From an uncultured Gemmiger sp. (GTDB lineage Bacteria > Bacillota > Clostridia > Oscillospirales > Ruminococcaceae), in the NCBI GenBank assembly GCA_947629015.1, contig CANRCB010000005.1, positions 1-64,000 on the forward strand: DNA of 64,000 nucleotides, given 5' to 3'. Position 1 is the stretch's first letter. The number at the start of each line of letters is the position of its first letter. Of the stretch, positions 1-64,000 are shown piece after piece. Made by a program: the position numbers and the translations under genes. The notes below the pieces were generated by a model. It had not been told where the DNA came from, did no database searches, and was given only the letters and a program-made list of their open reading frames with translations.

Positions 1-1463
1 CCGCGGCACAGCCCGCGCCGGAAACCTGCCGGGGGCCCGCGCCGGCCCCCGCCGCACCCAAAGACGTGGCCGCCGTGCCGGCCCCCGCCGTGCCCAAGGC
101 CGCGCCGCTGCCGGACGTCGGCCCGCTGTTTGAGGCCGCCCCTTCCCCCGCCCGGCCGCAGCCGCGCGCGAAGATCCCCGCGCGGGAAAAGCCGCCGGCC
201 GCGCCCGAGGCGGCCCCTGCGGAGCCGAGACCCAAAAAGCGCCTGCCCCCGGTTTTGGCGGCGCTGTGGGCCTGCGTGCGCTTCGTGGTCTTTGTGGCCG
301 CCACCGCCGTCAAGCTGGCGGCGCTGGCGCTCATCCCGCTGTTTTTGTTCTGGTACGGCTACACGGTGGACCGCAACGGCTGGTTCCAGGGCGAACAGTA
401 TGAGCGCGAGATCGCGATGGCGATGCTGGACGGGCAGAACATCTCCAACTTTGACCGCATGGAGGAACGCGAGATCACCAAGCTGTACGCGCAAAACCTC
501 TACGAGGCCCCTGCGGCGGTGGCCATCGGTTCCAGCCGCGTCCTCCAGCTCAACCGCGCGCTGGCAGGCACGGACAGCTTTTTCAACGCCGGCATGATCG
601 GCGCCGAATACCCCGACGTGATGGACAGCTACTACCTGTTCGACCGCGTGGGGCTGTGCCCCGGGACCGTTGTGTTCGGCATCGACCCGTGGCTGTTCTC
701 GGCCGGGCCGGACGCCAACACCTTCAAGCGCGTGGATATGCAGATGTACAACGAGTTCCTGCGTTTCGGCCTTGGCCACACCGATGTGGAGGTGGCCACC
801 GCCGAGGAAAACATGAGCTTTTGGCTGGCGCTGACGAGCCCCGCGTTTTTCCATGAGACGATGGACTATTACATCGACAACAAGGAGAACGGTATGCGCC
901 CGAGCGTGGTACAGGGGGACGTGATGGCCCAGCCCACCGACGTGAAGATGGCGGACGGCAGCCTTTTGTACAGTGTGGATTTCCGCAACGCGGACCAGGA
1001 GACGGTCAACGCCACGGCCCAGGCGGAGTTTACCGCCTCGCTCATCAACTGTGAGGAGTTCTACGAGCTCGACGCGGCGCACGTGGCCCTGTTTGAGGAG
1101 TTCATCGCCTATATGCAGGCCCACGGCAGCAAGGTGGTGTTTTTCCTGGCGCCGTTCCACCCCAACGCCTACAACTGGATCCTCAATTTCCCGCAGCGGT
1201 ACAGCGGCTTTTTCCAGGTGGAAAACTGGCTGCGGCAGTACGCGGCGCAGAACGGCATCCCGGTCTACGGCTCCTATGACCCCGAGGCCGCCGGCTGCGG
1301 CGAGGCGGATTTCTTTGACGCGTGGCACGTGCGCGGCAGCGGCATCGCCAAGTACTTCCCCGGCGTGCCGGCCATCGAGGCGGCCCGCGCCGTCGGCACC
1401 CTGCCGGATCCGCTGGCCGTATCGCCCCGCCTGCCCACCGCCGAGACCGACCCCGTTTTGTAA
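1..1463 (+). CDS. Membrane-anchored SGNH-hydrolase-like protein, 5' end outside window
   Basis: The reading frame is open from base 3, so the N-terminus lies outside the window; the GTG at 66 is only the first in-window start-like codon. Visible order: a long Pro/Ala-rich, probably cytoplasmic, stretch; one strong membrane helix (about residues 65-100 counted from 66); then an extracytoplasmic domain. That domain has features of SGNH/GDSL-type or AlgX/DHHW-like proteins: a strand followed by AIGSSRVLQL (Ser-containing nucleophile-like turn), FGIDPW, and a C-terminal DAWHVRGSG that could hold the Asp-His pair. Such proteins often act beside an MBOAT O-acyltransferase in decorating wall polymers, but no partner is visible here. 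The family call is moderate and the substrate is unknown. The stop is only about 20 bases ahead of the leu promoter. Confidence 0.55.
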   Translation, partial: AAQPAPETCRGPAPAPAAPKDVAAVPAPAVPKAAPLPDVGPLFEAAPSPARPQPRAKIPAREKPPAAPEAAPAEPRPKKRLPPVLAALWACVRFVVFVAATAVKLAALALIPLFLFWYGYTVDRNGWFQGEQYEREIAMAMLDGQNISNFDRMEEREITKLYAQNLYEAPAAVAIGSSRVLQLNRALAGTDSFFNAGMIGAEYPDVMDSYYLFDRVGLCPGTVVFGIDPWLFSAGPDANTFKRVDMQMYNEFLRFGLGHTDVEVATAEENMSFWLALTSPAFFHETMDYYIDNKENGMRPSVVQGDVMAQPTDVKMADGSLLYSVDFRNADQETVNATAQAEFTASLINCEEFYELDAAHVALFEEFIAYMQAHGSKVVFFLAPFHPNAYNWILNFPQRYSGFFQVENWLRQYAAQNGIPVYGSYDPEAAGCGEADFFDAWHVRGSGIAKYFPGVPAIEAARAVGTLPDPLAVSPRLPTAETDPVL

Positions 1464-1483
1464 AAATCTTTGCCGCCCGGTGC

Positions 1484-1513
1484 TTGACAAAGCCGCCGGG
1501 CGGCTGTTATAAT
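1484..1513 (+). promoter_or_regulatory. Sigma-A-type promoter of the leu operon
   Basis: A perfect -35 TTGACA (1484-1489) is followed by an 18-bp spacer and a perfect -10 TATAAT (1508-1513). The expected transcription start is near 1520, at the head of the T-box leader. Confidence 0.9.
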
Positions 1514-1519
1514 AAGCGC

Positions 1520-1824
1520 CAGTTACATGCGATGACGGGGAGAAAGCAGGCCCACACCCCGCTCCAGAGAGCCGCCGGGCGGTGCAAGGCGGTGCGGAAG
1601 GGTCTGCGTCACTGGCCCCCGAGCAGCCGCCCTGAGAGCGTGCACGCGCTTTAGGGGCGGACGGCATCCGGCCGTTATCTTCCGGGCGCGGTTCGCGGCC
1701 TTTGGGCGCGCCGACCGTACAGAGCGGCCGTTTTGGTGTAAAGCGGCAACGAGAGTGGTACCGCGGGTACAAAAGTCGTTCCCGTCTCTCGAGGGCAGAG
1801 GATGCCTTTGAGGGGCGGTTTTTT
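1520..1824 (+). promoter_or_regulatory. T-box leader controlling leuACDB
   Basis: The diagnostic T-box sequence GAGAGTGGTACCGCGG lies at 1751-1766, immediately before a terminator hairpin (1782-1824) and a good ribosome site for leuA. The 5' part begins with a stem-I-like GATGACGGGGAGAAAGCAGG near 1530. T-boxes bind uncharged tRNA and switch between terminator and antiterminator. A leucine specifier is expected from the downstream genes. A CTG triplet lies in the stem-I 3' region near 1612, but I could not fix the specifier loop with confidence. Confidence 0.9.
1782..1824 (+). terminator. T-box attenuator terminator
   Basis: CCGTCTCTC (1782-1790) pairs with GAGGGGCGG (1810-1818) around a small inner hairpin (GGCA/TGCC) and is followed by six T's. 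It directly follows the T-box sequence, as expected for the competing terminator. Confidence 0.85.
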
Positions 1825-1869
1825 GTTGCCCGCCGCGCAAAGGCCACAGGAACAAGGAGGCAGACCCCC

Positions 1870-3537
1870 ATGATGGACGCAAGCAAGTACCGTATCGGCT
1901 ATTATGCCCCGCCGGTGGAGCCGGGCCACGTTTACCGCTGGCCGCAGAAGGATCACATCGAAAAGGCCCCCGCCTTTTGCAGCGTGGACCTGCGCGACGG
2001 CAACCAGAGCCTTGTCGTGCCGATGAGCCTGGACGAAAAGCTGGAATTTTATGATATGCTGCTCAAGGTCGGCTTCAAGGAGATCGAGGTCGGTTTCCCC
2101 GCCGCGTCGGAGACGGAGTATACCTTCCTGCGCAAGCTCATCGACGAGCACCGCATCCCCGCCGACGTGACGGTGCAGGTGCTGACCCAGTGCCGCGACC
2201 ACATCATCCGCCGCACCTTTGAGGCCGTCAAGGGCGCGCCGCGCGCCATCATCCACTTTTACAATTCCACCAGCGTGGCCCAGCGCGAGCAGGTGTTCAA
2301 AAAGAGCAAGGAAGAGATCAAAAAGATCGCGGTGGACGGGGCGAAGCTCGTCAAGCAGCTGAGCGAGGAATATGAGGGCAACTTCCTGTTTGAATACAGC
2401 CCCGAGAGCTTTACCGGCACCGAGCCGGAATACGCCGTGGAGGTGTGCAACGCCGTTTTGGACGTGATGCGCCCCACGCCGGAGCGCCCCATGATCATCA
2501 ACCTGCCGGTCACGGTGGAGATGAGCATGCCGCACGTCTACGCCAACCAGATCGAATGGTGCAGCGACCACCTCAAATACCGGGACAGTGTCATCCTCTC
2601 CTCCCATCCGCACAACGACCGCGGCTGCGGTGTGGCGGACGCCGAGCTGGCCGTGCTGGCGGGCGCGCAGCGCATCGAGTGCTGCCTGTTCGGCAACGGG
2701 GAGCGCACCGGCAACGTTGACGCCATCACGCTGGCGATGAACCTGTACACCCACGGCGTGGATCCGGGGCTGGATCTTGGCGATATGCCCGCCATCTGCG
2801 CCACCTATGAGCGCGTGACCCGTATGCACGTGTATGAGCGCACGCCCTACGCCGGCAGCCTGGTGTTTGCGGCGTTCTCCGGCTCGCACCAGGACGCCAT
2901 CGCCAAGGGCATGACGTGGCGCAAGGAGAAAAACCTGCACGAATGGACCTGCCCCTACATCCCGCTGGACCCGCACGACATCGGCCGCACCTACGACGCC
3001 GACGTCATCCGCATCAACTCCCAGAGCGGCAAGGGCGGCATCGGGTTCCTGCTCCAGCAGAACTACGGCTACAATCCCCCGCCCCGTATGCGGGAGGATC
3101 TGGGCTACCGCGTCAAGGCGGTCTCCGACCACGAGCACCGCGAGTTGAGCGTGAAGGAGGTCCTGTATGTGTTTGAGCGCACCTACCTCAACCACCAGAG
3201 CCCGCTCAACGTGACCGAGGCGCACTTCACCCAGAACGCCGACGGCACCATCACCGCGGCGGTGACGGTGGCGAACGACGGCAAGACCTCGCTGACCAAC
3301 GCCACCGGCAACGGCCGCCTGGACGCCGTGGCCACCGCCGTGGAGGAGGCCGCGGGGCTGCATTTCACCCTGACGCATTACAGCGAGCACGCGCTCGACA
3401 CCGACACCCGCTCCCGCGCGTGCAGCTATGTGGGGCTGAAATGGGCCGACGGCAAGGAGAGCTGGGGCTGCGGCACCCATACCGACATCATCGTGGCCGG
3501 CATCCGCGCGCTGGTCAGCGCCATCAACAACCGGTGA
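1870..3537 (+). CDS. leuA: 2-isopropylmalate synthase, LeuA type 2
   Basis: Condenses acetyl-CoA with 2-oxoisovalerate, the first committed step to leucine. The 555-residue length and opening (MDASKYRIGYYAPP, then CSVDLRDGNQSL) fit the longer type-2 LeuA family. The HMGL-like TIM barrel has metal-binding SSHPHNDRG and GNGERTGNVD, followed by a C-terminal LeuA regulatory (allosteric dimer) domain from roughly residue 430. The start is the ATG at 1870, preceded by AAGGAGG at 1854-1860; an in-frame ATG at 1873 is equally reachable. The open frame runs further upstream into the T-box leader, but that part is not coding. Expression should follow Leu-tRNA charging, with leucine feedback on the enzyme. 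Confidence 0.95.
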   Translation: MMDASKYRIGYYAPPVEPGHVYRWPQKDHIEKAPAFCSVDLRDGNQSLVVPMSLDEKLEFYDMLLKVGFKEIEVGFPAASETEYTFLRKLIDEHRIPADVTVQVLTQCRDHIIRRTFEAVKGAPRAIIHFYNSTSVAQREQVFKKSKEEIKKIAVDGAKLVKQLSEEYEGNFLFEYSPESFTGTEPEYAVEVCNAVLDVMRPTPERPMIINLPVTVEMSMPHVYANQIEWCSDHLKYRDSVILSSHPHNDRGCGVADAELAVLAGAQRIECCLFGNGERTGNVDAITLAMNLYTHGVDPGLDLGDMPAICATYERVTRMHVYERTPYAGSLVFAAFSGSHQDAIAKGMTWRKEKNLHEWTCPYIPLDPHDIGRTYDADVIRINSQSGKGGIGFLLQQNYGYNPPPRMREDLGYRVKAVSDHEHRELSVKEVLYVFERTYLNHQSPLNVTEAHFTQNADGTITAAVTVANDGKTSLTNATGNGRLDAVATAVEEAAGLHFTLTHYSEHALDTDTRSRACSYVGLKWADGKESWGCGTHTDIIVAGIRALVSAINNR

Positions 3538-3583
3538 CCCCGGACGGGGAAACCGGCGCCCTCCGCGCGGCGGCCGCTTTCCC

Positions 3584-3610
3584 GGCGGGGTGAGGGCACC
3601 CCGCCCTACA
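3584..3610. repeat. Short palindromic intergenic repeat (CCCTACA-ended)
   Basis: GGCGGGGT (3584-3591) pairs with ACCCCGCC (3598-3605), followed by CTACA. The same arrangement, GGCGGGGT-loop-ACCCCGCCCTACA, recurs at the right end of the element at 57538-57620, so this looks like a half copy of a dispersed repeat. It lies between leuA and leuC without a T-tract, so it is probably not a terminator. Confidence 0.6.
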
Positions 3611-3653
3611 GGTTCCCACTCTCCAAACGCCACTTTGACAAGGAGGTTTTCCC

Positions 3654-4913
3654 ATGCCAATGACAATGACCCAGAAGATCCTGGCCGCCCACTGCGGCGA
3701 AGAGAGCGTGCGGGCCGGGCAGCTCATCAGCGCCGACCTGGACGTGGTGCTGGGCAACGACATCACCACGCCCGTGGCCATCAATGAATTTGAGAAGGCC
3801 GGCTTCACCCGCGTGTATGACAACACCCGCATCAACATCGTGCTGGACCACTTTGTGCCCAACAAGGATATCAAGAGCGCGCAGCAGTCCAAGCAGTGCC
3901 GCGAATTTGCCGACAAGTACGATATCCTCAACTTTTTTGACGTCGGCCAGATGGGCGTGGAGCACGCGCTGCTGCCCGAGCAGGGCATCGTGACCGCCGG
4001 GGACTGCATCATCGGCGCCGACAGCCACACCTGCACCTACGGCGCGCTGGGGGCGTTTTCCACCGGCGTCGGCTCCACCGACATGGCCGCCGGCATGGCC
4101 AGCGGCAAGGCGTGGTTCAAGGTGCCCGCCGCCATCAAGGTGGAGCTGGTGGGCGCGCTGCAAAAGCCGGTGTGCGGCAAGGACGTCATCCTGCACCTGA
4201 TCGGCAGGATCGGTGTGTCGGGCGCTTTGTACAAAAGCCTTGAGTTCACCGGCCCGGGCGTTGCGAGCCTGACGATGGAGGACCGGCTGTGCATCTGCAA
4301 CATGGCCATCGAGGCGGGCGCCAAGAACGGTATCTTCCCGGTGGACGCGGTGTGCGAGGCGTACCTTGGCGGCCGCAGCCGCCGCGTGTGGAAAAAATAC
4401 GAGGCCGACCCCGACGCCGGGTATGAGCGCACCGTCACCATCGACCTTTCCGCCCTGGCGCCGACGGTCAGCTACCCGCACCTGCCCGAGAACACCCACC
4501 CCGCCGCCGATGGCAGCGGCATCCGCATCGACCAGGTGGTCATCGGCTCCTGCACCAACGGGCGCATCGAGGATATGCAGGCGGCGTATGAGATCCTCAA
4601 CGGCCGGCACATCGCCAAGGGCGTGCGCGCCATCATCATCCCCGCCACCATGGCCGTGTACAAGGAATGCATCCTGCGCGGCTACACCACCGCCTTCATC
4701 GACGCGGGCTGCATCGTATCCACCCCCACCTGCGGGCCGTGCCTTGGCGGGTACATGGGCATCCTGGCCGAGGGGGAGCGCTGCGTTTCCACCACCAACC
4801 GCAATTTTGTGGGCCGCATGGGGCACGTAAACAGCGAGATCTACCTCGCCAGCCCCGCCACCGCCGCCGCCAGCGCGCTGACCGGCCATATCACCGACCC
4901 GAGGGAGGTTTGA
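3654..4913 (+). CDS. leuC: 3-isopropylmalate dehydratase large subunit
   Basis: Aconitase-family [4Fe-4S] subunit which, with LeuD, isomerises 2-isopropylmalate to 3-isopropylmalate. 419 residues, the length of the short prokaryotic LeuC class that pairs with a ~160-residue LeuD. Cluster ligands are visible as [11 protein letters not shown] and [20 protein letters not shown] provides the third cysteine region and substrate contacts. AAGGAGG precedes the ATG with good spacing. LeuD begins three bases after the stop, so the two subunits are translationally linked. Confidence 0.95.
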
Positions 4914-4916
4914 ACC

Positions 4917-5399
4917 ATGCAAGCCAGAGGAACGGTTTTCAAGTACGGCGACAACGTCGATACCGATGTCATCATCCCCGCGCGGTATCTGAACACGCAG
5001 TCGGCCAAAGAGCTGGCCGCCCACTGCATGGAGGACATCGACAGGAGCTTTATTTCCCGGGTGCAGGCCGGCGACATCATCGTCGGCGGCGAAAACTTCG
5101 GCTGCGGCTCCAGCCGCGAGCACGCGCCGCTGGCCATCAAGGCGGCGGGCGTGAGCTGCGTCATCGCCAAAAGTTTCGCGCGCATCTTCTACCGCAACGC
5201 CATCAACATTGGCCTGCCCATCCTGGAATGCCCCGCCGCCGGCGCCGCCATCGAAAACGGCCACACCGTCGCGGTCGATTTTGACACCGGCGCCATCACC
5301 GACGAGACCACCGGCGCGGCCTTCACCGCCGCGCCCTTCCCGCCGTTCATCCAGAACATCATCCAAAAAGGCGGCCTGCTGGCCAGCCTGAAAGGGTAA
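4917..5399 (+). CDS. leuD: 3-isopropylmalate dehydratase small subunit
   Basis: Swivelling-domain partner of LeuC, 160 residues. Typical motifs are [15 protein letters not shown] near the N-terminus and [16 protein letters not shown], which carries the substrate-binding serine and arginine. The ribosome site GGGAGG overlaps the end of leuC. Together LeuC and LeuD form the cytoplasmic dehydratase. Confidence 0.95.
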
Positions 5400-5408
5400 G
5401 GTGCAGCC

Positions 5409-6485
5409 ATGGACAAGACCATCGCTTTGATCTACGGCGACGGCGCAAGCCCCGAGATCGTCACGCAGGCCGTGCGTGTTTTGGACGCCGTCGCGGCCAA
5501 ATACGGCCATACCTTCGCCTACACCCGCGCATACATGGGCGGCGAGGCCATCGACAAATTCGGCGACCCGCTGCCCCAAAGCCAGCTGGACATCTGCCTT
5601 GCCAGCGACAGCGTGCTGCTGGGCGCCGTCGGCGGGCCCAAATGGGAGGGCCTGCCCGGCGAAAAGCGCCCCGAAAAGGGCCTTTTGCGCCTGCGCGCCG
5701 GCATGGGCCTGTACGCGAACAACCGCCCCGCCAGGATCTGGCCGCAGCTGGCCGCCGCCAGCCCGCTCAAAGACAGCATCGTCCAAAAGGGCATCGATTT
5801 CATCGTGGTGCGGGAGCTCATCGGCGGGGTGTATTTCGGCGAGCACAAGACCTTTGAAAAGGACGGCGAGCGCGCCGCCCTGGACACCATGCCCTATTCC
5901 GAGCATGAGATACGCCGCATCGGGCGCATCGGCTTTGAGACGGCGATGCAGCGCCGCAAAAAGCTGACCTGCGTCGACAAGGCCAACGTGCTGGAGACGA
6001 GCCGCCTGTGGCGCGCCGTGCTGGCGGATCTTGCCGGGGAATACCCGGAGGTGGAGTACAACGTCATGTTCGTGGACAACGCCGCCATGCAGATCTGCAA
6101 GGACCCCGCCCAGTTTGACGTTATCGTGACGGAAAATATGTTTGGGGACATCCTTTCCGATGAGGCGAGCGAGATCACCGGCAGCATCGGCATGGTGCCT
6201 TCCTCCAGCCTGGGTGACGGCACCCGCGGGCTGTACGAGCCCATCCACGGCTCGGCGCCGGACATTGCCGGGCAGGACATCGTCAACCCCATCGCCTGTA
6301 TCCTGTCCGCCGCGATGATGCTGCGCTACAGCTTCGGCATGGCCGCCGAGGCCGACGCCATCGAACACGCCGTGGGCGCCGCGCTGGACGCGGGCCTGCG
6401 CACCGCCGACATCTACGCCGGCGCGCCCGGCACGCAAAAGATCGGCTGCGCCGCCATGGGCAGCGCCATCCTGGCAAGGCTGTAA
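5409..6485 (+). CDS. leuB: 3-isopropylmalate dehydrogenase
   Basis: NAD-dependent oxidation and decarboxylation of 3-isopropylmalate to 2-oxoisocaproate. 358 residues, standard length. Motifs include RELIGGVYFGEHKTF (substrate loop), KANVLETSRLW, and TENMFGDILSDEAS with the metal-binding aspartates. Begins nine bases after leuD and ends the operon before a strong terminator. The final transamination enzyme (IlvE) is not in this window. Confidence 0.95.
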   Translation: MDKTIALIYGDGASPEIVTQAVRVLDAVAAKYGHTFAYTRAYMGGEAIDKFGDPLPQSQLDICLASDSVLLGAVGGPKWEGLPGEKRPEKGLLRLRAGMGLYANNRPARIWPQLAAASPLKDSIVQKGIDFIVVRELIGGVYFGEHKTFEKDGERAALDTMPYSEHEIRRIGRIGFETAMQRRKKLTCVDKANVLETSRLWRAVLADLAGEYPEVEYNVMFVDNAAMQICKDPAQFDVIVTENMFGDILSDEASEITGSIGMVPSSSLGDGTRGLYEPIHGSAPDIAGQDIVNPIACILSAAMMLRYSFGMAAEADAIEHAVGAALDAGLRTADIYAGAPGTQKIGCAAMGSAILARL

Positions 6486-6497
6486 ACCATATGCTGC

Positions 6498-6547
6498 GGC
6501 CCCGTGCGGCAAAAGCTCCGCTTTTGCCGCACGGGGCCATCATTTTT
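6498..6547 (+). terminator. Rho-independent terminator of the leu operon
   Basis: A perfect 19-bp stem (GGCCCCGTGCGGCAAAAGC with its complement, three-base loop) is followed by CATCATTTTT. It separates the leu and pur operons. Confidence 0.9.
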
Positions 6548-6609
6548 GACAAAATCCCGCCGCCCGGCCGCGCCGGCGCTTTGCAAGATGGCAAATCGAA
6601 CGCCGGCGC

Positions 6610-6638
6610 TTGCTTTTTGCCCCCGTTGGCACTATACT
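6610..6638 (+). promoter_or_regulatory. Promoter of the purine operon
   Basis: TTGCTT (6610-6615), a 17-bp spacer and TATACT (6633-6638). The predicted start near 6645 leaves a leader of about 190 nt before purE. Confidence 0.75.
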
Positions 6639-6644
6639 GATAGG

Positions 6645-6822
6645 GAAAGAATCGTCCACAGCATCTTGTGCCGGAGGGATCTTCTATGCCCTGTATACAC
6701 GCCCATCGCGGTCCTTTGCCGCGGCCGCTGTGTAAGCAGGGCAGCGGTGTGCCCCGCCGCGCCATCGCGGGCAGACGGAACTGACGCAGTGTACCCTTGC
6801 GGGGCTGCGCCTTTTGTTTTTT
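6645..6822 (+). promoter_or_regulatory. Structured purE leader ending in a terminator-like attenuator
   Basis: The leader folds into several hairpins. GCCCTG/CAGGGC with an inner CGCGG/CCGCG lies at about 6689-6742. At 6785-6809 CGCAG pairs with CTGCG (inner CCC/GGG), followed by CCTTTTGTTTTTT, a terminator-like hairpin right before the ribosome site TAAGGAGG. GCCCCGC (6751-6757) can pair either with GCGGG (6767-6771) or with GCGGGGC (6799-6805) in the terminator arm, so mutually exclusive folds are possible. Purine operons in Firmicutes are commonly controlled by PurR, purine riboswitches or PRPP riboswitches; I could not match this leader to any of those by eye. Confidence 0.5.
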
Positions 6823-6838
6823 GTAAGGAGGTTTTTGC

Positions 6839-7345
6839 ATGGCGGAACACAAAAAGGTCGCCGTCATCATGGGCAGCGACAGTGACTGGCCGGTGGTCAA
6901 AGGCGCCTGCGCGGTGCTCAAGGAGTTTGGCGTGCCGTATGAGGCGCACATCCTCTCCGCCCACCGCACGCCGGAGGCGGCCGCCGCCTTTGCCAAAGCG
7001 GCGCGGGGCGAAGGGTACGGCGTGCTCATCTGCGCCGCGGGCATGGCCGCCCACCTGGCCGGGGCCTTTGCCGCCAACACCACGCTGCCCGTCATCGGCA
7101 TCCCGATGAAGGGCGGCGCGCTGGACGGGCTGGACGCCCTGCTGGCCACCGTACAGATGCCCGGCGGGTTCCCGGTGGCGACGGTGGCACTGAACGGCGC
7201 CAAAAACGCCGCCTACCTTGCCATCGCTATCCTCGCCGTTTCGGACGAGGGGCTGGCCGGCAAGCTGGACGCCTTCCGCCAAAAGACCGCCGCCGCCATC
7301 GCCGAAAAGGACGCCGCCGTTGCCGCCGAGGCAGCCGCGCTGTGA
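6839..7345 (+). CDS. purE: 5-(carboxyamino)imidazole ribonucleotide mutase
   Basis: Moves the carboxyl group of N5-CAIR to give CAIR (class I), or carboxylates AIR directly (class II). 168 residues. Motifs: IMGSDSDWPVVKGA, ILSAHRTPEAAA and GAMAAHLAG-like CAAGMAAHLAG, with GIPMKGGALDGLDALL. Strong ribosome site TAAGGAGG at 6824-6831. It opens the purine operon. No purK (N5-CAIR synthetase) is in the window, so the substrate route needs checking. Confidence 0.95.
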   Translation: MAEHKKVAVIMGSDSDWPVVKGACAVLKEFGVPYEAHILSAHRTPEAAAAFAKAARGEGYGVLICAAGMAAHLAGAFAANTTLPVIGIPMKGGALDGLDALLATVQMPGGFPVATVALNGAKNAAYLAIAILAVSDEGLAGKLDAFRQKTAAAIAEKDAAVAAEAAAL

Positions 7346-7395
7346 CCCCCTGCCCCACCACCGTGACACAAAACAGAAAAAAGGAGCGTTTTACC

Positions 7396-8109
7396 ATGGG
7401 TGTTGAAATCAAGGAAATGCTGTACGAGGGCAAAGCCAAGCAGGTGTTCGCCACCTCTGACCCCGCCATCGTCATGGTGCATTACAAGGACGACGCCACC
7501 GCCGGCGACGGCGAGAAGAAGGGCACCATCCGCGACAAGGGCATCGTGAACAACAAGCTCTCCAACGCTTTGATGCAGAAGCTGGAGAAGGAGGGCGTGC
7601 CCACCCACTACGTGCAGGAGCTCAACGACCGCGACACGCTGGTCAAAAAAGTGGACATCGTGCCGCTGGAGGTCATCATCCGCAACGTGGCGGCGGGGCA
7701 TTTCAGCCTGCGCATGGGCGTTGCGGAGGGCACGCCCTTCAAGCAGCCCATTTTGGAGTTCAGCTACAAAAACGACGACCTGCATGACCCCTTCATCAAC
7801 CACTACTACGCGCTGGCGCTGGGGCTTGCCACGCAGGCGGAGATCGACACCATCACCGCGTATGCCTTCAAGGTCAACGAGGTGCTCAAGGCCACTTTGC
7901 TGGACGCCAACATCCGCCTGATCGACTTCAAGCTGGAGTTTGGCCGCCTGCCGGACGGCACCGTCATCCTGGCCGACGAGATCAGCCCCGATACCTGCCG
8001 TTTCTGGGACGCCACGACCGGCGCGCACCTGGACAAGGATCTGTTCCGCCGCGATATGGGCGGCGAGGCCGACGCCTACCAGGAAGTGATGCGGCGGCTG
8101 CTGGGCTGA
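7396..8109 (+). CDS. purC: SAICAR synthase (phosphoribosylaminoimidazole-succinocarboxamide synthase)
   Basis: ATP-dependent joining of aspartate to CAIR. 237 residues, normal for bacterial PurC. Recognisable are LYEGKAKQVF at the start, GKGIVNNKLSN-like KGIVNNKLSNALM, EVIIRNVAAGHFS, and the C-terminal ADEISPDTCRFWD. ATG at 7396 is chosen over upstream in-frame codons because AAAAAAGGAG lies just ahead of it. Confidence 0.95.
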   Translation: MGVEIKEMLYEGKAKQVFATSDPAIVMVHYKDDATAGDGEKKGTIRDKGIVNNKLSNALMQKLEKEGVPTHYVQELNDRDTLVKKVDIVPLEVIIRNVAAGHFSLRMGVAEGTPFKQPILEFSYKNDDLHDPFINHYYALALGLATQAEIDTITAYAFKVNEVLKATLLDANIRLIDFKLEFGRLPDGTVILADEISPDTCRFWDATTGAHLDKDLFRRDMGGEADAYQEVMRRLLG

Positions 8110-8125
8110 TACGACGGGAGGCAGC

Positions 8126-9595
8126 ATGGAAAACCTGCAAACGGAGCGCGCTCTGCATGAGGAATGCGGCGTGTTCGGCATTTATGATTCCACCGGCCGC
8201 ACCGACATGGTGTCGGCCGTGTACAGCGCGCTGTACGCGCTGCAGCACCGCGGGCAGGAGAGCTGCGGCATCGCTTTGAACGTGGACGGCGTGCTTTCCG
8301 GCTACCGGGACCTGGGGCTGGCGGGCGAGGTGTTCACCCCCGCGGTGCTGGCAAACCTGCCGCAGGGCGCCAAAATGGCCTCGGGCCATGTGCGTTACGC
8401 CACCGCCGGGCAGTGCACGCGCTCCAACGCGCAGCCGATGATCGTGCACCACTGCAAGGGCGGCATGGCGCTGTGCCACAACGGCAACCTGACCAACGCC
8501 TACCAGCTGCGCCACGACCTGGAGATGGACGGCTGCATCTTCCACGGCACGTCGGACAGCGAGGTCATCGCCTACCTGCTCACCCGCAACCGCCTCAAGA
8601 CCCCCAGCATCGAGGCCGCCGTCTGCGCCACGATGGAGCAGCTGGAGGGCGCGTACAGCCTGGTCATCATGAGCGCGACCAAGCTCATCGCCGCGCGGGA
8701 CCCGCACGGTTTCCGCCCGCTGTGCATCGGCGCGCTGCCCGACGGCGCCGGCTACGCCTTTGCCTCGGAATCCTGCGCGCTGGACGCCGTGGGGGCGAAG
8801 CTCGTGCGGGACGTCAAGCCCGGCGAGGTGGTCGTCGTCAACCGGGAGGGGCTGCGCAGCATCCCGGCGCTGTGCGGCAGGGCCCCGCACACGCTGTGCG
8901 TGTTCGAGTACATCTATTTCGCGCGGCCGGACAGCGTCATCGAGGGCACCTGCGTGCACGAGGCGCGCAAGCAGGCCGGGCGGTTTTTGGCCCAAAGCCA
9001 CCCGGTGGAAGCCGATGTGGTCATCGGTGCGCCGGATTCCGGCCTGGACGCGGCTTTGGGGTATGCGCTGGAGAGCGGTATCCCCTACGGCGTCGGTTTT
9101 ATCAAAAACAAATACATCGGCCGCACCTTTATCCAGAACAACCAGTCCCTGCGGGAGAGCACGGTGCGCATCAAGCTGAACGCCGTGCCCGCCACGGTGG
9201 CCGGCAAGCGGGTGGTGCTGGTCGACGATTCCATCGTGCGCGGCACCACGAGCGCGCGCACCATCCGCCTGCTGCGGGATGCCGGCGCTACCGAGGTACA
9301 CTACCGCATCTCCGCCCCGCCGTTTGCGCACCCGTGCTATTTCGGCACCGACATCCCGGACGAAAAGCAGCTTATCGCCACCGGCCACACGGTGGAGGAG
9401 ATCAACGCCCTGGTTGGCTCCGACACGCTGGGCTTTTTGAGCATCGGGCAGGTGCAAAAGCTGGCGCCACAGAGCAAATGCGGGTACTGCGTCGGCTGCT
9501 TTACGGGGCAGTATCCCGTTGCGCCGCCGGAAAAAACGATGGAGGAATTCTTCTCCCGGCCGCTGAGCCAGACCGGCCACGGCAAAACACTGTAA
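8126..9595 (+). CDS. purF: Amidophosphoribosyltransferase
   Basis: Committed step of purine synthesis: glutamine plus PRPP to phosphoribosylamine. The N-terminal Ntn-hydrolase glutaminase has its nucleophile cysteine in HEECGVFG at residue 14, implying removal of a 13-residue propeptide as in Bacillus-type PurF. The C-terminal PRTase domain carries the PRPP loop VVLVDDSIVRGTTSAR. The cysteines in CGYCVGCF near the C-terminus, plus upstream ones, fit the [4Fe-4S] cluster of this class. 489 residues. Feedback inhibition by purine nucleotides is a family property. Confidence 0.95.
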   Translation: MENLQTERALHEECGVFGIYDSTGRTDMVSAVYSALYALQHRGQESCGIALNVDGVLSGYRDLGLAGEVFTPAVLANLPQGAKMASGHVRYATAGQCTRSNAQPMIVHHCKGGMALCHNGNLTNAYQLRHDLEMDGCIFHGTSDSEVIAYLLTRNRLKTPSIEAAVCATMEQLEGAYSLVIMSATKLIAARDPHGFRPLCIGALPDGAGYAFASESCALDAVGAKLVRDVKPGEVVVVNREGLRSIPALCGRAPHTLCVFEYIYFARPDSVIEGTCVHEARKQAGRFLAQSHPVEADVVIGAPDSGLDAALGYALESGIPYGVGFIKNKYIGRTFIQNNQSLRESTVRIKLNAVPATVAGKRVVLVDDSIVRGTTSARTIRLLRDAGATEVHYRISAPPFAHPCYFGTDIPDEKQLIATGHTVEEINALVGSDTLGFLSIGQVQKLAPQSKCGYCVGCFTGQYPVAPPEKTMEEFFSRPLSQTGHGKTL

Positions 9596-9610
9596 ATACG
9601 GAGGGCAGAA

Positions 9611-10651
9611 ATGCAAAACAGTCATTCCGCCAGCTATGCCGCCGCCGGGGTGGACATCACCGCCGGGTACAAGGCGGTGGAGCTGATGAAGCAGCACGTC
9701 GCCCGCACCCTGGACGCGCAGTGCATCGGGGGCCTGGGCGGGTTCGGCGGCCTGTTCGCGCCCGACCTGGCCGGCATGAAGGAGCCGGTGCTCATCTCCG
9801 GCACCGACGGCGTGGGCACCAAGCTGCGCATCGCGCAGTATCTTGACCGGCACGACACCATCGGCATCGACTGCGTGGCCATGTGCGTCAACGATATCAT
9901 CTGCGCCGGCGCAAAGCCGCTGTTCTTCCTCGATTACATCGCCTGCGGCAAAAACGTGCCGGAGCGCATCGCGGCCATCGTGGCCGGCGTGGCCGAGGGC
10001 TGCGTGCAGGCCGGCTGTGCCCTCATCGGCGGCGAAACGGCCGAGCATCCCGGCGTGATGCCCGCCGACGATTATGACCTGGCCGGCTTTACCGTCGGCG
10101 TGGTGGACAAGGCCAGGATCCTGGACAACAGCACGATGGCGCCCGGCGACGTGCTCATCGCGCTGCCCTCCTCCGGCGTGCACTCCAACGGGTTCTCGCT
10201 GGTGCGCAAGGTGTTTGACCTGGACGCCCGCCCCGAGGCGCTGGACGTTTACCATGAGGCGCTGGGCGCCACGCTGGGCGAGGCGCTGCTGCGCCCCACC
10301 TGCATCTACGTGAAACCGGTGCTGGCGCTGCTTGACGAGGTGACGGTCAAGGGCATCAGCCACATCACCGGCGGCGGCTTTTTCGAGAACATCCCCCGCA
10401 GCCTGAAGGCCGGCTGCGCGGCGCGCATCCAAAAGGCTGATGTGCGCGTGCCGGCCATCTTCGGCCTCATCGCCGGGGCCGGCGGCATCCCCGAACGCGA
10501 TATGTTCAACACCTTCAACATGGGCGTGGGCATGGTGCTGACGGTGGCCGAAGCGGACGCCGGCCGCGCGCTGGACATCCTCAAGGCCAACGGGCAGGAT
10601 GCTTACCGCCTTGGCAGCATCGTCAACGGTGAAGGGGTGGAGCTCGTATGA
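9611..10651 (+). CDS. purM: Phosphoribosylformylglycinamidine cyclo-ligase (AIR synthase)
   Basis: ATP-dependent closure of FGAM to AIR. 346 residues, family length. Motifs: GTDGVGTKLRIAQ, CVNDIICAGAKPLFFLDY, LIGGETAEHPGVM and GLPSSGVHSNGF-like ALPSSGVHSNGFSLVRK. Its stop overlaps the start of purN in an ATGA, indicating translational coupling. Confidence 0.95.
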   Translation: MQNSHSASYAAAGVDITAGYKAVELMKQHVARTLDAQCIGGLGGFGGLFAPDLAGMKEPVLISGTDGVGTKLRIAQYLDRHDTIGIDCVAMCVNDIICAGAKPLFFLDYIACGKNVPERIAAIVAGVAEGCVQAGCALIGGETAEHPGVMPADDYDLAGFTVGVVDKARILDNSTMAPGDVLIALPSSGVHSNGFSLVRKVFDLDARPEALDVYHEALGATLGEALLRPTCIYVKPVLALLDEVTVKGISHITGGGFFENIPRSLKAGCAARIQKADVRVPAIFGLIAGAGGIPERDMFNTFNMGVGMVLTVAEADAGRALDILKANGQDAYRLGSIVNGEGVELV

Positions 10652-11241
10652 AAAACGTCGCGGTGTTGGTATCGGGCGGCGGCACCAATCTGCAGGCCAT
10701 TTTGGAGAGCGAGCGCCGCGGTGAGAACCCCCACGGCCGCGTCACGCTGGTGGTGGCCAGCAAGCCGGGGGTGTATGCGCTGGAGCGCGCCGCCGCCTTT
10801 GGCGTACCGACGTCGGTGGTGGAGCGCAAGGGCTGCCCCACGCAGGCCGCGTATGACGCCGCCCTGTTGGAGGTGCTGCGCGCCCACGCCATCGACGTGG
10901 TGGTGCTGGCCGGCTTTTTGACGGTGCTGGGCCCCGACTTTACCGCCGCCTACCCCAAAGCCATCCTGAACGTGCACCCCAGCCTGATCCCGAGCTTTTG
11001 CGGCAAGGGGTATTACGGGCTCAAAGTCCACGAGGAGGCGCTCAAGCGCGGGGTGAAGGTGACGGGCGCGACGGTGCATTTTGTCACCGAGGAATGCGAC
11101 GGCGGGCCCATCCTATTGCAAAAAGCGGTGGAGGTCCTGCCCGGCGATACGCCCGAAACGCTGCAAAAGCGCGTGATGGTGGAGGCCGAATGGCAGCTGC
11201 TGCCCAAAGCCCTCGCCATGGTGTGCGCGGGCGAGGTTTGA
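10648..11241 (+). CDS. purN: Phosphoribosylglycinamide formyltransferase, folate-dependent
   Basis: Transfers the formyl group of 10-formyl-THF to GAR. 197 residues. The catalytic NVHPSLIPSF carries the Asn and His. GATVHFVTEECDGGPIL is the C-terminal signature with the catalytic Asp. Starts within the last codons of purM (4-base overlap). Confidence 0.95.
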   Translation: MKNVAVLVSGGGTNLQAILESERRGENPHGRVTLVVASKPGVYALERAAAFGVPTSVVERKGCPTQAAYDAALLEVLRAHAIDVVVLAGFLTVLGPDFTAAYPKAILNVHPSLIPSFCGKGYYGLKVHEEALKRGVKVTGATVHFVTEECDGGPILLQKAVEVLPGDTPETLQKRVMVEAEWQLLPKALAMVCAGEV

Positions 11242-11273
11242 AACATCTGCCAAGGAAAACGGAGGGAAGACCG

Positions 11274-12005
11274 ATGAAAAAGAACCTGTACAAATATCTT
11301 GCCGGAAACGAGTACCCGGGCCGCGGCATCTGCCTGGGCCTTTCCCCCGATGGCGGGACCGCCATGGTGGGGTACTGGATCATGGGCCGCAGCCAGAACA
11401 GCCGCAACCGCGTGTTTGAGCCGGTGCCGGAGCGCGCCGGCATCCGCACCGTTGCCGCCGACCCCGCCAAGCTGGAGGACCCGCACCTGATCATCTACAA
11501 CCCCGTGCTCACCCTGCGGGACACCACCATCGTGACCAACGGCGACCAGACCGATACCATCTACGGCTATATCGAAAACCACCTGTTCCCCGGGTACGGG
11601 TTCGAGGCGGCGCTGGCCACCCGCTGCTTTGAGGACGACGCGCCCAACTTCACCCCGCGCATCTCGGGCGTGGTGGATATGCGGTTCGGCGGCTACAAGC
11701 TGAACATCATCAAGGCCGCCGACGGTGACCCCGCCTGCCCGCTGCACCAGACCTTTGACTACCCGCAGCCCATCGCCGGCACCGGCCACCTTTTAACGAC
11801 CTACCGCCACGACGGCAGCCCCATCCCGAGCTTTGCGGGCGAGCCTGTCGCCGTTGGCATCGACACCGGCGACGCCCGCACCTTTGCCGAAAAGCTGTGG
11901 GCCGCCCTCAACGAGGCAAACAAGGTCAGCCTGTTCGTGCGCGCCATCACGCTGGGCAACGCCAACTATGAGGACGTGCTTATCAACAAATACGAGAAAG
12001 TGTAA
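11274..12005 (+). CDS. IMP cyclohydrolase, stand-alone (PurO/IMP_cyclohyd family)
   Basis: Predicted to close FAICAR to IMP. 243 residues, opening MKKNLYKYLAGNEYPGRGICLGLSPDG. This fits the archaeal-type PurO/IMP_cyclohyd family rather than the N-terminal domain of bifunctional PurH. It sits directly before a stand-alone AICAR transformylase, so the two halves of PurH activity are separate genes. ATG at 11274 follows GGAGGGAAG; the longer upstream frame overlapping purN is not needed. Confidence 0.85.
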   Translation: MKKNLYKYLAGNEYPGRGICLGLSPDGGTAMVGYWIMGRSQNSRNRVFEPVPERAGIRTVAADPAKLEDPHLIIYNPVLTLRDTTIVTNGDQTDTIYGYIENHLFPGYGFEAALATRCFEDDAPNFTPRISGVVDMRFGGYKLNIIKAADGDPACPLHQTFDYPQPIAGTGHLLTTYRHDGSPIPSFAGEPVAVGIDTGDARTFAEKLWAALNEANKVSLFVRAITLGNANYEDVLINKYEKV

Positions 12006-12018
12006 GGAGGCAGTACCC

Positions 12019-13200
12019 ATGCAGGAATTCGGGCTCAAATACGGTACCAACCCCAACCAGAAGCCTTCCCGCATCTATATGGCGGACGGCAGCGCGCTGC
12101 CCATCGAGATCTTGAACGGCAAGCCGGGGTATATCAATTTTCTGGACGCCTTCAACAGCTGGCAGCTGGTGCGCGACCTGAAAAAGGCGCTGGGCCTGCC
12201 GGCCGCGGCCAGCTTCAAGCACGTCTCCCCCGCCGGCGCGGCCGTGGGGCTGCCGCTTGACGATACCCTGCGCCGGATGTACCACATCGCGCCGGATGCG
12301 GCGCTCTCCCCCCTTGCCTGCGCCTACGCGCGCGCCCGCGGGGCGGACCGTATGTCCAGTTTTGGGGATTGGATCGCGCTTTCCGATGTGTGCGATACGG
12401 CGACCGCCAAACTCATCCAGCATGAGGTCTCCGACGGCATCATCGCGCCGGGGTACGAGCCGGAGGCGCTGGCCATCCTGGCCGCCAAGAAAAAGGGCAA
12501 TTACAACGTCGTTTCCATCGACCCCGCCTACACCCCCGCCCCGCTCGAGACGCGCACGGTGTTCGGTATCACGTTCGAACAGGGCCGGCAGGATCTTGCC
12601 ATCACCGCGGATACGATGCTTTCCAACATCGTCACGCAGAACAAGGCCCTGACCGAGGCGCAGAAGCGCGACCTGGTGATGAGCCTGATCGTGCTCAAGT
12701 ACACGCAGTCCAACAGTGTGTGCTATGTGCAGGGCGGGCAGACCATCGGCGTGGGCGCCGGGCAGCAGAGCCGCATCCACTGCACGCGCCTGGCCGGCCA
12801 AAAGGCCGACAACTGGCAGCTGCGCCATATGCCCAAAGTCCTTGACCTGCCCTTCCGCGACGACGTGTCCAAGCCCAACCGCGACAACGCCATCGACGTG
12901 TACATCGGCGACACGCCGGAGGATGTGATCGGCGACGACGTCTGGGCCGAGACCTTTACCGCACAGCCCGCCCCGCTGACCGCACAGGAGAAAAAGGCGT
13001 GGCTCGCGCAGGTGACGGATGTGGCCCTTGGCAGCGACGCCTTCTTCCCCTTTGGGGACAACATCGAGCGCGCGCGCCGCAGCGGCGTGACGGCCATCGT
13101 GCAGCCGGGCGGCTCCATCCGTGATGCCCAGGTCATCGAGACCTGCGACAAATACGGCATCGTGATGGCTTTCTGCGGGATACGGCTATTCCACCACTGA
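12019..13200 (+). CDS. AICAR formyltransferase, stand-alone (PurH C-terminal-type)
   Basis: Predicted to formylate AICAR with 10-formyl-THF. 393 residues, corresponding to the AICARFT part of PurH without the MGS-like cyclohydrolase domain. Motifs: LKYGTNPNQKPSR, ASFKHVSPAGAAVG (the Lys-His catalytic pair), KYTQSNSVCYVQGGQTIGVG with the conserved KYTQSNSV. Ribosome site TAAGGAGG at 12003-12010. Its 3' neighbour is a structured repeat-like RNA element rather than a gene. Confidence 0.9.
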   Translation: MQEFGLKYGTNPNQKPSRIYMADGSALPIEILNGKPGYINFLDAFNSWQLVRDLKKALGLPAAASFKHVSPAGAAVGLPLDDTLRRMYHIAPDAALSPLACAYARARGADRMSSFGDWIALSDVCDTATAKLIQHEVSDGIIAPGYEPEALAILAAKKKGNYNVVSIDPAYTPAPLETRTVFGITFEQGRQDLAITADTMLSNIVTQNKALTEAQKRDLVMSLIVLKYTQSNSVCYVQGGQTIGVGAGQQSRIHCTRLAGQKADNWQLRHMPKVLDLPFRDDVSKPNRDNAIDVYIGDTPEDVIGDDVWAETFTAQPAPLTAQEKKAWLAQVTDVALGSDAFFPFGDNIERARRSGVTAIVQPGGSIRDAQVIETCDKYGIVMAFCGIRLFHH

Positions 13201-13220
13201 GCCTCGCTTCACTCGGCTTT

Positions 13221-13394
13221 AAGAGGGAGGTTCGGCTTGGTTGTCTCGCGCTTCGCGCTCCCCAAGTCGCCTGCACCTCCCCTTAGATTCCCCACCATCG
13301 CAAAAATGCCTTGCGCATACCCTTCGGGCGACTTGCTGCGGCATTTTTGCTCTCGCGGTATCGCCATCGTCGGCGCATGTCCGCCGATGGTGAT
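13221..13394 (+). ncRNA. Candidate structured RNA element, copy 1
   Basis: Lies between the AICAR transformylase gene and purD. Stems seen: P1 GGGAGGT (13225-13231) with ACCTCCC (13275-13281), enclosing an inner hairpin; P3 GCAAAAATGCC (13300-13310) with GGCATTTTTGC (13340-13350); P4 ATCGCCATCG (13360-13369) with CGATGGTGAT (13385-13394). A second copy at 29196-29355 has the same order of stems, similar loops (GGCGACT; GCGCATGTC) and different but still complementary stem bases. It could be an RNA inside the pur transcript or a mobile palindromic repeat. Its function is unknown. Confidence 0.55.
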
Positions 13395-13420
13395 GGATTT
13401 GATATTTTGGGAGGCCCGTT

Positions 13421-14716
13421 ATGAAAATTTTGGTCGTTGGCGGCGGCGGGCGGGAGCACGCCATCATCCGCGCGCTGAAGCAAAGCCCCGACTGTTCCGA
13501 GATCTGGTGCGCGCCGGGCAACGGCGGCATCGGGTATGACGCCCACTGCAAAGCCATCGCCGCCATCGACGTGGCCGCCATGGTCGCCTTTGCGAAGGAA
13601 CAGGCGTTCGATTACGCCGTCGTCGCACAGGACGACCCGCTGGCCCTTGGCATGGTGGACGAGCTGGCGAAGGCGGGCATCCCGGCCTTTGGCCCCGACA
13701 AGGCCGCCGCGCGCATCGAGGCGAGCAAGGTGTTCGCCAAAAACCTGATGAAAAAATACGGCATCCCGACCGCCGGCTACGAGACCTTTGACGACGCTGC
13801 CACCGCCCTTGCCTATATCAAGGCGCAGGGCAAATACCCCGCCGTCATCAAGGCGGACGGGCTGGCGCTGGGCAAGGGCGTGCTCATCTGCCAAAACGAG
13901 GCGGAGGCCGCCGCGGCCCTCAAGGAGATCATGCTGGACAAAAAGTTCGGCGCCTCCGGCAGCCGCGTGGTGGTGGAGGAGTTTTTGACCGGCCCGGAGG
14001 TCAGCGTGCTGGCCTTCTGTGACGGCGTGACCGTCAAGCCGATGGTCTCGAGCATGGACCACAAGCGCGCGCTGGACGGCGACGCGGGCCTGAACACCGG
14101 CGGCATGGGCACCGTGGCGCCCAACCCCTATTACACGCCCGCCATCGCCGCGCGCTGCATGGAGGAGATCTTCCTGCCCACGGTGGCGGCGATGCGCGCC
14201 GAGGGCTGCCCCTTTAAGGGATGCCTCTATTTTGGGCTGATGCTCACCCCAAAGGGGCCCAAGGTCATCGAATACAACTGCCGCTTTGGCGACCCCGAGA
14301 CCCAGGTGGTGCTGCCGCTGCTGGAAAGCGACCTGCTCACCGTCATGCGCGCCACCACCTTTGGCACGCTGGACAAGACCGAGGTCAAATTCCGCGGCGG
14401 CGCCGCCGCCTGCGTGATTTTGGCCTCCGGCGGGTACCCCGTTTCCTACGAGAAGGGCAAGCCCATCGCGGGCCTTAGCGAGGGCCAGCTGCCCGGCGCC
14501 GCCGATGTGACGGTGTACCACGCCGGCACCGCCGTAAAGGACGGGCAGCTCGTCACCGCCGGGGGGCGCGTGCTGGGCGTGGCTGCCACCGCCCCCACCC
14601 TGCCCGAGGCGCTGCAAAAGGCCTACGCGGCGGCGGACAAGATCACCTTTGAAAAGCTGCACCGCCGCAGCGACATCGGCGCGCGGGCGTTGGCCGCGAT
14701 GAAACAGGTAAAGTGA
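13421..14716 (+). CDS. purD: Phosphoribosylamine--glycine ligase (GAR synthetase)
   Basis: ATP-grasp ligase joining glycine to phosphoribosylamine. 431 residues, standard. N-terminal VVGGGGREHAI, central ATP-grasp segment with KADGLALGKGV and GGMGTVAPNPY, metal-binding EYNCRFGDPETQ. GGGAGG precedes the ATG at 13421. It is separated from the preceding purine gene by the 13221-13394 element, so its expression may depend on reading through that structure. Confidence 0.95.
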   Translation: MKILVVGGGGREHAIIRALKQSPDCSEIWCAPGNGGIGYDAHCKAIAAIDVAAMVAFAKEQAFDYAVVAQDDPLALGMVDELAKAGIPAFGPDKAAARIEASKVFAKNLMKKYGIPTAGYETFDDAATALAYIKAQGKYPAVIKADGLALGKGVLICQNEAEAAAALKEIMLDKKFGASGSRVVVEEFLTGPEVSVLAFCDGVTVKPMVSSMDHKRALDGDAGLNTGGMGTVAPNPYYTPAIAARCMEEIFLPTVAAMRAEGCPFKGCLYFGLMLTPKGPKVIEYNCRFGDPETQVVLPLLESDLLTVMRATTFGTLDKTEVKFRGGAAACVILASGGYPVSYEKGKPIAGLSEGQLPGAADVTVYHAGTAVKDGQLVTAGGRVLGVAATAPTLPEALQKAYAAADKITFEKLHRRSDIGARALAAMKQVK

Positions 14717-14725
14717 GGGTGCACG

Positions 14726-17700
14726 ATGGTTTACCGCATCTACGTTGAAAAGAAGCCCGGCTTTGACGGCGAGGCCCAAGGCCTGCGCAAGGAACTGACA
14801 GAGCTTTTGGGCATTGCGGGCCTTACCGGCCTGCGCCTGCTCAACCGCTATGACGTGGAGGGCATCGACAAAGCCCTTTTTGACCGCGCCGTGCCGCTGG
14901 TGTTCAGCGAGCCGCCGGTGGATACCACCTATACCGCCCTGCCCGCCGCCGGCACCGTGTTTGCCGTGGAATATCTGCCCGGCCAGTTTGACCAGCGGGC
15001 GGATTCGGCCAGCCAGTGCATCCAGCTGCTCAGCCAGGGCGAGCGGCCCGAGGTGCGCAGCGCCAGGGTGTATCTTTTGGAGGGGCAGCTTTCCGCCGCG
15101 GACGTGGCCGCCGTCAAGAAATACGTCATCAACCCGGTCGAGGCGCGCGAGGCGGACCTTGGCGAGCGCGCTACCCTCAAAATAGACTTCCCCGCCCCGC
15201 CGATGGTGGAAACGCTCACCGGCTTTTTGCAGATGGACGACGCCGCGCTGGAGGTTTTCCGCGAGGAAAAGGGCCTTGCGATGGATCACGCCGACATCGT
15301 GTTCTGCCAGAACTATTTCAAGACCGAACACCGGGATCCCACCATCACCGAGATACGCCTGATCGACACCTATTGGAGCGACCATTGCCGCCACACCACC
15401 TTTGGCACCATTTTGGACAACGTGCAGATCGACGACGCCGTGGTGCAGGCCGCCTTTGACCGCTATATGGCGCTGCGCTCGGAGACCGGGCGCGACAAAA
15501 AGAACCGCACGCTGATGGACGCCGCCACCATCGGCGCCAAAGCGCTGAAAGCCCGCGGGGTGCTCAAAAACCTGGACGAGAGCGAGGAGATCAACGCCTG
15601 CACCGTCAAGATCAAATGCGACGTAGACGGCGAAGAGCAGGACTGGCTGTTCCTGTTTAAAAACGAGACGCACAACCATCCCACCGAGATCGAGCCCTTT
15701 GGCGGCGCGGCTACCTGCATCGGCGGCGCCATCCGCGACCCGCTCTCGGGCCGCAGCTATGTGTACCAGGCCATGCGCGTGACCGGCGCGGCCGACCCGC
15801 TCAAGCCCGTCAGCGAGACGATGCCCGGCAAGCTGCCGCAGCGCAAGCTCGTGACGACGGCGGCGGCCGGGTATTCCAGCTACGGCAACCAGATCGGCCT
15901 TGCCACCGGCCAGGTGCAGGAGCTCTACCACCCCGGCTACGCGGCCAAGCGGCTGGAGATCGGCGCCGTGGTGGGCGCCACCCCGGCCGGCCATGTGCGG
16001 CGGGAGGAGCCGCAGCCCGGCGACGTGGTCATTTTGCTGGGCGGGCGCACCGGGCGCGACGGCATCGGCGGGGCGACGGGCTCCAGCAAAGCACACAAGC
16101 TGACGAGCCTGGAGACCTGCGGCGCCGAGGTGCAGAAGGGCAACGCCCCCATCGAGCGCAAATTGCAGCGCCTTTTCCGCCGTGCCGATGCCTGCCGGCT
16201 CATCAAGCGCTGCAACGATTTTGGCGCGGGCGGCGTATCCGTCGCCATCGGCGAGCTGGCCGACGGCCTTGTCATCGACCTTGACAAGGTGACGAAAAAA
16301 TACGAGGGCCTGGACGGCACCGAGCTGGCCATCAGCGAAAGCCAGGAGCGCATGGCCGTGGCCGTGGCGGCCGCGGACGCGGACGAGTTTATCCGCCTGG
16401 CGGGCGAGGAGAACCTGGAGGCCACCGTCGTTGCCACCGTGACCGCCGAAAAGCGTATGCGCCAGCTTTGGCGCGGCGTGGCGGTAGCCGACCTTTCGCG
16501 CGGATTCCTCAATTCCAACGGTGCCGAACGCCACGCCGACGCGCACATCACAAAGGGCAGCGTGTGGCAGCCGCAGTGGGCGGGCGAAACGCTCCCCGCG
16601 CGGATGCACAGCCTTGTGACGGATCTCAACGTATGCTGCCAGAAGGGTTTGGGGGAGCGGTTCGATTCCACCATCGGCGCGGCCACCGTGCTGATGCCCT
16701 ACGGCGGCAAAAACCAGCTGACCCCGGCCATGGCGATGGCCGCCAAGCTGCCGGTGGACGGCGAGACGACCACCTGCTCCGGCATGGCGTGGGGGTATAA
16801 CCCCTACCTGATGGAGGCCGACCCCTACCGCGGGGCGTACCTCTCGGTCGTGGAGAGCGTGACAAAGCTCGTGTGCGCCGGCTTTGACGACGGCGCCGCC
16901 TATCTGACCTTCCAGGAATATTTTGAGCATATGGGCACCGAGCCCACCCGCTGGGGCAAGCCGCTGGCGGCGCTGCTGGGCGCGCTGGACGCGCAGATGT
17001 GCCTTGGCATCGCGGCCATCGGCGGCAAGGACAGTATGTCCGGCAGCTTTGAGGGGCTGGACGTGCCGCCGACGCTGGTCAGCTTTGCCACCGCCGTGGG
17101 CAAAACGGGCGCGGTCCTGAGCGCGGAGTTCAAGGCCGCGGGCAGCGCCGTGGTGCTGCTGCGCCCCGAATATGCGGACGGACTGCCCACCGCCGAAAGC
17201 CTGAAAACCATCTATGAGACGGTCAAAGCGCTCAACGCTGCGGGCAAGGTTCGCGCCGCCGCCACGCCCGGCTACGGCTGCCTGGCCGAGGCGCTGTTCA
17301 AAATGTGTGTGGGCAACGGCCTGGGCCTGCGCTTCGCCGATGGGTTTGACTGGCACACGCTGTTCACCCCCTGCTACGGCAGTGTGGTTTTGGAGCTGGC
17401 CGCGCCCGAGGCGGGCGAGGCCATCGCCGTGACCGACGCCGAATATGCCTGGCACTGCGGCGCCGAGGCCGCAGCGCTGGCCCCCCTGCAGGAGGCGTGG
17501 GAGGCAAAGCTGGAGCCGGTGTTCCCCTACCGCAAAGCCGGCGAGGCGGTGCCCGCCCTGCGGTACGAGGCCCCGGCCGCAGCGCGCAGAGCGCCGGCGG
17601 TCAAGTGCCGGAAGCCGCGCGTCATCATTCCGGTGTTCCCCGGCACCAACTGCGAGTATGACACCGCGCGCGCCTTCCGCCGCGCCGGGGCCGACCCGCA

Positions 17701-18412
17701 TATCCTGGTGCTCAAAAACCTGACCCCCGCCGATGTGGCCGAAAGCTGCCAGGCATTGGTGCGCGAGCTGGACGCCGCGCAGATCCTGATGCTGCCGGGC
17801 GGGTTTTCCGGCGGTGACGAGCCGGACGGCAGCGCCAAGTTCATCGCGGCGTTCTTCCGCGCGCCGGCGGTGGCCGATGCCGTGGCCCGGCTGCTGAACG
17901 GGCGCGACGGCCTCGCCCTGGGCATCTGCAACGGATTCCAGGCGCTGATCAAGCTGGGGCTTGTGCCCTACGGCGAGATACGCCCCCTGACCGATACCGA
18001 CCCGACGCTGACCTTCAACACCGTGCACCGCCACCAGAGCATGCTGGTGCGCACGCGGGTGGCCAGCAGCAAAAGCCCGTGGCTGGCCCGCTGCGCGGTG
18101 GGCGAGGAGCATCTGATCGCCATCAGCCACGGCGAGGGCCGCTTTGTGTGCGAGCCGGCGCTGTTGCAGCGCCTTGTTGAAAACGGGCAGGTCGCCACGC
18201 AGTATGTGGGCCTTGACGGCGCGCCGACGATGGATATGCGCTATAACCCCAACGGCAGCGTGCTGGCCATCGAGGGCATCACGAGCCCCGACGGCCGTGT
18301 CCTGGGCAAGATGGGCCACACCGAGCGCAGCGCCGACAGCCTGTACAAAAACGTGCCCGGCAACCGCTACCAGCCGCTGTTTGAGGGCGGCGTGGACTAT
18401 TTCAAGCTGTAA
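14726..18412 (+). CDS. purL: Phosphoribosylformylglycinamidine synthase, one-chain clostridial type
   Basis: Converts FGAR to FGAM using glutamine. At 1228 residues it is a single chain carrying an N-terminal PurS-like region, the two AIRS/PurL ATP-binding repeats and a C-terminal class-I glutamine amidotransferase (PurQ-like). The latter shows IPVFPGTNCEYDTARAF, GFSGGDEPDGSAKF and LGICNGFQALIKLG with the nucleophilic cysteine. The synthase part shows FKNETHNHPTEIEPFGG and GGKDSMSGSFE. This matches the clostridial-type fused enzyme, consistent with no separate purQ or purS here. It follows purD by nine bases. Confidence 0.93.
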   Translation: MVYRIYVEKKPGFDGEAQGLRKELTELLGIAGLTGLRLLNRYDVEGIDKALFDRAVPLVFSEPPVDTTYTALPAAGTVFAVEYLPGQFDQRADSASQCIQLLSQGERPEVRSARVYLLEGQLSAADVAAVKKYVINPVEAREADLGERATLKIDFPAPPMVETLTGFLQMDDAALEVFREEKGLAMDHADIVFCQNYFKTEHRDPTITEIRLIDTYWSDHCRHTTFGTILDNVQIDDAVVQAAFDRYMALRSETGRDKKNRTLMDAATIGAKALKARGVLKNLDESEEINACTVKIKCDVDGEEQDWLFLFKNETHNHPTEIEPFGGAATCIGGAIRDPLSGRSYVYQAMRVTGAADPLKPVSETMPGKLPQRKLVTTAAAGYSSYGNQIGLATGQVQELYHPGYAAKRLEIGAVVGATPAGHVRREEPQPGDVVILLGGRTGRDGIGGATGSSKAHKLTSLETCGAEVQKGNAPIERKLQRLFRRADACRLIKRCNDFGAGGVSVAIGELADGLVIDLDKVTKKYEGLDGTELAISESQERMAVAVAAADADEFIRLAGEENLEATVVATVTAEKRMRQLWRGVAVADLSRGFLNSNGAERHADAHITKGSVWQPQWAGETLPARMHSLVTDLNVCCQKGLGERFDSTIGAATVLMPYGGKNQLTPAMAMAAKLPVDGETTTCSGMAWGYNPYLMEADPYRGAYLSVVESVTKLVCAGFDDGAAYLTFQEYFEHMGTEPTRWGKPLAALLGALDAQMCLGIAAIGGKDSMSGSFEGLDVPPTLVSFATAVGKTGAVLSAEFKAAGSAVVLLRPEYADGLPTAESLKTIYETVKALNAAGKVRAAATPGYGCLAEALFKMCVGNGLGLRFADGFDWHTLFTPCYGSVVLELAAPEAGEAIAVTDAEYAWHCGAEAAALAPLQEAWEAKLEPVFPYRKAGEAVPALRYEAPAAARRAPAVKCRKPRVIIPVFPGTNCEYDTARAFRRAGADPHILVLKNLTPADVAESCQALVRELDAAQILMLPGGFSGGDEPDGSAKFIAAFFRAPAVADAVARLLNGRDGLALGICNGFQALIKLGLVPYGEIRPLTDTDPTLTFNTVHRHQSMLVRTRVASSKSPWLARCAVGEEHLIAISHGEGRFVCEPALLQRLVENGQVATQYVGLDGAPTMDMRYNPNGSVLAIEGITSPDGRVLGKMGHTERSADSLYKNVPGNRYQPLFEGGVDYFKL

Positions 18413-18427
18413 GGGAGGGTACCGACT

Positions 18428-19864
18428 ATGGCGCAGCACGACCGTTATCTTTCGCCGTTTTCCACCCGATATGCGTCGGACGAGATGCAGTATATCTTTT
18501 CCGACGACAACAAGTTCCGCACCTGGCGGCGGCTGTGGGTGGCGCTGGCCAAGGCCGAGCAGAAGCAGGGCCTTGCCATCTCGGACGCCCAGATCGCCGA
18601 GCTGGAAGCCCACATCGACGACATCAACTATGAGGAGGCCGCCGCGCGGGAAAAGCTCGTCCGGCATGACGTGATGAGCCACGTCTACGCCTACGGCCTG
18701 CAATGCCCCACCGCCAAGGGCATCATCCACCTCGGCGCGACGAGCTGCTATGTGGGCGACAACACCGATATCATCATCATGCGGCAGGGCCTTGACCTTG
18801 TGCACAAAAAGCTGGTCGGCGTTTTGGCGAACCTGGCGGCGTTTGCCCGGCAATACAAGGATATGCCCTGCCTTGCCTACACCCACGGCCAGCCCGCCCA
18901 GTTGACGACGGTGGGCAAGCGCGCCACGCTTTGGATGAACGAGCTGGTGATGGACGTGCAGGCGGTGGAAACGCAGCGCGCGGCGCTGTGCCTGCGCGGC
19001 GTCAAGGGCACCACCGGCACGCAGGCCAGCTTTATGGAGCTGTTTGGCGGCGACGCGGCCAAGGTCAAGGCCGTGGAGGCCGATGTCTGCGCCCAAATGG
19101 GCTTTGCGAAGGCCGTGCCCGTTTGCGGGCAGACCTACAGCCGCAAGGTGGACTACAACGTTTTGAGCGCGCTGGCCGGCCTTGCGCAGAGCGCGATGAA
19201 GTTTGCCACCGACATCCGCCTTTTGGCCAACTTCAAAGAGATGGAGGAGCCGTTTGAGAAAAACCAGATCGGTTCCTCCGCCATGCCCTACAAGCGCAAC
19301 CCCATGCGGTGTGAACGCGTGTGCGCGCTGGCGCGCTACCTGATGGTGGACGTTTTGAACCCTGCGATGACCGCCGGCACCCAGTGGTTTGAGCGCACGC
19401 TGGACGATTCCGCCAACAAGCGCGTGGCGATGGCCGAGGGCTTTTTGGCCGCCGACGCCATCCTCAACATCCTGCTCAACGTCAGCGACGGGCTGGTCGT
19501 CTACCCCAAGGTCATCCGCGCGCGGGTGATGGCGGAGCTGCCCTTCATGGCCAGCGAAAACATTTTAATGAAGGCCGTCAAAAAGGGCGGAGACCGGCAG
19601 GAGCTGCACGAGCGCCTGCGCACCCACGCCGTGGCGGCGGCGGCGGTGGTCAAGCAGGAGGGCAAGCCCAACGATATGATCGCGCGCGTCGAGGCCGACC
19701 CGGCTTTCGGCTTGAGCCGCGAGGAGATCGAGGCGGAGCTCTCCCCCGAGGCCTTTACCGGCCGCGCGCCGCAGCAGGTGGAGGAATTTCTGGCCGAGGT
19801 CATCGAGCCGCTGCTCGCCCAAAATGCCGGCGCGGCCGGGCAAAAGGTGGAACTCTCGGTGTAA
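18428..19864 (+). CDS. purB: Adenylosuccinate lyase
   Basis: Cleaves SAICAR in IMP synthesis and adenylosuccinate in AMP synthesis. 478 residues, in the longer clostridial PurB group. Fumarase/aspartase superfamily signature GSSAMPYKRNPMRCERV, substrate loop THGQPAQLTTVGKR and HLGATSCYVGDNTD. GGGAGGGT precedes the ATG. Last gene of the purine operon. purA, guaA and guaB are not in this window. Confidence 0.95.
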   Translation: MAQHDRYLSPFSTRYASDEMQYIFSDDNKFRTWRRLWVALAKAEQKQGLAISDAQIAELEAHIDDINYEEAAAREKLVRHDVMSHVYAYGLQCPTAKGIIHLGATSCYVGDNTDIIIMRQGLDLVHKKLVGVLANLAAFARQYKDMPCLAYTHGQPAQLTTVGKRATLWMNELVMDVQAVETQRAALCLRGVKGTTGTQASFMELFGGDAAKVKAVEADVCAQMGFAKAVPVCGQTYSRKVDYNVLSALAGLAQSAMKFATDIRLLANFKEMEEPFEKNQIGSSAMPYKRNPMRCERVCALARYLMVDVLNPAMTAGTQWFERTLDDSANKRVAMAEGFLAADAILNILLNVSDGLVVYPKVIRARVMAELPFMASENILMKAVKKGGDRQELHERLRTHAVAAAAVVKQEGKPNDMIARVEADPAFGLSREEIEAELSPEAFTGRAPQQVEEFLAEVIEPLLAQNAGAAGQKVELSV

Positions 19865-19979
19865 GGCAGGCGCGCCCCGCCGCCCTTGTAAAAATAAAGC
19901 CCCGATAAAGGCGTTTTGGCACAGTTTGGCACAGTTATTTTACATTTATTTACACGAATTTACACAGAATTACACATAC
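19865..19979. other. AT-rich spacer with iterated TTTACAC motifs
   Basis: A short drop to AT-rich sequence with tandem-like GGCACAGTTT repeats and three or four TTTACA(C) motifs between purB and the tRNA-Gly terminator. No promoter or gene is convincing here. Its base composition is unlike its surroundings and it adjoins the 3' side of a tRNA gene, a common integration position, so it may be a scar. Confidence 0.3.
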
Positions 19980-20016
19980 AAAAAGCGGCCTTCCATCGTC
20001 GGAAAGCCGCTTTTTT
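19980..20016. terminator. Bidirectional terminator between purB and tRNA-Gly
   Basis: AAAAAGCGGC and GCCGCTTTTTT flank a hairpin also containing TTCC/GGAA, so T-tracts follow the stem in both directions. It can end both the purine transcript (+) and the tRNA transcript (-). Confidence 0.85.
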
Positions 20017-20040
20017 CCGCTGTTATGCGGTCATTTTACA

Positions 20041-20116
20041 TGGAGCGGGTTACGAGGCTCGAACTCGCCACCTTCTGCTTGGGAAGCAGACGCTCTACCG
20101 GATGAGCTAAACCCGC
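20041..20116 (-). tRNA. tRNA-Gly (anticodon CCC)
   Basis: On the minus strand the acceptor GCGGGTT pairs with AACCCGC. The D-arm contains AGCTCATCCGGTAGAGC, the anticodon stem TCTGC/GCAGA holds loop TTCCCAA (anticodon CCC), and the T-arm contains GTTCGAGCC. The 3' CCA is encoded. 76 nt. Confidence 0.95.
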
Positions 20117-20127
20117 ATCGTGTACCT

Positions 20128-20156
20128 ATTATAGCGGGGGCGGCGGCGTTTGTCAA
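20128..20156 (-). promoter_or_regulatory. Promoter of tRNA-Gly
   Basis: On the minus strand, a perfect TTGACA (20151-20156) and perfect TATAAT (20128-20133) with a 17-bp spacer, eleven bases ahead of the tRNA 5' end. Confidence 0.92.
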
Positions 20157-20181
20157 TGCGGGAAAACGAAATTTTGGCGGG

Positions 20182-21129
20182 TCAGGCCCCGCCGTCCAGC
20201 GCGGCGCGCGCGGCCTCGATGCGCTGCTGGGCCTCGGCCAGACGCTGCTCACACCCGGCAGCAGTGTTGACAAGGCGGTTGCGGTCCCCCAAAAGCACCG
20301 TCCAGTATTCCCCGCCGTTGTACAAAAAGGTCACCCAGTCGAACCCTTCGTACTTTTCGGCGCTGACGGAGGTGACGGTGTAACTGCCCACCGGCAGGTA
20401 GCCGACGATATCAAACAGGTCGGCGCTGTAAAAATATTCCGTCTGCAGGCCGAACACGCTCAGCTGGTACCCGTCCACTTTTACCATCGAGGGGCCGGCG
20501 GCCCCGTACCCGTTGTAGCCGCCGGCCCGTATCGCGGGCAAGAAGTCCTGATAGCTGTAGTCAAGGTCCACCGCGCCGGTGATGCCGCCCACCGTGCCGG
20601 TACTGGAATACTGCCACATGGTATAGGGCCCCGTATACCCAAGGGCGCTGCGGTAATCCGCCACCCAGAGCGGATAGTCCGACAGGGCGCCGGCGTTGAG
20701 GTAGTTGTTGATAAAGTTGGTATAACTGTACCAGCCGGCGTAGTATTTGCGCTGGTACAAAATGTCCATTGCAAAGCGGACGAGGTCGGTCAGCTGGGTG
20801 CGGCCCACCTCGGCCAGGCTGGAAGCCTCGACATCGACAAAGACCGGGTATTCCAGCTGCAGGCCCGCAAGGGCTTGCAGGTACAGCGAAAGCTCATCGA
20901 TGACGGCCTGCTCATTGCGGGCGCAGGTATAGTAATAGGCCCCCACGCGCAGGCCGGCGGCGTGCGCGCCGTTGACGTTCTGGACGAAATACGGGTCGAC
21001 ATACAGCCCGTTGCTGTTGGATGAACCGATCCGGACGATGGCGAACTGCCGGCCCGCCGCGGCCACCTGCCCCCAGTTGATGCTGCCCTGATACCGGGAT
21101 ACATCGATCCCCGTTTGAAATAGCGCCAT
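20182..21129 (-). CDS. GH25-family muramidase (lysozyme) with C-terminal extension
   Basis: Predicted to cut the MurNAc-GlcNAc bond of peptidoglycan. 315 residues. The GH25 barrel is shown by GIDVSRYQGSINWGQV at the start, VFVDVEAS (catalytic Asp-x-Glu), YAGWYSYTNFIN and ALDLDYSY-like AVDLDYSY. After about residue 215 a separate C-terminal region follows (FDIVGYLPVGSYTV, ending in a short Ala/Arg/Glu-rich, probably coiled-coil tail). No signal peptide is visible, so export would need a holin, lysis or an unconventional route, and a prophage-like origin is possible. ATG at 21129 is chosen because AAGGGGG precedes it; the frame continues upstream without support. Confidence 0.85.
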   Translation of the reverse strand: MALFQTGIDVSRYQGSINWGQVAAAGRQFAIVRIGSSNSNGLYVDPYFVQNVNGAHAAGLRVGAYYYTCARNEQAVIDELSLYLQALAGLQLEYPVFVDVEASSLAEVGRTQLTDLVRFAMDILYQRKYYAGWYSYTNFINNYLNAGALSDYPLWVADYRSALGYTGPYTMWQYSSTGTVGGITGAVDLDYSYQDFLPAIRAGGYNGYGAAGPSMVKVDGYQLSVFGLQTEYFYSADLFDIVGYLPVGSYTVTSVSAEKYEGFDWVTFLYNGGEYWTVLLGDRNRLVNTAAGCEQRLAEAQQRIEAARAALDGGA

Positions 21130-21217
21130 TGCCCTGCGCCCCCTTCCCTGTTTGCATGGTATGCGGGCAGGGCCGGTTTTGTGCCCCGTGCGCGGAAAGG
21201 CGCCGCGGCCGCGGGCA

Positions 21218-21246
21218 TTGAAACTTCCCGCGCGGTATGGTATACT
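21218..21246 (+). promoter_or_regulatory. Promoter of the transglutaminase-like gene
   Basis: TTGAAA (21218-21223), 17-bp spacer, TATACT (21241-21246). It points into the gene starting at 21339. Confidence 0.8.
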
Positions 21247-21338
21247 GTTGTACCGGCGGCCGCCCCGCACCCCCGCCGCGGACGCGGGCGGCCACAGGAG
21301 GGCTGCGGCAGGAAGTGGAAAACGGGGGGTGACGGCCC

Positions 21339-22583
21339 ATGCCCGCCAAACGCAGAAAGGCGCAGCGCAGCGTGCGGCGGCGTGCCGCCCACACGCTGCT
21401 TGGGTGTTGTGCCGCCGCCTGCCTGAGCTTTGCCGCGGCCGGCGTGGTGTTCAACCTGCCGATGGTGCTTCCGGCCCTGACGGTGGAGGCCGGCAGCGCG
21501 CTGCCCGCGCTCCCGGATTTTTTGTACTGGCATTTCCGCACCGCCGCCTTCACGGCCGACCCGGCCCTGACCGTGGACATGGCCACCCCGGGGGAATATC
21601 CGCTTGCCATCCACGCCGGCCTGCGGGACTATGACACGCTCCTGCGCGTGGTGGATACCACACCGCCGCAGGGCGATGCCAAAAACGCGCGGCGGTATAC
21701 CACCCAGACCCTGGCGCCCGAGGAGCTTGTGGAAAACATCACCGACGTCACCGCCGTGGCGGTGGCCTGGGCCGGCCCCGCGCCGGACCTGCGCGTGCCG
21801 GGCCACCAGCGCGCCGGCATCACCCTGACCGATACCAGCGGCAACGCCACCGTGCTGACCGCCGAGGTCGAGGTCGTTTTGGACGATGTGCCGCCTGTGA
21901 TCTCCGGCGTGCAGGAGCTTGCCGTCAAGGCCGGCGGGAGCGTGCAGTACAGGCAGGGCGTGACGGTGACCGACAACGATGACCCCGACGTGAAATTGCA
22001 GGTGGACAACACCGGCGTGAACCTCAACCTGGAGGGGGATTACAGCATCGTTTATTTCGCCGAGGACGCCGCCGGCAACCGCACCGAGGTGCCCACCGTG
22101 CTGCACGTGCTGCGCCCCACCCTGGAGGAGGCCACCGAGGAGGTGGTCAACGCCGAGGCGGACGCCGTGCTCGCCGCCATCCTGCGGGACGGCATGAGCC
22201 AGTATGAGCAGGCCCAGGCGATCTTTGACTGGGTGTACGGCAGTATCGCCAACATAGGCGAGCCGCCCAAAACGACTTGGGTGGAGGGCGCGTACCGCGG
22301 CCTGTTCGACCACAAGGGGGATTGCTGGGTCTACGCGATGACCTCCAAGGTGCTGCTGACCCGGGCGGGCATCCCCAACATGGACATCAAGATGGAAAAC
22401 CCGCGCCGCCTGCATTACTGGAACCTGATCGACATCGGCGAGGGGTGGCACCATTTTGACGCCAACCACTGGTACACGGGCTGGAAGGGCTTTTACAAGA
22501 CCGACGCCGAGGTGGCGGGATATTCCCGCACGCACGGCAACAGCCACGATTACATACGGGAGGATTACCCGCCCATCGTATAG
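21339..22583 (+). CDS. Membrane-anchored transglutaminase-like protein
   Basis: 414 residues. A basic N-terminus is followed by one membrane helix (about residues 18-45), a linker region, an Ig-like module around residues 185-265 (VPPVISGVQELAVKAGG to ITVLHV-type strands), and a C-terminal transglutaminase/protease-like core. The core has the cysteine in GDCWVYA (C329), histidine in RLHYWNL (H359) and aspartate in HHFDANHW (D374), the expected Cys-His-Asp triad in order. It is probably active outside the membrane in crosslinking or cleaving wall or surface protein. Substrate unknown. Own promoter upstream. Confidence 0.8.
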   Translation: MPAKRRKAQRSVRRRAAHTLLGCCAAACLSFAAAGVVFNLPMVLPALTVEAGSALPALPDFLYWHFRTAAFTADPALTVDMATPGEYPLAIHAGLRDYDTLLRVVDTTPPQGDAKNARRYTTQTLAPEELVENITDVTAVAVAWAGPAPDLRVPGHQRAGITLTDTSGNATVLTAEVEVVLDDVPPVISGVQELAVKAGGSVQYRQGVTVTDNDDPDVKLQVDNTGVNLNLEGDYSIVYFAEDAAGNRTEVPTVLHVLRPTLEEATEEVVNAEADAVLAAILRDGMSQYEQAQAIFDWVYGSIANIGEPPKTTWVEGAYRGLFDHKGDCWVYAMTSKVLLTRAGIPNMDIKMENPRRLHYWNLIDIGEGWHHFDANHWYTGWKGFYKTDAEVAGYSRTHGNSHDYIREDYPPIV

Positions 22584-22641
22584 CGCACCGCCGGGGCGGG
22601 GCCCCGCAGGCCGCCAAAAAGCGGCCCCGTTCAAAATTCGT

Positions 22642-22670
22642 TTGGCATACGTTCACAATTTGCGCATAAA
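22642..22670 (+). promoter_or_regulatory. Possible promoter of the 22720-24700 gene trio
   Basis: TTGGCA (22642-22647), 17-bp spacer, CATAAA (22665-22670). The match is moderate; the position about 50 bases ahead of the first gene is reasonable. Confidence 0.45.
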
Positions 22671-22719
22671 TTTGTGGGATACTGGCACAAGAGAGTTATG
22701 GCAAAGGGCGGTGTTTGCA

Positions 22720-23112
22720 ATGCGGGACTGGCTGCGGCGCTTTATGGCCGGCCGTTACGGCGGCGACGCTTTCAGCGGGTTTTTGTGCGCGGCCGCGGTG
22801 GTGTGTATGCTGCTGGGGCTGTTCACATGGGACGCGCTGTATATTTTGGGTATAGCGCTTTTGGTGTACAACTATTTCCGCATTTTGAGCCGCAACACGC
22901 AAAAGCGCGCCGCCGAAAACCGCTGGTACCTTGCCCGGCGCACGGTGGTGCAGGGCTGGTTTTCCGCCCAAAGGCAGCGCTTTGCCCACCGCAAGGAATA
23001 CCGGTATTTCCACTGCCCGCGCTGCGGCCAAACGCTGCGCGTGCCGCGCGGGCGCGGGCGCATCAGCATCTGCTGCCCCAAGTGCGGCACGCAGTTCATC
23101 AAAAAGAGTTGA
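22720..23112 (+). CDS. Small membrane protein with C-terminal zinc ribbon
   Basis: 130 residues. Two adjacent hydrophobic segments (about residues 18-50) are followed by a basic stretch and a C-terminal zinc-ribbon-like pair CPRCGQTL...CCPKCGTQF. ATG at 22720 follows AAAGGGCGG; the frame extends far upstream without a better start. No family name can be given with confidence. It is three bases from the next gene and likely co-transcribed with it and the DnaJ-domain gene. Confidence 0.7.
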   Translation: MRDWLRRFMAGRYGGDAFSGFLCAAAVVCMLLGLFTWDALYILGIALLVYNYFRILSRNTQKRAAENRWYLARRTVVQGWFSAQRQRFAHRKEYRYFHCPRCGQTLRVPRGRGRISICCPKCGTQFIKKS

Positions 23113-23115
23113 GCG

Positions 23116-24003
23116 ATGTTCGGATATGTGACGGTCTGGCACAAGGGGCTCTCCCCCGCCGCCAAAGAATGCTATCAGGGCTTTTACTGCGGGCTGTGCC
23201 GCACCCTGCGCGCGCGCTACGGGCTGACGGGGCAGCTGGCGTTGAGCTATGACATGACCTTTGCCGCGCTGCTGCTCTCGGCCCTGTATGACCCGCCGGC
23301 CAAAACCGGCACCGGGCGCTGCGCGGCGCACCCGCTCAAGGCGCGGCCGCGCACCGACAACCCTTACGTCGGCTACGCGGCGGATATGACGGCGCTGCTG
23401 GCACACTACAACTTCCTCGACAACTGGCAGGACGACGGCAGCCATGCCTCCCGCCTGCTGGCGGGGCGGCTCGCGCGGTATCTGCCCGATCTAAAAAACC
23501 GCTGGCCGCGCCAGTGCAGGGCCGTGCAGACGCAGCTGGCGGCGCTGGGCGCGCTGGAAAAGGCCCAAAGCGCCGACCTGGACGCGCTGTGCAACGCCTT
23601 CGGCGCGCTGCTGGGGGCGGTGCTCTGCCCGCAGGAGGATGTGTGGGCACCGGTGTTGACGCGCATGGGGCGCGCGCTGGGCGGGTTCATCTACCTGATG
23701 GACGCCTACGATGACCTGGAGCGCGACGCCAAAAGTGGCAGCTTCAACGCGCTGGCGGCGCTGGCAAAAGGGCTGCCGGCCCCGGCGTTCGAGGCGCGCT
23801 GCAAGGCGCTGCTGGAGCAGCAGATGGCCCTTTGCGCCGAGGCGTTCGCCCTGCTGCCCATCGTGAAGGACACACCGGAGGGCGAGCTTTTGTACAACAC
23901 CCTGTACACCGGCGTTTGGGGCCGGTACACGCTGCGCAGCGCCGCAAGGCAGCGGCGCAGCGGAAAAACCACAAAAGGCAAGGAGGCGACGCCCGGTGAA
24001 TGA
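23116..24003 (+). CDS. DUF5685-like helical protein
   Basis: 295 residues, almost entirely helical by appearance. It opens MFGYVTVWHKGLSPAAKECYQ and has CGLCRTLR with two cysteines near residues 26-29. These features resemble the DUF5685 family of Clostridia. A segment YLMDAYDDLERDAKSGSFN resembles the Asp-rich first motif of isoprenoid-synthase folds, which may be structural chance. No signal peptide. It lies between the zinc-ribbon membrane protein and a DnaJ-domain protein and overlaps the latter by 8 bases, suggesting a shared task. Function unknown. Confidence 0.6.
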   Translation: MFGYVTVWHKGLSPAAKECYQGFYCGLCRTLRARYGLTGQLALSYDMTFAALLLSALYDPPAKTGTGRCAAHPLKARPRTDNPYVGYAADMTALLAHYNFLDNWQDDGSHASRLLAGRLARYLPDLKNRWPRQCRAVQTQLAALGALEKAQSADLDALCNAFGALLGAVLCPQEDVWAPVLTRMGRALGGFIYLMDAYDDLERDAKSGSFNALAALAKGLPAPAFEARCKALLEQQMALCAEAFALLPIVKDTPEGELLYNTLYTGVWGRYTLRSAARQRRSGKTTKGKEATPGE

Positions 24004-24700
24004 CCCCTATGCCGTGTTGGGCATTGCCCCCGGCGCCGACGACGAGACCATCAAAAAGGCGTACCGGCAAAAATGCAAGCAGTACCACCCCGACCTGCAC
24101 CCCGACGACCCCGCCGCCGAGGACCGGTTCAAGGAGGTGCAGGCCGCCTATACCGAGATCATGCGCCGCAAGGACGGCGGCGGCAGCTATGCCGGCGCCG
24201 GGGCCGGGCCGGGCGGGCAGCCGGGCTATGGCGGGGCGTACGGCAGCCCCTTCGGGTTTGGGTATGGGCCGTTCGGGTTCGGGTACGGGTTCGGCGGCGG
24301 GCAGCGCACCTATGCCGAATCCTCGCCGGAATTGCAGGGCGCGGCGAACTACATCCGCAGCGGCTATTACCGCGAGGCCCTGAACGTTTTGGACGCCATG
24401 CCGCAGGCGGAACGCACGGCGCGCTGGCACTATTACGCCGCGCTGGCGTGCAGCGGCCTTGGCAACAACCTGCGCGCGCTGGAGGAGGCGCGCGCCGCCG
24501 CCGCGCGGGAGCCCGGCAACTACCAGTACCAGGATCTTGTGGACCGGCTGCAAAACCCCGGCCGGGCCTACAATGTCAACCGTGCGCAGCGCGCGCAGCC
24601 CGGCCCTCCGGCGGGCAGCTGCCTTTCGTGGTGGTGGTATATCATGCTGTGCAACATCCTGAGCATGTGCTGCTGCCGCGGCGGGTTTTTGTGGTGCTGA
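23996..24700 (+). CDS. DnaJ-domain protein with hydrophobic cysteine-rich C-terminus
   Basis: 234 residues, GTG start preceded by AAGGAGG (23980-23986). Residues 1-60 form a J-domain with the HPD motif (YHPDLHPDD). A Gly/Tyr/Phe-rich linker follows (about 62-105), then a TPR-like helical part (about 110-180), and a tail with SCLSWWWYIMLCN and CCCRGG. The tail could be a membrane anchor or a lipidated or metal-binding patch. It lacks the substrate-binding domains of canonical DnaJ, so it is probably a specialised DnaK co-chaperone acting at the membrane. Confidence 0.8.
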   Translation: MNDPYAVLGIAPGADDETIKKAYRQKCKQYHPDLHPDDPAAEDRFKEVQAAYTEIMRRKDGGGSYAGAGAGPGGQPGYGGAYGSPFGFGYGPFGFGYGFGGGQRTYAESSPELQGAANYIRSGYYREALNVLDAMPQAERTARWHYYAALACSGLGNNLRALEEARAAAAREPGNYQYQDLVDRLQNPGRAYNVNRAQRAQPGPPAGSCLSWWWYIMLCNILSMCCCRGGFLWC

Positions 24701-24714
24701 ACCATTTTTATGCG

Positions 24715-24755
24715 AAAAGGCCGCCGGCCGGGCGAAAGCCCGGCCGGCGGCCTTT
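24715..24755. terminator. Bidirectional terminator
   Basis: A 15-bp GC stem (GGCCGCCGGCCGGGC and complement) with a GAAA loop, flanked by AAAA on the left and TTT on the right. It ends the DnaJ operon (+) and the dehydrogenase operon (-). Confidence 0.85.
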
Positions 24756-24762
24756 CCACTTT

Positions 24763-25746
24763 TTACAATGCGACCTCGTCGGCGCAGGGGCGCCCTTCGG
24801 CAAAGGCGGCGGTGGCGGCAAAGGCGCTCTCCACCATGCTGGCGACGTTGACGTCGGTGTAAAAGGCGGTGTGCGAGCCCAGGATGACGTTGGGGAAACT
24901 CCTGAGCAGCGCCAACTCACGGTTTTTGAGCACTGCGCCCCTGCGGTCATAATAGCAGAGCTCCGCCTCCTCGTTGATGACGTCCAGCCCCGCGCCGCCC
25001 AGGCGGCCGCTCTCAAGGGCGTCGATGAGCGCCTCCGGCTCGACGAGGGTGCCGCGCGCCGTGTTGATGAGCAGCGCGCCGGGTTTCATCTGCCCAAAAG
25101 CCGCGGCGTCGATGATATGGTGCGTCTGCGGCGTGGCGTTGAGGTGCAGCGTGATGACGTCACTTTCCCGGTACAGGGTGGCGAGGTCTACATACCGGGC
25201 CAGCGCGGCGGCCTCGAGATTTTGGAACTGGTCATAGGCCAGCAGCCGGCAGCCGAAGGAGGAGAGGTGCCGCAGCACCGTGGTGCCGATCTTGCCTGTG
25301 CCGATGACGCCCACCGTACAATCCGAAAGGTCGCGCCCCATCTTGCCGGGCAGGCTCCAGTCCTGCGCGGCGGCGCGCAGCATGATCTGGTTCATCTTGC
25401 GGGTGGCCATCAGCATGAGCATGATGGCATAGTTGGCCACGCCCTGCGGCGGATAGTGGGAGTGCGCCACCCGCATGCCGAGCGCTTTGGCCGTGGCGAG
25501 GGGCAGATGGTCATACCCGATGCTGCGGCAGGTCAACCAGCGCACGCCCGCCGCGTGCCACTGCTCAAGATACCCTGGCAAAACGGTGCAGGGCGTGGTG
25601 CTGACAGAATCACACCCGGCGGCGAGGGCCAGGTTCTCAGGGGCCGGCACGTCGTCGGCGCACACAAAATCAATGCCGTATTTTTCGCGCATCTGTGCGC
25701 AGAAAGGCAGTTCATCCTCACGCAGGGCATAAAAGCAGATCTTCAT
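24763..25746 (-). CDS. D-2-hydroxyacid dehydrogenase (D-lactate dehydrogenase-like)
   Basis: 327 residues. NAD-binding Rossmann motif VGVIGTGKIG in the middle, followed by the typical catalytic set: arginine in NTARGTLVEPEALI, the glutamate region DVINEEAEL, and histidine in LGSHTAFYTD. N-terminal CRSIGYDHLPL is typical of the D-LDH/VanH branch. It probably reduces pyruvate or a related 2-oxoacid. Translationally coupled (ATGA overlap) to the C_GCAxxG_C_C gene ahead of it. Confidence 0.85.
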   Translation of the reverse strand: MKICFYALREDELPFCAQMREKYGIDFVCADDVPAPENLALAAGCDSVSTTPCTVLPGYLEQWHAAGVRWLTCRSIGYDHLPLATAKALGMRVAHSHYPPQGVANYAIMLMLMATRKMNQIMLRAAAQDWSLPGKMGRDLSDCTVGVIGTGKIGTTVLRHLSSFGCRLLAYDQFQNLEAAALARYVDLATLYRESDVITLHLNATPQTHHIIDAAAFGQMKPGALLINTARGTLVEPEALIDALESGRLGGAGLDVINEEAELCYYDRRGAVLKNRELALLRSFPNVILGSHTAFYTDVNVASMVESAFAATAAFAEGRPCADEVAL

Positions 25747-26222
25747 GGGGCTTCCTCCACGGCGGGCAGCGGGTGGGCTGCGATGTACTGTTCCAACAAA
25801 TCGGCGGCGGCGCGGATGAGCGCCGGGCAGGGGCGTTTTCGGTAAAATTCCGGCGTGCGGGGGGTGGCCTCCGGGCCGGCGTTCTCCCCCTTTTGCAGGC
25901 CCAGCAAATCCCGGCAAAGGATGCTGTCTTTGCCGCCTTGGGCGGCATACTGTGCCGCCAGCGCCTGCACGGCGGTGTACAGGGCGGTCTTTTGCGCCGG
26001 GTCAGCGCTGCCGTACAGCGCCCCCAGCACCAGCACCGCGCCGGAAAAGGCGCCGCAGACCTCCCGCAGGCGGCCGAACCCGCCGCCAAACCCCGCCGAA
26101 AGCTGCGCCGCGCGCGCCGGCGTAAGGCCCATCTCGGGCGCAAAGGCCATGGCCACGCACTGCGCGCAGTTGTGGCCTTCAAAGAAATAGTTGTAGGCAA
26201 GCTCCCCTTTGCTCTGCGCCAC
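25743..26222 (-). CDS. C_GCAxxG_C_C family protein
   Basis: 159 residues from the GTG at 26222. It carries the family's spaced cysteines: GHNCAQCV, then GFGGGFGRLREVCGAFSG, then ILCRDLLG. Members are thought to be redox or metal-binding proteins, but no reaction is established to my knowledge. A TTG at 26246 would lengthen it, but the predicted transcription start lies near 26242, and GGAAGGGGG (26229-26238) is correctly placed for the GTG, so the shorter form is preferred. Coupled to the dehydrogenase gene, hinting at a redox pair. Confidence 0.8.
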   Translation of the reverse strand: MAQSKGELAYNYFFEGHNCAQCVAMAFAPEMGLTPARAAQLSAGFGGGFGRLREVCGAFSGAVLVLGALYGSADPAQKTALYTAVQALAAQYAAQGGKDSILCRDLLGLQKGENAGPEATPRTPEFYRKRPCPALIRAAADLLEQYIAAHPLPAVEEAP

Positions 26223-26248
26223 GGCGCCGCCCCCTTCCGTTTGCAAAA

Positions 26249-26277
26249 ATCATACCGCAAAATCTGTAAAAAGACAA
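26249..26277 (-). promoter_or_regulatory. Promoter of the C_GCAxxG_C_C/dehydrogenase pair
   Basis: Minus strand TTGTCT (26272-26277), 17-bp spacer, TATGAT (26249-26254). Confidence 0.65.
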
Positions 26278-26394
26278 TCTTATTTTATCAAAAAGGCAAA
26301 CTTTGAACGGCTTGCCTCCTGTCGCACCGACACGTAAATGTCCGAACGAAGTGATTCCATGTGTTGCCTTGCCGTGTTGGCATTTGTACATCGC

Positions 26395-26423
26395 TTGCAA
26401 AGGGCTGCGTTGCCGTGTATAAT
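26395..26423 (+). promoter_or_regulatory. Promoter of the PBECR-like gene
   Basis: TTGCAA (26395-26400), 17-bp spacer, perfect TATAAT (26418-26423). Confidence 0.75.
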
Positions 26424-26457
26424 GAGGTAGCAGCACAGCAGGAAGGGAAAAGCAGGA

Positions 26458-26829
26458 ATGCAAAACAGGCCGCTTATCGTTGGCACACTTTCGGCACGTG
26501 TGGTCGAGTTGCTGGGCCTATCACTTTCGCCGGGCCAGGCCATCATGTTAGGGGCCTCCAATATCGCTCATATGCAGAGCAGGCATCCGGCGGATTTTGC
26601 CCAATATGGCCAGTATATGCCGCAAATCATATCGACGCCCGATTATGTTGGGCTGAATCCAAATGACGGCTCCATCGAATTCATAAAGGAATTCCAGATA
26701 GACAATGCTTTTGTAAAGATTGCCGTGCGTATCTCTGCGAAAGAGACATTGTTTGTGAGATCCCTTTATCGGGTGCAGACGAACCGCGTAAACAACTTCA
26801 TCCGCAAGGGAACGCTGAAAAGGTATTGA
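26458..26829 (+). CDS. PBECR3-like small protein (nuclease-fold, phage-type)
   Basis: 123 residues. The sequence IMLGASNIAHMQSRHPADF, NPDYVGLNPNDGSIEF-type phrasing (TPDYVGLNPNDGSIEFI) and a C-terminal LYRVQTNRVNNFIRKGTL resemble the phage Barnase-EndoU-ColicinE5-RelE-like (PBECR) group, usually found in phage polyvalent or toxin-like proteins. Catalytic activity cannot be judged by eye. Codon use and base composition are clearly more AT-rich than the neighbours, suggesting transfer. Own promoter, GGAAGGG ribosome site, and no antitoxin-like partner ORF beside it; an RNA gene follows within 40 bases. Confidence 0.6.
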   Translation: MQNRPLIVGTLSARVVELLGLSLSPGQAIMLGASNIAHMQSRHPADFAQYGQYMPQIISTPDYVGLNPNDGSIEFIKEFQIDNAFVKIAVRISAKETLFVRSLYRVQTNRVNNFIRKGTLKRY

Positions 26830-26835
26830 GCCCCG

Positions 26836-26864
26836 TTGACAAATTTCACGCAGGCGAGTATACT
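26836..26864 (+). promoter_or_regulatory. Strong promoter of the small RNA
   Basis: Perfect TTGACA (26836-26841), 17-bp spacer, TATACT (26859-26864). It begins six bases after the PBECR-like stop codon. Confidence 0.85.
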
Positions 26865-26870
26865 ATGATT

Positions 26871-26990
26871 ACAGAGAGGATTAGAGGACGGAACGGGCAG
26901 CCGTCGCCCTTGTTTGGAGATGTGGGAAATGTCGCCCCACCTAATTCTCAAAGGAACTGCGCGGGCCACTTCGGTGGCCCGCGCTTGTTG
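26871..26990 (+). ncRNA. Candidate small RNA, about 120 nt
   Basis: Runs from the predicted start after a strong promoter to a GC-rich terminator. GAGGATTAG (26876-26884) pairs with CTAATTCTC (26941-26949) as an outer stem with one G-T pair. Inside are a GTGGG/CCCAC hairpin (26922-26940) and two alternative small stems near 26886-26909. No ribosome site and good-length ORF fit the region. I do not recognise an Rfam family; 6S, SRP and tmRNA do not fit in length or motifs. Confidence 0.55.
26959..26990 (+). terminator. Terminator of the small RNA
   Basis: GCGCGGGCCAC (26959-26969), loop TTCG, GTGGCCCGCGC (26974-26984), then TTGTTG. The stem is very strong, the T-tract imperfect. Confidence 0.75.
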
Positions 26991-27133
26991 CATATTTTGC
27001 CGTTAAAGGACGACCTTGTTTTCCAAAAAGGCAACCTGCCTCTTGAAAATTGCTTTGCCCTTTTGAAAATCGAGCCTGCGCAAAAACACTTTTTGAATTT
27101 TTTGTAAAAAGCTATTTTTTTGCCGCTTTGGGC

Positions 27134-27193
27134 TTGCACTTTGGCGGCATTGGTGCTACACTAATTTTAGCACTTAAAGCACGTGAGTGCTAA
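27134..27193 (+). promoter_or_regulatory. htpG promoter with CIRCE operator (HrcA site)
   Basis: TTGCAC (27134-27139), 17-bp spacer, TACACT (27157-27162). The inverted repeat TTAGCACTT-N9-GAGTGCTAA at 27167-27193 differs from the CIRCE consensus by one base in the left arm. CIRCE is bound by the heat-shock repressor HrcA; placed at the transcription start it should block initiation. hrcA itself is not in the window. Confidence 0.9.
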
Positions 27194-27220
27194 TTTTGAT
27201 AAAAAGAGGTCGTTTTTTCC

Positions 27221-29122
27221 ATGGCTATGCGTCAGTTCAAGGCCGAAAGCAAAAAATTGCTCGACCTGATGATCAACTCCATCTACACCAACCGTGAGAT
27301 CTTTCTGCGGGAGCTTATCTCGAACGCGTCCGACGCGTGCGACAAGCTCTATTTCAAAAGCCTGACCGATACTTCGCTGGGCGTCAAAAAGGAGGATCTC
27401 GCCATCCACATCGCCCCCGATAAGGCCAGCCGCACGCTGACCGTCTCGGACAACGGCATCGGCATGACCAAAGAGGAGCTCGAAAAGAACCTGGGCACCA
27501 TCGCGCGCTCCGGCTCCCTGGATTTCAAGACCGAGAACCCCAGCGACAACATCGACATCATCGGCCAGTTCGGCGTGGGGTTCTATTCGGCGTTCATGGT
27601 GGCAAAGCAGGTCACCGTCATCTCCCGCGCCGCCGGGGCCGACGAGGCGTGGCAGTGGTCGAGCAAAGGCGCGGAAGGGTACACCCTCTCCCCCGCCGAC
27701 AGGGACACCTGCGGCACCGAGGTCATCCTGGTGCTCAAGGACGACACCGATACCGAGAAATACGGCGACTATCTGGACGAATACACCCTTGCGGAGCTGG
27801 TGAAAAAGTACAGCGATTACATCCACTATCCCATCACGATGTATCGCGAGCGCTCCCGCCAGAAGCCCAAACCCGAGGACGCCGGCGATGATTACAAGCC
27901 GGAGTATGAGCAGTACACCGAGCTTGAGACCCTCAACAGCATGGTGCCCATCTGGAAGCGGCCCAAGGCCGAGGTCAAGGACGAGGACTACAACGAATAT
28001 TACAAATCCAAATTCATGGATTATACCGACCCGCTGCGCGTCATCACCAGCCGCACCGAGGGCACGGCGACCTATACGGCGCTGCTGTTCGTGCCCGGGC
28101 GCACCCCGTATGACTACTATACCCGGGAATACGAGAAGGGCCTGGCGCTGTATGCCTCCGGCGTGATGATCATGGAAAAATGTGCCGACCTGCTGCCGGA
28201 TTATTTCAGCTTTGTCAAGGGCGTTGTGGACAGCGAGGATGTCAGCCTCAACATCAGCCGCGAGACGCTGCAAAAGGACAACCAGGTCAAGCTGATGCGG
28301 GAAAGCCTGGAGCGCAAGATCAAAAACGAGCTGCGCGCCATGCTCAAGAACGACCGCGAAAAGTACGAGACGTTCTGGAAGGCGTTCGGCCGGCAGCTGA
28401 AGTTTGGCGTATACGGCGACTACGGTATGCACAAGGATCTGCTGGCGGAGCTTTTGATGTTCTACAGCGACAAAGAGGGCAAGCTCATCACGCTGGACGA
28501 ATACATCGAAAAGATGCCCGAGGGGCAGAAGGCCATCTATTTTGCCGCCGGCGACGAGGTGGAGCGCCTGGCCAAGCTGCCCAACGCCGAGCTGGTGCGC
28601 AGCAAGGGGTATGACCTGCTCTTGTGCAGCGAGGATGTGGACGAGTTCTGCCTGCAAATGATGCGGGAATATAAAGAAAAGGAGTTCAAAAACATCAACA
28701 GCGGCGACCTGGGCCTTGAGACAGAGGAGGAAAAGAAGGCCGCCGAGGCGGCCGACGCCGAGAACAAGGATCTGTTCGAGGCCGTGAAGGCGGCGCTCTC
28801 CGGCAAGGTGAAGGAGGTCAAGGCCAACCCCACCCTGCAGGCGCACCCGGTATCGCTCTCAAGCGAAGGCGGGCTGTCGGTCGAGATGGAGAAGGTGCTG
28901 CGCAAGATGCCCACGGGCGAAAACGTTGAGAGCACCAAGGTGCTGGAGCTCAACCCCGGCCACGCGGCGTTTGCGGCGCTCAAGGCCGCGCAGGACGCCG
29001 GCGATGCCGACAAGGTCGCCCGCTACGCCGAGCTGCTGTATGACCAGGCGCTGCTCATCGCCGGGCTGCCGCTGGAGGACCCGGTGGCCTATGCGCAGCT
29101 TGTGTGCGGGCTGATGAGCTGA
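27221..29122 (+). CDS. htpG: Molecular chaperone HtpG (Hsp90)
   Basis: ATP-dependent cytoplasmic chaperone. 633 residues. The N-terminal GHKL ATPase shows NASDACDKL, DNGIGMTKEEL and GQFGVGFYSAFMVA; the middle domain has NISRETLQKD with the catalytic arginine; a C-terminal dimerisation domain follows. ATG at 27221, with a second in-frame ATG at 27227. AAAGAGG lies ahead of the start. CIRCE control links it to the HrcA heat-shock regulon. Confidence 0.96.
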   Translation: MAMRQFKAESKKLLDLMINSIYTNREIFLRELISNASDACDKLYFKSLTDTSLGVKKEDLAIHIAPDKASRTLTVSDNGIGMTKEELEKNLGTIARSGSLDFKTENPSDNIDIIGQFGVGFYSAFMVAKQVTVISRAAGADEAWQWSSKGAEGYTLSPADRDTCGTEVILVLKDDTDTEKYGDYLDEYTLAELVKKYSDYIHYPITMYRERSRQKPKPEDAGDDYKPEYEQYTELETLNSMVPIWKRPKAEVKDEDYNEYYKSKFMDYTDPLRVITSRTEGTATYTALLFVPGRTPYDYYTREYEKGLALYASGVMIMEKCADLLPDYFSFVKGVVDSEDVSLNISRETLQKDNQVKLMRESLERKIKNELRAMLKNDREKYETFWKAFGRQLKFGVYGDYGMHKDLLAELLMFYSDKEGKLITLDEYIEKMPEGQKAIYFAAGDEVERLAKLPNAELVRSKGYDLLLCSEDVDEFCLQMMREYKEKEFKNINSGDLGLETEEEKKAAEAADAENKDLFEAVKAALSGKVKEVKANPTLQAHPVSLSSEGGLSVEMEKVLRKMPTGENVESTKVLELNPGHAAFAALKAAQDAGDADKVARYAELLYDQALLIAGLPLEDPVAYAQLVCGLMS

Positions 29123-29195
29123 CCTTACGCCGTATCTTGCCGCCGGGCCGCAGCGCCCGGCGGTTCAGCGTGTCGAGGAACTCGACACGCTCAAA

Positions 29196-29355
29196 AGAGG
29201 GGCTCGGCTACGCTGGCTTCGCCAGTCCGCCTGCACCCCTCTCACAGGACACACCCCGTCGCAAAAAATGCCGTTCTCATGCCTGAAGGCGACTCGAACG
29301 GCATTTTTTGCTCTGGAGGTATCGGCCTCGTCTGCGCATGTCAGCCGAGGCCGAT
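29196..29355 (+). ncRNA. Candidate structured RNA element, copy 2
   Basis: Follows htpG after two GC hairpins (about 29140-29190). Stems: P1 AGAGGGG (29196-29202) with CCCCTCT (29236-29242) enclosing GGC-TTCG-GCC; P3 GCAAAAAATGCCGTT (29261-29275) with its perfect complement (29297-29311); P4 ATCGGCCTCG (29321-29330) with CGAGGCCGAT (29346-29355). Shared with copy 1 (13221-13394): order and spacing of stems, CCGCCTGCA/TCGCCTGCA before P1's right arm, GGCGACT in the P3 loop, TCTnGnGGT between P3 and P4, and GCGCATGTC in the P4 loop. Function unknown. Confidence 0.55.
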
Positions 29356-29396
29356 GAATTCTAAATACGCCTTTTTTGACAGTCTCTGCCGCCAAG

Positions 29397-29416
29397 CCGC
29401 CGTCCGGCGGTTTTTT
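29397..29416 (+). terminator. Probable terminator downstream of htpG region
   Basis: CCGCC, loop GTCC, GGCGG, then TTTTTT. Short stem but a clean T-tract. Confidence 0.65.
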
Positions 29417-29487
29417 GGGTAGCTTTTTGCGGCGCGGTGTGGTATGCTTGTTGTATTGAGGACTTTTGAAGAGAAGAGGTGCCGACG

Positions 29488-31938
29488 ATGACGCAGGAGG
29501 AGCAGGCCGGGCAGGAGGCCGTTGTTTACATAGACCCGCAGGCCATCGCGCAGCTGGGGCGCGCCGCCGCCCAAAAGGAGGAGGCGCACCGCGGGCTGCT
29601 GGAGCGCGCCGAGGACGGCGATTTGGAGGCGCAGTACCAGGCCGCGCTCAACTACCGCAGCGGCTCCGGCGTGGAAAAGGACCCGCACGCCGCGTTTTTG
29701 TGGCTGACGCGCGCCGCGGGCGGCGGGCACATCGCCGCCCGGCATGAGCTGGCCCTGTGCTACCTGGATGGCGAAGGCACCGACAAGGATCCCGCGCAGG
29801 GCGCTGCGCTGCTGGCGGAATGCGCGGAGGAGGGCTTCCCGCCCGCGCAGTGCGCGCTGGGCGTTTGCTATGAGTTTGGCGATGGCGTGGAGATGGACAA
29901 AGCCCACGCGGCGGCGCTGTATCTGGAAGCGGCCGAGCAGGGCTATGCGCGCGGGCAGTGCAACCTGGGCGTATGCTGCTACCACGGCATCGGCATGGCG
30001 CGTGACCCCGAGGCCGCGGTGCGCTGGTTCACGCTGGCGGCGCGGCAGGGGTACCCGCGCGCGCAGGTGCTGCTGGGCGTGTGCTATGAAAACGGCCACG
30101 GCACCGCGCAGGACGCCGAAAAGGCCGTCGCCTGCTACCGCGCCGCGCAGGCGCAGCATTCCGGCGAGGGTGCCTGCGCGCTGGGGGTGTGCTATTCCAA
30201 CGGCACCGGCGTGGAAAAGGATCCCGCCAAAGCGGCCGAGCTGTACGCCGAGGGCGCGCGCGAGGGCGACGGGCGCGCCGCCTTCCTGGCCGGGCAGTGC
30301 TATGAGCAGGGCCACGGCGTGCAGACGGATATGGCGCAGGCCGCCGCGTACTATGCCATGGCCCACACGCTGGGCCACGCGGGGGGCACCTGCTCGCTGG
30401 GGCTGTGCTATGAGTTTGGCACCGGCGTGGAGATGGACAAGCCCCATGCGGTGGCGCTGTACCGCGAGGCCGCCGCGCAGGGCTTTGCCCCCGCGCAGTG
30501 CAACCTGGGCTTTTGCTGCTATACCGGCATCGGCATGGAGCGCGACGACAAGGAAGCGGCGGAATGGTTCCAAAAAGCGGCGGAGCAGCGCTATCCCCGC
30601 GCCATGATGCTGCTGGGCGAATGCTATGAGCTGGGCAACGGCGTGGAAAAGGACTTGGCCAAAGCGGCCGAGCTGTATACCGCCGCCCACAACGCCGGCA
30701 ACCGGGAGGCCACCTGCTCGCTTGGGTTGTGCTATGAGATGGGCCACGGCGTGCCGGTAAACAAGGTCCGCGCGGCGGAGCTGTACCGCGAGGCCGCCGA
30801 GGACGGCTACGCGCGGGCGCAGTGCAACCTTGGGTTTTTCTACTACCTTGGCATCGGCGTCAAGATGGATGAGAAGGAGGCGTTCCGCTGGTTCAGCGCC
30901 GCCGCCGAACAGAACTACCCGCGCGGGCTGTTTTTCGCCGGGGAATGCTATGACCTGGGCCGCGGCGTGGAAAAGGACTGTGACAAGGCGTTCGAGTATT
31001 ACAGCCGCGCGCACGCGCTGGGCTACCGCGACGCGGCCTGCTCGCTGGGGCTGTGCTATGAGGTGGGCGAAGGCGCCCCCCAGGACAAGGCCAGGGCCGC
31101 CGCGCTGTATCTGGAAGGCGCCGAACAGGGCCACGCCCGCGCGCAGTGCAACCTTGGGTTTTGTTACCTGCACGCCATCGGCGTAGAGACCGACGAGAAA
31201 AAGGGCGTGGAATGGCTGGAAAAAGCCGCCGAGAACGGCAGCACGCGCGCGCTCACCCTGCTGGGGGAATGTTATGAGTACGGCACCGGCGTCCACAAGG
31301 ATCGTTCCAAGGCCGCCGAGTATTACCGCCAAAGCGCCGACCGGGGCGATGCGCGGGGGCTGTGCTCGCTGGGGCTGTTTTATGAGATGGGCCTTGGCGT
31401 CGAGATGGACAAGCTGAAAGCCGTGGAGCTTTACCATAAGGCGGCGGAAAAGGGCCTTGCGCAGGCGCAGTGCAACCTTGGATACTGTTTTTATTCCGGC
31501 ATCGGCGTCAAGGAGGACAACGAGGCCGCGCTGCAATGGTTCCGCAAGGCGGCACAGCAGGGCTACCCGCGCGCGCAGTATTTCGTCGGCGAATGCCTTG
31601 CCAACGGGTATGGCGTCAAGGCGGATCTGCCCGCCGCGGTGGACTGTTACCGCCAAGCGGCCGACAGCGGCTACCCGCCGGCACAGTGCGCTTTGGGGGA
31701 TTGCCTTGCCAACGGGCGCAGCGTGGCCAAAGACCCGGCGGCCGCCTTCGCCTTGTACCAGAAAGCCGCCGACAGCGGCAACGCCCGCGCCATGCAGCGC
31801 TTGGGCGGCTGCTATGAGCGCGGGCAGGGCGTGCGCAAAGACCGCAAAAAAGCGAGGGAATTGTACGAAAAGGCCATAAACTCCGGCTACAAACAGGCCG
31901 AGGAGGACTTGAAGCGCCTGAAACGCCGCCTGTTTTGA
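29488..31938 (+). CDS. Sel1-repeat (TPR-like) protein of 816 residues
   Basis: Built almost entirely of Sel1-like repeats of about 36 residues, roughly twenty in tandem. Each carries phrases such as AQCNLGFCY, GVEKDPAKAAELY and AAEQGYARAQ. No signal peptide or membrane segment, so it is probably a cytoplasmic scaffold. Sel1 proteins bind other proteins, and some act in stress or envelope signalling; the partner here is unknown. The start is ATG 29488 (AAGAGG eight bases ahead) rather than the GTG at 29479. The last repeats degenerate into a basic tail (KKARELYEKAINSGYKQ). Pairs of repeats are more alike than neighbours, suggesting duplication of larger units. Confidence 0.85.
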   Translation: MTQEEQAGQEAVVYIDPQAIAQLGRAAAQKEEAHRGLLERAEDGDLEAQYQAALNYRSGSGVEKDPHAAFLWLTRAAGGGHIAARHELALCYLDGEGTDKDPAQGAALLAECAEEGFPPAQCALGVCYEFGDGVEMDKAHAAALYLEAAEQGYARGQCNLGVCCYHGIGMARDPEAAVRWFTLAARQGYPRAQVLLGVCYENGHGTAQDAEKAVACYRAAQAQHSGEGACALGVCYSNGTGVEKDPAKAAELYAEGAREGDGRAAFLAGQCYEQGHGVQTDMAQAAAYYAMAHTLGHAGGTCSLGLCYEFGTGVEMDKPHAVALYREAAAQGFAPAQCNLGFCCYTGIGMERDDKEAAEWFQKAAEQRYPRAMMLLGECYELGNGVEKDLAKAAELYTAAHNAGNREATCSLGLCYEMGHGVPVNKVRAAELYREAAEDGYARAQCNLGFFYYLGIGVKMDEKEAFRWFSAAAEQNYPRGLFFAGECYDLGRGVEKDCDKAFEYYSRAHALGYRDAACSLGLCYEVGEGAPQDKARAAALYLEGAEQGHARAQCNLGFCYLHAIGVETDEKKGVEWLEKAAENGSTRALTLLGECYEYGTGVHKDRSKAAEYYRQSADRGDARGLCSLGLFYEMGLGVEMDKLKAVELYHKAAEKGLAQAQCNLGYCFYSGIGVKEDNEAALQWFRKAAQQGYPRAQYFVGECLANGYGVKADLPAAVDCYRQAADSGYPPAQCALGDCLANGRSVAKDPAAAFALYQKAADSGNARAMQRLGGCYERGQGVRKDRKKARELYEKAINSGYKQAEEDLKRLKRRLF

Positions 31939-31967
31939 CAGCCGCCTGCCTTAAAAAACACACGGCC

Positions 31968-32016
31968 GCCGGCCCCGGCGCGGGATACTACCCGCGCCGG
32001 GGCCGGCCTGGTTTTT
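31968..32016. terminator. Bidirectional terminator
   Basis: A 17-bp GC stem (31968-31984 with 31991-32007) with a six-base loop, A-run on the left and GGTTTTT on the right. It lies between the convergent Sel1 and histidine kinase genes. Confidence 0.85.
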
Positions 32017-32049
32017 GTGTTGGGCGGTGTTCCCTGCCATACCCGCCGT

Positions 32050-33477
32050 TCAGGCGGGCGGCGGGCGGCGGCCGGGCGGCGTTTCGGCCGGGGCGAGCGG
32101 CAGCGTGACGGTGGCCTTTGCGCCATGCGGGGCGTTTTGGGCAAAATCCGCGCTGCCGCCGTGGGCGGCGGCGATCTGCTCGACCAGGTGCAGGCCGAGG
32201 ATGTGCGGGGCGCCGGCCGTGCCGGGGGTGCCCTCCCCCGCTGCCGCGGTGCCCAGCGCCGCCAGCACCGCGGGCGGGTACCCGGCGCCGTCGTCGGCCA
32301 CGGTGACGGCAAGGCGGCCGCCGGCCGCTTCGGCCCGCACCGTGACGGCGCAGCCGCCGGGGTTGTGGCGCGCCGCGTTGTTGAGCAGGTTTTCAAACGC
32401 GCGGGCCAGCAGGCCGGCATCGGCATCCAGCACGGCGGCCTCGGCCGCGGGCGAAACGGCAAAATCCACGCCGCAGCGCTCCGCCAGGCCGCTGTTGCAA
32501 AAATCCGTGACGGCGCGGCGCAGCAGCGGGCCCGCCTGCACGGGCGCGCGGCGCAGCGGCTGGGCGTTGTATTGCAGTTTGCTCGTCAGGTTCAGGTCGC
32601 TGACGAGCGCTTTTATTTTCTGGCCCTGCGCGGCGATGGCGGCGGCCTTTTCGCGGCTGGCGGCGGGCAGGGCGGCGTCGTTTTGCAGTTGCTCGGCGTA
32701 GCCCATGATGAGCGCGAGCGGGGTGCGGATGTCATGGCTGACGCCGGCGATCCAGTTGGTGCGGGCGGTGTCCCGCCGGGCGATAAGCTCGTTTTGGCGG
32801 CGCAGATGCTCGCCGGTTCGGTTCAGGCGCTCGGCCAGTTCCGCCGTGGCGCCCGCCTGCGCCACCACGGCGGGCTGCCCGGCGGCCAGGCGCTCCAGCC
32901 CCTGCTCGACATTTTTGAGGTTTTTGTGCATCCGCCACGCGCTGAACACACAGATGGCGACCACCAGCACAAGATCCGCCGCCAACAGCGGCCGCAGGGT
33001 GGCGACGGCACCGTCGAACAGGCGGCGCTCCATGTACAGGTTCCACCTTACCAGCGTGCCCTTCGGGTAGCCCACCACAAAGGTGCCGTAGTCGCACAGG
33101 TAGCTGACGGTGGGCCAATCGTCCAGATACCACCGCGCGAACGCCACCGCCTGCGAGAGGGTGTAGCGGTGGTCCAGTTCCGGGGGGAGGCGGTATTTCC
33201 AAACCACGTTGCCGTCGTCGTCCAGCACCATCGCCCACGCGTAGCCGGCCAGCCATTCCTGCGCGGTGTGCTGCCCTTCGTCCAGCACAAGGGCGCCGTT
33301 TTCCTCCCGCAGGGCGTTCGCCACACGGTGCGGGGCGTAGGCGGCAAGGTCGCCGTAATAGCGGTCCCACCAGACGATGAAGCCGATGAAGGTGCCCGCC
33401 GCCAGCAGCAGGATGCCCAGCGTGATGCCCACCGCCGTGAGGATGTACCGGCGCACCAGGCGGCCCAGCGTTTTCAT
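32050..33477 (-). CDS. Sensor histidine kinase
   Basis: 475 residues. Two membrane helices (about 11-36 and 163-181) bracket a 125-residue extracytoplasmic sensor. The H-box GVSHDIRTPLALIMGY holds the phosphorylated histidine (H248). The N-box ENLLNNAARHNPGG and ATP-lid DDGAGY complete a HATPase_c domain. Overlaps the response-regulator stop by 4 bases, so the two are coupled. Divergent from a lantibiotic-immunity-type ABC transporter, so it probably senses peptide antibiotics or envelope damage. The large sensor domain is unlike the short intramembrane sensors of BceS and closer to NisK/CprK-like layouts. Confidence 0.9.
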   Translation of the reverse strand: MKTLGRLVRRYILTAVGITLGILLLAAGTFIGFIVWWDRYYGDLAAYAPHRVANALREENGALVLDEGQHTAQEWLAGYAWAMVLDDDGNVVWKYRLPPELDHRYTLSQAVAFARWYLDDWPTVSYLCDYGTFVVGYPKGTLVRWNLYMERRLFDGAVATLRPLLAADLVLVVAICVFSAWRMHKNLKNVEQGLERLAAGQPAVVAQAGATAELAERLNRTGEHLRRQNELIARRDTARTNWIAGVSHDIRTPLALIMGYAEQLQNDAALPAASREKAAAIAAQGQKIKALVSDLNLTSKLQYNAQPLRRAPVQAGPLLRRAVTDFCNSGLAERCGVDFAVSPAAEAAVLDADAGLLARAFENLLNNAARHNPGGCAVTVRAEAAGGRLAVTVADDGAGYPPAVLAALGTAAAGEGTPGTAGAPHILGLHLVEQIAAAHGGSADFAQNAPHGAKATVTLPLAPAETPPGRRPPPA

Positions 33478-34187
33478 GCCTTCGCCTCCCCTGCCAGCTT
33501 GTAGCCCAGCCCCCGCACCGTGAGCAGCCACACCGGGTGGGAGGGGTCCGCCTCAATCTTTTCGCGCAGGTGGCGGATGTGGACGTTGAGGGCGTTCTCG
33601 TACCCGTAGTACCCGTCGCCCCAGACGGCCTCGCACAAAGCGTCAAAGGTGACGATGTGGCCGCGGTTGTCGGCCAGCTTTTGCAAAAGCGCGCGCTCGG
33701 TGGCGGTCAGGGTGGCGGGCGCGGCCCCCGCCCGCGTGACGAGCGCGTCCCCCAGGTCGACGCTGCACGCGCCGAGCGCGACGGTGCCGCCCTGCGCGAG
33801 CTCAGCGCGGTAGGCGCGGCGCAGGATATGCTGCATACGCAAAAGCAGCTCCTGCGTCAAAAACGGCTTGGTGAGGTAGTCGTCGGCGCCAAGGCCCAAA
33901 CCGAACAGGCGGTCGGCGTCGGCGTCGCGCGCCGAGAGGAACAGCGCCGGGATGTCCTCTTGGGCGTGCAGCTCCTGGAACAGGGAGAAGCCGTCCCCGT
34001 CCGGCAGGTTGATATCAAGGATGAGGAAATCCGGCCGCACGGCCGCAAGGGCGCGGCGCGCGGCGGCACAGCTCTCCGCCGTGCGCAGGCTGCGGTACCC
34101 GGCGTTGTGCAGCGCCTCGCGCACAAGGGCGAGCAGGGCGGGGTTGTCGTCCACGAGCAGGATGTCGGCGTCCTGGATACGGCGCAT
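33474..34187 (-). CDS. OmpR-family response regulator
   Basis: 237 residues. The receiver domain has acidic pair D13-D14, phospho-acceptor D58 in LILDINLPDGDG and K107 in YLTKPF. A winged-helix DNA-binding domain follows (LTATERALLQKLADNRGHIV to NVHIRHLREKIEADPSHPV and VRGLGYKL). ATG at 34187 follows AAGGAGGG. It is the first gene of its operon. The likely target is the 11-bp-spaced direct repeat upstream of the divergent ABC operon. Confidence 0.92.
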   Translation of the reverse strand: MRRIQDADILLVDDNPALLALVREALHNAGYRSLRTAESCAAARRALAAVRPDFLILDINLPDGDGFSLFQELHAQEDIPALFLSARDADADRLFGLGLGADDYLTKPFLTQELLLRMQHILRRAYRAELAQGGTVALGACSVDLGDALVTRAGAAPATLTATERALLQKLADNRGHIVTFDALCEAVWGDGYYGYENALNVHIRHLREKIEADPSHPVWLLTVRGLGYKLAGEAKA

Positions 34188-34267
34188 GGGTGGATCCCTC
34201 CTTTTTTGTGCTCCTGCCCCGATTATAGCGCGCCGGGGGCGGCCCTGGCTATACCCCCGCAAGAGAT

Positions 34268-34322
34268 TTAAGCCAAAATTAAGCCCGCGCCCGCTTGCCC
34301 GTTAAGGCGCCCGGGGTATGCT
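34268..34322 (+). promoter_or_regulatory. ABC-operon promoter with direct-repeat operator
   Basis: TTAAGCC at 34268-34274 is repeated exactly at 34279-34285 (11-bp period). A third near-copy, TTAAGGC, lies at 34302-34308. Promoter: TTGCCC (34295-34300), 16-bp spacer, TATGCT (34317-34322). OmpR-family regulators typically bind direct repeats one helical turn apart just upstream of -35, so this is the likely binding site of the adjacent regulator. Confidence 0.65.
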
Positions 34323-34347
34323 TTGCGCCAAAAGGAGCGTGATACCG

Positions 34348-35280
34348 ATGACGCAAAACGCGGTAGAGACCCATGACCTGAGCAAGGTGTACGGCACGCG
34401 CGCGGCGGTGCAGGGCCTTGCGCTGGAGGTGCCGTTTGGCAGCGTATACGGCTTTATTGGGCCGAACGGCGCCGGCAAGACGACGACGATGAAGCTGCTG
34501 TTGGGGCTTATCCGCCCCACCGGCGGCAGCATCCGGCTGCTGGACGAGGAGCTGACCCCCGCCAACCGCCTGAAGCTGCTTTCCCGCACGGGCAGCCTGA
34601 TCGAAAACCCGGGCTTTTACGCGCACCTGACGGGCGCGGAGAACCTGCGCATTGTGGCGGAATTGAAGGGCAGCGACGCGGCGGACATTGCCCGCGTGCT
34701 GGACACCGTGCGCCTGACGCCGGACGCCAACCGCAAGGTGGGGCATTATTCGCTGGGGATGCGCCAGCGGCTGGGCATCGCGATGGCGCTGCTGGGCTGG
34801 CCGACGCTGCTGGTTTTGGACGAGCCGACCAACGGCCTTGACCCGGCCGGCATCCAGGAGATGCGCGCCCTCATCGCCGAGATGCCGCGCCGCTGCGGGG
34901 CGACGGTGCTCATCTCCAGCCATCTGCTCAGCGAGTTGGAGCAGATCGTGGACCATGTGGGCATTCTGGACAGCGGGCGCCTGCTCTACCAGGGCACGCT
35001 GGCCGGCTTGCAGGAGCACAGCCGCGGCGACGTGGCGCTGCGCCTTCTGCACCCGGAAGCCGCGCAGGCGCCACTGGCGGCCGCCGGGCTGGCCGCGGCG
35101 GCACGGTGCGAAAACGGCGAATGGCTGCTGCCGCCGCTCAAAGAAGCGTTTTTGGCCGACCTTGTCGGCAGCCTGGCGGCGGCCGGGGCCGGCGTGGTGG
35201 GCGTAAACCGCCGCACCAAAAGCCTTGAGGAGATCTTCCTGTCGCTGACGCAGGGCGGCAGCGGGACGGGGGTGGTGTGA
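34348..35280 (+). CDS. ABC transporter ATP-binding protein, lantibiotic-immunity type
   Basis: 310 residues. Walker A GPNGAGKTTT (about 38-47), signature YSLGMRQRLGIA, Walker B LLVLDEPTNGLDP, H-loop ISSHLL. The C-terminal extension ends in SLEEIFLSLT, as in the NatA/CcmA-like and MutF/SpaF/CprA group. ATG at 34348 follows AAGGAG. The two permeases follow at once. The module is probably exporting or shielding against cationic peptide antibiotics. Confidence 0.88.
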   Translation: MTQNAVETHDLSKVYGTRAAVQGLALEVPFGSVYGFIGPNGAGKTTTMKLLLGLIRPTGGSIRLLDEELTPANRLKLLSRTGSLIENPGFYAHLTGAENLRIVAELKGSDAADIARVLDTVRLTPDANRKVGHYSLGMRQRLGIAMALLGWPTLLVLDEPTNGLDPAGIQEMRALIAEMPRRCGATVLISSHLLSELEQIVDHVGILDSGRLLYQGTLAGLQEHSRGDVALRLLHPEAAQAPLAAAGLAAAARCENGEWLLPPLKEAFLADLVGSLAAAGAGVVGVNRRTKSLEEIFLSLTQGGSGTGVV

Positions 35281-35281
35281 G

Positions 35282-36049
35282 ATGCTGCGTTCCGTACGTG
35301 CGGAGCTGTTGAAAACACGTCGCCGGTTCGATTGGCTGCTGCTGGCACTCTTGGCCGGCACGGCGCTGCTGCTGGGCGCGGGCGGCGCGCCGGACAGTTT
35401 GCAGGAGCTGGCCAGCGGCTACAGCGCGTTTTTCTATACCCTGCCCATCGTCCATGTGCTGGTGATGCCGGTGGGCATGGCGGCCCTGACCAGCCGCCTG
35501 TGGGATGCCGAGACCCGCGGCAACACCCGCAAACTGCTGTTCACGCTGCAAAGCCGGGGCGATTTTTACGCCGCCAAAACGCTGCTGGGCCTGTTTTACC
35601 TGCTGGTGCTGGCGGGCATGGAGGCGCTTGGCCTGCTGGCCATGGGGCGCGTTTATGCCTTTACCGAAGCGCTGGACCCCGGCCGGCTGCTGTGGCTGCT
35701 TGTATGCAGCGCGGCGGTGGAGGCGGTGCTGCTGGCGGCCTTTACGCTGCTGCAGCTGCGCTTTAGCAGTCCGGTGCTGCTGCTGGGCGTGGGGCTGGGG
35801 TGCAGCATGGGCGGGTTTTTCCTGGCCATGCTGGCCGATATCGGCAGCATGGGGGCGGCGGTGCTCTATGCCGCGCCGTTTGCCTGGTTTTTGCCGCTTT
35901 CCGATATGGAGATGGCGTGGGACACCGCGGCCCGGCAGGCCGTTTATCTGCCGCAGCCGCGCCGGTATGCGCTGCTGGCGGCGGCGCTGGGTGTGGGTGC
36001 GCTGCTGTTTTTGTGGGGCCGCCGCGCGGCGGCCGACAGGGAGGTGTGA
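35282..36049 (+). CDS. ABC-2 permease, MutE/EpiE-like immunity subunit
   Basis: 255 residues with about six hydrophobic segments. The opening MLRSVRAELLKTRRR and the pattern of ABC-2 type permeases are clear. Its start follows the ATPase stop by one base. Two non-identical permeases with one ATPase is the layout of lantibiotic self-protection transporters (SpaFEG, MutFEG) and of CprABC in Clostridioides. Confidence 0.8.
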   Translation: MLRSVRAELLKTRRRFDWLLLALLAGTALLLGAGGAPDSLQELASGYSAFFYTLPIVHVLVMPVGMAALTSRLWDAETRGNTRKLLFTLQSRGDFYAAKTLLGLFYLLVLAGMEALGLLAMGRVYAFTEALDPGRLLWLLVCSAAVEAVLLAAFTLLQLRFSSPVLLLGVGLGCSMGGFFLAMLADIGSMGAAVLYAAPFAWFLPLSDMEMAWDTAARQAVYLPQPRRYALLAAALGVGALLFLWGRRAAADREV

Positions 36050-36052
36050 ACG

Positions 36053-36799
36053 ATGGTTTTAAAGGCATTCCGGCGCAGTGTCCGCGCCGAAAACAAAAAG
36101 CTGCGCGGGGGCGGCGTATGGGCGGTGTTTTTGCTGATACCGCTGCTCTCGGCCGCGTACGGCACCTTCAGCTTTTGCTACAACAGCGCCGCCGTAACGC
36201 AGGATTGGGCCGGGCTGTGGGGGCAGCACACGCTGTACTATGCCCTGTTCTTTTTTGCGCCGATGGCGGCCATCTACGCCGCCTGGCTTTGGCGGCTGGA
36301 GCATCTGGGTCACAACTGGGCGCTGGTGATGGGTATGCCGGTGCCGCGGCCCTGCCTGTTCGCGGCCAAGCTGGCGGCGGCGTTCAGGCTGGTGCTGCTC
36401 ACCCAGGGGTGGATGTGGCTGCTGTTTTTTGGCTGCGGCAAGCTGTGGGCGCGCCTGCCGGGCACCCCGCCCCCCGCCTGCCTGCTGTGGGCGCTGCGCG
36501 GGGCGCTGGCCGCCGTGCCGATGCTGGCGCTGCAGCTGCTGTTCTCGATGCTGTGCCGGAGCTTTGTGCCCCCGGTCCTGCTGGCGCTGCTGGGCGGCGT
36601 GGCGGGGTTCCTGTTCGTGAGCAAGGGGTGGGGGCTGTACTGGCCGTACGGGCTGCCTGCGCTGGGCATGAACGCCAACCAGGGCCGGGATATGCTCGGC
36701 GGGCAGGCGCTCCCCTTTGCCGCCGCCTGCCTGGGCTTCACCCTGCTTTTTACCGCCGCGGCCGCCCTCCTGCTGCAAAAGTGGGATGTGCGCGGCTGA
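36053..36799 (+). CDS. ABC-2 permease, MutG-like immunity subunit
   Basis: 248 residues with about six membrane segments. It opens with a basic MVLKAFRRSVRAENKKLRG like its partner and includes the pattern FFFAPMAAIYAAWLWRLEH. It ends the operon before a strong terminator. No lantibiotic structural or modification gene is nearby, so this is resistance rather than immunity of a producer. Confidence 0.8.
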   Translation: MVLKAFRRSVRAENKKLRGGGVWAVFLLIPLLSAAYGTFSFCYNSAAVTQDWAGLWGQHTLYYALFFFAPMAAIYAAWLWRLEHLGHNWALVMGMPVPRPCLFAAKLAAAFRLVLLTQGWMWLLFFGCGKLWARLPGTPPPACLLWALRGALAAVPMLALQLLFSMLCRSFVPPVLLALLGGVAGFLFVSKGWGLYWPYGLPALGMNANQGRDMLGGQALPFAAACLGFTLLFTAAAALLLQKWDVRG

Positions 36800-36820
36800 G
36801 CGGCCCCCTGGCGGCAGAAA

Positions 36821-36856
36821 CCCCCGCGGCCGGGTATCCCGGCCGCGGGGGCGTTT
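36821..36856. terminator. Terminator between convergent ABC and tsf transcripts
   Basis: CCCCCGCGGCCGGG (36821-36834), loop TAT, its complement, then CGTTTT. On the minus strand the stem is followed by TTTCTG, so it may serve both sides. Confidence 0.8.
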
Positions 36857-36874
36857 TGTGTGTGTTTGGAGCGC

Positions 36875-37795
36875 TCAGCCCTTGATGGCGGCGGCGACCT
36901 CGGCGGCGAAGTCCTCGCTGCGCTTTTCCAGGCCCTCGCCCTTCACGAAATGGGTGAACGCGGCGATCTTGATATCGCCGCCCAGCGCCTTGGCGGTATC
37001 GGCGACATACTTTTTGATGTCGACGTTGCCGTCCTTGATGAAGGCCTGGTCGACAAGGCAGCTCTCCTTATAGAACTTGCCCAGGCGGCCTACGACCATC
37101 TTTTCCTTAATGGCGTCGGGCTTGTTCGCGGTCTTGGGGTCGTTGGCCATCTGGGCCAGCACGATCTCCTTCTCCTTGGCAAGCACATCGGCGGGCACCG
37201 CGGCCTCGTCCAGGTAGCCGGGGTTGGCGGCCGCGACCTGCATGGCGATGTCCTTGCCAAAGGCGGCAAACTCCGGCTTGGCGGCGACCTCGGGGCTGGT
37301 CTCGAAACGGACGATGACGCCGTGGGTGCCGCCGCCGTGCACATACGCGGCGCAGGGCCCCTCATAGATGGCGAAGCGGCGCACCTTGATGTTCTCCTTG
37401 ATGACGAGGATGAGCGCCTTGAGCGCGTCGTCCACGGTGCCGTCGCCCATCTTGCAGGCGAGCAGCGCGTCGACATCGGCGGGCTTCTCGGCGGCGATGA
37501 CGCCGGCGAGCTGTTTGGTGAAATCCACGAATTTCTCGTTCTTGGCGACAAAGTCGGTCTCGGCGTTGACCTCGACGACGACGGCGCCGTTTTCGTTGCC
37601 CTCGGCGTAGACCATGCCCTCGGCGGCGATGCGGCCCGCCTTCTTGCTGGCGGTGGCGAGGCCGCGCTCACGCAGCAGCTCAACGGCCTTGGCGAAATCC
37701 CCCTCGGCATCCGTCAGCGCCTTTTTGCACTCCATCATGCCGCAGTCAGTCTGCTTGCGCAATTCCATAACATCCTTGGCAGAAATAGCAGCCAT
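36875..37795 (-). CDS. tsf: Elongation factor Ts
   Basis: Nucleotide-exchange factor for EF-Tu. 306 residues. N-terminal UBA-like part with RKQTDCGMMECKKAL, followed by the signature NAETDFVAKN and two EF-Ts domains. Follows rpsB by 37 bases, the usual rpsB-tsf order. Confidence 0.96.
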   Translation of the reverse strand: MAAISAKDVMELRKQTDCGMMECKKALTDAEGDFAKAVELLRERGLATASKKAGRIAAEGMVYAEGNENGAVVVEVNAETDFVAKNEKFVDFTKQLAGVIAAEKPADVDALLACKMGDGTVDDALKALILVIKENIKVRRFAIYEGPCAAYVHGGGTHGVIVRFETSPEVAAKPEFAAFGKDIAMQVAAANPGYLDEAAVPADVLAKEKEIVLAQMANDPKTANKPDAIKEKMVVGRLGKFYKESCLVDQAFIKDGNVDIKKYVADTAKALGGDIKIAAFTHFVKGEGLEKRSEDFAAEVAAAIKG

Positions 37796-37832
37796 AGTAG
37801 ATATCCTGTCCTTTCCTCAAACTCTTTGTTCG

Positions 37833-38573
37833 TTACGCCTCGGCGGCCTCGGCAGCGGGCTCGGCCTCGGCGGGCCCGGCGGCCTCCTGCACGCCCTGCT
37901 TGCCCTCCAGCACGGCGTCGGCCATGGCGGAGGAGATCAGCTTGACGGCACGGATGGCGTCGTCGTTGCCGGGGATGACGTAGTCGATCTCGTCGGGGTC
38001 GCAGTTGGTATCGACGATGGCGATGATGGGCACCTTGAGCTTGCGGGCCTCGGCCACGGCGATGCGCTCCTTGTGCGGGTCGACGATGAACATGGCCTGC
38101 GGCAGCTTCTTCATGTTCTTGACGCCGCCGAGGTATTTATCGAGCTTTTCCATCTCCAGCTGCAGCTTGACGACTTCTTTCTTGGGCAGCAGGTCGAAGG
38201 TGCCGTCCTCCTGCATGGTCTTGAGCTGCTCCATGCGGTCGATGCGCTTGCGGATGGTGCGGAAGTTGGTGAGCATGCCGCCCAGCCAGCGGGCGTTGAC
38301 ATAGTGCATGCCGCAGCGGGTGGCCTCATCACGGATGGACTCCTGCGCCTGCTTTTTGGTGCCGACGAAGAGCAGCTCGCCGCCGGCTGAGGACAGGTCC
38401 CGGACGTAGCTGTACGCCTCGTCCAGCTTTTTGACCGTCTTTTGCAGGTCGATGATGTAGATGCCGTTGCGCTCGGTGAAGATATACTTCGCCATTTTGG
38501 GGTTCCAGCGGCGGGTCTGGTGGCCGAAATGGACGCCAGCCTCGAGCAGCTGTTTCATGGATACGATCGCCAT
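37833..38573 (-). CDS. rpsB: 30S ribosomal protein S2
   Basis: 246 residues. Begins [20 protein letters not shown], contains [11 protein letters not shown], the signature [16 protein letters not shown] and [21 protein letters not shown]. The Ala/Glu-rich tail is typical. ATG at 38573 follows AGGAGGC. Controlled by its own promoter and a structured leader that may be the S2 feedback site. Confidence 0.97.
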
Positions 38574-38607
38574 AGTGTTTTGCCTCCTGAAATTTAGTTT
38601 TACCCGC

Positions 38608-38676
38608 CGCATTGCGTACCATGCCTTCTAACCCGCGAGCCTCTCGCTTTTGGGCACAAAAAAGCAGCGCAATGCG
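38608..38676 (-). promoter_or_regulatory. Structured rpsB leader, possible S2 autoregulatory site
   Basis: In the 5' UTR, CGCATTGCG (38668-38676, minus-strand reading) can pair with CGCAATGCG (38608-38616) to enclose a hairpin GCGAG/CTCGC around 38634-38648. Ribosomal protein operons are often autoregulated through such leaders, and the position just ahead of the ribosome site fits. The assignment to S2 is inferred. Confidence 0.45.
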
Positions 38677-38692
38677 TGTGTATTGCCGTAGT

Positions 38693-38721
38693 ATGATACC
38701 ATACGCCGCGCGGGATTGCAA
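38693..38721 (-). promoter_or_regulatory. Promoter of rpsB-tsf
   Basis: Minus strand TTGCAA (38716-38721), 17-bp spacer, TATCAT (38693-38698). Start predicted near 38686. Confidence 0.7.
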
Positions 38722-39059
38722 GGGGTCGGCGGGAATTTTTTGCACAGAAAAGGGCAGCCGGCCCATGCCGGCGGCCCGTGAGACTGGCGAAAAAGAGGCG
38801 CCAAATGTTTTCTGGAGTGTTTGCAGGGGACGGCCTCCGGACGTCCTGCAAACTTTCCGCCGTTGCAACTTTCGTGGGGCGTCGAGGACGCCGAGGGGCA
38901 GCGAGGCGTTTCGGAGCGCAAGCCCCGGGCTTCGCACCGGAGCCAAGCGGGCCAAAGGCCCCGGCGCTTGGCGCGGAGATCGCCGCCCCCTACGATTTGC
39001 CCTGGAATCGCAGTGGACTTTTTGACACGCCGCAGAGCGGCGGCCCGCAAAGCGGCCGT
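38722..39059. repeat. Non-coding GC-rich stretch with repeat-like pieces
   Basis: No gene is supported in these 338 bases. Visible are hairpin GCAGCCGGCCCATGCCGGC near 38752, TTTGCAGG/CCTGCAAA (about 38819-38854) and CGCCGCCCCCTACG (about 38979-38992). The last resembles the CCCTAC ends of the palindromic repeats at 57538-57722. ACTTTTTGACACGCCGC lies near 39017. It probably combines repeat remnants with the 3' region of pfkA. Confidence 0.4.
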
Positions 39060-40043
39060 TCAGATGGAGATGGTGTTGAATGCCTCGAGGTCATGCAGGT
39101 CGATGGTCTTGTGCATGGCCAGCGCCTCGTTGACATCGTAGTCGACGATGTTGCCGTCCTTGATGGCGACAACGCGGTTGTAGGTGCCCTCGTCGAGCAG
39201 CTCCACCGCGCGGTAGCCCATGAGCGAGGCGTTGACGCGGTCCCGCAGGGTGGGCGAGCCGCCGCGCTGGATGTGCCCGAGCACCGTTGCGCGGGAGTCG
39301 ATGCCGGTGGCGGCCTGGATCTGGTTGGCAAGCTCCTGCGCGGGGACAATGCCCTCCGACGCGATGATGATATAATGGCGCTTGCCGGCGCTCTGCGCGC
39401 GGCGCATACGCTGCAGGATGTCGCGCTCAAAATCAAAGGGCAGCTCCGGCAGGATGACGGCCATGGCGCCGGTGGCGATGCCGACGTTGAGGGCGATGTA
39501 GCCCGCGTGGTGGCCCATGACCTCGACGACGCTGCAGCGGTCATGGCTTTGGGTGGTGTCGCGCAGCTTGTCGATGGCCTCGATGGCGGTGTTCATGGCG
39601 GTGTCATAGCCGATGGTGTATTCGCTGCAGGCGATGTCGTTGTCGATGGTGCCGGGGATGCCGATGCAGGGGATGCCCTGGTTGGCCAGCGCCCGCGCGC
39701 CCATGAAGGAGCCGTCGCCGCCGATGACGATGAGGGCGTCGATGCCCTTCTCTTTGCACATGGCAAGGCCCTTGGCCTGGCCGGCCTGGGTCTTGAACTC
39801 CAGGCAGCGGGCGGTATAGAGCACCGTGCCGCCGCGGTTGATGATGTTGGACACGCTGCGCCAGCCCATGTCATAGCATTCGCCGTTGATCAGGCCGTTG
39901 TACCCGCGCTGGATGCCCACCATGCGGTAGCCCCGGGCCAGGCCGGTGCGCACGATGGCGCGCACGGCGGCGTTCATGCCGGGGGCGTCGCCGCCGCTGG
40001 TCAAAACGCCGATGCTCTTGATGTTCTTTTTCTCACTGGGCAT
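39060..40043 (-). CDS. pfkA: ATP-dependent 6-phosphofructokinase
   Basis: Phosphorylates fructose 6-phosphate in glycolysis. 327 residues. TSGGDAPGMNAAVRA (ATP site), IGGDGSFMGA, GTIDNDIACSEYTIG with the catalytic aspartate, and GHIQRGGSPTLRDRV are all intact. It lies downstream of dnaE but has its own promoter inside an unusual inverted repeat, so it is not simply part of the dnaE transcript. Confidence 0.96.
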   Translation of the reverse strand: MPSEKKNIKSIGVLTSGGDAPGMNAAVRAIVRTGLARGYRMVGIQRGYNGLINGECYDMGWRSVSNIINRGGTVLYTARCLEFKTQAGQAKGLAMCKEKGIDALIVIGGDGSFMGARALANQGIPCIGIPGTIDNDIACSEYTIGYDTAMNTAIEAIDKLRDTTQSHDRCSVVEVMGHHAGYIALNVGIATGAMAVILPELPFDFERDILQRMRRAQSAGKRHYIIIASEGIVPAQELANQIQAATGIDSRATVLGHIQRGGSPTLRDRVNASLMGYRAVELLDEGTYNRVVAIKDGNIVDYDVNEALAMHKTIDLHDLEAFNTISI

Positions 40044-40081
40044 AACTCGTTCCTCATTTCACAGGCGGAGGGCCGCTGTTT

Positions 40082-40144
40082 CAACAAAAATCGCTGCCTC
40101 TAAATTATAGCATATGCGCCCCCGCTGACGATGGATTTTTGTTG
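40082..40144 (-). promoter_or_regulatory. pfkA promoter framed by an 11-bp inverted repeat
   Basis: CAACAAAAATC (40082-40092) and its exact complement GATTTTTGTTG (40134-40144) flank the region; their centres are 52 bp apart, about five helical turns. A perfect -10 (TATAAT on minus) lies at 40104-40109 between the arms; the -35 is weak (ATCGTC-like at 17 bp). The arrangement suggests a repressor or activator pair site, or a DNA loop. The regulator is not identifiable. Confidence 0.55.
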
Positions 40145-40158
40145 TAAAAGATATGGAT

Positions 40159-43100
40159 TTATTTTGCGGCCTGCACCTTGACGTTCTCCTCGCCCAGGAT
40201 GCGGGCAAGCTCCTGCCGCAGCAGCGCGTCGTCCCGCACGGCCATCTTTCTGGCCAGAACCTTGCGCCCTGTATCGGCAAATTTGAAATACACCCGGGTG
40301 GCGCCGCCGTCAAAAATGTTGTACAAAAGGTTTTCCACCTTATGCATCTCGGGGCTTTGGGCGCCGGGCACGGTCAAAAACAGGCCGCCGGCGCCGGCCA
40401 TGGGCTTTTCGTGCCGCTGGGCCTGCACATGGTTTTGGGGCGCGGTGTAGCCCTCCACGGGCTGCACGTCCTCGGCCAGCAGCTCGGCGGTGAGGTTGGC
40501 GCCCTCCCCTTCCCGGATGGAAACGCGCCCGCGCACCACGACGACGGCGTTCTCCTGCAGGCAGGCGCGCACCGCAAGGTAGACGCGCGGGAATACGACC
40601 ATCTCCATCGTGCCGGTCAGGTCCTCGACGGTGGCGCGCCCCATGAGGGAGTTGGCCTTGGTGGTCACGGTGCGGGTCTTGACGACGGTGACCACCAGCG
40701 TGACGGTGGCGTTGTCAAAGCCTTTGCCCTCCTCGCCGCACAGGCGGGCGATGGAAGCGGTGGAAAGCCGGACGATCTCGGCCCGGTAGCCGTCCAGCGG
40801 ATGGCCGGACAGGTACAGCCCCGAGACCTCCTTCTCCATTTTAAGCAGCTCGGCGGCCGGGTATTCCGGTACGGGGGGGACTTTGAAGTCATTCTCCTGC
40901 GCGGCCGCGGCGGCCGCGCCGCCCATGGCGCTGAACAGGTCGAGCTGGCCGTCCAGGTTCTGGCGGGCGTCCGTCTCGACGCTTTTGAGCAGGGCCTCGA
41001 GGCTTTCGAGCATACCGCGGCGGGAGGGTTCCAAGGCATCGAACGCGCCGGCACGGATGAGGTTTTCGGCCGCGCGGCGGTTGAGCTCCGAGCCGTACAT
41101 ACGCTTGCAGAAATCGTACAGGCCGCGGAAGGGGCGCTGCGCCCGCTCGGCGAGGACGGCCTCGATGAGGCCGCGGCCGACATTTTTGACCGCCGTCAGC
41201 CCGAAACGCACGCTGCCGCCGTCCACGGTGAAGCCCCCGCGCGAGACGTTGATATCCGGCGGCAGCACCCGTATGCCAAGGCGCTGGCATTCGGCCGAAT
41301 ACTCGATGACCTTGGCGGTAAAGTCCAGCACGCTGGTCAGCAGCGCGGCCATAAACTCGCACGGGTAATGGCATTTGAGGTACGCGGTCTGGAACGCCAC
41401 ATAGGCGTAGCACGCGGCGTGGGATTTGTTGAAGGCGTAGGAGGCGAAATGGATCAGGTTGTCATAGATCTCGTTGGCAACGTTTTCCGGCACGCCGTTT
41501 TTGACGCAGCCGGGGCATTCCTGCCCGGGGTCCGTACAGCCGTAGACGAAGTGCGCGCGCTCCTCCTCCATCACCTTGTGCTTTTTCTTGCTCATGGCAC
41601 GGCGGACGTTGTCGGCCTGGCCGTAGCTGAAGCCCGCAAGGTCACGGCAGATCTGCATGACCTGCTCCTGGTAGACGGCCACGCCGTTGGTGACATCGAG
41701 GATGTGCGCGAGCTGGGGCGTGGCATACTGGATCTTGGTGGGGTCCTTGCGGTTGCGCAGGTAGGCGGGGATGGAATCCATCGGGCCGGGGCGGTAGAGC
41801 GAGATGAGGGCGATGAGATCCTCAAGGTTTTGGGGGTTCATGCCCACAAGCACCTGCGTCATGCCGCCGGATTCCAGCTGGAACACGCCCTCGGTGGCGC
41901 CGGAGGCCAGCATCTTGTAGGTCTCGGGGTCGTCGTAGTCGATGTCCGCCACGCGGAAGTCCGGATGTGCCTTCTGCACGGCCGCCTCGGCGTCATGGAT
42001 GACGGTGAGGGTGCGCAGGCCGAGGAAATCCATCTTGAGCAGGCCCAGGCGCTCGATCTCCACCATGTTGAACTGGGTCACGGGCAGGCCGTCGTTGGTG
42101 GCAAGGGGCAGATACTCGGTCACGGGGTGCGGCGTGATGACGACGCCCGCCGCGTGGGTGGAGGCGTGGCGCGGCATGCCCTCGATGGCGATGGAGGTGT
42201 CGATGAGCTCGTGCACGGTATCGTCGCCGTCATACATGGCCTTGAGGTCGGGCGAAAGCTCCAGCGCGCGCCGCAGCGTCATTTTGAGCTCGGTGGGGAT
42301 GAGCTTGGCGACCTTGTCGACATCCTGGTACGGCAGGCCCATCACGCGGCCGACATCCCGCACGGCGGCGCGGGCGGCCATGGTACCGAAGGTGACGATC
42401 TGCGCCACATGGTCCCGCCCGTATTTTTCGTTGACGTAGTCGATGACCTCCTGCCGGCGCTCGTAGCAGAAATCGACGTCAAAGTCCGGCATCGAGACGC
42501 GCTCGGGGTTCAAAAACCGTTCAAAAATGAGGTTGTAGCGGATGGGGTCGATGTCGGTGATGCCCATGCAGTACGCCGCCAGGCTGCCGGCGCCGGATCC
42601 GCGTCCCGGCCCCACCGGGATGCCGCGGCTTTTGGCGTAGTTGATAAAGTCATACACGATGAGATAGTAGTTGGTGTACCCCATGCTGTTGACGACGTTG
42701 ATCTCGTATTCCAGCCGCGCGCGCAGCTCGGGGGTGACCTTATCAGGGTAACGGCGCGCAAGACCCTGCTCGCACAGGTCCTTGAAGAAGGCGAAGTTGT
42801 CCTGCCCGCCGGGCGCCTTGAAATACGGCAGCTTGGTGTGGCCGTACTCAAACTTGAAATCGCACATTTCGGCGATCTTGTTGGTGTTGGCGCAGGCTTC
42901 CGGCACCATGGCGAACAGGTCGTACATCTCCTGCCCGCTTTTCAGGTAGAATTCGTCGGTCTGGAATTCCATGCGGTCGGCATCGTCGATGGTCTTGCCG
43001 GTCTGGATGCACAGCAGGATGCTCTGCATCCGCGCGTCGGTTTTGGCGATGTAGTGGGCGTCGTTGGTGGCCGCCATCGGGATGCCGGTCTCGCGCGCAA

Positions 43101-43689
43101 GGCGGATGAGCTGCGGCAGCACGGCGCGGTCCTCCGCAAGGCCGTGGTCCTGCAGCTCGATGTAGTAGTTGCCCTCGCCAAACAGATCCCGGTAGTACAG
43201 CGCCGTCTGTTTGGCGCGCTCGTATTCGCCGGCGAGCAGCGCCTGCGGCACCTCGCCGGCAAGGCAGGCCGACAGGCAGACAAGGCCCTCGTGGTATTGT
43301 TCCAAAAGGTCCTTGTCGATGCGGGGCTTGGAGTAAAAGCCCTCGGTAAAGCCGGCCGAGACCATTTTGATGAGGTTTTTGTAGCCCGTCTCGTTCTTGC
43401 ACAGCAGCACGAGATGATGGTTGCCGTCGATGCGGTTGACCTTGTCGAACCGGGTGCGGTTGGCGACGTATACCTCGCACCCGATGATGGGTTTGATGCC
43501 GGCGGCGACGGCCGCATCGTAAAACTGCACGCAGCCGTACATGACGCCGTGGTCGGTGATGGCGCAGGCGGTCTGGCCCATCTCCTTGAGGCGGTCAAAC
43601 ATACGGTCGATGCGGCAGGCGCCGTCGAGCAGGCTGTATTCGGTGTGGACGTGCAGATGCACGAAGGGCGGGTTTTGTGTTTCAGGCAT
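40159..43689 (-). CDS. dnaE: DNA polymerase III alpha subunit (DnaE)
   Basis: Replicative polymerase of the DnaE class, 1176 residues. An N-terminal PHP domain begins HLHVHTEYSLLDG. The polymerase core has GPGRGSGAGSLAAYCMGI and MPDFDVDFCYERRQEV with catalytic aspartates. HhH, OB-fold (VVTVVKTRTVTTKANSLMG) and a C-terminal region follow. No 3'-5' exonuclease insertion, so it is not PolC. ATG at 43689 overlaps the end of whiA by 8 bases; the longer upstream frame is whiA antiphase. Confidence 0.95.
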   Translation of the reverse strand: MPETQNPPFVHLHVHTEYSLLDGACRIDRMFDRLKEMGQTACAITDHGVMYGCVQFYDAAVAAGIKPIIGCEVYVANRTRFDKVNRIDGNHHLVLLCKNETGYKNLIKMVSAGFTEGFYSKPRIDKDLLEQYHEGLVCLSACLAGEVPQALLAGEYERAKQTALYYRDLFGEGNYYIELQDHGLAEDRAVLPQLIRLARETGIPMAATNDAHYIAKTDARMQSILLCIQTGKTIDDADRMEFQTDEFYLKSGQEMYDLFAMVPEACANTNKIAEMCDFKFEYGHTKLPYFKAPGGQDNFAFFKDLCEQGLARRYPDKVTPELRARLEYEINVVNSMGYTNYYLIVYDFINYAKSRGIPVGPGRGSGAGSLAAYCMGITDIDPIRYNLIFERFLNPERVSMPDFDVDFCYERRQEVIDYVNEKYGRDHVAQIVTFGTMAARAAVRDVGRVMGLPYQDVDKVAKLIPTELKMTLRRALELSPDLKAMYDGDDTVHELIDTSIAIEGMPRHASTHAAGVVITPHPVTEYLPLATNDGLPVTQFNMVEIERLGLLKMDFLGLRTLTVIHDAEAAVQKAHPDFRVADIDYDDPETYKMLASGATEGVFQLESGGMTQVLVGMNPQNLEDLIALISLYRPGPMDSIPAYLRNRKDPTKIQYATPQLAHILDVTNGVAVYQEQVMQICRDLAGFSYGQADNVRRAMSKKKHKVMEEERAHFVYGCTDPGQECPGCVKNGVPENVANEIYDNLIHFASYAFNKSHAACYAYVAFQTAYLKCHYPCEFMAALLTSVLDFTAKVIEYSAECQRLGIRVLPPDINVSRGGFTVDGGSVRFGLTAVKNVGRGLIEAVLAERAQRPFRGLYDFCKRMYGSELNRRAAENLIRAGAFDALEPSRRGMLESLEALLKSVETDARQNLDGQLDLFSAMGGAAAAAAQENDFKVPPVPEYPAAELLKMEKEVSGLYLSGHPLDGYRAEIVRLSTASIARLCGEEGKGFDNATVTLVVTVVKTRTVTTKANSLMGRATVEDLTGTMEMVVFPRVYLAVRACLQENAVVVVRGRVSIREGEGANLTAELLAEDVQPVEGYTAPQNHVQAQRHEKPMAGAGGLFLTVPGAQSPEMHKVENLLYNIFDGGATRVYFKFADTGRKVLARKMAVRDDALLRQELARILGEENVKVQAAK

Positions 43690-44611
43690 GGTCCGTTTCC
43701 TCCGCGGCGGGGCGCGGCAAACGCCCGGCCGCCTGCTGGATGCGCTTGAAGCGGTGGGAAAGCCCCGCCTTGCTGATGGGCGGGTCAAACTTTTGGGCAA
43801 GCTCGCCAAGGGGCAGGCCCGGATACTGCATGCGCAGGCGCGCCGCCTGCCGCAGCGGGGCGGGCAGGGTATCCAGCGCGCCGGCGCTTTCCAGCGCGCG
43901 GATGGCGCGCTGCACCTGCACGGCCGCCTGCACGCTTTTGCCAAGGTTGGCGGTCTCGCAGTTGGAAAGGCGGTTGGTCTGGTTGCGCACGCCCCTGTAC
44001 ACGCGCCGATCCATCACCTGCATGGCGGCCACGCCGGCCCCCATGAAGGTGAGCAAGTCCTCCAGCTGGTCCCCCGCCTTGACGTACACGACGTTCACGC
44101 CGCGGCGCCGCGTGCGGTGGGGGCCGAAATTGTTTTCGGCCAGGAGGGCCTCCAGCTGGCGGGAAAGCTGGCTGCGGCCGGACGAAAACTCGATGCTGTA
44201 GCCTTTTTCGGGGTCGCTGGCGGTGCCGCAGCACAAAAACGCCGTGCCCACGAACGCCTGCGCGCACCCCTGGCACTTGAACAGCGCCGGGTTGATGAGG
44301 ATGGCCGGTTCGCTGCCGGTATGGCCGAACAGATCCAGCAGCTTTTGTACCTCGGCGGCATCCTTGACGGCAAACTCAAACACGGGGCCGGCCGGGCGCT
44401 CCCGCCGGGTGACGGTGCCGCGGATGCCGCAGCGCTGGTACACCCTGCGCGCGTGATCGGCAATGGGCTCGCTCTCGGTTTGCAGCACCACGCCGCGGGC
44501 ATCGAAATATTTGCCGAAACACGCCACCGCGTAGGCGGCGGCCGCCGCGCAGCAGGGCCGGGCCGGGCGGCGGCGCACGATCTCGTTTTTAATATCCTGT
44601 GCAAAGCTCAC
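43682..44611 (-). CDS. whiA: DNA-binding protein WhiA
   Basis: 309 residues. Starts MSFAQDIKNEI, as is typical, with a degenerate LAGLIDADG-homing-like N-terminal domain (YSIEFSSGRSQLSRQ) and a C-terminal helix-turn-helix (PLRQAARLRMQYPGLPLGELA, KAGLSHRFKRI). In Firmicutes WhiA affects cell division and chromosome segregation. It lies between rapZ and dnaE; the usual gluconeogenesis factor gene yvcK between rapZ and whiA is absent. Confidence 0.93.
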   Translation of the reverse strand: MSFAQDIKNEIVRRRPARPCCAAAAAYAVACFGKYFDARGVVLQTESEPIADHARRVYQRCGIRGTVTRRERPAGPVFEFAVKDAAEVQKLLDLFGHTGSEPAILINPALFKCQGCAQAFVGTAFLCCGTASDPEKGYSIEFSSGRSQLSRQLEALLAENNFGPHRTRRRGVNVVYVKAGDQLEDLLTFMGAGVAAMQVMDRRVYRGVRNQTNRLSNCETANLGKSVQAAVQVQRAIRALESAGALDTLPAPLRQAARLRMQYPGLPLGELAQKFDPPISKAGLSHRFKRIQQAAGRLPRPAAEETDHA

Positions 44612-44653
44612 GCCGCGGCCCCCTCCCCTTTTTTTGCCTTTCCCGGTGCGGTG

Positions 44654-45517
44654 CTACGCCGTGCGGTGCACGTCGCGGTGCTGCACGGTGGGCGCATAGC
44701 CCAATTTTTGGCAGAAATCCCCCAAAAGGCGCGCCACCGTGATGGAGCGGTGCTTGCCGCCCGTGCACCCCACCCCGATGATGAGCTGGCTTTTGCCCTC
44801 CTTCTCGTACAGGGGCAGGGCGTATTCCAGCATGGCCTCGATGCGCTTGAGCAGCTCGTGCGATTCGCCGGCGGCCATGACATAGTCCACCACCGGCTGG
44901 TCAAGGCCGGTCTTTTCCTTGAGTTCCGGCACATAGAAGGGGTTGGGCAGGCAGCGCACGTCCAGCACGATGTCCGCCTCCTGCGGCAGGCCGTACTTGA
45001 ACCCGAAGGACAGGATCGTCAGCGACATGGCGCGCTGGCCCGCGTCAAGGAAGAGCGCGCAGATGCGCTCCCGGTTTTGCGCGGTGGAGAGCAGCGAGGT
45101 GTCAATGACATATTTGGCGCGCTCCCGCAGAGGGCGGAGGATCTCGCGTTCCTTGGCGATGGCCTCGTCGATGGGCAGCCCGTCACTGATGGTGAGGGGG
45201 TGCTTGCGCCGGGTGGCCTTGTAGCGCTGGCGGATGACGGTATCGCCCGCGTCCAGGTAGAGGATGTCGTAATCGACCTTTTTCTCGTCCAGGTCCACAA
45301 GGGCGCGCTCCACCTGCCCGACGTTGCGCAGCCCGCGCCCGTCGAGCACCACGGCCACCCGGCCCAGCTGGCTCTCGCCCAGCAGGGCAAAATCCACCAG
45401 GCGGGGCAAAAGCCCGGTGGGAAGGTTGTCGATGCAGAAAAAGCCGATGTCCTCCAGGGCGTTGACCGCCATGGATTTGCCGGCGCCGGAAAGGCCCGTG
45501 ACCAGGAGCAGGTTCAT
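44654..45517 (-). CDS. rapZ: RapZ/YvcJ family nucleotide-binding protein
   Basis: 287 residues. P-loop VTGLSGAGKSMAVNALED at the N-terminus and the C-terminal signature IGVGCTGGKHRSITVA. In E. coli RapZ is an RNase adaptor controlling GlmS; the Firmicute homologue YvcJ binds nucleotides and its role is less certain. ATG at 45517 is chosen, with GGTGGTGA ahead; upstream in-frame codons lack a ribosome site. Confidence 0.92.
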   Translation of the reverse strand: MNLLLVTGLSGAGKSMAVNALEDIGFFCIDNLPTGLLPRLVDFALLGESQLGRVAVVLDGRGLRNVGQVERALVDLDEKKVDYDILYLDAGDTVIRQRYKATRRKHPLTISDGLPIDEAIAKEREILRPLRERAKYVIDTSLLSTAQNRERICALFLDAGQRAMSLTILSFGFKYGLPQEADIVLDVRCLPNPFYVPELKEKTGLDQPVVDYVMAAGESHELLKRIEAMLEYALPLYEKEGKSQLIIGVGCTGGKHRSITVARLLGDFCQKLGYAPTVQHRDVHRTA

Positions 45518-45651
45518 CGTTTTCACCACCTGTGGCGTTTGGGGGGCGTTGTCCTTTGCGGCTTTGATACAATCGCAAAATGCCAACTCCTCACTGAAAC
45601 ATCGACGACAGAGAGCTTCTATATTTGAGGTGGACAGAAATGCTTTTTATG

Positions 45652-46137
45652 TCAGTTCTTAAAAGTAAAGCCACCCATTTCACGGTCATTTTCTCCGCAA
45701 ACTTCATAATGGCCGTCGGTATAATGCCCGATCACCTTTTCCCAGAATGCTTTTGCAGGCGTATTTCTTCTCAGATAACAGACTTCCCAAGTCCCTTTAT
45801 GGCGGGTGAAAATTTCTGTGGCAGCCCTTTCCCCTATCCCCATGTGTCTGTATTTCAGCATTACAAAAAACTCGCCTATGCTCCGCGCTTTTTCGTCTTT
45901 GACAAACCTGCGATGCGGACACACCAAAGCAAAACCTGCGATTTTCCCATCAGCGCGGATCAAGTATGGATACCGCCTTTCCTCGTTCCAGTAATCATCT
46001 ATATGGTCGTACCCAAAATACCCAAATTCATTTATGTCCGCATCATCGTAAGCTGTAAATTCATAGTTATATAATTCCATAAGCCTGACAAGCAGGGCCT
46101 TCTCCTCAATTTTCATCAACTGCAATTCTATTTCCAT
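45652..46137 (-). CDS. GNAT-family acetyltransferase
   Basis: 161 residues. GNAT fold with the acetyl-CoA motif region EFFVMLKYRHMGIGERAATEIF (Q/RxxGxG/A as RHMGIG) and a C-terminal AFWEKVIGHYTDG. Substrate unknown. The gene and its flanks are visibly more AT-rich, with codons such as ATA and TTA rare in neighbours, so recent acquisition is likely. It sits between murB and rapZ, normally adjacent in this kind of cluster. ATG at 46137 follows GGAGGGG. Confidence 0.8.
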   Translation of the reverse strand: MEIELQLMKIEEKALLVRLMELYNYEFTAYDDADINEFGYFGYDHIDDYWNEERRYPYLIRADGKIAGFALVCPHRRFVKDEKARSIGEFFVMLKYRHMGIGERAATEIFTRHKGTWEVCYLRRNTPAKAFWEKVIGHYTDGHYEVCGENDREMGGFTFKN

Positions 46138-46280
46138 TGTGTTGCCCCTCCGCAAGGCCCATCCAGGCAGCCCGGATCCCAAAGATCCCCCGCTTCTCCC
46201 GGCGCACAACGTATACCGCAAAAGCGCACTTTTCAATTATTTCTCGGCTTTGTGTCAAACTTTGCAGGATCCTGTCGTGT

Positions 46281-47228
46281 TCATTCCACCACGCGTATCT
46301 CGCGCTCGAGCGTATAGCCGGTCTTTTCCAGCACGATGCGGCGCACCGCGTCGGTCAGGCGCAGCACATCGGCGCAGGTGGCGCCGCCCTTGTTGACGAC
46401 GAACCCGCAGTGCTTTTCGCTGACGGCCGCGCCGCCCACGGTGTAGCCGCGCAGGCCGCAGTCCTCGATGAGCCTGCCCGCAAAGGCCCCCGCCGGGCGC
46501 TTGAAGGTGCTGCCGGCCGAGGGCAGGTCCAGGGGCTGCTTTTCCCTGCGGCGGCGCATGAACTCCTGCATTTGGGCAAGGATGGCCTGTGGGTCGCCGG
46601 GGCGCAGGGCAAAGGATGCCTCCAAAATGCACCAGGGCCGCGCCTCGAACGCGCTGGTGCGGTAGCCAAGGGCCAGGTCACCGGCGGGCAGGGTGCGCTG
46701 CGCCCCCGTTTCGTCCGCAAAGCGCACGCTTTCCAGCACGTCCCGCATCTCGCCGCCGTAGGCGCCGGCGTTCATATAGACGGCGCCCCCCACCGTGCCG
46801 GGGATGCCGTAGGCGAATTCCAGCCCCGCAAGGCCCTGCGCCTGCGCCGCGCGGCACAGCGCCGCCAGCGGGAGCCCCGCGGGCGCCGCCACGCGCGCGC
46901 CGCCGCCCGGCAGCGGCGTGAACACGGGGGCGCCGCTCAGCGCGGCGGTGCAGAGCACGACGCCGGCAAAGCCTTCGTCGGCAAAGAGCACGTTGGAGCC
47001 ATTGCCCAAAAGGTACTGCCGCACGCCCGCCGCCCGGCAGGCGGTGAGCGCGGCGGTGAGCTGGTGCGCCGTGCGCGGCGTGCAGAACACCGCCGCCGGC
47101 CCGCCGATGCGGAAGGTGGTGTGCTTTGCAAGCGGCTCATCACAGGTATAGGGTACGCCCGCCTGCGCCAGCGCGCGCAGCAGCGGGGCGGTGTTCACTT
47201 CCTGAAAACGCGCGGTGTCACCCTGCAT
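46281..47228 (-). CDS. murB: UDP-N-acetylenolpyruvoylglucosamine reductase
   Basis: NADPH-dependent reduction giving UDP-MurNAc, a peptidoglycan precursor. 315 residues, type-IIb-like length. FAD-binding segment with TFRIGGPAAVF, LLGNGSNVLFADEGF and EFAYGIPGTVGGAVYMNAGAYGGE; catalytic AGSTFKRP with the proton-donor serine. ATG at 47228 is chosen with TTTGGGGGT ahead; a TTG 12 bases earlier is less likely. Confidence 0.94.
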   Translation of the reverse strand: MQGDTARFQEVNTAPLLRALAQAGVPYTCDEPLAKHTTFRIGGPAAVFCTPRTAHQLTAALTACRAAGVRQYLLGNGSNVLFADEGFAGVVLCTAALSGAPVFTPLPGGGARVAAPAGLPLAALCRAAQAQGLAGLEFAYGIPGTVGGAVYMNAGAYGGEMRDVLESVRFADETGAQRTLPAGDLALGYRTSAFEARPWCILEASFALRPGDPQAILAQMQEFMRRRREKQPLDLPSAGSTFKRPAGAFAGRLIEDCGLRGYTVGGAAVSEKHCGFVVNKGGATCADVLRLTDAVRRIVLEKTGYTLEREIRVVE

Positions 47229-47252
47229 ACAGACCCCCAAAGCGGCAGAATT

Positions 47253-48206
47253 TCAGATGGAATCGGCCAGAGAGGCGGCGCCCAGCACACCGGCATCGTT
47301 TTTAAGGGAGCAGGCGCGTATCTCGGGCATACGGCCGGTGGTAATATTATGCGTTTCTTTTTCGACATACGCGCGCACCGGGGCCAAAAGCACCTCGCCC
47401 TGCGCCGAGACGCCGCCGCCAATGCACACGACCTCCGGCTCAAAGATGTTGACGATGTTGGCCACGCCGCAGCCCACGGCATCCAGCCACGCGGCAAGCA
47501 CCTGTTTGGCGGTGGCGTCCCCCGCCGCGGCGGCGTCAAAGGGCGTTTTGGCGTTGACGGCCTCGATGTGGTCGGCATATTTCCAAAGCAGGCTGTCGGG
47601 GGCGTTCTGCATGGCGGCCTGCGTATCCTCGGCGAGGGCGCGGGCGCTGGCATAGCGCTCCCAGCAGCCGCGGCGGCCGCAGTTGCACTGGCGCCCGCCC
47701 ATGACGATGACGGTGTGCCCCACCTCGCCGGCGGCGAAATTGAAGCCGCGCAGCAGCTTGCCGCCCAAAATGATACCGCTGCCGATGCCGGTGCCCAGCG
47801 TGATGACGACGGCATCCCTGTACCCCTTGGCGGCACCGGCGATGTATTCGCCGAAGGCGGCGGCGTTGGCGTCGTTCTCGACATAGACCTTGCAGCCGAG
47901 CAGGGCGGCAAGGTCGGGGCCAAGGTTCCAGTCATAATAGCCGAAGTTGGTGTTGTAGCCCACAAAGCCGGTGGTGAAATCCACGCTGCCGGGCGTGCCG
48001 ATGCCCACATAGCTGACCTTGGCAAGGTCCACGCCGCACTGCGCGGCGGCATCGCGGCACAGCGCGGCCAGCGCCTGCTCCAGATCCTGCGCGGGGCGGG
48101 GCAGGCTGGTGGGCCGTGTGAGCTTGCCGAGGATCTCGTGCTTTGTGTTGACGACGCCGGCGGTCATGGTGGTACCGCCCAGGTCGATGCCGATGGTGTA
48201 TTTCAT
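47253..48206 (-). CDS. glcK: ROK-family glucokinase
   Basis: ATP-dependent phosphorylation of glucose. 317 residues. Phosphate loop IGIDLGGTTMTAGVV, VENDANAAAFGE with the catalytic aspartate, GEVGHTVI and the ROK zinc motif CNCGRRGCWE. No N-terminal DNA-binding domain, so it is a kinase not a repressor. Between hprK and murB, 18 bases after hprK. Confidence 0.92.
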   Translation of the reverse strand: MKYTIGIDLGGTTMTAGVVNTKHEILGKLTRPTSLPRPAQDLEQALAALCRDAAAQCGVDLAKVSYVGIGTPGSVDFTTGFVGYNTNFGYYDWNLGPDLAALLGCKVYVENDANAAAFGEYIAGAAKGYRDAVVITLGTGIGSGIILGGKLLRGFNFAAGEVGHTVIVMGGRQCNCGRRGCWERYASARALAEDTQAAMQNAPDSLLWKYADHIEAVNAKTPFDAAAAGDATAKQVLAAWLDAVGCGVANIVNIFEPEVVCIGGGVSAQGEVLLAPVRAYVEKETHNITTGRMPEIRACSLKNDAGVLGAASLADSI

Positions 48207-48223
48207 ACCGTTGCCTCCCTTGC

Positions 48224-49156
48224 TTATACCGTCAGGTCGTCCTCAAGGCCAAGGCTGTCCAGCAGCTCCTTGGCGGCGTTGTAGCCCATCTCCTTCTGGC
48301 GGTTGTTGATGGCGGCGGTCTCCAGCACGATGGCGAGGTTGCGCCCCGGCATGACGGGGATGAGCAGGCTGGGGAACTTTACGCCGAGGATATCGTACAG
48401 GTTGTTCTCAAGGCCGGTGCGGTCATAATTTTTGGTGCTGTCCCATGGTTCGAGCTGGACGACCATCTCGACCTCGATGCTGTTTTTGACGGCGCCCGCG
48501 CCGAACAGGCGCGCCACGTTGATGATGCCAAGGCCGCGCAGCTCGACAAAATGGCGGATGTTGGCGGGCGCGGCGCCCAGGATGGTGCGGGGACTGGTTT
48601 TGCGCAGCTCGACCGCGTCGTCGGCGACGAGGCGGTGCCCGCGCTTGACGAGCTCGATGGCCGTCTCGCTTTTGCCCACGCCGGAATCGCCCAAGATAAG
48701 GATGCCCTCGCCGTACACCTCGACAAGCACGCCGTGCCGGGTGATGCGGGGCGCGAGCTCGACGTTGAGGGTGGTGATGAGGCGGCTCATCATGGAGGAG
48801 GTCTCCTCCTCCGAGGTGAGCAGCGGCACGCCGTACTGTTTGGCCAGCGCCTCGATCTCGGGCAGGACGCTGATGCCGTGGCTGAGGATGACGGCCGGCG
48901 GCCGAAAGGAGAACAGCTTGTCAAGATGGGTCAGCCTTGTCTTGCCGTCAAGGTCCAGCAGGTAGGAATATTCCGTCAGGCCGATGATCTGCAGGCGGTC
49001 GTTGTCAAAATACTGGTAGTACCCGGCCAGCACCAGCCCCGGGCGGTAGACCTCGGCGCTGTAGACCTTGTGCTGGGACAGCGGCCCCGGCGCGTAGTAC
49101 GGCGTCAGGTTGGCCGATTCGGCCAGTTTTTCCAAGGTGACATGGAACGTTTCCAC
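48224..49156 (-). CDS. hprK: HPr kinase/phosphorylase
   Basis: Phosphorylates Ser46 of HPr (and Crh), the sensor step of carbon catabolite repression in Firmicutes. 310 residues from a GTG at 49156, preceded by GGAAGGGG. Walker A ILGDSGVGKSETA and the family signature ELRGLGIINVARLFG are intact. First gene of the block hprK-glcK-murB. Confidence 0.95.
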   Translation of the reverse strand: METFHVTLEKLAESANLTPYYAPGPLSQHKVYSAEVYRPGLVLAGYYQYFDNDRLQIIGLTEYSYLLDLDGKTRLTHLDKLFSFRPPAVILSHGISVLPEIEALAKQYGVPLLTSEEETSSMMSRLITTLNVELAPRITRHGVLVEVYGEGILILGDSGVGKSETAIELVKRGHRLVADDAVELRKTSPRTILGAAPANIRHFVELRGLGIINVARLFGAGAVKNSIEVEMVVQLEPWDSTKNYDRTGLENNLYDILGVKFPSLLIPVMPGRNLAIVLETAAINNRQKEMGYNAAKELLDSLGLEDDLTV

Positions 49157-49204
49157 GGCGGGCCCCTTCCTGCGCGGTGCGCACAGTGATACTGATACAG
49201 TTTT

Positions 49205-49233
49205 ATTATAGCGGAAACGCCGGGCTTTGTACA
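49205..49233 (-). promoter_or_regulatory. Promoter of the hprK-glcK-murB operon
   Basis: Minus strand TGTACA (49228-49233), 17-bp spacer, perfect TATAAT (49205-49210). Confidence 0.7.
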
Positions 49234-49242
49234 GGGCAGGGC

Positions 49243-49270
49243 ACAAAAAAATCAGGGCAGCGCGTGCCCT
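49243..49270 (-). terminator. Terminator of the ABC-F gene
   Basis: On the minus strand AGGGCA, a short loop and TGCCCT are followed by GATTTTTTT (49244-49253 as A-run on plus). Confidence 0.8.
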
Positions 49271-49283
49271 GAAGAAGAGGCGG

Positions 49284-51167
49284 TCATTCGGGGAAATCTT
49301 CCTGCTCCGCGAGCAGTTTTTCCCACTCGTCAAACAATTCCTGCTGGTGGAAACGGGCGTCGTCCAGCTCGTCGGCCTTTTCCTGCACGGCGCGGTAGTC
49401 CCGCTGAAGGGCGGGGTCGTTGAGTTCGTTCTCCAGCTCGACGATGTGCGCGCCAAGGTCCTCGATCTCCTGCTCGACGGCCTTGAGGCGCGCGCGCACC
49501 TCGGCCCGGCGGCGGCGCTGCTCCTTGCCGTAGCCGGCGCGGGGGGCGGCAGGTCCCTCGCCCGCCTTTGGCGGCGGGGCGGGGGCGGTATCGCGGGCCA
49601 AAAGGGCCTCAAAATCACGGTAGAGGGTGGTCTTTCCGTCCTCGATGTACAGGATGGGGCAGCCAAGCGCCCGCATCAGGTACCGGTCATGCGTGACGAG
49701 CAGCAGCGTGCCGGTATAGGCGGTGAGCGCCGCGGTCAGGCTTTCGCGCATATAGATGTCAAGGTGGTTGGTCGGCTCGTCCAAAAACATCAGGTTGGGC
49801 CGCTCGAGCGCGAGCTCGGCAAAGCGCAGGCGGGCAAGCTCCCCGCCCGAAAGGGCGGCGCAGTCTTTGAAAACCTCCTCGCTGCGGAAGCCGAACCGCG
49901 CCAGATGGCTGCGCACCTCCAGTTCCGTCATGCGGGGCCAGCGGTCCCACAGCGCGTCCAGCACGCGCCCGGCGCGCCGCGCCTGCTGCTGGGTGAAGAC
50001 GCCCGGCTGCGCGCCGCTGCCCAGGCGCACCAGCCCCGCGGCGGGGCGGCGGGCGCCGTCCAACACCTGCAAAAGGGTGGATTTGCCCGCACCGTTTGGC
50101 CCGGCGATGACCAAACGCTCGCCGCGGCGCACGGTGAGGGTCAGCCCCGTGAACAGCGTGCGGGGGCCGGCGCACACCGCAAGGTCCTTGACCACGACAA
50201 GCTCCTCATACGGCTCGATGTCGTAGGGGAAGCGGAAATCCAGCTGGTAGGGCTCCGGCTCGGGCGCGGCGGTGATCTCGAGCTTTTCCAGCTGTTTGCG
50301 GCGGCTCTGCGCCATTTTGGTGGTGCTGGCGCGCACAAGGTTACGGTCCACATAGTCCTGCAATTTGGCGGCCCTGGCGATATCGGCCTCGTGCTGCTTG
50401 CGGCGGCGCGCGTCCTCGGCCTCGCGCTGGGGCAGGTAGGCGGAATAGTTGCCCCGGTAGGTTTTGAGCGTTTTGCCGCGCAGCTCCCAGATCTTTGTGC
50501 AGACGGCATCGAGGAACCACCGGTCATGGCTGACGACGAGCACCGCCCCGCGGCAGGCGCACAGATACCCCTCGAGCCATTGCAGGGTGGCGATGTCGAG
50601 GTGGTTGGTCGGCTCGTCCAAAATGAGCAGATCCGGGCGCTCGAGCAGCAGGCGGGCCAGGCGCAGGCGGGTCTGCTCCCCGCCCGAGAGCACGCCGGCG
50701 GGTTTCTGCCATTCCTCCGGCGGGAAGGCCATACCCGCCAGCACGCGCTTGATCTGGTGGTCCATGTTGTAGGCGTCGGCGGCATCGATCACGGCGGTGC
50801 AGGCGGCGATCTGCTCGGCCAAAGCGGTGCTGCCGGGCGCGGCGGCCAGCTGCTTTTGCAGCGTTTCCAGCCGGGCCATGGCGTTGAGCGCGGCATCAAA
50901 GGCGTGGCGCATGGCCTGCCAGACCGTTTCCTCCGGCACAAGGCCGCCGGTCTGCTCCAGGTATCCGACGGTGGCGTTGGCGGTGAAGGCAAAGGTGCCG
51001 GCGTCGGCCTCGTCCTGCCCGCAAAGGATGCGCAGCAGCGTCGTCTTGCCGGTGCCGTTCGCCCCGATCAGGCCGACGCGGTCGCCCCGCTCCAGCCCGG
51101 CGCACAGATCCTCCAGCACCGGCACCCCGCCGAAGCTCTTGTACAGGTTTTGCAGTTCCAGCAGCAT
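49284..51167 (-). CDS. ABC-F family ATPase
   Basis: 627 residues, no membrane segments. Two ABC domains: Walker A GANGTGKTTL and GPNGAGKSTL, signatures LSGGEQTRLRLA and LSGGELARLRFA, Walker B LLILDEPTNHLD and LMFLDEPTNHLD. They are joined by a basic coiled linker (about residues 235-300) that in the family reaches the ribosomal P site. A C-terminal coiled-coil follows. ABC-F proteins rescue or protect ribosomes; whether this is a housekeeping (Uup/YfmR-like) or antibiotic-resistance form cannot be told from sequence. ATG at 51167 has GGGTGG ahead; ATG 51179 is an alternative. Confidence 0.9.
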   Translation of the reverse strand: MLLELQNLYKSFGGVPVLEDLCAGLERGDRVGLIGANGTGKTTLLRILCGQDEADAGTFAFTANATVGYLEQTGGLVPEETVWQAMRHAFDAALNAMARLETLQKQLAAAPGSTALAEQIAACTAVIDAADAYNMDHQIKRVLAGMAFPPEEWQKPAGVLSGGEQTRLRLARLLLERPDLLILDEPTNHLDIATLQWLEGYLCACRGAVLVVSHDRWFLDAVCTKIWELRGKTLKTYRGNYSAYLPQREAEDARRRKQHEADIARAAKLQDYVDRNLVRASTTKMAQSRRKQLEKLEITAAPEPEPYQLDFRFPYDIEPYEELVVVKDLAVCAGPRTLFTGLTLTVRRGERLVIAGPNGAGKSTLLQVLDGARRPAAGLVRLGSGAQPGVFTQQQARRAGRVLDALWDRWPRMTELEVRSHLARFGFRSEEVFKDCAALSGGELARLRFAELALERPNLMFLDEPTNHLDIYMRESLTAALTAYTGTLLLVTHDRYLMRALGCPILYIEDGKTTLYRDFEALLARDTAPAPPPKAGEGPAAPRAGYGKEQRRRRAEVRARLKAVEQEIEDLGAHIVELENELNDPALQRDYRAVQEKADELDDARFHQQELFDEWEKLLAEQEDFPE

Positions 51168-51182
51168 GGTTCCACCCATCCC

Positions 51183-51223
51183 GAAAAAAATACCCCTGCC
51201 GGCGGGCGGCCCGGCGGCAGGGG
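51183..51223 (-). terminator. Terminator between HAD phosphatase and ABC-F
   Basis: Minus strand CCCCTGCCG pairs with CGGCAGGGG, followed by TATTTTTTT. The ABC-F gene starts just beyond it, so its expression may come from read-through or a promoter I could not see. Confidence 0.8.
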
Positions 51224-51237
51224 CGCGGTGATACGGT

Positions 51238-51987
51238 CTACAGGTCGTTGCGGTGGCGCGGGTTGCGGATGCCCACCATCGTAAATTCCTCCGGCTCCAT
51301 CACCACGCGGTACAGCTCCTCATAGCTGCGCACCGTGTAGGTGGGCTGGAGGGGGGTGGGGTTTGCCTCCCCCGCAAAGTTGACCCAGCAGGTGGCAAGG
51401 CCGGCGTTCTGCCCGCCCTTGATATCGGCCAGCAGGTCATCGCCCACCACCAGCACGCGGCTTTTGTCGGTGACGCCGAGATCCCTGAGGGCCACCTCGT
51501 ACAGGCGCGGCTGCGGTTTGGCGGCACCCACCTTCTCGGAGATATAGACGCCGTCCATATACGCCCCGATGCCGGAGGCCGCGATGCGTGCCTGCTGCAC
51601 CTTGGCCGCGCCGTTGGAGACGGCGGCCAGGGTGGCCACCTCGCCCAGCTCCTCCAGCGCCTGCAGGGCGCCGGGGATGAGGTCGGCGTGGTGGGAGAGG
51701 CAGTCCTCATAATAGTCGTTAATCTCGCGGCTGTTGCCGGTGTCCGGCAGGCCCATCGCCTGCAAAAAGCGCTGGAACCGCACGGCAAACAGCTTGCTTT
51801 TGTTCAGTTCCCCTTTGGCCAGCTGCGCCCACAGCCTGCGGTTGACCTCATGGTAGGTATCGCAGGCGGCGGCGTCATGCGGCAGGTCATACCGGGCAAG
51901 GGCCTCGGTCAGGGCCTGGCGCTCGGCGGCGTCAAAGTCCAGCAGGGTGTTGTCGACATCCAGCAAAAGGCAGGTGTATCGGGCCAT
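51238..51987 (-). CDS. HAD-family phosphatase, YjjG-like
   Basis: 249 residues. HAD motif I LLLDVDNTLLDFD, motif II VSNGA, motif III lysine in VGAAKPQPRLYE and motif IV VVGDDLLADIKGG. A helical cap with LWAQLAKGELNKSKLFAVRF resembles YjjG/YfnB nucleotidases that remove non-canonical pyrimidine nucleotides; that activity is inferred. AGGAGAG precedes the start. Confidence 0.85.
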   Translation of the reverse strand: MARYTCLLLDVDNTLLDFDAAERQALTEALARYDLPHDAAACDTYHEVNRRLWAQLAKGELNKSKLFAVRFQRFLQAMGLPDTGNSREINDYYEDCLSHHADLIPGALQALEELGEVATLAAVSNGAAKVQQARIAASGIGAYMDGVYISEKVGAAKPQPRLYEVALRDLGVTDKSRVLVVGDDLLADIKGGQNAGLATCWVNFAGEANPTPLQPTYTVRSYEELYRVVMEPEEFTMVGIRNPRHRNDL

Positions 51988-52009
51988 TTGTCTCTCCTGT
52001 TATGTGGGT

Positions 52010-52177
52010 TCAGGGGCCGGGCGCGCCCTGCGGGCAGGGGCCAAGGTCCCCGGGCATATCTTCCGGTACGGGGCAGCCCCAGTCCAGCGGGTAATCCTCG
52101 GTGGAGCCGTCGTTCACCAGCTCCTCGCCGCTGTCGGGCACATAGCCGGCCTCGCAGTCATAAAAGAAGCGTTCCAT
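52010..52177 (-). CDS. Small acidic protein, 55 residues
   Basis: Starts MERFFYDCEAGYVPDSGEEL, ends in a Pro/Gly-rich PQGAPGP, with three cysteines, about a dozen acidic residues and only one basic one. GGGAGGTG lies five to twelve bases ahead of the ATG, a strong ribosome site. It fits the gap between the SGNH surface protein gene and the HAD phosphatase gene on the same strand. No family recognised; codon use is normal for the genome, which supports it being real. Confidence 0.55.
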   Translation of the reverse strand: MERFFYDCEAGYVPDSGEELVNDGSTEDYPLDWGCPVPEDMPGDLGPCPQGAPGP

Positions 52178-52225
52178 GCTTCATCACCTCCCGCCCATGC
52201 TATGCGCGGGCGGGCGGCGGGGTGC

Positions 52226-54013
52226 TTACGGCGTGGCGGGCGGCTGGTCACCGGCTTCCGCGGGCGGGGCGGGCGTCGGCTCCGGCGTCGGGGCAGGCGT
52301 TGGGGCGGACGGCTGCTGCACCGGGTTGACGGTGATGACGATCGTTGCCTCGGCGCCGTTGTTTCTGGCGCGCACCGTGTACTGCGTCGTCTCGGCCACG
52401 CCGGGCGCGGTGAAGGTGGCGCTGTCGCCCTGGGCGCTCCAGCTCAGGCCGTCGCAGCTCCAGGTGGTCTGGCCGCTGCCGTTCTGCACCGTGGCCTTGA
52501 GCGTGACGGACTGGCCGGCGGTGACGGTGTTGGCGCTGTATTCGTTGATGGCGACGGTCGTCGGCGGGGCGGGCACCTCCACCGTGATATAGGTGCTGAC
52601 GGCGGTGGTGGGGTCGTTGGGGTCGGGCTCATAGCCGACGATGATGTCGTAGTTGCCGCCCTCGGTCGGCGTAAAGCTATAGCTGCTGCCGCGGGCGACG
52701 GTCTGTTCGTTGACGACCCACTCCGCCTGGGCGGACTTGGTCTTGTCCTCCACGCCGTCGGCGACGACGCGGACGGTAAAGTTGTGCGTTTCGCCCACCT
52801 TGATGAAATCAAGCACCTGGCCGTTTTCACAGGGAGAGTCGTTCCAGCGCATCTCGATGGAGAGCTGCCCGAACACAGCCACGACGGAAATATCGTCCAG
52901 GACGACATCGGTGCGTGTGGCGTTCGTCTGGCCGTCGCTCCAGCGCACAAAGGCCCAGCCGGGCTTGGGCACCGCGGTGACGGTGATGGTGGTGCGCTCG
53001 GCCACGCCGAATTCCAGCCGTTCGGCGCCCGTCGTCGCCGTGCCGGGGGCCAGGCCCTCGGTGGTGGGCGTCGTCAGGGTGCCGCGGGTGGCGTCCTCGA
53101 CGATGTAGGCGGCGGTGATGCCCTGCGGCGTGGGGCTGGGCCCGGCGGCGGCATTGCCGCCGGCCGCCGGCTGCGCGGCGCGGCGCGGCGCACTTTCGGC
53201 ATCGCCGGCGGGGCGCCGGTCGGCGGAATTGTAGGGGTGCTGGCGGAAATACATCAGCAGCGCGTTGCCGCCGGAGGCGGTGTAGGTGCCGGAAGCGTTG
53301 TCAAAATAGCTGTCCTGCGCGTAGCCATTGGCGGCCTTGAGGGTATCGGTGGTGTTGAGGAAGGGCAGGTTGTCGGCCTGGCACATGAGCGCCAGCGCCT
53401 GGTTGTACTGGTCGATGGCGGTCTGGCGCGCGGCGGCGGCGTCCGTGTTGCGGCGCACCGGTGGGATGGCGCTGACGATGACATCGCAGTACGGGTATGC
53501 CTGCTGGATGGCGCTGACGGCCTGCCGGTAGGCAAGGATGAACGCCTCGGCGCCGTTGTAGGCACCCACATCCTGGCTGCCCAGGCACAGCACGACGCGG
53601 CGGGGCTTCATCTTGGAGACGGCCTGCGGCACGGTGTAGGCGCTGGGGTCATCGGCAAAATAGACGCAGGCATCCCGCGTGAAGGTGGAAAGGCTCATCC
53701 CCTGTGCGCCCGCAAACTGGTCGAGCGTGATCAGGTTCTGGCTTTGCAGGCTGGCCGGGTAGGCATCGCCGGCAAAGACGGTGCCGGCCATATAATCCGC
53801 GCTTTCGGTGCCCTGGGGCAGGATGGCGGTCAAAGTGGTATCGAGCGGGTAGAGCGTGGGGTCATAGTCGTCCGGCTGCGCGGCGAGCAGGTTGGGCAGG
53901 ATGACCCAGGACAAAAGGAAACACGCCCCGATCGCCACCGCGCACAGCGCCACCACAAGGCAGGCGCGGCGCTGGGTCGGGCTCATGAAAGAATGGTTGG
54001 AAGAATGGCTCAT
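52226..54013 (-). CDS. Surface protein: SGNH-like domain plus InlB-type and Ig-like repeats
   Basis: 595 residues. One N-terminal membrane helix (about 17-41). A domain of about 200 residues has SGNH-hydrolase-like strands (VFAGDAYPASL, RRVVLCLGSQDVGAYNG, VIVSAIPPVRRN); the classical GDS serine is replaced by GDA, so activity is doubtful. After a Pro/Ala linker comes a divergent InlB/Flg_new-type repeat (PKPGWAFVRWSDG) and two or three Ig/PKD-like modules. A Pro/Thr-rich tail without LPxTG ends it. GGAGGGG precedes the ATG. Probably an anchored envelope protein with a ligand-binding rather than enzymatic role. Confidence 0.7.
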   Translation of the reverse strand: MSHSSNHSFMSPTQRRACLVVALCAVAIGACFLLSWVILPNLLAAQPDDYDPTLYPLDTTLTAILPQGTESADYMAGTVFAGDAYPASLQSQNLITLDQFAGAQGMSLSTFTRDACVYFADDPSAYTVPQAVSKMKPRRVVLCLGSQDVGAYNGAEAFILAYRQAVSAIQQAYPYCDVIVSAIPPVRRNTDAAAARQTAIDQYNQALALMCQADNLPFLNTTDTLKAANGYAQDSYFDNASGTYTASGGNALLMYFRQHPYNSADRRPAGDAESAPRRAAQPAAGGNAAAGPSPTPQGITAAYIVEDATRGTLTTPTTEGLAPGTATTGAERLEFGVAERTTITVTAVPKPGWAFVRWSDGQTNATRTDVVLDDISVVAVFGQLSIEMRWNDSPCENGQVLDFIKVGETHNFTVRVVADGVEDKTKSAQAEWVVNEQTVARGSSYSFTPTEGGNYDIIVGYEPDPNDPTTAVSTYITVEVPAPPTTVAINEYSANTVTAGQSVTLKATVQNGSGQTTWSCDGLSWSAQGDSATFTAPGVAETTQYTVRARNNGAEATIVITVNPVQQPSAPTPAPTPEPTPAPPAEAGDQPPATP

Positions 54014-54075
54014 AGCGTTGTCCCCTCCACAGGAGCGTGGGCAGCCGCACGGCCGCCCAAACTGCTGACAGGTGG

Positions 54076-54104
54076 ATTATAGCATAAATCGGATGTTTTG
54101 AGAA
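54076..54104 (-). promoter_or_regulatory. Promoter of the SGNH/Ig surface protein
   Basis: Minus strand TTCTCA (54099-54104), 17-bp spacer, perfect TATAAT (54076-54081). Confidence 0.65.
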
Positions 54105-54145
54105 CGGTTTTAACAAAATTTGCACCCGTTACAGAACGGTGACAA

Positions 54146-54179
54146 GCCCGCGGCGCCCCGCCGTTTGGGGCGCGGGGGC
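54146..54179 (-). terminator. Probable terminator of the ABC importer operon
   Basis: On the minus strand GCCCCCGCGCCCC pairs with GGGGCGCCGCGGGC (one bulge), followed by a weak TTGTCA tract. A second small hairpin (CCGTT/AACGG) comes next. Confidence 0.5.
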
Positions 54180-54198
54180 TCCCCCCTGCCCGCCGGGC

Positions 54199-54987
54199 TC
54201 AGGAAAGGAACATGCGGTCGTTGGCGCCGGCGCCGCTCTGCTCAAAGCGGGCGAGCAGGTCGGAGACGTGCAGGGCCTTCTTCTCCTCCCCGCGCACGTC
54301 GTAGATGATGCGGCCCTCGTGCATCATGATCAGGCGGTTGCCGTATTTGATGGCGTCCTTCATGTTGTGGGTGATCATCAGGGTGGTCAGGCCGTTCTCC
54401 CGCACGATGGTGTCGGAGAGCTCCAGCACCTTGGCGGCGGTCTTGGGGTCAAGGGCGGCGGTGTGCTCGTCGAGCAGCAGCACCCGCGGCTTTTTGAGGG
54501 TGGCCATCAGCAGCGTGACGGCCTGCCGCTGCCCGCCCGAGAGCAGGCCCACCTTGCTGGTCATGCGGTCCTCAAGGCCAAGGCCCAAATCGGCGAGAAG
54601 GGCGCGGTACTCCTCCCGCTCCTTGCGGGTGGTGCCGGTGCGCAGCGTGCGTTTTGCGCCGCGCCGCGCCGCCAGGGCAAGGTTCTCGTCGATGCCCATG
54701 GTGGCGGCGGTGCCCATCATCGGGTCCTGAAAGACGCGGCCGATGAGCCCGGCGCGCTTATGCTCCGGCAGGCGGGTGATATCCTGCCCGTCGATGAGGA
54801 TGCGGCCCATATCCACCGGCCACACCCCGGCCACGGCGTTGAGCATGGTGGATTTGCCCGCCCCGTTGCCGCCGATGACGGTGCAGAAATCCCCGTCCTC
54901 CAGCTTGAGGTCCACCCCCGCGAGGGCGAGCTTTTCATTGATGGTGCCGGCGTTGAAGGTCTTGTACACGTTCTTGACTTCAAGCAT
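54199..54987 (-). CDS. ABC transporter ATP-binding protein (ABC.X4/TrpZ-like)
   Basis: 262 residues. Walker A GGNGAGKSTM, signature LSGGQRQAVTL, Walker B VLLLDEHTAALDP with the glutamate-histidine variant EHT in place of EPT, typical of this transporter class. Overlaps the permease gene by 8 bases. Works with the permease and lipoprotein that follow upstream as an importer. Confidence 0.88.
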   Translation of the reverse strand: MLEVKNVYKTFNAGTINEKLALAGVDLKLEDGDFCTVIGGNGAGKSTMLNAVAGVWPVDMGRILIDGQDITRLPEHKRAGLIGRVFQDPMMGTAATMGIDENLALAARRGAKRTLRTGTTRKEREEYRALLADLGLGLEDRMTSKVGLLSGGQRQAVTLLMATLKKPRVLLLDEHTAALDPKTAAKVLELSDTIVRENGLTTLMITHNMKDAIKYGNRLIMMHEGRIIYDVRGEEKKALHVSDLLARFEQSGAGANDRMFLS

Positions 54988-55933
54988 CGCGTTTGCCCCC
55001 TTTCGCCACGGCCGGTTTGGTGAAGTACTTCCCCTTCCAGTAGGGCACGGCAAGGAACACCGCCACGACCAGCGCGGAAAGCATCTTGAGCAGGTCGGTG
55101 TCGATGCGCAGCCAGATGCAGAACTGGTACACAAGGTAGTATGCCACGCTGCCCACCGCCACGGTGAACAGCTTGAAGGCAAAATTCGTGCCAAAGCGGC
55201 CGAGCAGCGCCTCGCCGATGATGACGGCGGCCAGCCCGATGACGATGGCGCCGCGGCCCATCGAGATATCGGCAAAGCCCTGGTACTGCGAGAGCATCGC
55301 CCCCGAGAACGCCACCAGCCCGTTGGAGAGCATGAGCCCCAGCACGGTGGTGAAAGCGGTGTTGATGCCCTGCGCGCGGGCCATGTTCTGGTTGGAGCCG
55401 GTGGCGCGGATGGAGCAGCCCAGCTCGGTGCCGAAGAACCAGTACAGCACGGCGATGAGCGCCGCCACGATGACGGCCGCGATAAGGATGGTGTTGCGCC
55501 ACACCGGCAGGCGCTTGACATAGCGCAGCGAGACGAGCAGGTCAAACTTGTCGACGTTGACGGCCTGGTTGGCCTTGCCGAGTATCTTGAGGTTGATGGA
55601 ATACAGTGAGAGCTGCGTCAAAATACCGGACAAAATCACCGGGATGCCCATAAAGGTGTGGAACAACCCCGTGACGAGGCCAGCCGCCAGACCGGCCACA
55701 AAGGCCAGCGCCATGGCCGCCCAGATGTTCATGCCGTTCATCACGCACATGACGCACACCGCGCCGCCAAGGCCAAGCGTGCCGTCCACCGTCAAGTCCG
55801 CCACATCCAGGATGCGGAAGGTCAGGTAGACGCCGATGGCCATCACAGCCCAGATCAACCCCTGCGCGACGGAGCCGGGCACGGCGTTGAACAGATTGAC
55901 GATGTTCAAATTCAAAGGGACCTCACTCCTCAT
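54980..55933 (-). CDS. ABC transporter permease (ABC.X4/TrpY-like)
   Basis: About 317 residues with eight or more membrane segments. The N-terminal pattern GLIWAVMAIGVYLTFRILDVADLTVDGT and SGMLSQYQGFADI-like SGAMLSQYQGFADISMGRG are typical of the branched-chain-permease-like TrpXYZ/ABC.X4 family. The ATG at 55933 lacks a ribosome site; a TTG at 55915 has AGGAGTGAGG ahead of it and is a serious alternative start, leaving 311 residues. Confidence 0.88.
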   Translation of the reverse strand: MRSEVPLNLNIVNLFNAVPGSVAQGLIWAVMAIGVYLTFRILDVADLTVDGTLGLGGAVCVMCVMNGMNIWAAMALAFVAGLAAGLVTGLFHTFMGIPVILSGILTQLSLYSINLKILGKANQAVNVDKFDLLVSLRYVKRLPVWRNTILIAAVIVAALIAVLYWFFGTELGCSIRATGSNQNMARAQGINTAFTTVLGLMLSNGLVAFSGAMLSQYQGFADISMGRGAIVIGLAAVIIGEALLGRFGTNFAFKLFTVAVGSVAYYLVYQFCIWLRIDTDLLKMLSALVVAVFLAVPYWKGKYFTKPAVAKGGKRDA

Positions 55934-55960
55934 CAAGCAACAGATAAAAGGATTATACCA

Positions 55961-56005
55961 AAATCCCGCGGGAAAAGGAAGATGTTTTCTCCATTTTCCC
56001 GCGGG
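55961..56005 (-). terminator. Intra-operon hairpin after the substrate-binding gene
   Basis: On the minus strand CCCGCGGGAAAA (56005-55994) pairs perfectly with TTTTCCCGCGGG (55976-55965), followed by ATTTTGG and a TATAAT-like box. It could stop part of the transcripts, giving more binding protein than permease, or protect the upstream mRNA. Confidence 0.6.
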
Positions 56006-56035
56006 TTTATTGTGTTTTTTGCCGTTTACAGGGGG

Positions 56036-57100
56036 TCAGCCCTCGATGGCGACGTAATCTTCGGGGACGGCCACGCCCAGCGCCTCGGCGTTGGCGGCGT
56101 TGTATTTCTTGGTGAACTCGGGCGCGTACTCGATGGGCATCTCGGCGATGTTGGCCTCACCGTTGAGGATCTTGGCGGCCATCTCGCCGGTGGCATAGCC
56201 GATGTCATAGTAGCTGATGGACAGGGTGGCCACACCGCACCCGGCGCAGATGCCCTCCTCACCGGCAATAACGGGCACCTTGCCGTAGCAGATGTTGTTG
56301 ATGATCTCGGTGTTGGAGGCGGCGGTGTTGTCGGTGGGGATGTACAGCACGTCGCTGGCGTCGGCCGCGTTCTGGCAGACGGTGGCGAGGTCGTTGGAGT
56401 CACTGAAAGAATACTGGGTGCAGGTCAGGCCCGCGTCCTCCAAAAAGCCCTGCACGGTATCGACCTGATACTGGCTGTTGGGCTCGGCGCTGCAATAGAG
56501 CAGGCCGACGGTCTTGGCGTCGGGGAAAAGCTCCTGCAGCATGGCGGCCTGCTGGTCGAGCGGAGCCAGGTCGCTGGTGCCGGAGATGTTGCCGCCCACG
56601 GTGCCGGTGAAGCCGTCGATGCCAAGGGCCACGCCGTACTCGGTGATGGAGGTGCCCAGCACGGGGATGGTATCGGTGGCCGCCTGCGCCGCCTGCAAAG
56701 CGGCGGTGGCGTTGGCCATGATCAGGTCATAGCCGTTGGAGACGAAATTGTTGGCCACGGTGGCGCAGGTGTTGGAATCGCCCTGGGCGTTCTGGTAATC
56801 AAAGGTGACGTTGAGTTCGGGGTGGGCCTCGAGCGCGTCCTCAAAGCCCTCGGTGGCGGCGTCCAGCGCCTCATGCTGAACGAGCTGGATGATGCCCACG
56901 GTCACCGCCTTGGCGGTGTCCTCATCCACGGTGGTGTCGGCGTTGTTGCCGGCATCGGCGCCGGGGCCGCCGTCAGCGGGCTCAGAGGCGGCAGGGGTGG
57001 AATCAGCCGGCGCGGAGGTGCCCGCCGTGCCGGAAGCGCCGCAGGCGGCCAGGCTGAGCATCAGGCCGGCGGCCAGCAGCAAGGAAAGTGCTTTTTTCAT
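56036..57100 (-). CDS. ABC transporter substrate-binding lipoprotein
   Basis: 354 residues. Lipoprotein signal peptide with lipobox LSLAACG, then an Ala/Asp/Gly-rich linker and a periplasmic-binding-protein-like I domain of the ABC_sub_bind family (VTVGIIQLVQHEALDAATEGF; TSITEYGVALGI). TrpX-type relatives import amino acids, often tryptophan, but no T-box or trp signal is visible here, so the ligand is unknown. ATG at 57100, with AAGGGAG upstream at somewhat long spacing. Confidence 0.9.
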   Translation of the reverse strand: MKKALSLLLAAGLMLSLAACGASGTAGTSAPADSTPAASEPADGGPGADAGNNADTTVDEDTAKAVTVGIIQLVQHEALDAATEGFEDALEAHPELNVTFDYQNAQGDSNTCATVANNFVSNGYDLIMANATAALQAAQAATDTIPVLGTSITEYGVALGIDGFTGTVGGNISGTSDLAPLDQQAAMLQELFPDAKTVGLLYCSAEPNSQYQVDTVQGFLEDAGLTCTQYSFSDSNDLATVCQNAADASDVLYIPTDNTAASNTEIINNICYGKVPVIAGEEGICAGCGVATLSISYYDIGYATGEMAAKILNGEANIAEMPIEYAPEFTKKYNAANAEALGVAVPEDYVAIEG

Positions 57101-57177
57101 GGTGTTTTGTCTCTCCCTTAACCAAATTGACACCGGCCGGGCGGAAAAGCGCCCACCCCGGCGATTTAACGCTTTAA

Positions 57178-57207
57178 AGTATATTACGCAAAGCGCGGCG
57201 GCGTCAA
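57178..57207 (-). promoter_or_regulatory. Promoter of the ABC importer operon
   Basis: Minus strand TTGACG (57202-57207), 18-bp spacer, TATACT (57178-57183). The 70-nt leader contains a GGGCG/CGCCC hairpin near 57134-57155. Confidence 0.75.
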
Positions 57208-57352
57208 TATACAACACGCCGAAAGGTTTTGCAATTTTTGCCGCCGTTTTGGCGGTTTTGATGGTTTGCGCCAGCCCCATCCTCGCGGGGGCACTTTGGG
57301 AGTGGAACTTTGCCGGCTGGGATGCGGTTTGCGGGGTGTTTCCCGTATTGGC

Positions 57353-57477
57353 CCCTCATCCGGCCGCTGCGCGGCCACCTTCCCCCGGAGGGGGAAGGCT
57401 TTAAGCGTGAGATGCCCCGGAAGGCTTCCCCCTCCGGGGGGAAGCTGGCAGAGCCGCAAGGCGCTGCCTGATGAGGG
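57353..57477. repeat. Palindromic repeat element A
   Basis: CCCTCATCCGGCCGCTGCG at the left and, on the other strand, CCCTCATCAGGCAGCGCC at the right form terminal inverted repeats. Inner arms CTTCCCCCGGAGGGGGAAG occur twice. About 125 bp without an ORF. It looks like a non-autonomous, MITE- or REP-like element. Confidence 0.7.
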
Positions 57478-57537
57478 AAAACAGGATGCCACTTGCGGGA
57501 AGGCAATCGCCACCCCCACGCGCACCCCGCGGGAAAA

Positions 57538-57620
57538 TTGTAGGGCGGGCCTTCAGGCCCGCCGTGAAACGTCGATGCCGCGGCAAGGTTTTGCGGCGGG
57601 GTCAAGACCCCGCCCTACAA
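57538..57620. repeat. Palindromic repeat element B (TTGTAGGG ends)
   Basis: TTGTAGGGCGGG at the left and CCCGCCCTACAA at the right are terminal inverted repeats, each attached to its own small hairpin. The right half resembles the sequence at 3584-3610. Confidence 0.7.
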
Positions 57621-57640
57621 TCCGAATGATACGTTTCCGT

Positions 57641-57722
57641 ATCCATGTAGGGGGCGGCGTCCCCGACGCCCCGCAAACGGCTTCTCCTTTGCGGGGCGAT
57701 TGTAATCGGCCCCTACGGATGG
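57641..57722. repeat. Palindromic repeat element C (ATCCNTGTAGGGG ends)
   Basis: ATCCATGTAGGGG at the left and CCCCTACGGAT at the right form imperfect terminal inverted repeats, with GCCCCGCAAA/TTTGCGGGGC inside. It starts 20 bases after element B. Confidence 0.65.
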
Positions 57723-57810
57723 CTGTTACCCTTTCCTCCCCCTTATGGCGCGCGTACGCGCGCCGCCCATTTCGGAACGGCTCTCGTGCCGCTGCGCTCC
57801 ACTCCGGCCG

Positions 57811-57868
57811 TTTTTGCCCGCGGCGCTATGCGCCGCGGGCAAAAAGCCCCCGGTTGTTGGCCAGGGGC
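57811..57868 (-). terminator. Tandem terminator hairpins of the redoxin-LRR gene
   Basis: On the minus strand GCCCCTGG pairs with CCGGGGGC and is followed by TTTTT (57841-57868). Next comes a perfect hairpin TTTTTGCCCGCGGCGC with its complement (57811-57845), which can act in both directions. Confidence 0.75.
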
Positions 57869-57903
57869 TCTGTGTATGGCGGGTGTTTTGCACGCTGCCT
57901 TTT

Positions 57904-60228
57904 TTACTGCGCAAGGATGCCGTACCGGCGGCAGAGGACGGCAAACTCGTCGCTGCCGGTAAAGCCGGGCACCACATCCTCACGGCTCCCGCCGTTGTTG
58001 AGCTTCGTCAGCCAGATGCCCTCCTCGCCGTCTTTCGGCACGCGGTCAAAGAAGGCGCGGTACAGATACTGTACGAACGTCTCGTTGTCAAAGCCGCGGG
58101 CCTTGAACTCATCGCTGAAGATGAACCCTTCCGCAGCGGTGCGGCCCGTGTCCTTATGCATGCGCAGGTTCTCCATCCATGCCTGCGCGTTTTCGTCCGG
58201 GCCGCGGTCGAGGCAGACACGGTACAGCCGCACCACAAAGTCCTCCACGCCGTCGGTGGCGCCGCACCCGGCGCAGGTACCACGCCGCACCGTGCCGACA
58301 CCCTCCGGCTCGGCGGTGCCGGTGCCGGGGTCGATGCCGTACTGCGCGCAGATGGCCTTGAACTCATTGCTGCCGACAAAGCCGTTGAACACGTGCTCAC
58401 GGCTCTGGCCCTCTTCCTCAAGTACGCGCATCCACGCGGCGTGGCCCTCGGTGTCCGGCTCGCGGCCCATGAAGGCGCTGTACAGATGGTCGATATAGCA
58501 GCTGTTGCAGTAGTTTTTCGCCTTGAACTCATCGCTGAAGATAAAGCCGTAGGCCGCCTCGCTGCCGGTGTTGCGGTGGGAGATAAGGGCGTCCGTCCAG
58601 CCGTCGAGGCCGTCTTCGTCCGGTGTACGCCCGAGGCAGACCTCATACAGGCGGGTGACGAAGGCCCGGACCCGGCTTTCATCGGCGGAAGTGCCGGGCT
58701 GCGTGCCCGGCTGCGTGCCGGGGTCGGGCTGTTGGGCATGGGGGCAGCTCACCTCGACCTCCATCCTTGGATTTTCGGTCGGGGATTTTGTATCAAATTC
58801 ATAGGTAAAGCCGGTCACACCCTGCCCCAGGGTGACGACGCCGTTTTGATACGGGCAATCTTTGACCGTGACACGGCCAAGAAGATTTTCGGGGACGGCC
58901 TGGCGCAGATCGACCTGCCAGCCGCCGCCCGCCGCCTGGGCCTGCAGCGTGATTTTTTGTGTGGAAACGTAAAAAGTGTACAGTTTCGGGTTTTTGCTCA
59001 CGTCCAGACCGGGCAGTTGGTTATTGGAACATTTCAACTGCGCCAGCGCCGGATTGCTGCCCACATCCAGAGCGGTCAACCGGTTATCGTTGCACCAAAG
59101 TGAATACAGCGCCGGATTCCCGCTCACGTCCAAACGGGTCAGCTGGTTTTCACCGCAATCCAGGCTGCGCAGTTTTGGATTGCCGCTCACGTCCAAACGG
59201 GTCAGCTGGTTATCGGAAACATACAGGGTCTCCAGCACCGGGTTCCGGCTCACATCGAGGCTGGCCAGTTGGTTATTGGCACAGTTCAGATATCCAAGAG
59301 CCGGGAAAAACTCAACGCCTTTCAGGCTGGAAATGTTCCTGCCGTTGACATTGATACTCCGGATTTCCAGTTCAGTGCCGGCAAGCGTACCGTTTTTGTC
59401 GGTATCCAGCGTATTGCTGACATAGGCCCGGAAGTTTGCGTCCGGGAAATTGTTGCCGTCGATCGTGACCGGTTTTGGGTTCGGATCCGGCACAGAGGAC
59501 AGTTGGGAAAGGGCCACCTGGCAGGGCCTTGCGGAATAGGCACCTTCCCAGGCATAACAGAGCGTATCATTTTTGATGATCACACAGTGCGCGAATGTCA
59601 TACCGTCAGCAGCACTGTAAAGGCGATGGAACTGCCAATTCAGGTTCTTGCCGTTGCTGCCCCAGGTAAAAATGATGTCATTGCAATCCGGCGCATATAT
59701 TGCTTTATAAGCGCTTACATTCTGGGAGGGATTGCCGTCCCCATCCACGGCGATGATCTGCACATCATTCGCGCCGATCCAGCTGCTTTTGGCGAGAGCA
59801 CTGATGATCGCGTTGGAATTGGGGCACTGGCCACTCCCGTTGACCAGCGTAGCGCGGTAAAAGACGAACAGGATCGTCTTGCCCGCAAAATCACTCTTTG
59901 TGATGGTTTTTCCGTCGATGGTCGACAGGGACCAGTTGATATCGCCGACCGGTTTGTCCAGCCGGGGCGGCAGATCCGGCGCATCGGAGGAGGCCGCATA
60001 GGCGGCGGAGAGTTCCTGCGCATCCGCGGCCTCCGGCGGTTGTGCCGGGGCAGGCTCATCTTCCACGGCGGGCTCCTCCGCCGGGGCAGGCTCGCTTTCC
60101 ACGGCAGGTCCCTCCGCCGGGGCGGACGCTGGCGCTTCGGGCAGTACGGCTTCGGCATAAGCGGGCAGGGCCGCGCCGCACAGCAGGGCCGCCGCCAGAA
60201 CCAGCGCGGCGAAAACATTTTTGCGCAT
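57904..60228 (-). CDS. Secreted redoxin-like/leucine-rich-repeat/DUF4214 protein
   Basis: 774 residues. Signal peptide to about residue 25 (LPAYAEA), a Glu/Pro/Ala linker (about 27-85), then a thioredoxin-fold domain (INWSLSTIDGKTITKSDF, TILFVFYRATL, AHCVIIKNDTLCYAWEG). Where CxxC is expected it has GSGQCPNS with one cysteine. Next is an LRR block (about 270-430) of 21-residue units such as LTRLDVSGNPKLRSLDCGEN. The C-terminal third has four half-repeats of DUF4214 type (RLYEVCLGRTPDEDGLDGW, HLYSAFMGREPDTEGHAAW and two more). ATG at 60228 follows AAAGAGGG. Probably a wall-associated adhesion or matrix protein; a redox role is uncertain. Confidence 0.75.
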   Translation of the reverse strand: MRKNVFAALVLAAALLCGAALPAYAEAVLPEAPASAPAEGPAVESEPAPAEEPAVEDEPAPAQPPEAADAQELSAAYAASSDAPDLPPRLDKPVGDINWSLSTIDGKTITKSDFAGKTILFVFYRATLVNGSGQCPNSNAIISALAKSSWIGANDVQIIAVDGDGNPSQNVSAYKAIYAPDCNDIIFTWGSNGKNLNWQFHRLYSAADGMTFAHCVIIKNDTLCYAWEGAYSARPCQVALSQLSSVPDPNPKPVTIDGNNFPDANFRAYVSNTLDTDKNGTLAGTELEIRSINVNGRNISSLKGVEFFPALGYLNCANNQLASLDVSRNPVLETLYVSDNQLTRLDVSGNPKLRSLDCGENQLTRLDVSGNPALYSLWCNDNRLTALDVGSNPALAQLKCSNNQLPGLDVSKNPKLYTFYVSTQKITLQAQAAGGGWQVDLRQAVPENLLGRVTVKDCPYQNGVVTLGQGVTGFTYEFDTKSPTENPRMEVEVSCPHAQQPDPGTQPGTQPGTSADESRVRAFVTRLYEVCLGRTPDEDGLDGWTDALISHRNTGSEAAYGFIFSDEFKAKNYCNSCYIDHLYSAFMGREPDTEGHAAWMRVLEEEGQSREHVFNGFVGSNEFKAICAQYGIDPGTGTAEPEGVGTVRRGTCAGCGATDGVEDFVVRLYRVCLDRGPDENAQAWMENLRMHKDTGRTAAEGFIFSDEFKARGFDNETFVQYLYRAFFDRVPKDGEEGIWLTKLNNGGSREDVVPGFTGSDEFAVLCRRYGILAQ

Positions 60229-60281
60229 GGAGATCCCTCTTTCCTCGTGGTATTCCCGTTTGCAGCAGGTGCGGGCCTGTA

Positions 60282-60785
60282 TCAGGCAAAGCAGTCCTTC
60301 TCGGCCTGGGCGATGGCGGCGATGAACGCATCCCGCGAGGTGGCGCGGCGCAGCGCGGCGGTAAGTTCCGTCTGGGCAAGCAGGTTGACCAGGCGCGCCA
60401 AAAGCTGCACCTGCTCGCTTTGGGCGGCGGGCGGCAGCGCCAGCAAAAAGATGAGGTCCACGGGCTGGCCGTCCCCGGCGCCCCAATCGAGCGGTTTGCG
60501 CAGCGTGACGGCCGCCAGCCCCGGCGCCGCCACCCCCGCGTTGCGGGCGTGCGGCAGCGCGATGCCGGCGCCGATGCCGGTGCTGCCGCCGGTGGCCTCG
60601 CGCTCGGTGACGGCGTTGTAAAAAGCGGTGCCGTTGGTGATGGCGCCGCATTTTTCCTGCAATTCCACAAGGATGCCCAGCACGTCGGCGGCGGTGGCGA
60701 TATCGGCCTGCAGCAGCACGCCGCGCCGGTCCAGCAGATCCCGCACATGCAGCGCGGCGCGTGTGCCGCGCGCGCGGGGCCTCAT
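60282..60785 (-). CDS. PTS EIIA type-2 (fructose/mannitol or nitrogen-type) domain protein
   Basis: 167 residues, a single PTS_EIIA_2 domain with the phospho-histidine motif GIGAGIALPHARNAGV. No EIIB or EIIC is nearby, so it may be a regulatory EIIA or pair with a distant transporter. The start overlaps the stop of the HAD gene (ATGA), so both are made together. Confidence 0.82.
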   Translation of the reverse strand: MRPRARGTRAALHVRDLLDRRGVLLQADIATAADVLGILVELQEKCGAITNGTAFYNAVTEREATGGSTGIGAGIALPHARNAGVAAPGLAAVTLRKPLDWGAGDGQPVDLIFLLALPPAAQSEQVQLLARLVNLLAQTELTAALRRATSRDAFIAAIAQAEKDCFA

Positions 60786-61612
60786 ACCGCGGTGCGCGGG
60801 CTGATGAGCTTATACAAAAACTCGCCCACGCCGCCTTCCATGCAGGAGCACAGCGTCACCTCGTCGGCCTCGGCGCGGACTTCGGCCGGGGCGTTGGCCA
60901 CCGCCACGGCGTAGCCGGCGGCGCGCATGATCTCGAGGTCGTTGTAATAATCGCCGATGGCGACCACGTTCTGCTGCGGCACGCCGACCAGCGCGCACAA
61001 CTGCTGCAGGGCGCTCGCCTTGCTGACGCCGGAGGGCATGATCTCATAATAAACGCTGTTGGTGCGCACAAAATAGTTCTCGCGCCCATAGTAGTGCGCC
61101 TTCTCGAACCGGGCAAGGCGGTCAAGCACTTCGGGTTTGGCGGCAAACACCACCTTGAGCCACGGCTCCGGCACGCTGTCCAGGGGGCAGGCGACGCTGC
61201 CGATGTGCTCCTCGACCTGCAGGGCGTGGGTGTACGGGTTGCCACGCACCACGAACATGGCGCCGTCCTCGGCCATGACGGCCACGCCCACCTCGGGGAA
61301 GGCGGCGATGACATCGTTGATGGCCAGCGTGGCCTGCATCCGGTCCACCGCCGCGCGGTGCAGCACGGTATCGGTGGAAAAATCATAGATGAGCGAGCCG
61401 TTGCAGGAGATGGCCGGCACCGACAGCCGGATATCCCCCAGCGCCGCGCGGATGGATTCCGGCGGGCGGCCGGTGGCGACGGTAAAACGCCCGCCCATCT
61501 CGACGAACAGGCGGATCACGGTGCTGTTGCACCGGGGCAGCCCCTCGGACGCGGTGAGCAGCGTGTTGTCCATATCACAGAGCACAAGATGGTCTTGGAG
61601 GGTGGGGCGCAT
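60782..61612 (-). CDS. Cof-type HAD-IIB phosphatase
   Basis: 276 residues. HAD motif LCDMDNTLL, motif II VATGRPPESI, cap domain in the middle, and motif IV IGDYYNDLEIMRAAGYAVAVANA typical of Cof/YidA sugar-phosphate phosphatases. ATG at 61612 follows AAGGAG. Coupled to the PTS EIIA gene, which suggests sugar-phosphate metabolism. Confidence 0.87.
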   Translation of the reverse strand: MRPTLQDHLVLCDMDNTLLTASEGLPRCNSTVIRLFVEMGGRFTVATGRPPESIRAALGDIRLSVPAISCNGSLIYDFSTDTVLHRAAVDRMQATLAINDVIAAFPEVGVAVMAEDGAMFVVRGNPYTHALQVEEHIGSVACPLDSVPEPWLKVVFAAKPEVLDRLARFEKAHYYGRENYFVRTNSVYYEIMPSGVSKASALQQLCALVGVPQQNVVAIGDYYNDLEIMRAAGYAVAVANAPAEVRAEADEVTLCSCMEGGVGEFLYKLISPRTAV

Positions 61613-61647
61613 GGGCAGGGCTCCTTTCCGGCAAACGGGATTGGGGG

Positions 61648-62574
61648 TCAGCGGAAGCGCGCGAGCGCGCTGACAAAATACGGCGGCAGCGGCGCGGCGA
61701 AGTGCATCGCCTGCCCGGTGCGCGGGTGGACAAAACCCAGCTCCCGCGCGTGCAGGCATTGCCCGCCGGGCAGCGCGGGGCGGCGCGGGCCGTAGAGCAC
61801 ATCGCCGGCCACGGGATGGCCGATGTGCGCCATGTGCACCCGGATCTGGTGCGTGCGCCCGGTCTTGAGGCGGCATTCAACGCAGGTAAAGCCGTCCAGC
61901 GGCTCCAGCATCCGCCACGCCGTGCAGGCGTATTTGGCGTTTTGCTCCGTCACCGCCATGCGCTTGCGGTCACGCGGGTCGCGGCCGATGGGCGCCTCGA
62001 CGGTGCCGCTGTCGGCGGGCATACGCCCGTGGACGATGGCCTGATACACGCGGTGGAGCGTGTGGTCGCCGAGCTGGGCGCTGAGCGCACGGTGGGCGGC
62101 ATCGTCCTTGGCGACGACGAGCAGGCCGGAGGTGTCTTTGTCGATGCGGTGCACGATGCCGGGCCGCAGCTCCCCGCCGATGCCGGAAAGCTGCCCCGCG
62201 CAGTGGTACAGCAGCGCGTTGACGAGCGTGCCGTCCGGGTTGCCGGGCGCGGGGTGCACCACCATACCCTTGGGTTTGTTGACGACGAGCAGGCAGGCAT
62301 CCTCGTACACGATGTCCAGCGGGATGTCCTGCGGCTGCGCGGCGGCGGGCTGCGGGTCGGGCAGGGTCAAAACGACAAGCTGCCCGGGCGCGAGCCGCTG
62401 CTTTTTATCGGCGGGCCGGCCGTCGACGGATACGGCGCCCTGCTCAATGAGGGTTTGCAGCGCGCTGCGGGAGGGTGCCCCCTCCCCTTCCGTTTCGCGG
62501 CAGGCATCGCACAGCCAGCGGTCCAGGCGCTCGACCCCGGCCCCGGGCGGGGCGGTGAATTCAAGCCTGCGCAT
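61648..62574 (-). CDS. RluA/RluD-family RNA pseudouridine synthase
   Basis: 308 residues. N-terminal S4-like domain (VERLDRWLCDAC), catalytic HRIDKDTSGLLVVAK with the aspartate, and GRTHQIRVHMAHIGHPV. Makes pseudouridines in rRNA, probably 23S. Overlaps the end of lspA by 14 bases, the conserved ileS-lspA-rluD order of Firmicutes. Confidence 0.92.
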   Translation of the reverse strand: MRRLEFTAPPGAGVERLDRWLCDACRETEGEGAPSRSALQTLIEQGAVSVDGRPADKKQRLAPGQLVVLTLPDPQPAAAQPQDIPLDIVYEDACLLVVNKPKGMVVHPAPGNPDGTLVNALLYHCAGQLSGIGGELRPGIVHRIDKDTSGLLVVAKDDAAHRALSAQLGDHTLHRVYQAIVHGRMPADSGTVEAPIGRDPRDRKRMAVTEQNAKYACTAWRMLEPLDGFTCVECRLKTGRTHQIRVHMAHIGHPVAGDVLYGPRRPALPGGQCLHARELGFVHPRTGQAMHFAAPLPPYFVSALARFR

Positions 62575-63064
62575 CGGGGGTGCCCTCCCCTTCGGCGGGC
62601 GGGGCGGGGCGCGGGCGCCGCAGATCGAGCAGGATGCCCAGGATCAGCAGGCCGACGCCGGTACACACGCAGATATCGGCAAAATTGAACACGGCGAACC
62701 GCATGAACAGCAGGTTGATGTAATCGACCACCTGCCCGTGGAGGGCGCGGTCGATGAGGTTGCCGACACCGCCGCCCAGCACCAGCACCCAGGCGGCGCG
62801 CTCCAGCGGCGCAGGGCGCCCGAACACCAGCCAGCCGAGCACGGCCAGCAAAATCGCCGTGGTGGCGGCGATGAGCAGCGCCTGCCGGCCGCTGAGCATG
62901 GAAAAGGCCATCCCGTCGTTTACCACATAGCGCAGCTCGGCCACGCCGGGCAGCAGCGGCAGGGCGCCCGCCGGTTGGAGCACGGCGGTCGCCCAGCGCT
63001 TGATGAGCTGGTCCGCGAGCGTGAGCAGCGCCGCCGCCAGCAGTGAGAGGACTTTGCGCAGCAT
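62561..63064 (-). CDS. lspA: Lipoprotein signal peptidase (signal peptidase II)
   Basis: 167 residues, four membrane helices. The catalytic aspartates lie in GNLIDRALHG and FNFADICVC; the family VxNxGxAFS appears as VVNDGMAFSML. Removes signal peptides of prolipoproteins such as the binding protein at 56036. ATG at 63064 has GGGGGTG ahead; upstream in-frame ATGs lack a ribosome site. Confidence 0.93.
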   Translation of the reverse strand: MLRKVLSLLAAALLTLADQLIKRWATAVLQPAGALPLLPGVAELRYVVNDGMAFSMLSGRQALLIAATTAILLAVLGWLVFGRPAPLERAAWVLVLGGGVGNLIDRALHGQVVDYINLLFMRFAVFNFADICVCTGVGLLILGILLDLRRPRPAPPAEGEGTPDAQA

Positions 63065-63096
63065 GGGCACCCCCATCGGCAGAAAATGGTTTGCGC

Positions 63097-64000
63097 TCAG
63101 GCCGTGATGCCCAGCACTTTGGCGCAGCGCGGGCACAGGCCGTCGGCGCCCGCGTGGCGGTCATACTTCCAGCAGCGCGGGCATTTCTGCCCGTCGGCAC
63201 GCGCAACGCGCACGCCAAGCGCCTCGCCCGCCTCCACCGTGACCTGCGATACGATGAACAGGTCGGCCAGGTCGGCAGGGTCCATGGCGGTGAGCAGCGC
63301 ACGGTCCGCCGCGTCGGCGGCCAGGGTGACGGCCGCCTCCAGCGAGGAGCCGATGGCCTTTTCGGCGCGGGCCTGCTCCAGCGCCTTCTTGACCTCGTCG
63401 CGCACGGCGATGAGGCGCGCCCATTTGGCGGTGAACGCCTCGTCGGCGGCGGGGCGCGGCGCGGGCATCTGCTCAAATACGACATACTCCTTCATGCCCG
63501 GCGTTTTGGGGATAAAGCTCCAGATCTCCTGCGCGGTGAAGCACAGGATGGGCGCCAGCAGCCTGGTGAAGTCGACGAGGATGCGGTACAGCGCCGTCTG
63601 CGCGCTGCGGCGGGCGGGGCCGTCGGCACAGTAGAGGCGGTCTTTGAGAACGTCCATGTAGAAGTTGGACATATCAATGACGCAGAAATTGTACAGCGCA
63701 TGGTAGGCGCGGGAGAAATCATAGCTGTCGTACGCGGCGCGCAGCACGGCGGTCAGGTTGTTTGCCGCCGTAAGCGCCCAGCGGTCGATCTCCAGGAGCT
63801 CCGCCTCGGGCACCGCGTCCTTCACGGGGTCAAAATCGCTGAGGTTGCCCAGCATGAAACGCGCGGTGTTGCGCATTTTGCGGTACGCCTCGGACAGCTG
63901 GCGGAAGATCTCCTGCCCGGCGCGCACGTCCACCGTGTAGTCGCTGGAGGCGACCCACAGCCGGATGATATCGGCGCCGTAATCGCGGATGATCTCGGCC
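63097..64000 (-). CDS. ileS: Isoleucyl-tRNA synthetase, 3' part
   Basis: Only the C-terminal about 300 residues are inside the window; the frame is open to base 64000. The last in-window part of the catalytic domain is visible as YGADIIRLWVASSDYTVDV, followed by the anticodon-binding domain (NTARFMLGNL, YHALYNFCVIDMSNFYMDV). The C-terminal zinc-binding domain has CPRCWKYDRHAGADGLCPRC. First gene of the ileS-lspA-rluD run. Any leader T-box would lie beyond the right edge. Confidence 0.95.
   Translation of the reverse strand, partial: AEIIRDYGADIIRLWVASSDYTVDVRAGQEIFRQLSEAYRKMRNTARFMLGNLSDFDPVKDAVPEAELLEIDRWALTAANNLTAVLRAAYDSYDFSRAYHALYNFCVIDMSNFYMDVLKDRLYCADGPARRSAQTALYRILVDFTRLLAPILCFTAQEIWSFIPKTPGMKEYVVFEQMPAPRPAADEAFTAKWARLIAVRDEVKKALEQARAEKAIGSSLEAAVTLAADAADRALLTAMDPADLADLFIVSQVTVEAGEALGVRVARADGQKCPRCWKYDRHAGADGLCPRCAKVLGITA

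Follow-up and report, generated by a model that had tools for sequence, protein, structure and literature searches.

A structured palindromic repeat family of Gemmiger, probably carried in part by terminator-targeting IS1182-type MITEs

Results

Two copies of a three-hairpin element

The window analysed here, a stretch of 64,000 nucleotides from an uncultured Gemmiger sp., carries two copies of an element of about 170-180 nt that is made up of three hairpins (Table 1). Copy 1 starts 20 nt past the purH stop codon, and copy 2 lies within a MITE on the 3' side of an htpG-like open reading frame. Here and below, the gene names purH, purD, htpG, serS, gyrB, gyrA, rpmH, rnpA and rpsB are by-eye readings of the translations. 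The bounds of both copies are those of a covariance model, and the core follows the order P1, linker, P3, GGTATC and P4. In the alignment, the P3 stem is formed by an A-tract and a T-tract, and a short T-rich run closes P4.

A sequence-only reading of the window had described two copies with their stems in the same order. Both were recovered at these places, and the stems it quoted are correct (P1 13225-13231/13275-13281 and P4 from 13359 to 13395). The long third hairpin, P3, was absent from that description in either copy, as were the transposon-like ends that flank copy 2. Around copy 1 no terminal inverted repeat was seen, and a scan of the window for the right end returned 29372 and 38780 only. 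The palindromes to the left and right of the MITE around copy 2 share a run of just 9 identical bases, and the target duplication at this copy is therefore imperfect.

Table 1. Positions of the two copies of the element and of their parts in the window.
Feature	Position	Strand	Details
Copy 1 (A subfamily, no terminal inverted repeats seen)	13221-13400	+	between purH (stop 13198-13200) and purD (start 13421)
P1 hairpin, copy 1	13221-13284	+	AAGAGGGAGGT (13221-13231) pairs with ACCTCCCCTT (13275-13284), inner stem enclosed
P3 hairpin, copy 1	13300-13350	+	GCAAAAATGCC (13300-13310) pairs with GGCATTTTTGC (13340-13350)
P4 hairpin, copy 1	13357-13400	+	loop GCGCATGTC, GGATTT at the end
Terminator-type palindrome, 25 nt	29139-29163	+	3' of the htpG-like open reading frame (ends 29122), left of the MITE around copy 2
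Left terminal inverted repeat, MITE around copy 2	29166-29191	+	CAGCGTGTCGA and its own inverse (hairpin P0)
Copy 2 (B subfamily)	29193-29361	+	P1 29193-29202/29236-29243, P3 29261-29272/29300-29311, P4 29318-29361
Right terminal inverted repeat, MITE around copy 2	29372-29386	+	TTTTTTGACAGTCTC
Second palindrome	29396-29410	+	GCCGCCGTCCGGCGG, right of the MITE around copy 2, partly like the left palindrome

Copy number and distribution

The assembly that holds the window comprises 2.21 Mb in 75 contigs and is 87% complete. Copy 1 used as a BLAST query against this assembly hit 19 additional places at E<=4e-4, in some cases two to a single copy, and missed copy 2. A covariance model (R1) was built from 11 aligned copies, including both window copies, and spans 168 positions with 50 pairs. 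In the same genome this model returned 59 matches at E<=0.1, the weaker of which include opposite-strand shadows of the palindromes, and 30 with E<1e-12. Extended to 61 genomes, the search matched 28 of the 35 Gemmiger genomes and none of the 26 others, with seven Gemmiger genomes giving no match to the model; the per-genome counts of this search are lower bounds, as stricter filters were applied and at most 46 candidates were scored per genome. The core is a genus-specific family of structured repeats.

No Rfam family, HEARO being one of those in the database, matched the element at gathering scores when the whole window was searched, and the three matches at E<=10 over 13100-13500 were all far under threshold. 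This agrees with the sequence-only reading, which had not recognised a known class. Elsewhere in the window, Rfam placed a skipping-rope RNA at 26877-26948 (64.9 bits), shortly upstream of the htpG-like open reading frame. BLAST with one window copy each matched no phage or plasmid record, and viral contigs gave no match to two exact patterns. Among the literature matches listed, as judged by titles and the openings of abstracts, none described the repeat.

Covariation in two core families

Covariation was strong in both families of the core. In the A/B family, represented by 31 copies from 11 genomes, 97.0% of 1485 cells are standard pairs, and 27 of 48 pairs show changes on both sides, compared with a shuffled mean of 14.8 and with none of 500 shuffles reaching the observed number. 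The covariation score of this family was 0.352 against 0.115 for shuffled alignments and at most 0.066 for slid controls, and on five of five measures the 31 copies lay above all 500 shuffles and every slid control. These figures are descriptive only, because the structure comes from the very alignment on which it was scored, and the sequences in it are related. The sister family C has linker variants, the GGTRTC motif and the P4 loop CATGTC in common with A/B, each with exceptions, and differs in P3; here, among 16 copies from 8 genomes, 24 of 51 pairs are changed on both sides versus 13.6 after shuffling.

The structure and covariation proposed from two copies hold on many, and none of the outcomes named beforehand as damaging to that proposal occurred, whether a lack of further homologues, a lack of significant covariation or, as judged against Rfam, a match to a known family. 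As for the loops and linkers, CATGTC in the P4 loop is near-fixed across both core families, apart from some variants; the P3 strand GGCGACT is near-fixed in the A/B family, and CGCCTGCA is not fixed across the genus, being replaced in the alignment by TCTCCTGC in several relatives. A loop-loop pseudoknot between GTCGCC and GGCGACT (13264-13271 with 13327-13334) was considered and dropped, as it finds no covariation support in our reading of the alignment: the P1-side partner varies while GGCGACT stays near-fixed.

A strand test was applied to the variable pairs, omitting those whose commonest type is G.T or A.C (one pair in A/B, three in C). The numbers of G.T and A.C cells were 17 and 20 in the A/B family and 15 and 11 in the C family. 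With both types about equally common, the test does not favour RNA.

Smaller-scale variation was also observed within the cores. Two variants, AAAGAGG with CTTTGGATTC and AAAAGGG with CTCTTGGACAC, are mostly linked in this way and are found in both the A and the C core family, L283 being an exception, as if modules had been exchanged. Nested short repeats occur at a few spots of the core (P1 loop or arm, linker, P4 loop) in L003, L004, L009, L015, L016, L018, L020 and L070, as well as inside C cores of genomes G004, G021 and G027. At gyrB-gyrA, such a nested piece is present in G004 and there is none in G034.

Naked copies behind stop codons

Naked copies, copy 1 among them, have no terminal inverted repeats. 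Gene context was read from codon-scored open reading frames over 72 copies (30 from the genome of origin and 42 from relatives, not all independent); calling genes by the longest frame was abandoned, as it yielded antisense frames in GC-rich DNA. In 59 of these 72 copies, the gene upstream lies on the same strand as the element. Among the other 13, the right-hand gene is on the opposite strand in 11, which are therefore still at a gene 3' end, and is not in two. Naked A and C copies with an intact start, 27 in number, were classed by hand, and 11 more with an interrupted or cut start were excluded. The start falls 0-20 nt past a sense stop codon in 23 of the 27, and the remaining four copies are antisense to the gene on their right.

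Three loci were compared between species. A purH-purD query matched 34 of 35 Gemmiger genomes, and the junction was read in 30, four matching genomes not having been fetched. The element is present in three of the 30, namely the genome of origin and G011 (A/B type) and G002 (C type), and absent from 27. Genome G030 is near-identical to G002 at this junction and is empty; the pair suggests a duplication of about 10 bp. At serS, the copy is found in G004, G021 and G013 but not in G034, G027 or G023, with a target duplication of at most about 6 bp in low-complexity sequence, so that no clean target duplication common to the naked copies emerges from these two loci. The rpmH-rnpA copy is present in G004, G034 and G021, is reduced to remnants in G027 and G023, and has no recognisable core in G013, which points to decay rather than clean gain at some shared loci. 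Since some naked copies are common to orthologous loci in several species, they are inherited, and over species divergence naked copies have been inherited, lost and gained. Furthermore, A and C cores occur at identical operon junctions in different species, at purH-purD and, as judged by eye, at L075 and L290.

A fold-back hairpin with the end of the host gene, resembling P0, is striking by eye in front of some naked cores (purH of G011 and G002). As a general feature of naked cores it was rejected (mean score 4.08 over 30 copies, 3.41 in shuffles and 3.65 in nearby windows; median p 0.38), and P0 was retained solely as a part of the copies with terminal inverted repeats.

Wrapped copies in duplicated hairpins

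Many copies in the genome of origin are flanked on the left by an end CAGYGTGTCG..., after which comes the inverse of this end, and on the right by an end resembling TTTTTCGACAGTCTG. The ends of such wrapped MITEs, to which copy 2 of the window belongs, read CAGYGTGTCR... and ...TCGACAGTCTG. At no more than 2 mismatches, the right end was found 52 times in this genome versus 4 times for a reversed control; the exact right end occurs in 15 of 35 Gemmiger genomes (control 0) and amounts to 133 occurrences across the genus. Genome G018 alone has 74 of these in 1.8 Mb, many close to contig edges, an apparent MITE burst. The same right end also closes MITEs with quite different bodies, and the wrapper is thus a MITE system of which the core is one cargo. 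The window itself holds such a MITE with a different body at 38780-39033 on the minus strand, with ends GCGTGTCAAAAAG and TTTTTCGCCAGTCTC and flanked on either side by sequence resembling a hairpin; it lies upstream of what reads by eye as an rpsB-like start.

For the analysis of targets, the 30 of the 52 sites that were fetched and 8 further core copies, minus L031, which has no right end, gave 37 sites, with a left end detectable in 30 and not in 7. In 16 of these 30 sites, at least 12 identical bases, often the whole hairpin, are found both left and right of the MITE, versus 7 of 870 mismatched pairs. Perfect stems of at least 8 bp stand beside 20 of 30 left ends and 17 of 30 right ends, compared with 6 of 600 random windows. 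No duplication of at least 12 bases was found at the other 14 sites, copy 2 being one of them. Wrapped copies thus sit in often-duplicated terminator-type hairpins and have IS1182-type ends. Insertion into a palindrome with duplication of the target is a statistical property of the copies with terminal inverted repeats taken as a set; for single copies, such as copy 2, hairpin entry and duplication are inferred. At L100 and L093 in the genome of origin and at L210 in the complete genome of Clostridiales bacterium CCNA10, the flanking hairpins have the same stem with reverse-complemented loops, as judged by eye, as if one hairpin had been flipped.

A candidate IS1182-family partner

In Gemmiger G011 (isolate Lapin-030__bin95), a transposase gene lies at a contig end, and its left end CAGACTGTCAAATAAG immediately follows a hairpin. 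When named genomes were scanned with the first 117 residues of this transposase, 55 loci were obtained, 12 of which are copies in the CCNA10 genome. One transposase was tested for family membership: the full CCNA10 protein at L209 belongs to the IS1182 family (NF033551, 393.9 bits, cut-off 270) and contains Pfam DUF772 and DDE domains. The related IS elements are mostly about 1.5 kb long and have CAGNNTGTCR inverted repeats at their ends, a pattern to which the MITE ends conform. Out of the 55 related loci, 42 with the left end CAGNNTGTC were examined, and a stem of at least 8 bp was found in the left flank of 37. Where both ends and flanks of related IS copies could be read, the hairpin is duplicated in 9 of 17 (control 1 of 272). 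Two CCNA10 copies, L207 and L208, appear to have exchanged their flanking hairpins, the left hairpin of L207 matching the right one of L208, suggesting recombination between two IS copies.

Within the genus, a search with PF05598 (DUF772) matched 30 of 35 Gemmiger genomes, mostly with one short open reading frame each, the G011 transposase being among these matches, and the G011 protein piece was matched in just one of the 35. G018 gave no match to PF05598. The genome of origin (assembly 87% complete) gave no match to PF05598 or to the G011 protein piece, and no IS1182-type transposase was found in G018, the genome richest in right ends. As both assemblies are incomplete (86-87%), these absences weigh little as counter-evidence.

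Discussion

Taken together, the element is likely a non-autonomous, multi-copy palindromic repeat of Gemmiger that behaves like REP and BOX repeats and in part hitch-hikes on terminator-targeting IS1182-type machinery. In some lineages, the structured core is cargo inside MITEs with IS1182-family-like ends; these MITEs enter the hairpins of intrinsic terminators, and in many cases a copy of the hairpin is then found on either side of them. An IS1182-type transposase may move the wrapped copies in trans. The naked cores could be old wrapped copies whose ends have been lost, or could have been moved by another route, and they turn over, some being lost and others inserting anew. Placed just past the stop codon, P1 would be an mRNA hairpin at the point where the ribosome terminates; it could delay termination, alter the decay of the mRNA or lead to partial termination, by analogy with REPs less than 16 nt from stop codons as treated in the cited part of PMC12306157.

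The sequence-only reading saw in changed pairs and fixed loops the hallmark of a selected RNA or palindromic DNA structure. Such a structure is supported, and we lean to palindromic mobile DNA over a dedicated RNA because the copies are dispersed, some lie inside MITEs bounded by terminal inverted repeats with target duplication, and G.T is not in excess over A.C. That the structure is selected is not proven, because template-switch correction of quasi-palindromes could likewise yield paired changes. The covariation may indeed be mutational as a whole, with template switching or gene conversion between copies perfecting imperfect palindromes and with no selection on the fold being needed, an explanation that we regard as possible, if doubtful. 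It is consistent with the symmetric mismatch counts and with the loops flipped between the sides of some insertions (L100, L093 and L210), which indicate that palindromes are reworked here, but by itself it leaves unexplained the near-fixed loops and linkers beside changing stems.

The conserved, covarying structure of the core and its consistent position relative to genes are also what a cis-regulatory RNA would display. The core could be such a cis-acting regulatory or mRNA-stabilising RNA, selected in the 3' untranslated parts of operon mRNAs and later hijacked by MITEs. This would accord with the sense orientation of most intact-start naked copies just behind stop codons, with the persistence of the serS copy in three genomes with compensated changes, with A and C cores at the same operon junctions, and with the down-regulation of translation by E. 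coli REPs less than 16 nt from the stop codon, as reported in the part of PMC12306157 drawn on here. However, pairing on one strand of RNA should favour G.U, which the nearly equal G.T and A.C counts do not reflect, four naked copies are antisense to their neighbouring gene, and one fifth of the Gemmiger genomes (7 of 35) have no match, so that we consider this account rather unlikely. Also unlikely is a reading that makes the core a selected RNA element close to the stop codons of Gemmiger operons, captured in families B and C by terminator-seeking IS1182-type wrappers; if true, a transposon system would be distributing a ready-made regulatory module for 3' ends to terminators across the genome.

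Mobilisation by a RAYT, an IS200-like tyrosine transposase whose REP the core would be, became attractive after the gyrB-gyrA region of G013, where a complete core stands directly before a RAYT-like gene, and such genes match in 18 of 35 Gemmiger genomes, including two in the genome of origin. It was dropped for missing linkage, as a core match better than E 1e-3 occurs at one place only among 30 RAYT loci (L328 and L342 are the same place in G013), and for the GTAG-tagged palindromes GTAGGGCGGGG...CCCCGCC, of the known RAYT substrate type, that lie in or beside several of these genes; the core has no GTAG tag. We therefore hold this origin to be very improbable. The RAYT-like gene (Y1_Tnp) adjoins gyrB, mostly between gyrB and gyrA, at G000:C15:11700-12167 and in G006, G013, G014, G020, G021, G023, G027 and G028. 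The G027 protein scored 61.5 bits with NCBIfam REP_Tyr_transpos, under the cut-off of 80, and in several genomes GTAG-type REP sequence is read through in the RAYT-like coding frame (IVGRGLDPAV, GSRPRPT). Plain intrinsic terminators that look alike by chance could account for the A-tract/T-tract stem of P3 and the T-rich run ending P4. They have next to no chance of explaining some 170 nt of common order, loops and linkers in dispersed copies, the presence of a number of copies between co-directional genes, or a serS copy that precedes a separate terminator-like hairpin, and as a full account they are already refuted by the homology of model matches across the genus.

We accordingly call the element a structured REP/BOX-like repeat that is in part cargo of terminator-targeting IS1182-type MITEs, and not a new RNA class, in view of the symmetric mismatch test and the Gemmiger genomes that lack a match. 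A covarying repeat family is now described in a gut genus, and statistics over many sites show that, outside staphylococci, IS1182-type elements and MITEs insert into hairpins of the terminator type, which frequently end up duplicated. This provides more than 100 natural insertions (as counted by exact right ends) for testing how the transposase reads hairpins. The family also carries a warning that covariation with fixed loops can mark a mobile palindrome instead of a riboswitch. Should the naked copies influence translation termination, it becomes possible to test in gut Firmicutes whether such repeats tune operons.

Several known systems resemble parts of this arrangement. The bcr repeats of Bacillus cereus are dispersed and have a predicted RNA structure, and by their general description, the basis of this comparison, they are similar in size to the Gemmiger repeat. 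BOX elements have a module structure. The BOX, RUP and SPRITE repeats of Streptococcus pneumoniae are likewise structured repeats that insert into one another and differ in host and ends, a comparison made by description, not by sequence, from the cited portion of a MITE review (PMC10969869). With the REP/BIME sequences associated with RAYTs, as described in the cited portion of Di Nocera 2013 (PMC3733652), the core shares its dispersed, palindromic and intergenic nature, and E. coli REPs are also found within 20 nt of stop codons, as the naked cores are (PMC12306157, in the part cited). In contrast to these sequences of 20-40 bp, the Gemmiger core has about 170 nt and three hairpins, with neither GTAG tag nor RAYT linkage.

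Copy 2 and its kind, which have terminal inverted repeats of the IS class and lie in terminator-type hairpins, resemble the IS1182 family (IS1272/TnSha1). According to the cited parts of Furi 2016 (PMC4923244) and Wan 2017 (PMC5678879), IS1272 and TnSha1 of staphylococci target hairpins, several of which are confirmed terminators, and the hairpin is replaced or partly deleted with no duplication, whereas at the Gemmiger MITEs it is often duplicated. Duplication of the whole stem-loop, as in the Gemmiger MITEs, is drawn by Wan et al. as pathway b in the cited part of PMC5678879. Unlike the staphylococcal cases, the Gemmiger MITEs carry a covarying core of about 170 nt, which also occurs as naked cores without terminal inverted repeats.
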